Source: Quercus robur
Taxonomy: Eukaryota; Streptophyta; Magnoliopsida; Fagales; Fagaceae
Direction of reading: 5' to 3'
Assembly: GCF_932294415.1 (NCBI RefSeq)
Contig: NC_065544.1
Coordinates: 12,809,351-12,873,350, forward strand
Length of the DNA stretch: 64,000 bases
Below, piece after piece: positions 1-64,000 of the stretch. The translations under genes were made by a program, and so were the position numbers. Positions within the stretch are counted from its first letter, which is position 1. Every line of letters starts with the position of its first letter. The notes under the pieces were generated by a model, which worked only from the letters and a program-made list of their open reading frames with translations, was not told the DNA's origin and made no database searches.

Positions 1-445
1 ATTTCTAACCGTTTTTTTCAGACTAGGCGTGATTGAATCACATTTTCCTGGGCTTTCCCAACAGTCAATTTTTTTCCTCTCTTTCTCCCTTAACCTCTGG
101 CACTGGTTCAACACACAAAGCCACACACACATACACAGAGACCCATGATGCACCGATCAACCTATCCAAACCCATCACCACACACACGGAGCCACACACA
201 CACACAAACACAAACCATCAACAAAGCCACACACATAAACACAAACCACCAAACCATCAATAGAGCCACACACACCGATCAGCAACGGCCACACACACCG
301 AGCCACACACAAACCAGTTGGAGCCAACAACGACCACCAAACCCACCACCCAAGCCACCGATCAGAAACCCACGCTGCCGATTTGAAACCTAGACCATCG
401 AAAATACCCAGAAAATACACCGATCAACCCAGAAAAACCCATGAT
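1..445. repeat. Low-complexity repeat region, left part
   Basis: This stretch is C/A-rich and built from diverged short units such as cacaca runs and 'caccgatcaacccag'. The same vocabulary resumes after the hAT-like insertion that ends at 1481, so the two parts were once one repeat. Reading frames that cross it have low-complexity protein (Thr/His/Pro) and are not genes. The class of the host repeat is not clear and it may extend left of the window. Confidence 0.6.
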
Positions 446-1481
446 TAGGGGTGTCAATTCGGGTTAGCGTGTCGGGTTCGTGTCGTGTCGAGGTAGGGGT
501 ATTCGACTAAATGACTCAACCCTAACCCAACCCATTTAATAATCGTGTCATGATCCTTCAACCCTAACCCAACCTGTTTATAAGGCGGGTTGACCTGACC
601 CAACCCATTTGACACACTTAATAGACGAGTTGTGTTGGGTTGACACGAATGTAACATAACCCATTTCAATCTGCATAATATTAAATATAATATCTATCTA
701 GAAATAATTTTTTTTACACCCTAAAAAGCAATGCATACACTTCAAGTATTCAACCCACATTCAAAATAATATAGTTCAACAAAAATATAACATTCCTCTA
801 GAAATAAGTTCTTTACACTCCAAAAGAAGTGCATACACTTCAACCCAAATTCAAAATAACAAAGTTTAACAAAAATAAAATAACATAGTTCAACAAAAAT
901 ATAATATCCTTGGAACTCCTTAAATGCTAAGTATCAATATTGAAAGAATTTGAGCAAACAGTAGATTAATCCTGACTATGACCATGATTATAATCCATAG
1001 ATTCTTTGTTGATGTTCAAATTCATAACATCTTCCACAAGCTCATCCAATTTTATTTGTGCAAGTTTTATGCCAAAAAAGAAAGAAAGAAAGTATTAGTA
1101 GTTCTAGGGTTTGAAAGTTTCAATTTCCAATTATATCCCTTGTAAATTTTTATAATTACTCACTTTTCTTTCTAAATTTAAAATATATGTTGGATATAAA
1201 AGGTATTTGATAAATCTAAAATAAAATAAATATTTATTTGTTATACGAATTAAACGGGTTGTGTTAAGTGGGTCATTTCGGGTTGACACAAATAAATTGG
1301 CGTGTCAAACATGTCTATTGCGGGTTATGCGGGTTAACCCGCTTATGACACAGTTCTTATCGTGTCACTTTCGGGTCGACCCATTTATGACCCAAACCCA
1401 TTAAGGCCCAACCCTAATCCGAAAAAACCCGTGTTGGGTTCGTGTCGTGTTCACGGGTTGGGTCGAACATTGACACCCCTA
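446..1481. mobile_element. Non-autonomous hAT-like DNA transposon
   Basis: The element is 1,036 bp. It begins taggggtgtcaat and ends attgacacccta-like (inverted form of the same 13 bases), and it is flanked on both sides by the 8-bp direct repeat cccatgat (438-445 and 1482-1489). An 8-bp target duplication with short terminal inverted repeats is the hallmark of hAT transposons. Subterminal regions are rich in gggtt/cgtgtcg motifs that occur in opposite orientations at the two ends. No transposase reading frame is visible, so it would depend on an autonomous relative. It sits inside the older 'caccgatcaacccag' repeat. Confidence 0.85.
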
Positions 1482-1860
1482 CCCATGATACACCGAAAAT
1501 ACCCAAAAAAAACACCGATTTGACCCATGATACACCAATCAACCCATAAAATACCAAGAAAAACGTCGAAGCCACTTCGATCGGAGCTTGACCCATGATA
1601 CACTGATCAACCTAGAAAACGTCGATGCCACATGATCAACCCAGAAAATACCCAGAAAAACGCCCAGATCAACCCAAATCCAAAACCCATAAACCATAAC
1701 CCACAGCCCACCATGCCGATCCACCACTTGACCCATGATACACCGATCAAAGCAAACCACACCCACATCGGAACAAACCCATCAAAGCAAACCGCAATCA
1801 AAGAGAGGAAAGGGAGAGGGAGAAAGAGAAAGAGAGACGAGGAGAACAGTTGAGGCTTGA
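1482..1860. repeat. Low-complexity repeat region, right part
   Basis: Diverged copies of 'acccatgatacaccgatcaa' and 'cccagaaaatacccag' follow one another irregularly, continuing the repeat interrupted at 446. The unit is degenerate rather than a clean satellite. The region ends in a purine-rich stretch (agagaaag) near 1,800-1,845. Confidence 0.6.
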
Positions 1861-2743
1861 GAGAGTGGGAGTCAGAGCAGAATAAAATATGTATATATTT
1901 TTTAGAATACTGCTACAGTACAATTCTAAAGTTAGATTTGTACTGTAGCACTATTGCAAAAAAATTTGCAATAGTGGACTTTACCATTCTTTGATGCAAC
2001 CGGTTTTAAGGCTTAAAATGCCAAATTGTCCTTAGATTTGGCATTAGCATTCTTCAATGCTAATGCTCTTACACTTTACTTGTACTTCATCCTCTCTGTG
2101 TGTGTGACTAAAGCCTAGGACCAATAGGCCTCTAAACAACCCCTTAAGGGTTAGCATCTAGCTCAAGACCACATCTATGGGTGACCTTACTTCACTTTAC
2201 CGTTCAACACTCATCGTGCACCCATTTGTATCCAAGAAAGGCCCTCTCAAATAGGAAGCATGTGGCACAAGGCTGCCAAACACTATGAGAGGCAAAGGCC
2301 CTAGACCTTGATCAATATTGTTCAAAACTCTTCAATTGAGTACCCCTACTTCAATAGGAGGGCCTAAGATAGACCGCATATCTCATTACATCAGCATTAA
2401 TTGTCCTAAGAAATTGCCACCACTTTTGCATTAAATATAATGAGAAAATGCATCTTTGTGGGATTAACTTTTTCTTTTGAGAATACTAAATATTTGCACA
2501 CACACGGGAAGAGAGAAGAAGGTCTTAAAGAAACTTATAGTAGTGTATATCCAAAAGAGCTTTCTTTGGGGGATTAACTCAGCAGTACATCCCTTTCTAT
2601 AAATAAATAATAATAAAAAAAAAAAAAAAAAAAAAACTTAGTAGTACATCCTCTTAGTTGCAGTAAAGGGATGGTGTATTGTCAGGTTCTCTTCCACTTT
2701 ATCAAGAACCAATCGCCAACTCCACTCAAAACTTTATAAAAGC
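1861..2743. other. Intergenic, with two adjacent small hairpins
   Basis: No gene is seen. At 1911-1950 two 13-base arms (tgctacagtacaa and its exact complement) surround a 14-base loop. Directly after, 1949-1976 is a second perfect palindrome with arms cactattgcaaa. Such paired palindromes usually mark the edge of a transposable element, but no matching second edge was found here. Confidence 0.5.
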
Positions 2744-2745
2744 AC

Positions 2746-2908
<163 letters not shown>

Positions 2909-2916
2909 TGTGCACA

Positions 2917-3851
2917 TAGACATGGCAAAACAAGTGGGTTGGGTTGGGTTGGGTTCGGGTCGAGTTGGCCCGTATTTTTCAAATGATTTTTTTTTTTTAA
3001 TTATAAAAACAAATCAATGACAAATTGTTCAAAGAGAATGAATAAAATCAATTAAGAAAATGAATTACACTTAATGCCACTTGTTAATATCCTTCCAATT
3101 CTGACAGTTTTGAGCATGACAAAATTACTTTATAGTCATAAATTCATGATAGAAAAAGTCTTCAATATTAATAACTCATTGTCAAAATGCATGTAATTAC
3201 AAGTTTACAATTTCAAAAAGAAATAGATCTTAAGGAGTACCAAAAAGTATATATTTTAAGTTTACATCACTAATAAGAAAAGATAAAAGAAAAATATAAG
3301 AGAAAAAGAGTATAGGCAGAGAGGAGCTGATTGCTGCTGAGCAGTGGAGGCGCAAAGTGAAACATTTTGTCTCTGAAATTGTGAAAGCTCTTAGGTGTGT
3401 GACTGTGTGAGTGTCTCAGTGTCTGTGTGTGTGTGGTGTGTCACGTGTGTGTTAGCCATTTAGTGGTTTGTGGACTACAACTACAAGCTCTTAGCCATTT
3501 ACTGTGTTAGTGATTTAGTGTACTAGTGTGAACTGTGAAGTGTCTAGTCCAATTGAATGAAAATTGGTAGAATTTTTTTATTATTATTTTAATAAATGGG
3601 TTGTCTTATGTCTGTGAACATGCTATCTATTGGCTCCGACCACATGCTTTGTGCTCTATTCACCTAGCATTCAGGACAAAGTCTAAATATTTTTTAGCGA
3701 ATTTTTTTTAACGGTCCGGTCATGGGTTATTCATGTCGAGTCAGGTTGACTTACAAAAAAAATGGGTCAAGCAACGGGTCAACCCGTTTTTGCTTCGGGT
3801 CAGGTTTTTTCATGTTGGGTCAGCAAATTCTAACATGTTTTGCCATGTCTA
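2917..3851. mobile_element. Non-autonomous hAT-like DNA transposon
   Basis: The 935-bp element has terminal inverted repeats of 15 bases (tagacatggcaaaac at the left, its complement at the right) and is flanked by tgtgcaca on both sides (2909-2916 and 3852-3859), an 8-bp duplication as expected for hAT. The duplication is itself a palindrome, so the exact edge could be moved outward. Subterminal gggttgggtt and gggtcaa motifs are typical of plant hAT MITEs. No transposase frame is visible. Confidence 0.82.
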
Positions 3852-5070
3852 TGTGCACATACAATCTTGTTACTTTGCAATTTTTCTTCGGTAGCATACT
3901 TAGGAAATTTCTTCACTAATTAACTTCTAGAGTGTGACCAACTCCACTGGTTTGGGTTCATCCATTACCTTGTTTAATCCAAATTTTCTTTTGCTTTGTT
4001 TGGGTTCGAGGAAGACGTGGGAAACTCAATAATTAACTCAGTGTGTTCCTGAAGTCAATTTGATCAAATTAAACCAAGTAGGTAGCCAGGTCGTGTTTCT
4101 GAATACAGTTGCATCATATAGGTAACCCCAAGATCTTAAATATAAACCAAACCTCATAGCCCAAAGTCCAAAGAGTGTGGTAAGATTGACTTCTCTCCTT
4201 ATACCCTTAAATTCAGCCCTATGCCTAATAATCATCTCTTAAAACACATCTTACAAACCAACAAACTCTTGAGTTTCTTCCTAACTTCTACAACACAACC
4301 TGAACTCAACCACCACCAAATGTAGCCTTCAGCTATTTCACCACCTATTTTAATATTTTTGCAACCCACAAATTAATTGGTTGAAAAGGATAATAAAAAT
4401 GTAGAAGTTAGAGCCTTAGAGGTAAGATTATTTTTAAGGCTGAAGGGTACAAAAATTGAAGCCCAATCACCATTCATTCTTCCGAACCCAATGTTCAATA
4501 CACCTCACCTAAAAGCAAAGCCCTTTCCCCACTCAATCAAAACTATGTCGAAAGCCTCCTACATGAAAAAGCCCATTTTCAAAAGCCCATCACTACCCAA
4601 AGCATTTAGCCCACTCAATTAAATACCCTTCAAGACCCACACAACAAAATCCCCCAATCAAAGACCATTAGCCATTGCTAGAAGCCCAATCACATTTATA
4701 AAATTCCACATCCAAATGGAAGCACGCATGCCACCCCATGAGTGAGAAAGATGAGTTTGACAGAGACATGAAAAATAAAGAGGATTTTTGAAAAAAAAAA
4801 TTTTTATTTTTTTTTCCCTCCACTTTCTATTCTATCACACAAGAAAAATAACAAAATCTTCCATTTTCTTTTTATTATTTTCTATTCCCTCACTTTTCTT
4901 TCCTGGTATACTAACATGTTTTGGAAGTTTGGAATTTTCCTTGGGTAAGTATTTTCTTGTACATTAAAAAAACAATAAATAAATTGTATGTGACCTTTGT
5001 CCACTAATCTTTCAATTAAAATATCATGTTTTAATTACTCAACCATACAACTTTCTTCAAAAATAAAAAT
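3852..5070. other. Intergenic, no gene recognised
   Basis: The sequence is AT-rich single-copy-looking DNA. A frame at 4377-4622 (81 codons) is open but rich in Lys/Pro/Phe, with no recognisable motif. I see nothing else that can be supported. Confidence 0.5.
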
Positions 5071-5071
5071 A

Positions 5072-6727
5072 AAAACGCAAAAACACTTATTTTGATCCAT
5101 ATATTTTGGAGTCACATTCAATTTGATATTTACATTTTAGTAACAGTTAATTTAGTCTTTTTTTTATTTTTAATTTGTAGTCAATTTGATCCTATCGTTA
5201 ACTCACTAACGAAAAATGTTTATGTGGCTAACGGATTGTACCATTGACACATAAGATGCTTACATGGCTACTAAAATAATGATAAAAAATTAATTTAACA
5301 TTTATAAATTGCCAAGTCAGATCTAAATGAAAAAAAAAATCTTATAATATTTTTAACAAGAATTTGTTTTTCTGAGTATTTCAATTCTTAACCTCATTTA
5401 TTTTTCTTCAAATTTTATTTCTCAAATTTTATTTTTCACTTCAAATTGAAATTGTTCTACAACATTCTGTGTACAGATCCGTATTAACAAAAAATAAAAA
5501 ACACAAAATGAATGAGATGATAAAAAAAAAAAAACAACTTTCTATTCTCGCTTTCTTACCCACCAAACAGGACAACAAAGAAAATCTCAATACACAAAAT
5601 TTCTTTTCTCTCACTTTCTTGGCATAAGTCTTCTATCCCTAATTTCATAAATCTTCAACCACAAAATCACCCAAATTTCCACCAAAAACCTCAACAACTG
5701 ATCTAATCATCTTAGTACAATCGTTATTCCAACCGTGCAGACTTGTATTCTCGCTGAGATCGTCAAGGGTCTCGAATAAGCTTCGTCGAAAATGGTGGTG
5801 TTGAAAGGATCCCATCCAACTCATGAGAGAATTACAAAATCTATACCCACCATCTTCAAACTTTGATTTGCTTAGATCTACAAAATATTCAGATCTGCAA
5901 ATTTTCCATCTTGTGAAATTCAAAACACACAAAAGAATAATCTAGATTACACATAAATTTGTAGATAAACCACCCAAAATCCAAGGTGGACGCTTGCTTA
6001 GGCCTTCAGAGATTCAACCCTGTGTGTCCCAGTTCGCAAATTTGGAGTAATAAGAGCTTTTGAAAAGTTTAAATAATTTGGATCACAAGGAGATGGTAAA
6101 AAGCTCGTTGTCAACACCAACATCTTTCTTGTCTTCTTCCTTCACAATAGAAAATGCAATAACAAATTACAGAGTTACAAATGCATTAACAAATTAATTA
6201 TTTGTTATGAAAGTGAGAGAAAGAAAGATGAGATTACGAAAAAAATATTTCTTTTTAAAAATATTTTGAGAAATTGAATTAAATTTCAGTTTTTTTTTTT
6301 TTTTTTTTTTTCAGTTAGATATGACATGGCATTTTTTAAATATCAAATTAATTTTTATTATTATTTTAGTAGTCACAGAATTATTATCTAATGTCCCAAC
6401 GGTACCAGCCTAGCCAATTTCCGTTAGAGAATTAACAGTAAAAATAAGAGAGATCAAATTAACTGCAACAAAAACGTAAGAATTAAATTGATCGTGATCT
6501 TAAAATTTTAAAATTTCAAAATATAAGGATCAAAATAAGAGTAGTTCTGGTGCCACAACAATGTGCACAACTTTGTGCACAACTCGACCACGTGGCGAGT
6601 TGTGGTTGGTGGAGGGGTGATGGTGGGTCACCCCTCCACCAACCACAACTCGCCACGTGGCAGAGTTGTGCACAAAGTTGTGCACATTGTTGTGGCATTA
6701 GAATTTTCCTCAAAATAAAGTTTTTGT
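5072..6727. mobile_element. Long-armed fold-back (Mutator-like) element
   Basis: The left arm (about 5,083-5,330, starting near ttattttgatcc) matches the complement of the right arm (about 6,295-6,538) over roughly 230 bases with moderate divergence; both carry ctactaaaataat and related blocks. Arms of this length point to a Mutator-like element. AT-rich ataaaaata occurs outside both ends and might be a 9-bp target duplication, though this is weak in such sequence. The interior (5,340-6,290) is not transposase-like. It holds a minus-strand frame at 5932-5645 (95 codons) of unknown nature. The right end is interrupted by the hairpin MITE at 6539-6709. Confidence 0.65.
6539..6709. mobile_element. 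Hairpin MITE, Mutator type (9-bp target duplication)
   Basis: The element is 171 bp and is almost entirely palindromic. Arms 6551-6620 and 6628-6697 match at 68 of 70 positions around a 7-base loop, tggtggg. It is flanked by the 9-bp direct repeat tcaaaataa (6530-6538 and 6710-6718), the target duplication length of Mutator-like transposons. It is nested in the right arm of the older fold-back element. The arm similarity implies a recent insertion or ongoing arm correction. Confidence 0.85.
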
Positions 6728-9140
6728 AAGATAAAAATAATAACTTTAATCAATAAGAGAAAAATTAATGAACCTATGCCCAAGTCAAATGGTCCAATTC
6801 TAACCAAATAAATGGACAAGAGAAAAGAGAAAGAACGATCTTTGGACTTTACACTTTAGAGTACATGGGTGATATGACAATAAAAAATAAACAAACAATT
6901 AACTAAGTTAAATGATTCTCAAAAATCAAAAACGAAATCTCACACACATACCTGAGAGAGAGAGAGAGTGAGAGAGAGAGGTTGCTTGGAGGGGAACATA
7001 ATTTTCCATATATGATGCATTGGCCTTTTTCCAAATGTGGAGATTTCTTGAAGGAAGACAGCAATTTCCAGATAAGTGCACAATACCTTTTTCCATTTTT
7101 TGAAGGTTTTTAACTCTGAGACAAATGATAACACTAAAAGCATTGACACAAACAAGACATTGTCATAATGTTTCTGACTTAGATTTTGCTTCCCTTAAAC
7201 AAAACCAAACAAAACCCAATAAGCTTACAAAGTGAGAATATTGTGACTCAGAGAAAAGAGTGTGTGGAGTAGTCAGATTCAGATAGAAGAGAGTAAAAGA
7301 CAGCTTCTTTAACACGGAGAAAGAGAGAGTGTGTGAATTTATAATTGTAAAAGAGCCCCGAATCCTCAAAGGACTTCCAAAAGCTTCTTTTGCTTCACGC
7401 TAACTGTACAAAAAACCCATCAAAAGAGAGATGGATTGGACGTATGATCTGACAAACTGTGCATGTTACACACTGCTTTAGGAAAATGATGCCTGAACTT
7501 CAACTATCAACCTTAAATCAAAAAAGAATTATATATATTTACGATAGTTATCAAAATTCATGCAGTACAATAATTTACATGTACGAAAACACATGAGAAA
7601 AGATATGCTAAATAGATTCATTTAACGTGTGTTTACTGTTTATACAAATAGTTCTATCCATTTTTTGAAAATATTTATGAAAATTGAAAAAAAAAATTTA
7701 GTTATTTTTTCATTAAATTTTTTTTAAATAGTTTAAATATGTTAATAAAATTCTATATAAATTTATATACTGGTTTATTTTCTAAACTAACTTATACATA
7801 TAATTCTTTTAATGGATAAGCTATAACTATCATCCATGTGCGGATGGTAGCTAATGCAATTCATCATTCACTTAACAGAATTGTGATTCTATGTAAACGA
7901 AAATAAGAAACCCTAGACTTTCTTATAATAATGATATATTTAAAAAATAATAATTTTATATATAGATATATAACCATTCTAATTAGGATGGGGAGCATAA
8001 GTATATATATTTAACAATTTTTTAAAATCCTGGCCCCAAGTTGACCATACCATGCACTAGTTCTTTCTCAAGAATTTTGTCTCAAAAAGTGATTTTGATA
8101 TTTACCACATCGTCAAAGTCTATTAAATAATTTAAGTAAATGGTTAAGTGTAACCAATGAAACCACAGGATAGTAATAATAATTGAAGGATACCTTCTTA
8201 TTTTATGGGCAAACCACATGGATAGTAATTAATTATAATTATTCCATTTTTTAAAGATTCATTTATTTTTAAGTACATCTCTACATTTATCTTCTTCTTC
8301 TTCTTTTTTTCAGTTAAATAGCAGAAATGTCATGTCATTTTTATCTAATTTAATTACTTTTTACGTCCAATACACCAATGAATTTAAACTATCCTAAAAT
8401 TCTTGTTTGTTATAAACTTAACTATTTTAAAAAAAATGACGAATGAATTCATTCATTAATATGTAACCTTTTTGTAATAAACCTGATAATATTCCAAAAA
8501 TTATTCAACTAAATGAACGGGGCTACTATACATTTTCTTTTCTTTTTTTCTCACAATATTTTCTATACCTACCAATTCTCAGCCATGCAAAATTGCAATA
8601 TAGCATTTCCATCTTGTAGTATAGACCAGATTTGAAAGCAACATGTATATTAATATAACTTGCTATAACATTACTTTTAAATTGAATCCATATTAGCCAG
8701 AGACTAGCATCTCATACAGTAAAACACAAGTTTGTCAAAAAAAAATCTTGACGCTTTTCTAAGATTAGCACTTGGCATATCTTATGCCAGTGATATGGAC
8801 AATGATTCACAAGACTATTACGAATTTCTGGTACGGGATCTTGGAAAAGTTAAATGAAGAAAGATCAGGGTTGCAGAGAGTCGGAAGGTGTCATTGTCAC
8901 TCATCATATATCCCAATACACTTAATAGTGATCATTATTTTTAGAATCTTAAATTGGAATCAGTCTTTTTGTCATGATTTTATCACCAGTATACTGTCGG
9001 CATATGAATAGGAGGAATTACATGGAATTAGTTTTAGTTGGGAAAAAACAGAAAAAGAAAAAAAAAAAAATTTTGGTTGGGCTAGTCTCTACCGAGAGTC
9101 TAAACTCAGTTAAATTGTTGCTAATATATATTTTTATATA
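6728..9140. other. Intergenic, no gene recognised
   Basis: AT-rich sequence with a short GA tract near 6,954-6,980. Open frames here are short and have no recognisable motif. Nothing else can be supported. Confidence 0.5.
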
Positions 9141-9417
9141 AAAGATAAAATATTATTTCGGTCTTTAAATTTTATTCAAAGTTTGGTTTTGTCCTTAAAC
9201 TTTAATAAATGTTTTTTTTCGTTCTTAAACTTTGTAGAGAGTTTTTTTAATAATTTAGAGGCAAAAATGGAGATGAAAAAAAATTGCAATAGTGCAGGGA
9301 TGAAAACTGTATCATTTTTAAAGTTTAAAGACAAAATTAAAGTGAAACAATTTCAATAATTTAAGGACGAAAGAAAAACTTTTTAAATTTTAGGAAACAA
9401 AATGATATTTTACCTTA
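9141..9417. mobile_element. MITE with inverted terminal regions
   Basis: The left end (gataaaatattatttcggt, then repeated cttaaacttt blocks) is matched in opposite orientation by the right end, which finishes aaatgatattttacct. The inverted similarity covers perhaps 90 bases per side with several mismatches. No clear target duplication was found, so the superfamily is not assigned. Confidence 0.55.
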
Positions 9418-12400
9418 TTTTAAAATTAAATTTCTGGTTTTTTTTTTTCCTTTTGTTTTGGGCATACAATAGATGGGGTAAGAGACTGAAGAAAGCATCC
9501 ATGTGCAATTTTAGTTACATAACTTTCTAATGAGTCATGTAACTTGTTTAAATAATACACATGAATCGATAGATAGTCTTATAAATGGCCATGTAATTGA
9601 CTGAAAAAGATAATTTTAAACATGTTTGGAGCCAAATTTTACCCCTAAAGGACAAGGTTTGCTTTGTCCTTATCTATATCTATACTACTATTTAAGAGAC
9701 TTTTCCTATTTGAATTCTTACTTTTTTATTTCCAAAATATCCTAAAATTCACTTGTTTAGAAAGTTAATAATAGCTAGGGTTAGACATATATAATTACTA
9801 ATTTTAAAACTCCTAAATTTTAGATAAATTTAAAAAAGCAATTTACCAACAACTGGTATTTATTTTTAAAAAAAGCATGTTGCATAAAAATAAAAATAAA
9901 GTTAAGTGCAGTTTTTTTTTCTTTGTTCTCTTGATCATATCTACTCTCATGTTCCTACTAACTTTATACTCTCAATAACAAGCAGTTACTTCACTCTACA
10001 TGTCTCCCCATCCTTATCATCTTTTCTCTTTCTTGTTCAAATTCTAAAAAACAAATCCAATCTGGCACATCTATTCCCAAGTTCCCACTAATTTCAAAGG
10101 AAGACAAACACTCAAAACTCAATTAAAAAGGTATGAACATACCATTTGTTTTTAATACATTAATTTCATTAGATTACTTTATCTTTCCCTTTGTCTTTCT
10201 CTTTGTCTCTTTGTCTAATTGCTCCACTGCCTTCATAAAAGTGGGCACTGCATCTTTAAATCTCCCATATTATACATTTCTCTCATCTTAATTTGTTCAC
10301 TTTTTAAAACTAGCATCATGACACTCTTGAGTAAGCAAATGTGTAAACTTGAAATTTGGATAAATGAAAAATTATAACACTAAAAAAAAAAACATCACGT
10401 GAAGTGTGTGTGATGAAGTTAGTCTAAATATATCGAGGTTGGTCAAATGATCAGTCGATGAATGTGAAGAAATCAACTATACTCCTTATTATTAAGAACC
10501 TTGTAACTTAACTAGTACATCATAATATTTCTAACAAAAACTTCTAAAATTCAAATTGCCTCTCTTTCATTGTAATGATTGAGTTATCAGTAGCAATAGC
10601 TTCCCCCTTTATGTAGTGTCTTCTCTTCAGCCCTCCCACGTCCACATGACTTAAAATGGATATGATCCTCCAGGAATTCTGGTGGGGTTGATCTGGTAAA
10701 ATAAAATAAAATAAAATAAGCACCGTGTATCAGTCATGGGACTCAAATGCAAACAAAAAGATTATGAAGGTTTGGGAATGAGAAGGATGAATGATACAAA
10801 TAAAGCCCTAAGAACAAAACTAAATCAATTAATGCCGATTCCTCTATCTATGTTAACATTTTAGTGTGTTGGCTAATTCTTTGTCAAATTTTCATGTATC
10901 TAAATAGTCAATTTCATTGTATCTTGTAATATTTTGGGATGCTATTTGCATTGGGTCACTGAGATGAAGTGCTGCAAGTGCTGAAATTGAAGTCGGAAGG
11001 GTGCTGAATTTCGCTTAAAAACCGTCTTTGTTGTAAACTCTCAATCTACATCAATAGTATAGACTAATGTGAAACTCTCTACATGTTCTCTAAAAAATTA
11101 TGAAATGCTGAAGAAAACGTTTGAGAGAGAGCTCATGTTCTTGCAAAAAAGCAAAATTGGTGGCCTTATAAGTCCTTTTTTTCTTTTTTTTCTTATTTCT
11201 GAATCTATATGTCTAACTGATAAATTCACACGTTGATACTTGAATAATTCAAGTTTAGACCAAAATCTTTCAAATTTTAGGTACTAATTAAAATACATTT
11301 TAGAGGTTGACCAGTCACTACTCAATCAAAAGTCAGTTTCATTTGTCATAAAAAAGATTCAGGACCCCAAGGTTGAAATGTATGATATAACCCGACCACT
11401 GAGATCTGCAATTTCGAGCTAGATTTATAGCTTTCGTTTCCTTTCCTTTTTCGTCTTCTTCCTTCATGCTTCAGGCTTCCACCTTTTACCCCCACTCGGG
11501 CCCCCTAATAAGCCAATTCCAAAAAAAAATGTACCTAGTTAGGTAGTCTATCTACCTAGCTAAGACATTCAAAAGGTGTGTACACCGTATGCATAAGAGA
11601 CATTTCTCTTATTTTTTCGGTAGGTTTTTCTCTTATTTGTTTTCATTTTTATCCGAACTCTTTTGGATAGATTTTTTTTCCTTTTTCCCAAGGTCTCCAT
11701 TAAATATTTTCTTTTGACTTTGGTCTAACAACAACTAATAATAATAACAGCCATAAGTATGATGGTTAGATAAGTGAATTAAAAAAATGAAATCAAATTG
11801 CATTCAATTCAACTTTTTCTTTTACCCTATTAAATGTTTACACAAATGATCTCAGCAGTTTCTCATTTTCTGAAACTTGCATGATGGCTGTTATCAACAG
11901 GTCTTGAATATATATTTCTTAATATTACATTACCAAATTGCATGTCATTCAAAAATTAATCTCCTATTAGATTACATATAATTGGTTCTTAACCACATTC
12001 ATTTTTCTTAAAAAGCTTGCCCTCACAAGTCTCAATAATTAGTGCCCGTGTTGCTACTAAATAAACCAATAGTAAAAATGCTAAATTTATTACAAATCTT
12101 ATTTAAATGTTTTACAAATTGATATGACAATAAATTTAATCGGTGCTACTTGAACAATTGATAAATAAATATTTAAATTACCTTTTATGTTATTTTAGTG
12201 ACTTATGTATTCATGATTGGTGACACATTAAACTTATGTTAGTTTATATATATATATATATATATAAAACTTGTAATATTCTCATTATCACTCAAACGAT
12301 ACATGTAATTAATTATCTACACATCTAGGTGCATGGATGTACTCGTGGAATCATATAGCATATATTCACGTAAGAATCTTGGGAAAAGGCATCAAACATA

Positions 12401-13101
12401 TAAGTGGAATACCTTAAAGAAATCGTATCATATGTTGCAAGGAATACTGATAAATGATTTCTCAGGAAGGCATGGAGAGTAAATATATCTGGAGTGACAA
12501 GCTATATTATTGAGATGTGTAGAAAAGGATTCCCGGCAATATGAATGCCTGTAGATGAATATAAAACTAGCTAGAAGACGAGTCTATATTGATATCAAAA
12601 TTATTTATATGTCTGGCCAAAAGTATGTGACAAAGTGAATATGGAATACCCTTTGGTTTTGGCTTTGCAATACAAATTCATGGGGGTCCCGAGTTTGTTG
12701 TCCTTCCTTGGGATGACCACTGTACAGTAATGAATAAAGGACTCACACTGTTCGTTTGTTTTTGTTCATGTTTGTATCTGCTACATTATAAAAATATTCT
12801 TGATGTTGCTTTGCTCCTTTATAACTTGTGAGTGTGAGAGTTTGAGCTGGACCAGCAGCATTCACTTGGAGAGGGTGGTTGCAACTTGTAATTGTATAGT
12901 GTGAAGATAGTGCAAGTACACTCGTGTTTGCACTTCCTCTCTCTCTGCTATCTGTTCTGTCCTTGCTATACCTCGGCCTTGACAAAACAACACTGAAATG
13001 ATAGATGCATCAATCAGAATCACTGTCATATTTCTCACTTTAAGAAACAAGAAAAAACCACACAAAAAAAACCTAATGAAAAAGTATTGACCAACCCATC
13101 T
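9418..13101. other. Long upstream region of UFO, no gene recognised
   Basis: About 3.7 kb of AT-rich DNA precedes the UFO promoter. It holds an aaaataaaat run near 10,700 and a (TA)n tract at about 12,247-12,266. Frames at 12,743-13,065 on the minus strand were inspected and show no family motif. In other plants the UFO expression pattern depends on several kb of upstream DNA, so cis-regulatory sites probably lie here, but none can be identified by reading alone. Confidence 0.45.
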
Positions 13102-13109
13102 TATATAAA
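13102..13109 (+). promoter_or_regulatory. Candidate TATA box of UFO
   Basis: tatataaa stands about 490 bases before the UFO start codon and is the only good TATA match in the last 500 bases. If used, transcription would begin near 13,135 and leave a long leader of about 465 bases containing the small upstream frame at 13201. A shorter leader from a TATA-less start is also possible. Confidence 0.4.
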
Positions 13110-13200
13110 CACTTGTCCAACCCCATCAAGCAAAAGAATCCAAAGCCAACCAAATTTCATGAGTTTTAGGCTTTTAGTATAACTTTCTTCTTAACTAGAA

Positions 13201-13392
13201 ATGCTTTTCGTTACTTTTTCTTCTATTTCTAGTTGTTGTCTTTTAGGATCTTCTTCTTCAACTCTTCTATGCATTCCCACTAATTATGAAAACCTAGCTA
13301 CCCAAGTGACACATAGCAACTTCTTGCAGTTACATACCAAAGACAACCTTTTATTTCTTCACAAACACAATGCCTTCTTAAGACCTACCTGA
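13201..13392 (+). other. Possible upstream ORF in the UFO leader
   Basis: A 63-codon frame with its own ATG ends 209 bases before the UFO ATG and is in the region that would be transcribed if the TATA box at 13102 is used. The peptide is Ser/Leu/Thr-rich and matches nothing I know. It may be a translational regulator or chance. Confidence 0.25.
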
Positions 13393-13601
13393 GATTTCCA
13401 TTTATATGTCATGGCTTCCAAGTCTTTCACAAACCTATCAACCACATCCACTTTCTTTTTCTCCTTGAACAAAGAATGAATCTTTACTCTTTTTAACACG
13501 AAAAGCTAGCCTTTTTCCCTCTACTTAGTATTGGCTTCCACTCAAAAAACAAAGACCCAGAAGAGCAGTATTACACCAAAAATCCAAGCCAAACCATAAA
13601 A

Positions 13602-14933
13602 ATGGAATCTTTTCACCCTGCTATGAACTTACCCTTTTCCTATACTTTCTCTACAACTCTCACTGCTAGTAGTAGTAGTGGTACCACTGCCACATCCATC
13701 ACTAATACCTGGATGGACCCTAGGATTTGGAGCAAACTCCCACAGAGACTTCTAGATCGTGTGCTTGCTTTTCTTCCACCACCAGCCTTCTTTCGTGCTC
13801 GTTCTGTCTGTAAAAGATGGTATGCACTCTTGTTCGCTGACACTTTTCTTGAATTATATCTCCAAGTATCTCCAAGACACCATTGGTTCCTATTCTTCAA
13901 GCACAAAACCCTCAAGAGCTACATTTATAGGAACAATACTAGTAGTGGAGATCAAGGTGACATTAATGTTAGAGCACCACCATGCGAAGGATATATCTTT
14001 GATCCTTATGATATCACATGGTACCGCCTTTCTTTTGCTTTGATTCCCCCAGGGTTTTCACCAGCTTCTTCCTCTGGTGGCTTAGTTTGTTGTGTTTCAG
14101 ACGAGGCTGGTCCAAAAAGCATAATCCTATGTAACCCAATTCTTGGTTCTCTAACTCAATTGCCTCCAACACTTAGACCAAGGCTTTTCCCTTCTATTGG
14201 ACTAACTGTTAGTCCTACATCCATAGATGTTACAGTTGCTGGTGATGATATGATTTCTCCTTTTGCAGTGAAGAATTTAACAGCTGAGAACTTTCATATT
14301 GATGGGGGTGGATTTTATTCAATATGGGGTACAAATTCTTCACTGCCAAGGCTTTGTAGCCTTGAGTCGGGTAGAATGGTTTATGTAGGAGGAAAATTTT
14401 ACTGCATGAACTTCAGCCCATTTAGTGTTTTAGCTCATGATGTTGCAGCCAATATATGGTGCAAGATTCAAGCTCCAATGAGAAGGTTTTTGAGGTCACC
14501 AAACCTGGTTGAGAGTAAAGGAAAACTACTCTTAGTTGCTGCAGTTGAGAAAAGCAAGCTAAATGTACCGAAAAGCTTTAGGCTTTGGAGCTTGCAATCA
14601 TGTGGGACTACATGGATTGAAGTTGAGAGAATGCCACAACAACTCTATGTTCAGTTTGCTGAATTGGAAGGTGGAAATGGGTTTGATTGTGTTGGTAATG
14701 GAGAGTTTATTGTGATTATGATTCGAGGGTCAGATAAGGCATTGTTGTTTGATATTTTTAGGAAGATTTGGCAGTGGATTCCTCCATGTCCGTACTCTCA
14801 AGATGGTGGTGTTGGTGGTAGCTATGGACGAGATAGTGAATTGCATGGTTTTGCTTATGAGCCTAGACTGGCTACACCAGTCACTGGTCTTCTAGACCAG
14901 CTCACCCTTCCATTTCAGCCTTTCAATGGTTAG
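13602..14933 (+). CDS. UFO: F-box protein UNUSUAL FLORAL ORGANS
   Basis: The 443-residue intronless gene encodes the F-box subunit of an SCF ubiquitin ligase that works with the LEAFY transcription factor to activate B-class floral genes such as APETALA3 and to shape floral meristems. The F-box lies at residues 43-86 (starts WSKLPQRLLDRV, includes FLPPPAFFRARSVCKRWY). It is preceded by a Ser/Thr-rich tail and followed by a beta-propeller-like region with UFO-specific stretches such as FFKHKTLKSYIY, LFPSIGL, PTSIDVTVAGDD, SLPRLCSLESG and KLNVPKSFRLWSL. The end LLDQLTLPF is also diagnostic. Length is close to Arabidopsis UFO (about 442). The start fits the family N-terminus (MNLPFSYTF). Its tail faces the Era GTPase gene, the expected syntenic neighbour. 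No defect is seen. Confidence 0.97.
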   Translation: MESFHPAMNLPFSYTFSTTLTASSSSGTTATSITNTWMDPRIWSKLPQRLLDRVLAFLPPPAFFRARSVCKRWYALLFADTFLELYLQVSPRHHWFLFFKHKTLKSYIYRNNTSSGDQGDINVRAPPCEGYIFDPYDITWYRLSFALIPPGFSPASSSGGLVCCVSDEAGPKSIILCNPILGSLTQLPPTLRPRLFPSIGLTVSPTSIDVTVAGDDMISPFAVKNLTAENFHIDGGGFYSIWGTNSSLPRLCSLESGRMVYVGGKFYCMNFSPFSVLAHDVAANIWCKIQAPMRRFLRSPNLVESKGKLLLVAAVEKSKLNVPKSFRLWSLQSCGTTWIEVERMPQQLYVQFAELEGGNGFDCVGNGEFIVIMIRGSDKALLFDIFRKIWQWIPPCPYSQDGGVGGSYGRDSELHGFAYEPRLATPVTGLLDQLTLPFQPFNG

Positions 14934-15443
14934 AAGGTCCACTTTCCTAAAAGAACAAAAAATAGTTGGTAGGTCCAAATTGGTGTGATGTTAGACTTGG
15001 TGGTAGCATAAGCTTTTAGGCTTGCAGTACTGTAATTGTTGTGGTACCTTTCAGATGTTTTAATTAAGTGAATTAATGTGTCGTGTTTAGTATGCAATTG
15101 TGTCATGCCCTAACTTTATTGTTTAATTTTTTTAGTGTACCATTAGATGCATTTTTTTTTTTATTAATATAAATTGTTATGACAAGAAAGAAATGAGAGA
15201 GATTGGAATCCTAATTCCTCTTATAAAATGAGACAAATCAATGTTATTGTAGTATTAAGACTCTTGACAAAGAGAAACCTGTAACCAAGCTGCTCTAAGT
15301 TTCACAAGCATGGTTAATACTTAAAAACAAGTACTAGACTCTCACTGGAAAATTTAACAGTGCAAAAAACTGAAAAGAAGACAAATTCAATAACCTTGTG
15401 AATTGTGAGTGCATTGAAGACAAATCTATTTTTTACCCCTTTT

Positions 15444-15479
<36 letters not shown>

Positions 15480-16084
15480 CTAGTTTTTTAACTTTTTGTC
15501 ACACATTTATTAATATAAGAGTTACCAAAAATTATACATTTTGTCAAATACTATACAAATAAGCTACTAAAAACTGTGAGGTATCCAAACGAACACGACT
15601 AACCATAAAATTGAAGGGTGCATATGCATATCTACATGTGTATATAGTGAGTAGTTTTTTGTATACATAATGTACGATACCCACATTCTTTTGATATCCA
15701 CATATAAAATGTGAAACATGTAATGCGTGTGGATGATTTACAAATGTGTGAGAATCAATGTTCTATATAATATAAAATAAGTCTAGAGTCACAAAAATTT
15801 CTACAAAACAACTGAGGTAGCAAGTTGTGAAGGATAGGTAATAAAATGGTATGAGTGGTGGGGCACAAGAGAACCAATAAAAGCTACTTAACTCAACTAT
15901 TGTGAAACTTATTTTGTCTGTAACATTACTCCATAATATATAGTTAGTGATTTCCATAATATATCGTTATTGATTTCAAGTTGAAGTTGGGGCAAAATAG
16001 TTTTGGGTATATTTGGTTTCAACTTGAAGGGACTTGGAATTTTTAGCTGGTATAAAATCAAGTTTGGATGAAAGGCTGCATAGG
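14934..16084. other. UFO 3' flank and intergenic DNA
   Basis: The first 200-250 bases probably contain the UFO 3' untranslated region. A poly(A) tract of about 29 bases lies near 15,451-15,479. The rest is AT-rich with no gene recognised. Confidence 0.5.
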
Positions 16085-16440
16085 TTTTTTTTGGTAATAA
16101 TCCAGGAACAAATTTTATTGAGACAAGCTAAATACGACACAACAACTTAAAGGCTATCAAGAGCAAAATTCAACAACAAAACAAGTGAACTAAAATGGCC
16201 AAAAACAAAGACAAAATTCTTCGAAAAGCCATATGTTTCAGACTTTCTAGTGTAAAATCGAAACGGACAGTACTCCCCATATGTTACATAGCTCTTTATT
16301 TACTTTGGTACAAGGGTAGGCTCTCTACTCTCCAGCCTAGACCCCACATGTTTCCTTATAGCTTGCACAATTTGATCCCCTATACTGATAGCTCCGTGGT
16401 GAAGAATTACATTTGAGTTGTACTAGAGCGGAACAAACTG
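16085..16440 (-). mobile_element. LINE 3' fragment
   Basis: Read on the minus strand, the segment ends with ...aataaaatttgttcctgg, attattacc and a poly(A) run, the usual tail of plant L1-type LINEs. A short minus-strand frame just inside contains GDQIVQAIRKHVGSRLESRE, which resembles the extreme C-terminus of plant LINE reverse transcriptase/zf-RVT proteins. It is a 5'-truncated dead copy, as is usual for LINEs. Confidence 0.6.
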
Positions 16441-17683
16441 TCACTACATCTTCGCATCAATTGAAGTGTTAGTCAACATAGGTCAATAGTAAATTAAATA
16501 AAATAACAAAATATTAGATAGGGACCCATCACAACTAAAATAAGAATATAAAAATATTGTGGCATTTTATTATATTTTTAAATTTTCTCATTTTGTTTAT
16601 GAGCTTCCAAAGTTTATCCCTAATTGAACCAGTATATAAAGGCATGCCTAGGAATTGATTTTGAGAACGAATGTAACTTCCACAGTCAAAGTGCCAAGAC
16701 CTTGTCCCTAGTTTGATTCCAGGCAACTGCACAGAAGTAGGTGCCTAATTTGGAAGACATCTACATAGCCTTAGTTATCACGGTCCCCTAGCTCAACCAA
16801 GGATAACTTGCTCTGAATGCTAACAAGATCCTAAGATCTTGTTGGGTTCCATTACCAAGATTTACTACAAAGCTCACTAGCTAGTTTGGAATTGATAGAA
16901 TTAGTAGCATGGCTCAATTTTAAGTAAAGGGGACTTTTGGGTGTTTGTAGGAATATACTAATATATTGTGTAAATAAAGTTTCACATTGAATAATAAATA
17001 AATAAATAAGTGAGTGGTTAATATAATATAATTGGATCCAAACTTAATTATAGCCTTTAAGTTTTTTAGGTTAATTGGTGTCTATATATATATTATATTA
17101 AGGTATTATCTCCTCATCTGTGTCAATTTATGTGCCACAAGAAGGTATTACTTATTAGAGTCATTTCCACCTGAAACTTCATGAAAGAACTTACCAGATT
17201 TCGAAGTTTCAATATCTTTCCTTACAAAGGACAAATTAGGTCTCAAGGTGTGAGGTGAAATAATGTACTTTGAAGCTATCTTCTTCAACAGTCCCACATT
17301 TCATTATGTCAAGATTAGTATCGGAGGTTGTAAAACCCCCCAAAATACAAATTTGTAGCATCAAACCATAATAAGTGGGCATTATCCAAGATGGTAGTTC
17401 TAAAAATTTACATGTATTCAACCTTTTCAATCAATTTAAGTACGTTTAGAAACTTGTTATCTATGTATTCTATATAAAGCCCATTGTTGAAATAAGATTT
17501 TTTTTTTTTTTTTTACTAAATCCCATTGTTGAAACTAGAATGAAATAACTACGTGTTATGTTATAAGTATCATAAAACTTCTTTTTAATTAAAAACTTCT
17601 TTGTGTTGTGTATTCTACTTGAGTATGGTGATATTTAATACAAAGTGTTTGATAGGATTTTTTTTCTTAAGTATTAAATTTAT
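16441..17683. other. Intergenic, no gene recognised
   Basis: AT-rich DNA with only short frames and a poly(T) tract near 17,496. Nothing further can be supported. Confidence 0.5.
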
Positions 17684-18893
17684 AAAGGAAAAATGTCATG
17701 ACACCTCTTAAACTTCAGGATAATAGTCATTACACCTTCTGAATTTTTATTTTAATCAATTTACTTTCTAAACTTTATATATGTGCTAAATTAATACAAA
17801 AACTAGTCTGCCATTAACACATTAACAGATCACTCATGTGAGACCCACATGAAACTAAAAAATTATCAAAATTTGCAAAAGCCGATGGATGGAAGAGAGA
17901 AAAACTATTTAGTTTAGAGAGAAATACAAACTAGGATTGTGAGTGGTTGTTCATTGTCCTCCGATCTAGCTAATCTACATATAAATAAAGAGTAACTCTA
18001 ATGTCTAAACGTCGCCCATCTGATTTGTTTTTAGAGTTGAGAGCCGTATACCAATTTCCTTCAAGAAATATTATTTCAAACCCAACTCCGTTCCTCCATG
18101 ATTGACCTGTCAAAAGATCGATTTCATGGGAAGGTCCTGGACTTGTAGCTTATTTCCCAATGTAAAAAGCCACTTCTTTATTTTAATTAATTAGGGTTTT
18201 ACTGAAGTTTGTCTTTAGGGTATATATTAATAAACTATTTTTAAAAACTTTTATAAAAAAATGAAAAAGTTACAAACTTTTATGACAGTTTTTTCAATTC
18301 TTCATAAAATATTTTCAAAAATTGAAGATAATGTGTGTCCTTAGGGAACACATTAACCGAACCTTTTTAATTAACTTTTCCAATTCAATTTGTTGTTTTG
18401 CCAAAAAAAAAAAAAAAAACTCTTTATAATTTGTTCTTTTTCGGCTTTTTGTTTTCCCATTTCCATGTATTTGCTTGATTTTCTTTTGGATTTATGGGCC
18501 TTGTTTGTGATGCTAAACGTTGATATTATCTTTGGCACTAAACTAAAGAGGAACAAAAATTATACTCTAAACTGGAATGGTTTAATTATTAAGGATTTGA
18601 AAAGCATCCTAGGCTTTTCTTTCTCTCTCAAAACTGAATACGTTTCTCTCTTTTAACTTGATCGGTTTTCTTTTGTAAATTTTGATAATTTTTTTGTTTA
18701 AAAAAATAAATAAATAAATAAAAGTGGATCTCACTGAGTAGTCTATTAGAATATTAATGGCAGTCTAACTGAAGTACTAATTTAGCACATGGTTAAAGTT
18801 CAAGGAGTAAATTGGCTTTAAAATAAAAGTTCAGAAGATGTAATGGCCACTACACTAAAGTTTAGGGGAATGTTAAAACATTTTTCCCAACAA
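17684..18893. mobile_element. Long-armed fold-back element
   Basis: The left arm (about 17,686-17,830: ggaaaaatgtcatgacacc, cattacaccttctgaa, gtgctaaattaatac, ctgccattaa) is matched in reverse by the right arm (about 18,735-18,888). Arms are about 150 bases at roughly 75-80% similarity by eye. The interior of about 900 bases has no transposase-like frame. The architecture resembles the 5072-6727 element, and both may be Mutator-type non-autonomous elements. No convincing target duplication was found. Confidence 0.62.
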
Positions 18894-19239
18894 AACTTCC
18901 ACAGCAAGAAGACTCAACACCGGGCACTAATTATTTTTCCTCTTGTTTAAGATTTTCATACCGACAAACGGAGCCATAATTTTATATTTGACATTGGCAT
19001 GAACGCAGGAGTGAGATGACACGCTCCCACAACCATGACAAATGAAGGTTAAACTTGTTATTTTCGATAAGTCTCCTGGAAGTATCAGTTGAGTTTGTCA
19101 ATATGTACCAAAGAATCCGAAATGACTCGTAAATATCAATATCGCTTGTCAAAACAGTCAATCCCAAACTCGAACCCGTGACATGCACACGCACAAAAGG
19201 ACAAACAAACAAACAAACAAAAGATGAGGAAAGCTATAA

Positions 19240-19450
19240 ACAATTCCAGTAACAAGCAAAGTAGAAAATAAACTCACTTGGTTGCCGAAATCCAAAGCGC
19301 AAAGGGTCACTAATTTCAGCAACAAGCAAAGTAGAAAATATACCTTCACTTGGTTGCTGAAATCCAAAGCCCAAAGGGTCACCAATTCCAGCAACAAGCA
19401 AAGTAGAAAATATACCTTCACTTTGGTTGCTGAAATCCAAAGCACAAAGG
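19240..19450. repeat. Minisatellite, about 68-bp unit, three copies
   Basis: Three tandem units each contain aacaagcaaagtagaaaata, a 'ttggttgc(c/t)gaaatccaaag' block and 'caaaggg'. The units are about 68-70 bases and highly similar. The array lies beyond the Era GTPase 3' end. Frames through it are repetitive and not genes. The 345 bases before the array hold nothing recognised. Confidence 0.85.
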
Positions 19451-19957
19451 GGATAAAAAGATTTTAGAGAAATTCCATTTTTGGGTCCTCAGGAGTCAGG
19501 ATAGAGATGTGGGATGACAAGTAATAAAAAGTTGAAAAAGTTCTACAAATGAGTTGATTTCAACAACAGAGACCAGAACAAAGAATAATCTAATAATGAT
19601 GTATAAATTATAATTGAATAGACCTTATTAAGAATTCATACAATGGTACATAAATACAAAAGAAAGAATTCATACCAAAAAGAGTAGAAAACATATATTT
19701 TCTCAAAATTTTGCAAGATTAACAAACTAAAAGCGGAATAATGGGGAATCTCCATGGCAAAGACGGAGTCTCCCGAGCCCCAGTCCCCTAACATCTGATG
19801 AATCACTTGCCACTTTGAAGCTCAGCTCATTGCCTTTGTAAGGTTAAGTCCCTGGGAAGATTCCCGTGCAAGTGCAATTGACAAGCCTTTCTATATACAA
19901 TTCCAGATGGTGCTGGGGAGTGCAATTCCTGATATTCGATAAAACTTGTTGAACACA
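19451..19957. other. Probable 3' untranslated region of the Era-like gene
   Basis: This lies directly downstream of the minus-strand stop codon at 19,958-19,960 and has no frame or repeat of note. It most likely contains the 3' UTR and polyadenylation site. The exact end cannot be read. Confidence 0.4.
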
Positions 19958-28902
<8,945 letters not shown>

Positions 28903-30418
28903 ATCTCAGCTCCTATACAAAAAACATAGAGAGAGAGAGAGAGAGATGGGTTTTGGTTGAAAGTGTATGAAGGTGGGTTTTTGCGGAGAAATGTGTTGTG
29001 TTGCAGAGTGATGGAGGAGAGAAGCGTGGGTTTTAGGGGTTTTGATGTAAGGGCTTGTTTGCTTGTTTGTTTTGAACATAGAAAGGATTGGGTTTGGCTT
29101 CTTTAAAAATAATAATAATAAATTTTTTTTTTAAAAAGTTTTTTCATTTTTTTTATTTCCAAAATATACGCTATTGGTTTTTTCCCTTGAAACTTTAAAG
29201 CTTATATTTAATTTTTGCAAAGTTTTTTGTTTTAAGTTTTGTTAGTTCTATATTTAAAGAAATTATATGTGCAACCGTCTATATTTGAAGAAATTACATA
29301 CATATTGAACAATGTTAATGAAATATCAGGTTATCAAAAAAAAAAAATTTGAAATACCCTAAAATTATCTTTAAAAAAAGGCTAAAAATTGATATGATTT
29401 AGAATAAATTTAATGAAAAATTCAAACGAATGATGAAACTATTAAATATTTTGAAGAAGTAGTTTTAAACATTTGAAATTTTAGGGATGAAAATTAAATT
29501 TATACCAAATTCTTTTTCATAAGTTTAAATTTATTTTATTTTTATTGTCAGTTTATATATGATTTATAAAATATTACATTTAAAAAATATATACTTTTAC
29601 CAAAGTTATTTTTTAAGCACAATAAATCATTGAATATAACGAATTCCATAGGGAATCTAAAGTAGATTTTAGCCATTTCTCTCTTTCTTTCTCTCTTTTT
29701 ATAAAAAAGAATATTTTTTTGTCAAATTCACCACATTTTTTTTTATGGTTGATTAATTAAAGGAGCATTTGGAATTTTCTTTTATTTTTTAAAATAAATA
29801 AAATAGAGATATTTTCATTAATGAAAATTAGTTATATCATCAAGTATATGTATTGGTAATTAAAGATGATGAATCTTCTTACCAAACCTCTACAATCCCC
29901 CCCCCCCCTTTATCCCTCCATGCTTTCAGCTAGAGAAGAATGTATCTTATGCATAGGATATAGTATCCCTCCTATAGTGTGGATCTCATAATTATGAGGG
30001 CTGCACATTATAAGAGAGATGATACATATATCCAATACATGAGATACCTTCTAAATGAAAACGCAAGTTCAAGTGAAAATGTGATTTCATGTTGAGTTGG
30101 TAATTACACATAATAATGTTTTCCCATGTAGGTATTGAAGATAAGATTTCAAGTGAATAGCTAAACCCCTATATATAGAGGTTTAAACTCAACTAACCTG
30201 CAATTATAATTAGGTTTCTAAAAAACCGACTATCAGCTTAATGCGATCAAATAAAAGGGGTGAGATTTGCCAATGTTAGAGGGTATGTGTGTGTGAGAGA
30301 GAGAGATTGAAATTGAAATTCAATTATACAAAGAAAACATAGGTTAAAATTAGATCTTCCCCTCTGTTTTTCCTAAGATGTAATTTAATGCTCCCTACAT
30401 CCACAATGGTCATGTCTT
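28903..30418. other. Promoter side of the Era-like gene and intergenic DNA
   Basis: The first 150 bases probably hold the Era-like leader (a GA tract at 28,928-28,946) and promoter. Beyond that the sequence is AT-rich, with a C12 run near 29,897-29,908 and no gene recognised. Confidence 0.45.
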
Positions 30419-30904
30419 AGTGTCTGTTTGGAATACATTGAGTTTGTTCTACTAAAAGTATTGTAGGGGTAAAAGAAAGTAGAGTGAGAGTTGCAATAAG
30501 CAAAAAGGACTTGACATTAGTATATATTTGAGAATAGCTTATTTAGTTTTTTTACTGAAAGTACAATTAAAAAGAGCTAAAAGAGAAGTAAAATAAGTTG
30601 ATTTTGTTTTGCTAAAAGTACTATAGGGGAAAAGAGTAGAGTGAGAGCTACAATAAGCAAAAAAGTACTTGACATTTGTGCAAAAACTATATAGTGACTC
30701 TCAATTAGTTAACTTTATCTCACCTTTTGACCAAAACTATTATACTGGGACCAGCAAACTATACCAAGCCGGTTGAGCTATTAAGCGAACTGAAGAAAAA
30801 AATAGCTTCTTCTTTTGCGAGACCTACTAGGATCCACAAACAGGGGGAAAAACAAGCAAAAAGCTAGTTTTTACTAGCTTATAATAGCATTCCAAACGCA
30901 CACT
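30419..30904. mobile_element. MITE with short inverted ends
   Basis: The left end agtgtctgtttggaat matches the complement of the right end (attccaaacgcacact) with two mismatches in 16. Inside, a block 'aaaagta(c)tataggggaaaa...gcaataagcaaaaa' occurs twice, near 30,453-30,520 and 30,610-30,680. No clear target duplication was found, so the superfamily (hAT or other) is left open. Confidence 0.6.
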
Positions 30905-31881
30905 CAATATCAAATCACCTTTGACAATCAAGTCAAAAGCATTTTATAGTATTTCAAGACTTCCAAGTACAAATCTCCTCCCCACTTAAAATGAATCCAA
31001 AAAAACCCTCAACATGAAATTGCATCTTGATTCCATTTGCAACAATACTACATACATAACATATATCACAACTTGTTGTAATGACAAATTATTATTAGTG
31101 CAACATCATTTTTGCTAGGACCACTATTGACATCACTTTTATTATACAACAATAGCAAGTTATCACCTCAAGCCATTGTGAAATTTTAAATTTATTATAT
31201 TTTTAGACCTTTGTTCTACTTGAGCCTGCATTTTAAACCATATATTTCAATTTTCAACTTGTATGTGTTATATTTAGCGCGAAGAAAAGAAAGAAGATAA
31301 GTCTGTTTCCACAAGTATTTATTAGACTTGAGAAAATCAGTAGGGTGCTGTTATGATACATTACCCTTCGAAAGAGTAAATTGGCCGAACGAATATATCC
31401 AAGTTTTGTTTTTGGATAAAGACTGTATTCCAGCTAAAAGGCCCAAATTCCCTTATAAGAAAAGCCTATAATTAAAATTGGCATTCCATTTTGCTAAAAT
31501 CGTAATGAGCATTGACAAATACTAGCAAAATTCACTACACTGAAAATTTCTTAAGAGATTTTTGCGGTATTGCTCAAGATAAAAATACAGGATTTCTAAT
31601 TCAATTGCTACAATTAGGTCTTATTTAAGTGAATAAAACCTTCAATAAATTTTTATTTTCTAAAAAAGGAGAAGAAGAGGAAGAAAAACCGTTTAGTCAA
31701 TGAAAAAACCAACTTCCAGTTAAGCAAATACAAAATTGGGGGATATAACAGCAGCCGTGCGGTCAAGAATGAAGCACCACTCAACCTAGCCAAATCGTAA
31801 GCTTTCATAAGGACAATTTTTATTGAACAAGCTAGAGAGGAGTTTTTACAATAGCTTTTAACTACTTTGGCTAACAGAATG

Positions 31882-31924
<43 letters not shown>

Positions 31925-32338
31925 GCACACACAGAGTATATCTCTTAATGAAGATTAAACAATGAAGCAAATAATTGTTTACAAAGATATGAAATCCAAT
32001 GATTCAAAAACACCTGGAGAAACTGAATTAGATTGATCACAAAAGGGTTCAAGACTAGATCCTAAAGTGTTGAAACTAAAAATTAAGAGACTATGCAGAA
32101 AAATACAAGTTTAGCAACTTCTATGGAGAATCCTTATATCATCAACAAAATTTACTCCCTTGAACCTCTCTTGTAAAGAATAAAACACAAATAAATATGG
32201 CCACTTACAAGACACCCAATTAAATCAATGAGAATAAAGACCAGGGCATCGCCTTGTCGTTTAAGTGAATCCCACAATATTCTAAGGATGATGCTTTGAC
32301 AAAAACATTCCAACAATTCATCATGACTTCTATTTGAT
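30905..32338. other. Intergenic DNA with compound microsatellite
   Basis: A (CT)n(CA)n microsatellite lies at about 31,882-31,935. Open frames are short. The last part adjoins the SUF4 3' end and will include its 3' UTR. No gene is recognised. Confidence 0.5.
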
Positions 32339-35300
32339 CTAAAAGGCCATTCGACCAGCAAGCCTGCTTTCCAATATTCTTCTGTCTATGGCTGCATCAA
32401 TTGAGCTCATCTGAAACATAAAATCACAAGAGGGGGGTGATCAGAAAGGATCCCTAAATGTCAATCACTTGGACAAACCAGATATGTTATAAAGCTTGGC
32501 CTAAGCAAAGAGATACCAAACTTTGCAAAAGAAGCTGACCTGGGCCAAGTCTGAATTCACTGTTGGATCATAAACTAAATTGTACGAATAGGCAAAAATC
32601 TGTTGGGTAAGATCTTGTTCCACCCAAAACCCCACTTTTCGGAATCAAGCATAGGGAGAATGAATAACAGCAGGTAAATCCAAATTTTAAAAGAAAAAAT
32701 ACATACACATTGTTCTTAACTGAATACAATGCTAGGATGAAGAATCTTGGAGTTGATTGCAGCAAGCTTGACAAAATTGTAATTACTAATTACCAGAATA
32801 AAATAATGCAAATACCTACTTGCAATTTTTGATTCCCACAAGAGTGGTGGCATTGCGTGCAAACCGAAGAATGGCAGTTTACATGCCCTCAACCAATTGG
32901 GTTGGAAGAAGAAAAATGGAATTATTAAATGGTTTAAAATATTACTAACCAAGTGGGTTGTTCTTTTAATGAGGAAAAAATTGGAAATTCATACAGAAAT
33001 ACCTCTCTAAATAGGAAACAGTGCGAAAGAATCGAATCTGAAAACATGAAACATAAAGCCTACCCATCTGGTCAGATGCGAAACCAACTCCATATATTAA
33101 AGAGGTAGTATGACTTACCTGGCTAGTTTCATCATGCACCTGATACTTCGTTAGGGACATTCTTCTTTCCTCCTGCAATCACCAGGTGTGCCAAGTCAGC
33201 AATTATTATAGTTAAAAGCTTCCTTATTAGACTCTTTCTTCTTTTTTTTGGGGAGAGAGAGAGAGAGAGAGAGAGAGAACTAACCATGGACATTGCCTCA
33301 TCATCCCAAACTAGATAGACCTCATTAGTGGCTGGCTGAGTAGCAGGAGCTTTGTTTGCAATTACTGGGGGTGGTCCAATGGAAGGACCACCAGTATTTG
33401 GGCCAGAGGCATATGAATGAGAGTTGCTTAATGTCCCACCTACAGTATATCCCAAAATAAGGACATTAAAATCAATAAAATTATGTACTATGAAGACACC
33501 AACAAGGAGTGAGAAACATATTTGGGCAAGTCCACAGCAAAGCAGTAACAATATCAAAGTTCAACTTCATGAAATGGAATCCAATGAATATAGTTCTAAT
33601 CTTACCAGCCCGCTATAAAACCAAGTCAAACCAATCTGGAGTAAGTAGGCTCACAACTAATGGACAGCAGCACCAAAGTTACAAAATAAAACTTCATTCA
33701 CATTTTAATAGGTGGTGGCTTTATATGTATTGAGAGAGAGAGAGAGAGAGTCAAACTAGTGATCAGAAAAAGACCAAGTGCATGTGGTGAAGGTAGTAGG
33801 AGGATCACTCATCAAAAATAGTTTTTTGGTAGTTTTCTTATCAAATTCATCATCACAAGATCAGAAAAGGAATAAGTAGATGCATGAAGGTAGTTGGAGT
33901 ATTGACTCACCAAAAAAAGTATTTACTATTTAGCAAGGCTGCTTATGAATATAATCAGAAGGGCGTAATTTACGCAAATTACAAAGGAGAGACCAATTTG
34001 ACTTCTTAATATATGTGTAGATGTGCAAACTAAGAGATGAAAGGGCAATGGCTTATTTGCCGAGTGGTATGGGGTAAGCATAGAGAAATGTCAGCTAAAT
34101 GCAGTCACGATTAAAACAGTCATTGCTCATTATTTGAACTTGTCAGGATGGAACTATCTTGTGCTTTAATTCTATGGAATTTGGTTTATTCTAGCTTTTG
34201 GCTAATAGTTGACAGCAATATCTAAATTTGCAAATACTTGTAGACAAATAAAATGAATAATAGAATGCTATTTTAAGAATATACTGCTGCTTAACAGCCC
34301 AACATTCAGTACCACAGAAAGACAGAAGGTAAGCAAGCAATATATCCTTACCATCAATAGTAATTGTAAGAATGAAAACCCATAATCTCATAGCTGAATG
34401 GTTTTTATAGGGAGTGTGGAGACCTTACAGAAAACTATTTAAATGAGATTCATGTTGGCACATTTGATCAAAGTATCAAACATAATTACATTTGCACCAT
34501 TACTTTTATAGAAAACATCAACATCTAGCAATATCAATACTACTAAAAACCCAGAATATAAAATCTGACATAATTTCATGACTAGTGATTATTTTTTTTA
34601 ATTTTATCAGTATATTAATGACAAGTAATTAGTTTACATCATCATTTAATCACAACTTATCAATTCTCAGTTTTTGGAAATTTTTATAACATTGAAAGTT
34701 TGAGATCTACTTCTAAAATCAACAACGATGAGTATTGATAGAAAACCAAAACTGAAAAGATTATTTGCAGGGCTCAATTTAAAAAATATCCAACCTGGTA
34801 TGTTTGGGGCTTGGTAATTATTTGTCACAGAAGCGTTAGCACTTGAATGCACGTCAATGGAGCCTTTAACTTCTGCTGCAGAGCTTGATGGCATACTTGT
34901 TGAAAGCATAGGAGCAGAAAATGGTGAAATTTGAGGTATATTGTTGTTCCCAACAACCGGGAACAATGGTTGCGATACAGGGACAGATGGGTTGGATACG
35001 GGCAGTCCGGGAGGAGTTATCTGTGAAGGCTGTAGTGCAGGTGATGTGGTTGACGGCAAAGGAGGTCTCGCATTCTGGACAGGAAACAATGGTTGTTGTG
35101 CATAACCCAATGGAGGAGGAGGAGGAACAGAAACTGCTGGATGCTGTGGATACCAAGGCCCGGGACGAGGTGGAACAGGCCAAGCAGCAGGAGGCACTGG
35201 TAGTGCAGGATTGTAACTGTAACCAAACACCCAAAACAAGTTCCAAATGTGAGATAACTATGGATGTGATAATCAAATATCTTACAGTACAGAACACTTA

Positions 35301-38300
35301 ATTTTATTTATTTATTTGTGCTCAAAGTACAAATCAAAATGAAAGGAATATATCTTGAGAATGCAGATCTACTTTCACCAAGAACTAATGCTGCATAAAT
35401 GTGAAGCAGGAAAGTCTTAGGAGAAAAATCTAATAGAAAACATACATCGGCTGCATTACACCCAGAGTAGGTTGAGAAGGATATGCAATTCCCAATGATC
35501 CTGGTACAACACCACCAACTAGCGAGGTAGTTGGGATATCCACTTTAGCCACTTTCGATGCACCTTCTTCATCTGCAAAATAGTACAGATGTCAGAAGGT
35601 AATCATAGTATGTTAATGCTTTTAACTTCCCCAATGCAACATATACAAACTCTCCATTACTATGTGAAAATAACCTCACTGTTCCAAATTGTCCTACAGA
35701 TTGTTATTGGACTAAATGGGAAGATACAAATGACATCACACATCAGTAAACTTAAAAATAAAAATAAAAAACAAGTTAACTGTAAGGCACAGGAGAGAGC
35801 CACACATGTTATGTTACACTAATAGTCAATGGTTGACAAGTGTTGAACCACCATAACAAATGAATAGTTAGAAAGTTTTTTCAATATATTACACTCATGT
35901 CGATAGAATGATTTGAACCCTTTATTTTTTCTTTTTCAACTTATTTATTGGAAAAAAAAATTACGAGTATTTCAACCCCTCTTTTTAATTTAATGCTGAA
36001 TCGATGACCCACATATACATTAAGAAAAATTCTTTGGATTTGAAAAAATAAAATGGTTCTGCTAGTCCAACGACACCTATAAACAAGGCAAGCCAAAAAT
36101 ATGATTTTCCTTTGATTACACACACACCCATGGATCTTGAACCCACAGTCTCAATCACTGCCTTACTATTCCAAGGGAAGGAGATACCATTTGAGCTAAA
36201 GCTCATTTTCTTGGGAACAAGTAAACTGATTCTTTTGTGATCAGTGGTTTTGGACCTAAATAGAAGGGAATGGAAGGAGATGAGACTCCCACCAATCTTG
36301 TGTATCACACAAATAGTTAGCAGGTGATTCCCTACCACCACTTTAAAATTTCAGCCCTCCCACATGAATGATTCATCAATAGACAGTTGGGAGTACCATT
36401 ATCCCTTTCAAAATTTAACCTCCATTTTAAATTGAGTGACCAACAGAGACATGCTTCCTATATGACATTATTCCAACATGAAAGGGATAATGGGTTATTC
36501 GAATATGATGTTATATGTGACCTGGCACAACAAAATATAGGATGCCCCTTCCTCTACATATACGGGGATTAGTTCCTAAGCTGGTAGTCAGACCCACCAT
36601 CCAATCTGAAAAAAAAAAATTTTGAATTCTACCTAAATCATTTACTAGTCCAACCTAGGAATACACTAGTTTTCAACATAATTTAGTCTCCCCCAAATAA
36701 GAATTATTTCAGAAATAGAGAATAAGGCTGAAGTAGAGAGAGGAAGAGGAGGAGAAAAAAGAACTGATGGAAAACCAAGCACTGTGGAGAAATTGAGTGG
36801 ACAGCACAAACATCCGTACAAGAGGTCCCAACTAGAGAGTTGCACAAAACCTTTACTTGCAAAAGAAAAATTTATTCAAAATGCTACAAAGAACAAATAA
36901 ATGATTCTGAAGTGTGGCAATTTCACGTAAATGGAAAAAGAAACAACAAAAGTCAAGGAAAACATGAAAAAACCAACTGCTGATTAATATATCGATAGTA
37001 TAATTCAACATGTCATTATTATTTTTTTTTTAATATGTATAACATGTCATTAATGTTCTTCAATAAGTTCAATAAAATGTCATTAATACATTCAATCTTG
37101 AATAATTCAATACCATATTTAAAAATAAACCATTTCAGGGCAGAGCCAGAAATTTTGTTGTGTGGACAAAATTATTTCCTTTCCAGAAATTTTCTTTTGG
37201 CCATAGTTCGAGTATATTATAGAACTCGTTCCCCACCACATAGATATCATAATAACAATCCAACACACAAATTGGAGACTTGAGTGCTGGAGTTCACATA
37301 GATAGCATAAAAACTATACGATCTATCAGCAAAGGATAGATGGCAAAATGATCTAATCAATAAAGCTGTCAAAATATACTTTTTTTTTAAACTACCACAA
37401 TATACATGCATATAAATAGATAGATATATATGAATTAATTAAAACTAAAAAACAGGACCAAATGCTTTCAACTAGATGTTGGTGATGTTATTAGATGAAG
37501 CCATGAAGGAACTGCAAAGGGAAAATCCTAACAAGAATAACCTAAATCAGATCCAGAACCAGCAAATGCAATCCCAACTATTTAAATGGGCTCCTTCAAG
37601 TTATGAAAATTGTTTTTTTAATAGTAAGTAACACATTCACCGAGTGGGTCTTTGATGAAGACAAGGAAGCGCTCAAGGAAAAAGAAGATTAAATATACAA
37701 AGATTCAAGAATTGTGGTCTAATTTTGATGTCGGACCTTCTTAGCACCTTTGATAGGTCATTTTAGTTATTAGTAATTTAAGTCTTTTAGGTTGAGAAGC
37801 TGCTGGATCAGTTTTAATTAAGTTCTATTAGAATAAGGGCAATTTGGTAATTTCCAGAAATCGGGAATGGGCTGTCCTTGGCCGTACCAAAGGACCATAG
37901 TTATCCTTTTCCTAGTAGGAATTGGACTATAAACAACCTATTCCTAGACTGAATAGCAATACTAATAATAATTACATAAAAGACTTAATAATACGTAAAC
38001 ATAAAATAAGACTCATGGGCCTTTGGTACGGCCAAGGACAGCCCATTCCATATTTCTGAAAATTACCAAATTGCCCTTATTCTAATGGAACTTAATTAAA
38101 ACTGATCCAGCAGCTTCTCAACCTAAAAGACTTAAATTACTAATAACTAAAATGACCTATCAAAGGTGCTAAGAAGGTCCAACATCAAAATTAGAACACA
38201 ATTCTTAAATCTTTGTATATTTAATCTTCTTTTTCCTTGAGCTCTTCCTTGTCTTCATCAGTCTTGAACCCACAGCCTCACCCTCCACCTAGCACTTGCA

Positions 38301-39945
38301 AGGGGAGAAGGTGCCACTGTGCTAGTTGAGCTGGAGCTTGTTGGCTCCTTCAAGGTATGAGATTATTTTAAGTAACCCAAAAGTCAAATCTCAAGCCAAT
38401 GCATCGCACATATCAAGAATCCTGTTGTGGAACTGGGCTAAACGCAATCAGCTCACAAGGGAAAGCTTCTGTGTTCATTATGCAGGCTTATGTGAGTTCT
38501 TTTGATACTTCAATGCTAAGATTAGTTACTAGTTCTAATTTGATATGATTTTTGTACTAAAGGCAATCCATTCCAATTTTGAGCAATCCCTATTACATTC
38601 CAAACACCTGCCCTTGACTTTGAATCCCTTAATGGACTTTGAAAACCCAAGTAATTTATAGAAAAAGCTTAAACAATCATAGGCTTGACCAGCCATTCCT
38701 TCGCTAAGTTCCAAATTTAGGAGTTGATAATACAACATAAGAGGGAAATATAGGCGTCTCAATCAAAGCAACAACAACACAACACAGACATGTAGCATAG
38801 TACAACGACCAAAAAATTCTCCTAATTTTAAAGCATCCTCACCGTCTTCACCGTAGTGAGCAGCCAAGACATCAGGTGGGATTCCTTGCATTCCATATAT
38901 TTCAATATCTGTAGTCTCTCTACCTGGTTTTGCATTGGGAACCCTGCAGAACAACATTATTTGTCAAAAAGAGAATCCACCAAAATCAGACATAATTAAC
39001 AAATACCAACATAAATAGTTTCAAAACATAACACACACACACATAACTACATACCTACATATACTTACATTAATAAATCATATGACTCATTGATTCAGAA
39101 ATCTCAAAGAACCAACTTGAAGCCTTGAAGACTTGCTAATTCAAACTCTGTTTGATTGGTCTCGGTGTCTCGCAAGCAGTTACACTCAACTATACCTATA
39201 TTTCACAAAATCAATTATTTTTTTTATGTAATTCTTTTAGGTTATGGAGTACTCATCATCGTCATAGTAAGCTTAACCTAACCGTTTTTACTACAATAAA
39301 TGTTGTACCCAATGCACAAAACTCCCACTTTTGCAGTGTTCACTTTTAAGCTAGGAAGCACAGACACTTCATTTGCGGTGTCGTACCGTGCTTTAAAAAA
39401 GCGTGTCGTACCCATATTTTAAGTAAAAGGAACTTGCCATCGCAGCAAGACCCGACCTCTTTTATATACTTATCAATACATATTGCCAAGAGCTTGTAGC
39501 TCAACTCACATCTTCCCCATTGCATAACTATCAAATTTATACAATAAAAAATCATATTGAAAAAAATAAAAAATAAAAAAAAAATAAATAAACAACAACA
39601 ACATATTGACACCGATGCTAATGAAGATCCAAAATTATTAAAGACTCAATTTTTTTTTAATTTAAAAGGAAAAATACAATTATATTTATATAACAAGAAA
39701 GCGAAGTATTTAGGGTTTAGAGAGAGAGGGGGGGTTGATAAAGTAACATACTTGGTGACGGACTCTTTGTGGACCTGGAGGACGTGGATGGCCATACCGC
39801 CGGCGGTGGAGAGCTTCTTGTGACAGACGTGGCACTTGAAGTGCTTGGCTTTCTGGTGCTGAACTAGAATCTTCTCGTCCTCGAACTCTCTGTCGCAATA
39901 GTAACACCACACCTTCGACGACGCTCTCTTCTTCTTCTTTCCCAT
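32339..39945 (-). CDS. SUF4: Zinc-finger transcription factor SUPPRESSOR OF FRIGIDA 4
   Basis: SUF4 is a nuclear DNA-binding protein that recruits the FRIGIDA complex to the FLC promoter in Arabidopsis and so delays flowering before winter; its role in perennials is less known. I assemble seven exons: 39945-39752, 38943-38843, 35572-35446, 35216-34795, 33439-33285, 33172-33119 and 32410-32339, giving 1,125 bases and 374 residues (Arabidopsis about 367). Two C2H2 fingers are at C14/C17/H30/H35 and C38/C41/H54/H59, after a basic MGKKKKR start. Next is [20 protein letters not shown], then a long Pro-rich region, [17 protein letters not shown], and the conserved tail [20 protein letters not shown] ending SRLAGRMAF. 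All junctions keep frame with GT-AG. The exon 3/4 junction (Ile in place of a possible Met) is the least certain. It neighbours the Era-like gene as in Arabidopsis. Confidence 0.95.
36100..36215 (-). mobile_element. tRNA-derived SINE in SUF4 intron 2
   Basis: On the minus strand the segment carries an A-box-like sequence (tagctcaaatggtatctcc) and about 50 bases later a B-box-like gtgggttcaagatcc, the internal RNA polymerase III promoter layout of tRNA-derived SINEs. A ggtgtgtgtgtaatc tail follows. A sister copy lies at 38,262-38,345. Confidence 0.7.
37650..38262. repeat. Large inverted repeat in SUF4 intron 2
   Basis: Arm 37,650-37,909 and arm 38,022-38,262 are reverse complements at about 90-95% by eye (shared blocks include gatgaagacaaggaag, aaaagaagattaaatatac, ggtcattttagttatt and ctttggtacggccaagg). 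The spacer is about 110 bases. The outer edge of the right arm continues into the SINE head at 38,262-38,345, so the arms look like the bodies of two related short retroelements inserted tail to tail, the left one lacking its head. A transcript through the intron could fold into a long hairpin. Confidence 0.8.
38262..38345 (-). mobile_element. SINE head (A and B boxes)
   Basis: On the minus strand: gagctccagctcaactagc, agtggcaccttctcccc, and then gctgtgggttcaagac. This is the same family as the SINE at 36,100-36,215, with A-box and B-box-like elements. Its body continues leftward into the right arm of the inverted repeat. Confidence 0.68.
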
Positions 39946-40559
39946 TCTCTTCCTTCCGAGATCACTTTGCTTTGCTAGGGTTTCACTCTCTCTCTCTCTC
40001 TCTTTTGTCTCTGATGTGTTGTATCTGATTCTGAATCCCCCTCTCTTTTGCGCTCGCGTTCTGGTATGGTATAAACTTTTGGGGGTTGGGAGGTGAATGT
40101 GTTTTTTCTCTTTATATATACTGTTTTTTTCTTTTTTTTTTTAATTTACTTTTTACTGTAGAGGGGTTGGGGGTTTGGTGTTGAGAACAATTTGACTGAC
40201 TACGAAGAGGAGCCGGATTTCATTGGGTCCCATATTGTGTAAAAGTGCACGCCTCACATAGGATGCTGCCACATTCGCCGCTGAGTTCTTAAATGATGTG
40301 ACACAGTCTTTTTTTTTTTTTTTTTTTTCACACAATTTTTCTTTCTTGTTTGGATTCTTTTTTCACCCAATTATTTATATAATAATAGGTAGGAAATCAA
40401 TACAATGCATAGAAAAGTTTAACATTTTTTTTCAACTTTTATTTTCTCTAAAAATAAAATTTAATAATTATAATAGTTATTAATAAACATTTTATTATGA
40501 TTATGTTTTTATATGAAAATATATATGACGTCGATTGAAAGCCCTTTTTTGTCATTTGC
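39946..40559. other. SUF4 promoter and leader region
   Basis: Immediately upstream of the SUF4 start (minus strand) lies a CT/GA tract at about 39,989-40,003 (leader). A tatata block lies near 40,112-40,120. Poly(T) runs are at 40,128-40,142 and 40,306-40,328. No second gene is seen on the other strand. Confidence 0.4.
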
Positions 40560-43500
40560 TAGGTCCATATTCTACATTTCTACTTGTAAAACTTGGGCTT
40601 TTCAAGGCCCAATAGAGTTATGAGTGGAGTTGGGTTTGGTTACACTGCATAAAATAGATTTGTTCCACGGAACCAACTTGTGCAAAAACAGCAATCCAAA
40701 TAACCAGCAATGTATAAAACAATAATATTAAATAAACAATGCATTAATTATTACTTAGCCACAAAATCATTCATGGTTCGCCCAAACACATATCCAATTA
40801 TGAATCTACTAGAACTTAGTTCATTGGGTAGAAATATAGATCATTGGAGTTTAGGGACTAGCTTAGGTCTACCACGACCATGTGAGGTCATTCTACTGGA
40901 CTAATCTATGCATAAGTAAAATCAATAAACAACAATACATATATGCATATAAAAAGAACTAAGAAAGTTAGAGAGAAAATAAGTACTTTAATGAATTTTA
41001 CTATCTATATATGAAACCCAAAATGCTAGTTCATAGAGCCATAAGACCTTTAAATCAGGAAACCCATAATATTGGTTCCCAAGGTAGAGAGCCACAAGAC
41101 CTTTAAACCCCAAGTTCCACATAATTCAATAAACTGTTTAGGGTCCACAAGACTTGTGAGACTTGGAATCCTAAATCAATGTGGTTTTCCCAAATACACA
41201 TTCTATAAGCATAGATTTTCTTTTCTACAAAGCTTCTCTTTCTTAGAGAGTCTTTATAAATTATATTAGTTAGCAATAAAACTCATGCATAATTCCTCTC
41301 GGAGAAAAAGCCATAAAGCTTCTAAATCCCAAACTTCACGGATTTAAGTAGGTCCTTGAGACTTTACAAGACTTGTGAGATCTAGGACCTCAGATCAATG
41401 TGAAGCCCCTAGATATTTCTATAAGTAGGGATTTCTATTCCTACAATATTTTCTTCCTAAGGACCTCAACCTAGTTTGGTGTTGCTTGCTTCTTTTTCTT
41501 AATACTGTGCAGGTCTTAGAAGTCAAGTATTTTTCCTCCTATTTCTTGGATACTACGTTCTTTATTTCTTGGTTCTACTATTCATCCTTGGGAGGCTTGC
41601 CTCCGAAGGTTTTTTTTTTCCTCATTTCATTCTTATTTCATTATCTTTGTAAACTTCCTCTAGAAAAGCACCTTTGGTACGTTCCTCTAATGGAAAATTC
41701 CTCTGTGCAATTTTCGAGGTCACCAGGGTGTAGGACTTTCTGCTGTGTTGTGAAGGCAACGTTACGAATCTACTAGGTTGTGAAAGTGACTTCACAATCT
41801 TTAGTTTTCTTACCTACATATGCTATAGATACTCCTTTGATTGAATAAGCCATGAAAGTCACTGGGGTGTTTTACTATTTCATGGTTTTCTTATAGCCGA
41901 AGTTCCTTGGCTTTCTTCTTCATTGGTTGGCTAGTTCTCGCATGCTATTCTTTTCTCCTTGGGATTCTAAGACTTTTCCAGATCTAATTTTGCTATGGTG
42001 GGATCATTTGTCCCTTCGAGTTCTTCCACTAAGGAACTGGGTCCTCTATGACCGTTCATCCCAATGGACCCTCGAACTTGCCATACTAGTCTCGTTCAAT
42101 AACCCCTTCCCTTGCAACCATTTTTATTGGGTCATTTGTACCTTATTCAAGGCTCCTTCTTCCTTTCCTTTTACTGTTAGATTTTTGCCCTTTGTTCATG
42201 GTACCTCAATCTCTTTTATATTCACAAAAGGCCCATGGTCTGGTTCCATGGGATGGGCTTGTTATTTCGATTTATTACTCTAATAAATTATGATTTTTTT
42301 TTTTTTTAATTTCTAACACTTTAAAATCAATATAGAGATGAGATTTTACAATTCCTTGTTTTTTCTTGGGTTTGTGCAATTTTCCAATTCCACACACTAG
42401 GTTATTATAGAGAAAAATTCCTTGGAGGTTGCCCCAATATGTTGGCTAAAAGTTTTGAATCTAGGAATTCATGGATTTATTAGACCTTAGATATTATTAA
42501 AGCCAACCCCTTGGAGTTGAAGGGAAGAGCATTTGAATTTAGCTTGTTATTGCAAGCTTATTAAAATATAGTTTTTGGTTTTGAGGTAAATACGGTAGAA
42601 TTTTATTGAACTAATATAGTAAAATACCTCCTTAATATTTTTCTTTAAAAACACATTTTTAACTAGTGGGAATAGTTCTTCTCAAAAAAAAAAACAAAAA
42701 AAGAAAAAAAGAAAAAGAAAGAAAACATAATAATTTTTAAAAATGATACAAAAAAGTCATATTCCAATCAGTGATGCTCCTTTGTTATTATTAGTGATTG
42801 AAAATAGACAGACCTCATGATACTCCTTTGTTAATGCTGTTCTTCCCAAGGCTTTTTTTGGTGATGAAGTTATGTATGTATATTTAGGGAGGATGGCTGT
42901 CCCTAGTATTTTATTTTCTTCCGTTATTTAAGATTTTTCATTTTAGCTGTAAGACATGAAAGGCCCAGGAATATTCAGTAGACTGCCTTTCATAAAATGA
43001 AACATTGCAAAACACCTTAGGTATTTTGAGGTGAGGAGGGTGGGTGTAAGAAGAGGAAAGGGAATGAAAGAGAACGGATTTTAAAGGAAATTTTATATAT
43101 TCTCTTTGTTTGGGGAGTTTTGTTACTTTTGTAGAAAGAAATATATTGACTAAAACAGAAGTCTCATTCCATTATATTCCACTTTTTTTTTTTTTTTTGA
43201 TTAACTCCATTATTTTCCACTTATTTGTATACATTCATAATGATTCATTCCAAAAGTGGACAATAAAGAAACGTTTTTCATCATCTTTCTTTTATTAGAA
43301 GAAATATGAAGTATGATGCCATTTTAGCAGAAGTACATTTCCTTCTCTACCAAAAAAAAAAAAAAATGTTACCTCTTTTATTAACTCCCAACATACATGG
43401 GGAAAAAAATTCCCCTTCTTTTCATTTCATCCCTTTATAAACAGGAATAGACTCATAAAATCGAGTAAAATAACACACAGAGAGAGAGAGTACGATAATC

Positions 43501-43672
43501 CACAGGAAACTCATAGCATTCACATCAAAACTTGAGTGTAACAAAAGAGGAAAAATAATCAAACACCAGACATTAGGACAATTTTATCTCTCGGATCTTC
43601 ACTACTATCTAACCAGCAAGTTTTCTCCACATTTTACTTCTTTTTGATACATGAGAAAGGCTTGAATTTAAT
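40560..43672. other. Unclassified, possibly degenerate repeat; no gene recognised
   Basis: About 3 kb without a recognisable gene. A diverged direct repeat is visible: 'gagccacaagacctttaaa...aagacttgtgagac' near 41,085-41,190 and a related 'aaagccataaagcttctaaa...acaagacttgtgag' near 41,308-41,400. Two plus-strand frames (41486-41776, 41927-42283) are Phe/Leu/Ser-rich with no domain I can name. The area may be a decayed retroelement, but no diagnostic motif supports that. Confidence 0.35.
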
Positions 43673-46469
43673 CTACTCTTTTTTCTTTAAGGAATGGGAA
43701 GAATCTTCAGCTTGACTTGTAGACTGATTGACACTAGCTTCGGCTTGACTTGTAGACTGATTGACACTAGCTTTGGCTTCAGCAAGAAATGCAGGATCTG
43801 GCTCATGTTTATCTGAAGGTTCCTTCATCGCCATATAAATATAAAAGGCAATAACCACATTAACCGATATGACAGCAAGGAAGCCACTCACCAGTGTCAT
43901 AGAATAGGGAGACAAATTGGCTGAACCTGTTCAAGATGAGTAAATGCTAATTGAGGTCATCCAATTGTAAAGGTTAAAGAAATTGAATAGCTCCCTCCCA
44001 AATCTTAGCATAGAATCTGATAAGCAGAGCATACAGAAAATTAATAAGAAAAATGACATTTTCCTCCCAGAAAACAAAGAGAAGAAACTTCATCCAAACA
44101 AACATTTAAGTTTTGTTTGGAAAAACAGCTAGCATTTGCCACACAATATTCCAGCTTTGCAATATTCTTTAGCGATTGATCACAAGAACAGAGTTGCAAC
44201 TTTCCTGAAGGAGGCTCTGCACTGCCTTTAAAAGACTGTTTAAATACAAGGCTTGCATCAATCACTGTCTTTAGCATTTTTTCTGTTGGTGTAATTGCAG
44301 GGAAAAGCAAAGCCAAATCAAGGGTCTGAACAAGATGTTACCAAAAAGTATCTCCTAGATGTTGCTTTTACAAGATGTCCATCCCATTGATACTTTTTTT
44401 TTTTTTTTGGGATTGCAATCCTTGGTTTTGAGATCAACTACGTCCTACTTGATAGACTTTATCCACTTACTGTGGGTGTGTGTGCTTCATAATCTGACTT
44501 TGATGAGAGAGAGACAGAGAGAGAGAGAGAGTCATTGGCCTAATTGCTCTTACAATTTCATAAGGAAAGTTTTCTTAATCCTGATGCACTTCCTGTCTAC
44601 ATCAGGCATTAATGATTCACTACAAACGCGTGCTATACATGAACCATAACATGGAACAATAAAGTCGCATGGCTGCACATTCATTTTATTGCCCACTAAG
44701 GCATTAATGGAATACTGTGAAACACACCAGGACATTTGTCACCACTATATGTTGGAGCTGATTATGAAAGTTGAATTGTGAAGATTGAAAGAATCTATTT
44801 TCACTAATTTATACATAGACGAGCAGATACAGCCCAAAATATTATTTAGGTAGTTTCATAAGAGCTCCAAGAAATGAAGTTCAGATACAGTTGCCCACGA
44901 TATGGACAACTAAACTTTTGACTTATTCTCTACAAGGCACATCTTAGTTCATAAGTTATGAAACTACCCGAAACTATTAAAGCATGTATCTAGTTGGTAA
45001 AAAATGAGAAAGTAGAAACCTTCTACATTACTCTAAAAACAGGATATACTGGCAACTTTAGGGTAAATATGTGCTCTCTCTCTCTCTCTCTCTCCCCAAT
45101 TGATTAAAAGAACAATGGAAAAGGTGCATAGATTTTTTTTTGCATTTTGGAAAATATTAATTATTTTCCCTTTTCTATCTTCTATTGGTTAGGCTACAAT
45201 TTGTACCCAAGACATTTTAAAACCATATTATTCCCACAGCACTCAATGAAATTATATAATCCAACCTTCTTAAGAAACAAGAAGTGATCACTTTGTTGCT
45301 AGAAGCTCATACAGAAACAGTAAGTTTATCAATAGCTTTCAGGACAATATCACATAAACCTAAACCAACCAATGAAATTGAATGGCTTTAGAGTAAGATG
45401 TTCCAAAATGGCTTCAACTTCAACTGCCTGGAGGTTTCTTTCCTTCAATCTCTAGTTTCAGCACAGAGAAACATAGCTTGAATTGAATAAAAAAAAAAAA
45501 TCAGGCATGAAAATTTGTAACTATCTTCCAGTCCCTAATGTAACAACTTCAACTAAGTCAGCCCCAAAATATAGTTTCCACTAACCACTGCTTTTAAATT
45601 CTGTACTTTATGTTTCTGAAATGGTGAATACTTAACTAAAGCTCTTTTTCCCCCAAACTATTTTGAAGTTAATAAATTGCTCACATTCCCAAGACATATT
45701 CAAGATATTCGTAAAATCAATTTGATTAGGTTTCATTTACAGGGATTCTTAAGCTTCCTAAGCAATGTATCTTCAAGGACATAAAAAAAATTTTAATTAT
45801 ATCTTTTTTCTCCAAACCTCCCAAAAGATAGGAAGAGAAAATTTTTACCTTTTTACAAAACACAGGAAACTTGTCAATAAAAGGTTTACTGGTTTACTAT
45901 TAATTCAAGTAGGGGGGAAAACAAAAACTTAAATAAAAAGAAGTCAACCAGTGACAATCCTGACTCAAGAACAAGACCTCATATAAGATGCACTACAAAA
46001 TTTTAGTCATTCTACTATATAAAAGATAGCAGATAACAAAAACATTTCCAATGAGTTTTAGCTCAAGCTACACATCCTCCTCCACAGGAAAGGAGCGGAG
46101 AGGCAAGTGCGGTCAGGTACCCGTCAGAGGTGAATGCCCCTAGATTACCTGGCAACTGGTTTTGGCAGGTGAGGTTAACTGCTCATAGGTTTTACTGGCT
46201 GGATTCGAGTCCAAAGAACTCTACTTTAGAAAGGTTCCCTACGTTATCCAAAAACACAAAGGTGGAGAGGACTATAGAGTAATGTTGTGGGTTCAAAACA
46301 GATAACAAAAAATTACATTTTCAAAAATTAGCTGCACTCAAGAACTAAATGTTCAACACACAACAAACTTACCAGGAAGCAGATTATGGTTGAAAGCATA
46401 CAAAATTGCAACAGGAGCCATCCACATAAACATCGATGCAACGAAAAATTTCTTTATAACTCCTGCCAT
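43673..46469 (-). CDS. VMA21: VMA21-like V-ATPase assembly factor
   Basis: VMA21 proteins are small two-pass ER membrane chaperones that help assemble the V0 sector of the vacuolar H+-ATPase. Two coding exons, 46469-46373 and 43926-43673, join in phase to give 116 residues. The N-terminus MAGVIKKFFVASMFMWMAP forms the first membrane helix (about 8-26). The luminal loop has FNHNLLPG, and the second helix (about 42-66) contains SGFLAVISVNVVIAFYIYMA. The short cytosolic tail starts KEPSDKHEPD. Family members are about 100-110 residues; the extra length comes from an exact 11-residue duplication at 85-106. A 5' UTR intron (46,888-46,484) is likely. The intron between the coding exons is 2.4 kb and holds a SINE-like repeat. 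Confidence 0.88.
43706..43771 (-). repeat. In-frame 33-bp tandem duplication in the VMA21-like tail
   Basis: Residues 85-95 and 96-106 are both ASVNQSTSQAE. At DNA level the two 33-base units differ at one synonymous position by eye (GCC against GCT). The near identity points to a recent slippage-type duplication. It lengthens the cytosolic tail without touching the membrane helices. Confidence 0.9.
46055..46260 (+). mobile_element. SINE-like repeat in the VMA21-like intron
   Basis: The start gagttttagctcaagc resembles the head of the SINE family in SUF4 intron 2 (gagctttagctcaaatgg), and ggctggattcgagtcc later resembles a B box, although it lies about 140 bases away, further than normal. 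It may be a composite or a different short element. The GC content is higher than that of the surrounding intron. Confidence 0.4.
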
Positions 46470-46482
46470 TGTTTACCTACAA

Positions 46483-47040
46483 CCTAGAAAGAAATAACAA
46501 GCAATAATGTCACAACCCATATCTATAAATCACCACATACAACTCAGAGAGAGAGAGAAAAAACAGAATTAAATTTTGCGTCCCCCTTAGTTTAATAACA
46601 TTTCCCACTCTTTTCAACAAATAAACTCACGCAGACAATTCATCAAACAGGTTGTGTGCAATTCTAAACTACTAATTGTGTTTACTTCTATTTCTCAAAG
46701 AATCAAATAATTAAGATCTTGTTAATAATTTTTCAAATCTTAATTAGTTTAATTAACAATTTCTCACTCATTCAACATATAAACATGTACATGCAATTCA
46801 TCGAACACATTGTGTGCACATCTAAAATACTAATTGGAGCCAGCAAAATGAAATCGGAAACACACTATGAGGTGGAAAAGAAACGAACTTGAAGGTTTCC
46901 GAGTTCGATTTTGGTGCCGATTCGATTCCGGCAAAGTTGGTTAGAGCCGCCGGGACGCCGCGACGGAGGAAGGACACGCCAGCGAAGGAGGGAGGCTGGG
47001 GAATCTGATCGTGTTAGAGGAAGAAGAGCAGATCAGAGAT
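46483..47040 (-). other. 5' UTR exon and leader intron of the VMA21-like gene
   Basis: A good acceptor (tttctttctag then gttgtaggtaaac, just before the ATG) starts at 46,483. A donor after ccttcaa at 46,889 fits it, giving a leader intron of about 405 bases. Upstream of it is a GC-richer block (46,890-47,040) with gccgccgggacgccgcg, which is the likely non-coding first exon. Leader introns are common in small housekeeping genes. Confidence 0.55.
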
Positions 47041-47068
47041 TTTTTCAAGACTAAAATCCAATGCTTAA

Positions 47069-47160
47069 ACGACGCCGTTTTTTTGTGCCTATCGGTAGTA
47101 AAAAATAAGAGGGATTAATTTGACAATTGCGGTTTGTGGAGGGATTAAACGACGCCGTTT
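47069..47160. promoter_or_regulatory. Paired aaacgacgccgttt motifs
   Basis: The 14-base near-palindrome aaacgacgccgttt occurs at about 47,067 and again at about 47,147, just upstream of the VMA21-like first exon. Similar aaacg(a/g)cg(c/t)cgttt sites are common near transcription starts in rosid genomes as I recall, so these may belong to the core promoter. Both are followed by T-rich sequence. Confidence 0.45.
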
Positions 47161-47335
47161 GGTTTTCAATAAAGTTTTTCAGTTATCAAAAAAAGAAAAG
47201 AAAAAAGAATTGACAATTTGTGGAGGGATTAAATTGAATTTTAGCCCCAAAAAATTATCTTAAAATTTTTGAGAATTTCTGTCCTAGAAAACTCTATTTG
47301 TTTCAATGAAAAATATTGTAGAAAATATTTCGTGG

Positions 47336-47690
47336 AAAATTGACTTGTTTTCTTGATGTGGAGTTTATATGTAGTGGTTTATTGAGGATGTGATGTCCCA
47401 AAAAAAAAAAAAAGTTTTTTGCTTGGGCTTGAATCTTTTAACTATATAAAAAAAAAGTTGGATGTAGCTTGTGCTTAATGCTTGGACACTACGATTTGAA
47501 TGCGTGTCCATAGGAAAATTGACTTGTTTTCTTGATGTGGAGTTTATATGTAGTGGTTTATTGAGTATGTGATGTTCCAAAAAAAAAAAGAGTTTTTTGC
47601 TTGGGCTGGAATCTTTTAACTATATACAAAAAAAAAAAGTTGGATATAGCTTGTGCTTAATGCTTTTTTGTATTGGACACGCTATGATTT
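47336..47690. repeat. Tandem repeat, about 178-bp unit, two copies
   Basis: The unit starting aaaattgacttgttttcttg at 47,336 recurs at 47,514 with the same order of blocks (gtagtggtttattgag, gttttttgcttgggct, ttgtgcttaatgc). Similarity is about 93-95% by eye apart from poly(A) length changes. No coding content. Confidence 0.88.
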
Positions 47691-47976
47691 GAACATGTGT
47701 CCAATGTCCAAATTATATCTAATGCAAAATGGCACTAGACACAAACTTCACCCAAAAAAAGTTTTCTTTTGACTTGCATTTTCCATCTTACCAAATATCC
47801 AAAAATGCATTTTTACGTTGAAAGAAATGGAGAGTATCAACGCTTAAAAAATTTGAATCTATACCAAATTATAGAAATAGAATATTTAAAATATAATTTT
47901 CAATTGTTTAAAATAATCTTATACATATTATTTTTGTAAGTAAAAATAATTAATAATTGAAAATAAATTCAATAAA

Positions 47977-49319
47977 GACGGGGTGTAAACTCTTTGGTTT
48001 ACACTAGCCAATAAGAGCGTGCCACATTAACTTTTTACTTAAAACTCATTGTAAAATCAATGTATTCTAATACATATAATAACATCTATAAAAAAATTAA
48101 AAAACCTATCTCATGTTATCATACTAGATATGAAAAAGAGCCCCTAAAATCTCATCTCCCTTCTCAACTCCTTTGTCTCCCGCCGCAAACCTCGTCGGAC
48201 CTTTGTTTACCGTTGAAAATAAATTCAATAAAGACAGGGTGTAAACCCTTTGGTTTACACTAGCCAATAAGAACATGCCACATTAGCTTTTTACTTAAAA
48301 CTCATTGTAAAATCAATGCATTCTAATACACATAATAACATCTAAAAAAAAAAAAAACCTATCTCATGTTATCATACTAGATATGAAAAAGAGTCCCTAA
48401 AATCTCATCTCCCTTCCCAGCTCCTTTGTCTCCCGCCACAAACCTCGCCGGACCTTTGTTTACCGTTGCATACCTCGCTAGACCTTCGTTTTTTGCAACA
48501 TCAATTCGCTGGAGTTGCTATTCAAACTTTGACAGTGGAATATGGCACTTGAAGGTCTATTTTGCTATATTTGCTATATTTGAAGGTCTCTCTTGACAGT
48601 ATTCAAATTTTGATAGTGTGTTTGCACACAAATTTGTTTGTTGTTCATAGTTGACATAGAATCTTGTCTTTTATTGAATGGGTTTATTGTGTTTATTGAT
48701 ATAGATATGTACATTGAAGTCATATATTCCACTGTCAAGGTTGAGTCGCTATTGAAACCTTTACATTGAAGTCTCGTTGAATAAAAGTGCCTCCTATATG
48801 GTTTATTGTGTTTCCATTTGTGTTTCTCATGTTATTGAGTTTTATCCATTAATTGTTAGAGCAAGTGAATTACTTTTCTTCTCTTTTCATATCCATTAAG
48901 TGTCTCCTATATCAGGTTAATTACTTTTCTTTTTTCTTTGATAATTTTATTATGAGCCTAAAAGTTTCTAATGAATGATGGGAACGATTGAGTAACAATT
49001 GAGAACGATTTTGGGAAAAAGAAGAAATCGAGAAAAATTAAAACTTGAGCAAACCTGCAAAAAGGATGAGATTTTAGATTTGAAAAATTAAAACTTGAGC
49101 AACAATGCTGGAAAGGATGAGATTTCAGATTATTATTATTATTTTTTTATAGGAAAAAATAAGATTTGGGTTTAAGTTTGCTCTGAAATCAAAAATGTTG
49201 ATGAAAGTGAGAGTTAATTGAGATATTATTAGGTGTGGTAGGGTGTATTTCTCATTAAATAAAAGACCGATATGACAATCTATTATTGAATGTGTAAAAT
49301 AGGAGTTTTACACCCCGTC
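47977..49319. mobile_element. DNA transposon-like element with 13-bp inverted ends
   Basis: The left end gacggggtgtaaa (47,977-47,989) is exactly complemented at the right end (49,307-49,319). Next to the left end a segment of about 257 bases (shared blocks ggggtgtaaac, tttacactagccaataag, catgttatcatactagat, cctttgtctcccgcc, ggacctttgtttaccgttg) is tandemly doubled (about 47,958-48,214 and 48,215-48,470), so a second internal copy of the left end exists. No transposase frame or clear target duplication is visible. Confidence 0.6.
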
Positions 49320-49433
49320 CCTACCAAATTCGAACTCTTAATAATTTGAATATTATTCATGGGGATAATTAAACCCCCACTCACATAAGGGTGAATCCCC
49401 GTGATGAAAAATACCACCTTCACTCATGTCGAT

Positions 49434-49980
<547 letters not shown>

Positions 49981-50771
49981 CTGACATCCATCTGTCTCTC
50001 CTAATTCTCACTCTCTCTCCCTCTCTCTAGATTTTTTTTTCAATTGAAAAAACAACCTTGAACATTTATAAACCTTTTTTCATTTGGGTGAAATTATAAA
50101 TATTTGTTTTAGAATTGACTCTATGCAATTAATTTTAAGAAAGAAAAAGTGGGAAAATTTGGATTTAAGTATCACAATAGTAATTCTACAATTTATGCGG
50201 GAATCATAATTCTTGTGTTCATAGGTATTGATATGTTCACGGGAATTGTAATTCTTGATAATTTGGTCAAACAAACAATTATATTTTTACAAATTCTCAA
50301 AAATTAACAATTCAAGTTTTAAATTAGAGCAAAATGAACACACCATTAGAGAAATCTCCTCCAATCAATAGATAGCATTTTTTTTTTGCTGGGATTATAT
50401 AGCATTTTCAAATGACTATCACATGTTTTAACCACATGACTTATCAAATCATTTAAACAAATCATATAACTAGTAAATATTTCATATGATTAAAACACGC
50501 GTAAATTAGGGATAGTCAAAATTCCTACTTGATTACATCAAAAATGAAAGGATTCTACAAAAACTCATGCCACCATTTTTGTAAATTCCTGCTATTTTCC
50601 ATTTATGCCGCTAAGCTAAAAAGGGGCTCTCACAAAAAAGAAGTAGTATACTTCTTTAACTTAGGAAGAACATTAAAAAGCCATTTATCTAACACAAACT
50701 CACCCCACCATATCCGACTGATAAATTACAAGTACTATCCTGGGCTCCTAGCACTGGTTGTAGTGAAGCCT
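49981..50771. other. 3' flank of the ZIP gene, no other gene recognised
   Basis: The part nearest 50,771 will contain the ZIP 3' untranslated region (minus-strand gene). The rest is AT-rich with no supported feature. Confidence 0.45.
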
Positions 50772-53700
50772 TCAGGCCCATCTGGCAAGGAGTGACATAC
50801 AACCTGAACCCAGCAAAAGTGAAAGATGAGCCCCAAGCTGGAGCCTCAAATTGCTTTGCATTCGAGGGTTCATGAAATCAGCTGCAAGAAGGTCGACCAA
50901 AGCCATGTAGATTAAGATCCCAGCTGAGGCAGAGTTGAACAGACCTTCCACAATCAATGCTGTTGGGCTATTCTCCTTGTAGATATTTGATATTCCCATG
51001 CCAATTGTTATTCCAAATGGAGTTGTGAGAGAGAAAAAAAGTATCATAATTGCAATGGCTCGAGACTTGAATTTTGCCTGCACAAAATATTGAAATCAAG
51101 CACCGACCAGATAGGAATCAAGTGTGCCCATCCATTGATAATGATAGTTCGATTCAATGCTCTATCTATTCCCTTAGTCAATTCTTCTATCCCTTCTAAA
51201 TATTACTTTATACTTTTTCATAGCCACCAAATGCCATTTAGGACAGATAAGCATTATCCGTCTTATAATTTTAACATATGTGAATCCTATATAGTCGATA
51301 ATTATAAGAAATATATCATGAAAGAGATTATGTATAATGTATATCAAATACACAATAAATTTTCTACAACAGGATGGTCCATGAATTTGTGGATTCTACT
51401 TACAATTAAGGGAGTGTTTTGCATTGAGTTAATTGTGTTAGGACTGCTAAGTGTTTTAAGGCTTCAAAAGCTCTTTACTAAGGGGAAAAAGCAAATTTAA
51501 AAATTAAAAAAAAAAAAAAAATCCGTTTGACAAAATTTTAGTAGAGCTTGTTTTGAAAAGTTTAAGTTTAAAGAACATTTTTTAAGTATATAAGATTGTA
51601 GTAAGAAGAAAAGTTTAAATTATAGAACTTTTGTAGAAATTATAAAAAAGTTAGCATTTGTAAGATATAGTTTTAAAAAGTGTTAAAGATGTTTATGCCT
51701 ATTTAATAACCAAATTGAAAAAGAACTCATAAAAGTAAGAAATGATTATAAAAGTATTCCTAAATATCCTGATATTATCTTATAAATTTACGAAATTTCA
51801 TACTTAAATCCAAAAAAATTAATTATTGACCAATGCTTATTAATATGTGTTGCATGCCACCACGTGTTATCTCACTTTAGGATGGTCTACGGATGTGTGG
51901 ATCCTACTTTACTATAAAACATGTTTCATGCAATAAGTGCACTAAATAATTCAAAATATTACTTAAAAGAAATTATGTAGATTTCCGTTAGCTTAATTTT
52001 ATAAAGATGTTATGCCTATTTGATAACCAATTTTTTTTTTTTTTTATGGGATTTGATAACCAAATTGATAAAGTACTCATAAAAGTGAGAAATGATATAT
52101 AAGTATTACTACTAAATATCCCAATATCATCTTGTAAATACTAAATTTCATAATCTAAATAATTTAATTATTGACCCACTAACATTTGTGTTGCATACAC
52201 CATGTGTTATCTCACCTCAAGATGGTCCACGGATGTGTGGATCCCACTTTACTGGGAAACATGTCATATGCAAGAAGTGCAGACTTCTATGTTATAGTGT
52301 ACCAATAATTGTTTCTCAAAAAAAAAAAAAAAATACCAATAATTGTAGGACTACAATTTACAATGTTTACCGCATAATTTCTCAAAGTTATACTATGGGA
52401 CTGATTATAAGTGGGAGAAAAAAAATAATTAGTTGATGTAAAGATGATAGAAAACTAATTATAATCTACTCATATAATAATTGTGAAAAATAGTGCCGCA
52501 AATGTTCTGATCATTTAAAAAATGTGCCATATTTTGTTAGACAGTGAGGTTTCATCATCCTTCACTCAAAAAAAATTGAAGTTCCATTATCCTGTCCTTT
52601 CCAAGGGACCCCATTGTTGTGATAATCCAAAGGCCCAAGCACAAACTACTAAAAGATCAACATTGACCGCAATGACTGACTTTGGATATCATATCACTTC
52701 ACTTTATTTGAAAGTGAAATGACGGGGCACTAGTATTAGTACATTTTGTGCCTAATGAATAAAAAAATAAAAAAATAAAGGACTTTAGAAGATTTCAACA
52801 TTGACGGCAATGACTGCCTTTGTGAATTTCATTGAAGTAGACTTGCGTTTGTGATTGAATCATATGATGCTTTAGAAGAAAAAAAAAAAAAAAAACAGTA
52901 CGGAGTATAATATAGTCGAATATAATTTGGACCATTATGGAGGGTATGTATTAGACCGATAATACACCCTGCAACGGGTATATGTTACTTGCGTCTCACA
53001 ATGGGTATAACTTCTCGTATTAGACAGTCTAATAAATACGTCCACATCATTGCAAGATGTTGTAATGTGTCCTATCATATGGGTGAAGGCTATCCCCTAC
53101 ATTTATTTATAAAAAATAAAATAACAAGGCTATCTCCTCTAGCTTTTGTTAACACGTGTATAACATGTGTCATTTTGTTAAGGCTTTAAACGGGTCTCAC
53201 TTATATTAGAGATAACAAAAAGCTAATAAACTAGTATTATTTAAATTGAAAATAACGTTACTCTATTAAAAGCTAATCACAATTGTCATCGTGTTTTAAG
53301 GAGACTTCATACGAGTTTCACTTATATGATAGAGTAAAAGATGCTAATAAATAAATATTATTTAAATTGAAAATGGCTGAACTCCTTAATTATTAAAAGC
53401 CAATTGATTAACATGAGACAAATCTCTTATTTTTGGAAATTCTCATAATATCCCTAATTTGAAATTATCTACACATATTGTAATTTTTTATTTTCTTTTT
53501 GAGAACCAATAGAATTAGATAAATACTCTAAAAAATTAATGCTAGCGAAAAGCAAATTTTTTCACTAAACTTTAAAGTTGTCCTATTCAATTTGATCTCT
53601 TTAATAAATTATTTATCCTAGTAAATATTATTATTAATAGTTGTGCTATTTCAAGATTTTAAAAAAAAAAAATTATGGACGAAAGCGTGCCTATCTTTTT

Positions 53701-55588
53701 CTTTTTATTTGGAATGGAGAGAGTCATTTTATGAATTAGATTAATTTTAAATGATATGATATTATGTACAACGTTAAATAAAATGATAAAATCACATATT
53801 TTAGTTTTAGTTTTTCTCCTTTCTATTTAGATCATGTTCACCTTTTTCTTTTTAAAATTTGATTTTTCTCTCTTTGTCTTGGTTGGTAGGTGCAGTGTTG
53901 CAACTACACAGATAAGGATATATATATTCATATTGTGTCAAATACAAGAAATAAAAATAATACCTGAGAGATGCATCCACCAAGACCCAAACCTTCAAAA
54001 AATTGATGGAAAGTCAATGCTGCTACAAGGGGCTTGATTGTTTTTGGGCTTTCAGAAGCACCAAGAGAGATGCCAATAATTACGGAATGCACCACAATTC
54101 CCAACTCCAAAACCTATACACAAAATTTTGTCCAAACCTTTTTAAGTTTTAAAGAATTACTATATATTCTTCGAACCTTTTATCAAAAAAGAAAAAGAAA
54201 AAAAGAAATACTATATATTATAATCCTACTTTCCTTTGCTAAGGAAACTCCATTACATATTTACATTTTTTTTTTTTGGGTAAGACACATTTACAGTTTC
54301 GAAAGGTTTTGAAGAGGTGCAAATGTACAATTCAAACTTGTCTCATTCATAAAGATTAAAAACATTGAAAACAACAAGACTTTAGAAAGCATGAGATTTT
54401 TCTTAATAAAGTAATAAACACAAGGAAAAAAAAAAAAAACAGTTATATAGCATTTTGGAATTGGCTCAAGATTTATTATTTTTAAGAAACATAGGAAACA
54501 AAGGTCTGGCAAAACACCAGAGTAAATAGGAAACACATGATATATTTTTTACTAAAAAGAATCTAAATCAACTATATTTTGAAGTTTATGTCTAACTAAT
54601 TTTTTTACTCTAACTTTAGTTAACTCAATTGCTAAAATCTAGACTTTCTCCTAAAATAAATATATTTTTTTAATTTATTAAAATGATAGTAAAGAATAAT
54701 TATTATCGAACAACGGTACAAGTCCAACAAATCCTATATATCTAAAAAAATTTTTTTTTTCAAACCTATTTCTCTTTTCAAGTTCACATGATTTTTATTT
54801 GTAGGTTTAAAATATCATACTTGTTCAAAGAATGAGGAGGGGAACACATAAAAATACAAGAGAACAAGAAACAGAGGAAGCAGGGGACACAAAGAGTGTG
54901 TACTCAATTATCAAAACACACCCAAAAAAGTTGAATCCAATTAAGAAAATTGGAACAAAAAGAAAAAAGAAGAAGAAGAAGACCCATTTAGTACCTGAGA
55001 TATAACTCGGTATCTAAGAAGAACCTCGGACCCCAAATCCTCAACAACAAATGCAGACCCATGAGCATGACCATGAGTCTTATGTGTGTGTACATGTACA
55101 TGACCCTCATGCTCACCTTGCTGCTCTTCGTCCCCACTAAGAGGTCTACCTTTAACGAAGTGTGATCTTTTATAGTAATTAGTTGCAAAAGTATCTATCA
55201 TCAGGGTACCAATAGCAGAGAGCATAGCAACAAAGCCAGTGAATGGGAAATTGCCCCAAGGTTTTTGGCCAAGACAAGGACTTGTTAAGCTCTCAAAAGC
55301 GTCTGGTAATATGTGGATAAACCCAGTTGCAAGAATCACACCAGCTGCAAAGGCTTTGATTATGAAGAAGATGTTGTTTTCAGGGTTTAGAGTTGGGATT
55401 TTTTTGCCTATGATTGGGAGTGACACGCCAAGTCCACTTGCTATTAGGATTGTACTTATTGCTACTAGCTTGAACTTTAGAGCTTTGGTTTTGTTTCTTT
55501 CTTCGGGTTGGGTTTCACAGCTACATTCTGCAAAGGCCAAAAGAGGAAGAGCAAGAAGAAGGAAGTAAAACAAGATGAGCTTGCTCAT
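50772..55588 (-). CDS. ZIP1: ZIP-family zinc/iron transporter, ZIP1 type
   Basis: The protein imports Zn2+ (possibly other divalent metals) across a membrane, in the clade of Arabidopsis ZIP1/ZIP3/ZIP5. Three exons, 55588-54995, 54113-53964 and 51077-50772, all in phase 0, give 349 residues, a normal length. A signal-like hydrophobic start (1-20) precedes a Cys-containing ECSCE. TM1-3 follow with [20 protein letters not shown]. The variable loop carries a His-rich metal-binding stretch, [20 protein letters not shown] (158-177). TM4 has H207 in [12 protein letters not shown] and TM5 has [11 protein letters not shown] (234-244), the ZIP signature. The end is MSLLARWA. I chose MSKL as the start, not the ATG 39 codons upstream, because signal peptide and family alignment begin there. 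Intron 2 is 2.9 kb. A near-identical extra first exon lies 3.7 kb upstream. By eye I saw no rtgtcgacay zinc-response element. Confidence 0.95.
51690..52285. repeat. Tandem duplication in ZIP intron 2 (about 325-bp spacing)
   Basis: Blocks ttatgcctattt, actcataaaagt, aatatc, tgttatctcac, gatggtc and acggatgtgtggatcc appear in the same order at 51,690-51,940 and 52,010-52,285. Similarity is roughly 80% by eye, so the event is older than the ZIP exon duplication. A poly(T) insertion marks the second copy. Confidence 0.75.
53150..53400. repeat. Diverged tandem repeat in ZIP intron 2 (about 125-bp unit)
   Basis: Two copies of a unit containing cacttatat, gctaataaa, tagtattatttaaattgaaaa-type sequence and ttaaaagc(t/c)aa follow each other from about 53,165 and 53,290. 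Similarity is moderate. No function is apparent. Confidence 0.6.
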
Positions 55589-57970
55589 GGTTTGAGAGAG
55601 AGAGAGAGAGAGTTTACGAGTGTTTTGTAGAGTATGTGGGGTTGTGAGTTGGGCTCGAGAGGCTTTGCATTCAAATATGTTTGAGTGAGACCGTGAGAGA
55701 GTCAAATGAATGAGGTAAGTAAAAGTGAGGCGAAACTACATTCTTCATCATTGAAGTATATTCCATGAGCGTAATTGGTTCTTTTAAGTTTAAGTGAGTA
55801 CTATTAGTTCTCAAGTTTAAAAATAAAACTTTCTTTCCTCTTTTTATGTGTATGTGTTAAAAATATTTAGTATTTTTAAAAGGAAAAATTATAGGTTAAT
55901 CTTACATTGAAAAATGAGTGTGAGTTAAAAAGGTCTAAAGTCTATGCTGTGTATCCAAGAGTTAGGTCATTTTTCTTTAAAAAACCTTTTCCCCTCTCTC
56001 CATGTGTGTGTTAAAAATATTTAGTATTCTAAAAAAGAAAAGTTTTTAAAAAAAGCAATATTATTCTATTTCTTAATTGCTGTCAGTATATTATTTACTT
56101 GGTTAATAAAATACTGACTTGGCATTTTTTTAATAAAAAAATTATAAAAATTTTTTTCAAGTAAAAAAATCATTAATAATAAAAAAGAAAAGTTAACGAA
56201 TGCTTTAAGGACATTAGTTTAGAATATATATATATATATATATATTTAAAAAAAAAGTATGAAAAAAGAAAAAAAAAAAAAGTAACCAACTCTTTACAGC
56301 TTTTTATATTTTCTATGATATTTAAAATAATTTTTTTTTAAAATTATTTATTAACAAATTGCTTGAGGGTAACGATTAACGGAACCCATACTAAAATACT
56401 TGACCCGGCATATCAAACCCTTTAATACATAATATAACTCGGTTGCAGTCTTTCAGAGAGGGTACACATGAAACGAAAAGAGAGTTACAATTAATCGGTG
56501 AATATGACGTGGCATGTAAGCAAAAAGGTTATTAAGCCAAAATGGCGACATTATGAGTAAATTGAGAAATGGCAACATGGAATTGCATGATGCAAGTTTG
56601 GAATTGAGTAGGGATTGACAAGTGTGTGGTAATTATGCCTATATGACAACATTATGAGTTAACTGAAGTTACTGAACTGATATAATTGAACTTACCAGCA
56701 AAAAGGTTCTTAGTTAAATTCTTTTTGCCGTGTAAAAGGGAATCAAATAATTGATGGGATAATGTTATGTACACAATAATTTCATAACAAATTTTAGATG
56801 GTAAAATTTTTAACGATGAGTAAAAAATGTGATATTAGTAATGTGCTATATTATAATTAGTATTAGCTTGCCATGGATAAAAAAAAAAATGATGTTAGTA
56901 GTGTGCTATATTATAATTAATATTAACTTGTCATTTTAGATTTGGTGTGAAATTATTATGAAAATATTACGAGCCTAATATTATTATAATTTAAAAGTAT
57001 AATAAATTGAAAATTTTATCCAAAATGACAACACCTAACCAATCTTACAAATCTGTTGAGAATCCCTAGTTGTTTATAAAAATTTGGGTTTTAAGCATTG
57101 GGATTAGCGTTTGGGAGTAGTTGTTTTTATACATACAAAATGATACAATCAGCTTAAATTTACACTTATAAATCAATAATTTATTTATTTATTTTTAACA
57201 TGTCCACACAAGTTAAAAGAAAGGGTAAAGTTTGTAATACACACAATTTTACACACGTCAATATATCCAAGAAGAAAATATTTAAGTCAATTAAGTTGTG
57301 CAGCGTTACCGTGGGGATTTTGACTCTAGGGACCCAGCTATGGTCCAGTGTGGAATCATTGGCTTTTTAGAAAAGAAACAAAGGGTTATGCAGACATTGG
57401 TAAGTTTAAGAAAGTTAAGGACTGAAGAATATTTAAGCTTCTTGGAGGTCTTAGGAGTAAACTTTATAATTCTTTTTAAAATATCTAATACATCAATAAT
57501 TTCCACAACTCGACTTGACAAGTTAGGAGTGGTAGAGTAAAAGTAACCGTTCGAAACTCTACCATTAATAGGTGAGTTATGACAAAAATGGTGTAAATTA
57601 TTGTGATTCATACTTATTAAATTATTTTTTTACAAAAGGTTACCGACATGCATATAAATTAAATGATGTCATTTATTTTTTAAGATGAAAAAGAAAAAGA
57701 ATAAAAGCGATTTTTTTGGTAGAATAAGAGAGATCGATTGATATATAAGTAATAAGTGGAGTAATAATAATTAATGGCCTTATAACTTAGGGGATATTAA
57801 GTATATCTTTTTGTTGGAATTGAGAACGTAATTCTATGTATATTGGATGATGGAAATTCTATAAAGAGGAGGCGTATGTGTAGAGACTAGAGAGGCAAGA
57901 GCGACAACAATACTTTTTTTTTTAGGGAAAAAGAGAGACAACAATACAATGACAACACAGCCACGGACAA
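54550..57970. repeat. Segmental duplication, copy A (contains ZIP exon 1)
   Basis: This block and 58,255-60,960 share ordered homology. Shared landmarks are the AT-rich start near aagtttatg(t/g)ctaact, the exon-1 3' flank (acttgttcaaagaatg), exon 1 and its leader, gggattgacaagtgtgtgg, ggaatcattggctt, ttttgttgg and the end near gaccagagagac/acaatgacaacac. The coding part is about 94% identical. Non-coding parts have many indels, so the copies differ in length (about 3.4 against 2.7 kb). Confidence 0.85.
56762..56975. mobile_element. Small MITE with inverted ends
   Basis: The left end (caataatttcataacaaattttag) is cut here to caataatttcataac; it is mirrored by gtgaaattattatgaaaat at the right end. 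Inside, gtgatattagtaatgtgctatattataatta is doubled with small changes (start gtgatattagtaatg and gatgttagtagtgtg). It occurs in copy A of the segmental duplication but has no counterpart in copy B, so it inserted after the duplication or was lost from B. Confidence 0.55.
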
Positions 57971-58692
57971 CATATAATAATAATAATACAATAGCACTTT
58001 TAGTGATACTAGTTTAGATGGCGTGCGCAAAACACGCGCTACTGTTTGATTGCGAAATTAAGATAAAGATTATATTTGAAGAATTATGAAACTTTATACT
58101 AAAAAATAAATGTATATATAGTATATAATGTTAATCTCATTCATATAAAATTTTTTATAACACTCAAACTTAGAGTAACTAATTAATATATGAAATATCA
58201 ATTTTTCTACTATAGTTTCTTAGAGCTTATTTTTCTGAAGGCAACATATCTTAAATAAATTATATTTCGAAGTTTATGGCTAACTAAATTCTCTCTCCTT
58301 GGTTTATTTAACTTTAGCTAACTCATTGGTAAAATCTTGAATTTCCTTTAGAGAAAAACTTTTTAATGTCTTGAAATTATAATAAAGAACAATTATATTT
58401 TTGTAAACCAATTTCTCTTTTCATTTTTACTTGATTTTTTTTCTTTGTAGGCATAAAAATTATACTTGTTCAAAGAATGGGAAGGGGAACACATTAAAAA
58501 GAGAGAGAGAGAGAGAGAGAGAAGCAGAAGAAGAAGAAGTAGAAGAAGTCAACAACAACAACAAGAAACAGAGGAGGCAAGGGACACAAAGAGAGTGTAT
58601 TCAATTATCAACAAGCACCCAACAAACTTGAATCCAAGTAAGAAAAAATTGGAATAAAAAAAGGAAAAAAACCCTTAAGGACTCATTATTAC

Positions 58693-59286
58693 CTGAGATA
58701 TTACACGATGTCTAAGAAGATCCTCGGACCCCGAATCATCAGCAACAAATGCAGAGCCGTGAGCATGTCCATGAGTTTTATGTGTGTGGACATGTACATG
58801 ACCCTCATGCTCGCCTTGCTGCTCTTCGTCCCCACTAAGAGGTCTAGCTTTAACGAAGTGTGATCTTTTATAGTAACCAGTTGCAAAAGTATCTATCATC
58901 AGGGTACCAATAGCTGAGAGCATAGCAACAAAGCCAGTGAATGGGAAATCACCCCAAGGTTTTTGGCCAAGACAAGGACTTGTTAAGCTCTCAAAAGCGT
59001 CTGGTAATATGTGGATAAACCCAGTTGCGAGAATCACACCAGCTGCAAAGGCTTTGATCATGAAGAAGATGTTGTTTTCAGGGTTCAAAGTTGGGATTTT
59101 TTTGCCTACGATTGGGAGTGACACACCAAGTCCACTTGCTATTAGGATTGTACATATTGCTACTAGCTTGAACTTAAGAGCTTTGGTTTTGTTTCTTTCT
59201 TCGGGTTGGGTTTCACAGCTACATTCAGCAAAGGCCGAAAGAGGAAGAACAAGAAGAAGTAAGTAAAACAAGATGAGCTTGCTCAT
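58693..59286 (-). CDS. Duplicate ZIP1-type first exon (partial gene)
   Basis: This is an intact 198-codon open exon matching exon 1 of the ZIP gene at 184 of 198 residues by my count. It keeps the start MSKL, signal-like segment, TM1-3, [20 protein letters not shown] and the same splice donor (ctcag then gtaata). No counterpart of exons 2 or 3 exists between it and copy A or upstream to the window end. Alone it would encode a truncated protein lacking TM4-8 and the catalytic histidines. Because its donor is in the same phase, it could splice to the shared exons at 54113 and 51077 and act as an alternative first exon. Otherwise it is a partial-duplicate pseudogene. Confidence 0.88.
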
Positions 59287-59390
59287 GGTTTCAAAGAGAG
59301 AGAGAGAGAGAGAGAGAGGGAGTAAAAGAGTGTGTTTTGTTGAGTATGTAGGGTTGTGAGTTGTGATTAATGAGAGGTCTTGCATTCAAA

Positions 59391-59399
59391 TATATACAT
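59391..59399 (-). promoter_or_regulatory. TATA-like box of the duplicate ZIP first exon
   Basis: On the minus strand tgtatatatttg lies about 105 bases before the duplicate start codon, followed by a CT-rich leader. The matching place in copy A (about 55,671-55,685) reads aaacatatttg, a poorer TATA match, so the two first exons may differ in core-promoter strength. Confidence 0.45.
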
Positions 59400-60776
59400 T
59401 TAGGAGTTCGAGAGAGAGAGAGAGAGAGAGTCAAATGAATGAATGAAGTAGGTAAAAAGTTAAGGAGTGAGAAATGAGGACATGAAATTCCTTGAAGAAT
59501 GTTTTGAGTTGTCGAGGGATTGACAAGTGTGTGGTGATTAAGCAAAAATGACGACATTATGAGTTAATTAGCTCATAATTGCACTTTTGGTTTTTTTGAC
59601 TGAAAGTTGATAATTCATAATGGAACTTACCAAAAAGGTTATTAGGTAAATTCCATTTGCCGGGTAAAAGACTAAAAGGTAATCAGTGAAAGGTGTATTT
59701 TTCCTTTCTAAAATGACATCACGAATGGTTGAGAATACATACCTGTCTCAAAAAATTTGGAATTAGACATTGGTAGTGTTTTTTTTTTTTTTTTTTTAAA
59801 TAATATTTAATCTGTAAAAATATATTTTAAAAAATACATAACATTAAATTTATACCTGTAATCATTAAATTATTTATAAGTAATTATTTTCCTAAAAAAA
59901 TGTCTTGCAACTTATAATTATATGTTTATTTATTTTTAATATGATTTATATTAACATGTGCCTTTAGGGCAATTGTTAAGAAAGCATTTTTAAAAAGTTT
60001 TTATATTATTTTTATGAAAAATTGAAAATAATTGTTAAAACATTAATTACTTTTTCTCTTTTTTCATATAAACTTTTCTAAAATGGTTCACTAACAAATA
60101 TCCTCTAACATTCATTAACATTTCCCTCTTAATATAACCTGACACACATAATAAAAAATAATTTGAAATCTATTAAGTGTGCGTTTGAGATTGCTTAAAA
60201 AAAGCCAATTTTTTATTTTTATTTTTTTTATTACTATTCAACTTATTTATGAGTCCAATTGTACTTTTTAATACTATTTATAGACCTCACTATACTATTT
60301 CAAGTACCTTTTAACTTAAACTTTGCAATTTTACAACATTGACTTGACTCTGGGCCCAATTATGGGCTAGGGTGGCACCAATGGAATCATTGGCTTGATA
60401 GAATAGAAATTAGGCGTGTGGCGGAGAAATTAGGCTAGCTTTATAATGCCTTCACATACGAAGGTTAATGGATTTGCTCAAAAAAAAGAAGGTTAATGGC
60501 ATGCGTGGGAATGATGTCATCTAAAAGTTAAAAAAAGGAAAATGAATAAAAATAAAGGATTGATCGGTATATAATAATATGTGGAATAATTATAATTAAA
60601 TAACTTAGTTGGATTAAGTGTTTCTTTTTGTTGGCAAATAATCTCATAATTCAATTAATTGATATCTCTTTATGTTTTTTATGAAGATATTCAAAATTCA
60701 AATATTTTATTCTCCAACTATCGAATTATGGTAAACAAAATGTATTTCTTTTATTGCAACTGAGAATCTCTCTCTA

Positions 60777-60825
<49 letters not shown>

Positions 60826-60960
60826 CTCTATATATATTGAATGATGGAAATACTTTACAAATTAAGGATGTTGTAATATTGTTGTAACTTGTATATATAA
60901 ATAAAGAGACCAGAGAGACAACTGCAATACAATGACAACATAACAATAGTACACTAACAC

Positions 60961-62839
60961 TGCAATGAAAAAAGTTTAAGATCCAGTATGCCATAGACAT
61001 AAGATTAAGTGTGGTTGCTAATGATATGTGATTAGTAACCAATAATCTTATAGCCTATTTTTATAAATATTTTGCATTATTTTCAGAAAAGGTATATTTT
61101 GCATTACCATAAACAGCGAATATTCTTCCTGGCATTCCATAATTTCCATTGACTATCATGTTAGGTTTATCCAACAAGCTTTATTCAGCTAGACGACGGG
61201 TCAATCACATGGCTTAGTTCATAATCATTTCACAAGAAAATGGAAAATAATTCGCACTTAATTAGTCATTTTATGTTTGTATGAGTCGTACAACAATTCC
61301 ATAAGAATCTGTGTACTAACCCTCTTGGTAAATTTTTAGGATAAATTTCACAAACCATAATGATTCAGTTTTGATTTAAACCACACCCCCCCCAAAAAAA
61401 AAAAAAAAACACTAATTCATAATTGAACATTTGTTTTATTTCACATTAACTTTTCTAGATTTAGTTTATAACTAATTTGTGGGAATATTTACATGAAAAT
61501 ACCTTTAATATTATTTTTGGTGAAAAATATATATGAAAATGTCTAAATTTATAAAAGCTTGTTTTAGAAGAAATATACGTTTAAAAACCAAAATTAAAAA
61601 TTTATTTTCTATGAGAACATATATTTCAAATTTGAACTTTTTTCTGCACAAAAAATGTTATCAAATTGAAAATAAGTAAACTTGGTTATATTATTTCTTA
61701 TTCTCCAAGTTTTATGACATCACTAATACCCTTATTCAATTGATCACTAATATCATTTCTTATTCTACTTCTTGCTCATAAAACACCTTACAAATCCCAT
61801 GAATCGACGCTATGATATCGATAGATTGAATTTGGGACCTTTGAAATTTGGATTTACATCATGCCATAAACAAATGAGCTCATCACTAGGTATCTTGTGA
61901 GCGGTGGAGTCACGAACACCCTTTTAATGTTGAGGATAAAATAACTGAAAAGAAAAGGAAAAGAAAAAAGCTCTCGGAATTGAAAATGTTTAAGCCCAAT
62001 ACTCTTCCCACTTTTATTAGTTTAAGCCCAGATACCGTGCGTAAAATGGCCTAGCTTATCCTCCATTCAAATTGAATATTACAGGGTGTTTATTTCTACG
62101 ACCAACAGATTATTATTATTATTATTATTATTATTATTTTTTAAGGGATATTTTTGTGGGCCAAAAAAAAAAAAAAAAAAAAATTCATCTCAAAATTTTT
62201 TTTTTTTTGGGTTACCCTACAGGGGAAAAAACACATCAAGAAAATGAATAAAATATTCAATAACAATTTATATGTATCTAGTCTTAAATACTAGCAAAAA
62301 AAAAGAAGAAAAAAATCACATTTTCAATTAAAATTATAATTTTTTGAGGAAGCCAAGAAGAGAGTTATTCTTAGCCATTTACAAACCAAAATAACAAACA
62401 ATATGGCACACAATCACTTTGACATTCCTTTTTTTTTTTTTAAATAAAAAATTCCTTTATTTTTTAACTCATTGCTTATGCAAGCCTCATAAATAAAATA
62501 AAAAACTCATTTTTTAAAGCAATCTTGGTGCTTTCTTTGGACAAGAAGAAGAGGATAAGTGCTGACTCCAACAGGAAATATAGAACTTCCGTCCATTGTG
62601 ACATGTCCACTTTATTTGATGCATATACAACATGGAAGGTCCAAATTTTTGTACTCTTAATAATTCCCTTGCTTTTGGTTCTTGGACACGATTCAACAAT
62701 TTTTGCAATAATTTTTTGGTATCTTTTCTCTCCCATACAATTCTGACTGGGAACATTTTCTTGTGTTAGTGATCGGCAAAGAGCCATTTATTACAAAAAA
62801 AAGTATTTTATACTTGGAAAAAATAATTGAAACCCTTAA
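60961..62839. other. Intergenic, no gene recognised
   Basis: AT-rich DNA with homopolymer A/T runs near 61,397 and 62,165 and a (TTA)n tract at about 62,110-62,138. A minus-strand frame at 62,787-62,476 (103 codons) and an overlapping one in another frame lack any recognisable motif. Confidence 0.45.
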
Positions 62840-63016
62840 CCTTAAGTTCTAGTTAACTTAACTAGTAAAATTTATGATGATTGAATAAGAGATCTGGACT
62901 TCAATCTATGCCTACACCAAAAACCGATTGGTATCTTGATCTAATAATTAATAAAGAGTTATTATCAGGAGTGGACGTCATAAGTTAAAATTCTCTAAAA
63001 AAAAAGAAAAAAAATT
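62840..63016 (+). mobile_element. tRNA-derived SINE with A-rich tail
   Basis: An A-box-like ctagttaacttaactagt is followed about 45 bases later by B-box-like gacttcaatctatgcc, then a body with cctacaccaaaaaccgattgg and a terminal A-rich tail (62,996-63,016). This is the normal layout of an angiosperm tRNA-derived SINE of about 160-170 bases and looks nearly full length. Confidence 0.72.
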
Positions 63017-63654
63017 ATTTTAATGGAGTAAGGTACAGGTAATTATTTACTATTATATATTATTTCAAATCTTATAAAAAGAATTTTCCATTTTTATTAA
63101 AATGTTTCAATTTTAAATTATTTTATATGATGATTTTTTTTTTTCTTCAGAAGAAAATAAATTTGAAAAGACTGCAGGCTTCTAGATTTTCAGTCTCAAC
63201 CGATCGAATCTGAAAAGGTAAATATTTCATACACTTAAAAATTAAAAATGACCCATTCTGTATTACAGCTAGTCATCTACGAATCTATCTTCTGTATTTC
63301 TTTTAGAGCAAAAAAATCATTACCACTCGCAGTTGCTCTGAAAATGGAGCATCGGGTGTTGCTGTTTTTCTTTAGTTTAATGAGGAAAAGGGCCTACGAA
63401 TAGGGGAACAAAAAAGTCCTAAGAGAATATGACGTGAAAGCAATAATTTAACTGGTTGAAAACTTGCATGGTTAAAAATCAAAGTTGAAAATATCACTAC
63501 ATTATTGGTTGGTTGCGGCTCTTAGACATTAAAAAAAAAAAAATGTGATTTTATCAAGATAGAAATATCATATTGAGGGATTTCCGACTTTTTGTCAGTC
63601 ACCTAAAAAATTTGTAATATGAGTGGTTTTATGTTAATAAGTCAAAGGAGGAAT
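63017..63654. other. Intergenic, no gene recognised
   Basis: AT-rich sequence between two SINEs. No frame or repeat of note was found. Confidence 0.45.
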
Positions 63655-63800
63655 CATTGGGATGGTTAGTCTAACGGTTATGGGCTGACTCTCTTAAGAG
63701 TTTGAGAAGTGGAAGTTTCAGGTTTAAATCTTGTAATGGAAAGCGTTATGACTCATTTGGATTTTTTACTCCAACAAGGGCTCAACAAGTAAAATGTCAC
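63655..63800 (+). mobile_element. tRNA-derived SINE
   Basis: A-box-like gatggttagtctaacggtta and B-box-like caggtttaaatcttg are spaced about 45-50 bases apart as in Pol III promoters. The 3' end is not sharply defined. It belongs to a different SINE family from the ones in SUF4 intron 2. The 200 bases after it to the window end hold nothing recognised. Confidence 0.6.
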
Positions 63801-64000
63801 AATTATACCGAAGTGGAAGAAGTTAAAGGACGATCCCTAATGTTTATATTTTAATTTCCTCTCGTATCAAATGTTATGTCATATGCAGTATTGGTTTTTT
63901 TGGGTGCAAATTGAATTCAGATGCATCAAGAAAATTATTTCAATTTGTTTTTGCTTCTCCACACTGTCCACTATGTAAAGAAAAGTAACAATAGCATCCC

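Follow-up and report, generated by a model that had tools for sequence, protein, structure and literature searches.

A tandem duplicate of the promoter and first exon of a ZIP transporter gene in Quercus robur as a candidate alternative first exon

Results

A ZIP transporter gene with an additional first exon

The window, i.e., the whole 64-kb stretch of Quercus robur DNA analysed here, carries on its minus strand a ZIP transporter gene of three exons and, upstream of it on the same strand, an extra copy of the first exon. In the following, A denotes the first exon that belongs to the complete gene and B the extra copy (a slash in the donor marks the exon end).

50772 to 51077, minus strand: exon 3 with the stop codon TGA
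53964 to 54113, minus strand: exon 2, the shared core, containing the HQFFEG stretch
54995 to 55588, minus strand: exon 1 of copy A, 198 codons, ATG at 55588, donor CAG/GTACTA
58693 to 59286, minus strand: extra exon 1 of copy B, 198 codons, ATG at 59286, phase 0, donor CAG/GTAATA

Exon 1 of copy A together with exons 2 and 3 makes up the complete gene, which encodes 349 residues. Each first exon is 594 nt long, and the two differ by 32 substitutions (6/7/19 by codon position) and no indels, corresponding to 94.6% identity; over this length, and with colinear blocks flanking the exons on top, a chance likeness is no issue. The sequence-only reading of this DNA had described the extra exon as an intact frame with the same donor and the same phase, which proved correct: both 594-nt frames are open, both donors read CAG/GT and both are in phase 0, so that either exon fits the same exon 2. 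A hypothetical splice product of B exon 1 with exons 2 and 3 would have an open frame of 349 residues, the same length as the A protein. Both proteins matched the whole TIGR00820 profile (positions 1-324 of 324), with 469.6 bits for A and 472.7 bits for the hypothetical B hybrid (cut-off 231.15), and by this full-length match above the cut-off both fall into the ZIP zinc/iron transport family, the first half contributed by B fitting the profile no worse than that of A. B exon 1 alone scored 107 bits against Pfam Zip (cut-off 35.1), while a PDB sequence search with the A protein gave no matches at E 0.001. Within intron 2 of the gene, two 84-nt direct repeats (51858-52281) are 85% alike and lie 340 nt apart from start to start.

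The codon differences between A and B comprise 15 synonymous and 14 replacement codons. The number of 14 residue differences stated earlier was recovered exactly, with three located in the signal segment and five at residues 182-193, and the His-rich stretch itself is untouched, so that the protein difference would be subtle. According to the topology that we assume for this family, exon 1 encodes the signal segment, the first membrane spans and the His-rich loop, and exon 2 presumably carries the histidine-bearing spans of the transport core. Left unspliced, the frame of B exon 1 ends after 203 residues, and such a product alone should be no transporter of the ZIP type. Scoring single swaps against TIGR00820 covered eight of the 14 changes (F9L, A13V, L17S, V182A, E183D and L185S were omitted) and shifted the score by at most 0.9 bits, with four swaps going up, one equal and three going down; shifts this small and of mixed direction are uninformative on which copy is older.

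Extent of the duplicated segment

The duplicated unit extends beyond the exon on both sides, as shown by colinear local matches.

58252 to 60940, minus strand: copy B of the duplicated unit (upstream DNA, exon 1 and part of intron 1), from colinear blocks, outer limit approximate
57958 to 58251, minus strand: junction filler of about 290 nt between the B intron piece and the A upstream DNA
54564 to 57957, minus strand: copy A of the duplicated unit, from colinear blocks, outer limit approximate

Upstream DNA common to both copies amounts to 1.7 kb in B and 2.4 kb in A. Local blocks were used for these upstream stretches, which a global MAFFT alignment misplaced, and since the outermost blocks are short, AT-rich and chosen for colinearity from a longer list of weak matches, the outer limit of the duplication is only approximate. 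The strongest block joins B 59450-58388 to A 55721-54746 with 82.8% identity. Moreover, 431-441 nt of intron 1 belong to the unit (B 58692-58252, A 54994-54564). The earlier statement that only exon 1 and upstream DNA were duplicated is thus right about these two parts, both of which are present twice, and wrong about their being the only ones.

Searches at the protein and DNA level (DNA E 0.05) found no remnant of exons 2 and 3 beside B, and no second exon 2 or 3 was found within the 64-kb window. The filler showed no similarity to exons 2-3 and no convincing match elsewhere in the window. A comparison of the surroundings of B with intron 2, the 3' flank and the remaining intron 1 of A gave short AT-rich or simple-repeat matches, of which the best (E 1e-9, 60746-60817) lies in a TA repeat; none of them was taken for a remnant. 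A single tandem duplication with one breakpoint upstream and one in intron 1 is the simplest history for this layout.

At the junction of the copies, the stretch 58005-58062 has GCGC motifs and ends in CTAAACTAGT; it is reminiscent of a Helitron end. We do not claim a Helitron end at this place (CTAGT near 58010), as the scan did not list it, no convincing second copy turned up in the window and the fold is weak.

Promoter regions of the two copies

The upstream DNA of the two copies differs in several features.

59391 to 59396, minus strand: TATA box of copy B (TATATA), 110 nt before the B ATG
59548 to 59557, unstranded: ATGACGACAT, an exact RTGWCGACAY, one mismatch from RTGTCGACAY, 262-271 nt before the B ATG
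56643 to 56652, unstranded: ATGACAACAT, the A counterpart of the B element, one base off RTGWCGACAY
56542 to 56551, unstranded: ATGGCGACAT, a second A copy of the element, one base off, within a 39-nt repeat
55722 to 56562, minus strand: 841 nt in the A promoter; in B the two flanking blocks are separated by 17 nt (either A gained sequence here or B lost it)

That B has the better TATA box, as suggested before, holds: TATAWA occurs at 59396 and is absent from the matching A stretch (55760-55589). The zinc-deficiency element bound by F-group bZIP factors is RTGTCGACAY. In its original form it has no exact match in the 64-kb window, and with one mismatch it has four sites, a number of at least four being found in 14 of 100 shuffles. 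Among the ZIP4/9/IRT3 orthologs surveyed in PMC5476651, RTGACGACAY is the commonest variation (17 of 76 elements), and a later paper uses RTGWCGACAY as its search pattern (PMC9279927). The sole exact match to RTGWCGACAY in the 64-kb window is 59548-59557, in the B promoter. Shuffled windows held a mean of 0.23 such sites and 17 of 100 had at least one, so the mere presence of one match in the window is not striking; its placement in the B promoter is, the expectation being about 0.004 per kb by arithmetic from the shuffle mean. In the A promoter the surroundings of the element are present twice, each copy one base off. Allowing up to one mismatch to RTGWCGACAY gave 10 distinct sites, nine of them between 56542 and 60941, although several of the ten are mutual copies, one is exonic, and the total of 14 rows was reached by 19 of 100 shuffles. 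Speaking against a zinc response, MtZIP1 lacks such an element (PMC9279927), so a ZIP1-type gene, as the sequence-only reading labelled this one, need not be a zinc-deficiency target. The extra 0.8 kb of the A promoter also contains a 57-nt repeat (55834-56044, two copies, 154 nt from start to start).

Divergence of the second first exon

We compared the exon with its flanks in order to judge whether B is decaying. Four aligned flank blocks totalling 668 nt show 103 substitutions and 24 indels between the copies, against 32 and none in the 594 nt of the exon; as the four blocks are the best-matching parts of the flanks, the substitution contrast is if anything understated, while the flank indel rate is inflated by several indels in simple repeats. 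Assuming an unchanged A and a B that drifts neutrally at the rates of the flanks, a count of at most 32 differences has P = 0.014. The joint outcome of few differences, no indel and no stop appeared in none of 4000 neutral-B runs at the full flank indel rate, in none of 4000 at one third and in two of 4000 at one sixth of that rate. Taken singly, the absence of stops says little, as 26-27% of the runs were free of them, and 18% were free of indels if one sixth of the flank indel rate applies.

The differences within the exon are furthermore concentrated at third codon positions (19 of 32, P = 0.002), and the NG86 estimates are dN 0.033 and dS 0.137. In a codon model the single omega is 0.27; over the whole exon a neutral B is worse by 2dlnL 3.3 to 4.8, which is a weak test, and a model with both copies neutral is worse by 12.6. 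A pseudogene that was neutral since the duplication would be expected to show flank-like divergence with stops or frameshifts, and the B exon shows neither. An old relic in free decay would hardly look like B. Judged by these comparisons, B is apparently either an exon held under constraint through most of its history or one that was overwritten in part by A sequence, a conclusion that is silent on its present use.

Other features of the window

Further observations concern regions away from the ZIP gene. At 37653-38260 lies an inverted repeat with 246-nt arms, 96% complementary and 116 nt apart, a possible foldback element or source of hairpin RNA. A match to the Rfam family of the plastid atpF group II intron at 35871-35923 (55.9 bits, cut-off 52.5) may derive from plastid DNA inserted into the nuclear genome. 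In addition, an uninterrupted frame of 443 codons at 13602-14933 matches F-box and KIB1-4 beta-propeller families.

Discussion

A candidate alternative first exon

The reading we prefer, and to which we give about an even chance, is that B serves as a type I (mutually exclusive) alternative first exon of the ZIP gene. A segment reaching from some 1.7-2.4 kb upstream of the gene to about 430 nt into intron 1 is present as two tandem copies on the same strand, and copy B kept its promoter and first exon. Transcripts from B would start some 30 nt after the B TATA box and be spliced from the donor after 58693, removing 4,579 nt that include the whole A promoter and A exon 1, so that B exon 1 would be joined to exons 2 and 3 of A. 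The product would be a 349-residue ZIP protein that departs from that of A at 14 of its first 198 positions and is expressed from a promoter combining a TATA box with the variant of the zinc-deficiency element, and the conservation of the exon may be owed to this use. The difference in promoters is more likely the point of the duplicate than the difference in protein.

A useful B protein requires the splice from the donor after 58693 to 54113. By predicted pairing with U1 the B donor is slightly better than that of A (-8.1 against -7.1 kcal/mol, with -7.2 for exon 2), and both fall well short of a perfect donor (-14.0). The sequence-only reading had proposed the same use of B and had argued that A exon 1 has no splice acceptor and is therefore skipped. 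The proposal retains the frame, the donor, the phase, the TATA box, the element variant, an exon better conserved than its flanks and the finding of no other exon 2 or 3 near B. The argument for skipping does not stand, since a good-looking acceptor-like site lies within A exon 1.

55528 to 55545, minus strand: acceptor-like site in A exon 1, CTCTTTTGGCCTTTGCAG, final G at 55528, TTTGCAG where B has TTTGCTG

The statement that A exon 1 is free of acceptors is unsafe with TTTGCAG/A at 55528, and skipping of A exon 1 is not forced: use of this site would put a B transcript out of frame.

Alternative explanations

The main rival regards B as what is left of the 5' part of a complete tandem ZIP gene that recently lost exons 2 and 3 by deletion, the frame being still intact for lack of time and any RNA from B being a short dead end. 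Past constraint is expected under this explanation too, and so is a complete promoter. Tandem ZIP pairs are not unusual in plants, and the filler at 58251-57958 lacks a convincing match elsewhere in the window and could be the scar of the deletion. Against this, the searches around B recovered nothing of exons 2 and 3, and the layout follows in a single step from the one duplication described above, with its breakpoints upstream of the exon and within intron 1. We consider the recent loss possible, if somewhat unlikely.

Another explanation starts from the 55528 site: B transcripts would mostly use it, A exon 1 would become an internal exon (type II), the frame would stop after 214 codons, and B would lower the output of the gene or be neutral noise. 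With TTTGCAG and a pyrimidine-rich run (13 of 16), the site ranks first of the 191 AG sites in the stretch (score 4.91), above the true exon-2 acceptor in second place (2.70); the exon-3 acceptor scores 6.21 with the same matrix. The matrix consists of approximate plant frequencies and is trained on no species, so its scores are indicative, and sites of that score number 27 among 7,260 AG sites on both strands of the window, or about one per 4.6 kb, which is why the 55528 site need not mean anything. A join of 58693 to 55527 shifts the frame, and the stop reached after 214 codons lies about 480 nt short of the next junction; RNA with such a premature stop is usually removed by decay pathways. 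The change between TTTGCAG in A and TTTGCTG in B is a synonymous codon difference. Type II events make up 83-90% of the alternative first exon events in Arabidopsis and rice (PMC2174465), which speaks for this explanation. By itself it does not account for the conservation of the B frame, however, and we hold it to be unlikely.

A combination of both outcomes is also conceivable and would amount to a zinc switch with two promoters, in which B, the copy with the better-kept promoter and first exon, is induced under zinc shortage via the element at 59548 and some of its transcripts take in A exon 1 at the 55528 site as a poison exon, the output being set by skipping (functional ZIP) versus inclusion (premature stop). 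This switch is a speculative and very unlikely extension.

Highly unlikely in our view is that B has had no function ever since it arose and that its exon was kept intact by gene conversion from A, the two copies being 3.7 kb apart. Synonymous differences are indeed unevenly spread, with seven in codons 1-140 and eight in the much shorter stretch of codons 141-198 (P = 0.042), so some gene conversion is possible and part of the similarity between A and B could be due to a partial conversion. For codons 1-140 the codon model fails to reject a neutral B (2dlnL 0.35 to 0.73). Codons 141-198, the least likely to have been converted, nevertheless speak against neutrality (2dlnL 5.0 to 6.2), with omega 0.15, no indel and no stop. 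Finally, an assembly artefact, in which two loci or a full gene pair were wrongly joined or collapsed, is very improbable, as the flank blocks are 13-18% different and carry numerous indels, a divergence that usually exceeds that of two alleles, and the window contains no N.

Relation to known systems

Together, these observations place the locus beside two kinds of known arrangement. The first is the alternative first exon of plants, which is common (1,378 clusters in rice and 645 in Arabidopsis, mostly type II; PMC2174465). If B is used as proposed, our candidate would share with the type I cases described there the mutually exclusive first exons, the common downstream exons, the often separate promoters and the changed N-terminus. 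Unlike that set, the A and B first exons are clear duplicates of each other and contribute a coding stretch of 198 codons, and the distance between the A and B ATG is 3,698 nt, whereas start sites in Arabidopsis are on average 1,644 nt apart (PMC2174465); the strings 'duplicat' and 'tandem' are absent from the main text of that paper. Within the ZIP family as defined by TIGR00820, where both A and the hypothetical B hybrid match the full profile, it is the extra upstream first exon that sets the locus apart. A limited literature search yielded no plant ZIP transporter with a duplicated first exon among the matches listed, and one paper reportedly deals with MSH1 genes of green plants and their partial duplications (PMC10487979). 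An unused B would be nothing more than a common kind of partial duplicate; what would be of note, if true, is a metal transporter of a plant in which a coding first exon has been duplicated and stands under a zinc-responsive promoter.

The second is found in vertebrates, where UGT1 and GCNT2 have duplicated first exons on a shared core (PMC1885805) and each UGT1 first exon has its own promoter (PMC3325998). The oak locus resembles these in its tandem duplicated first exons and one constant set of downstream exons, and differs from them in having two copies only, in encoding a plant metal transporter and in that its splicing is predicted. If B is used, the locus would show how an acceptor-like site inside the old first exon can hinder such a duplicate. 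Through the duplication of little more than a promoter and first exon, a zinc transporter would then have gained another start under separate control while its transport core stayed shared, an incipient plant counterpart to the variable-first-exon clusters of vertebrates.
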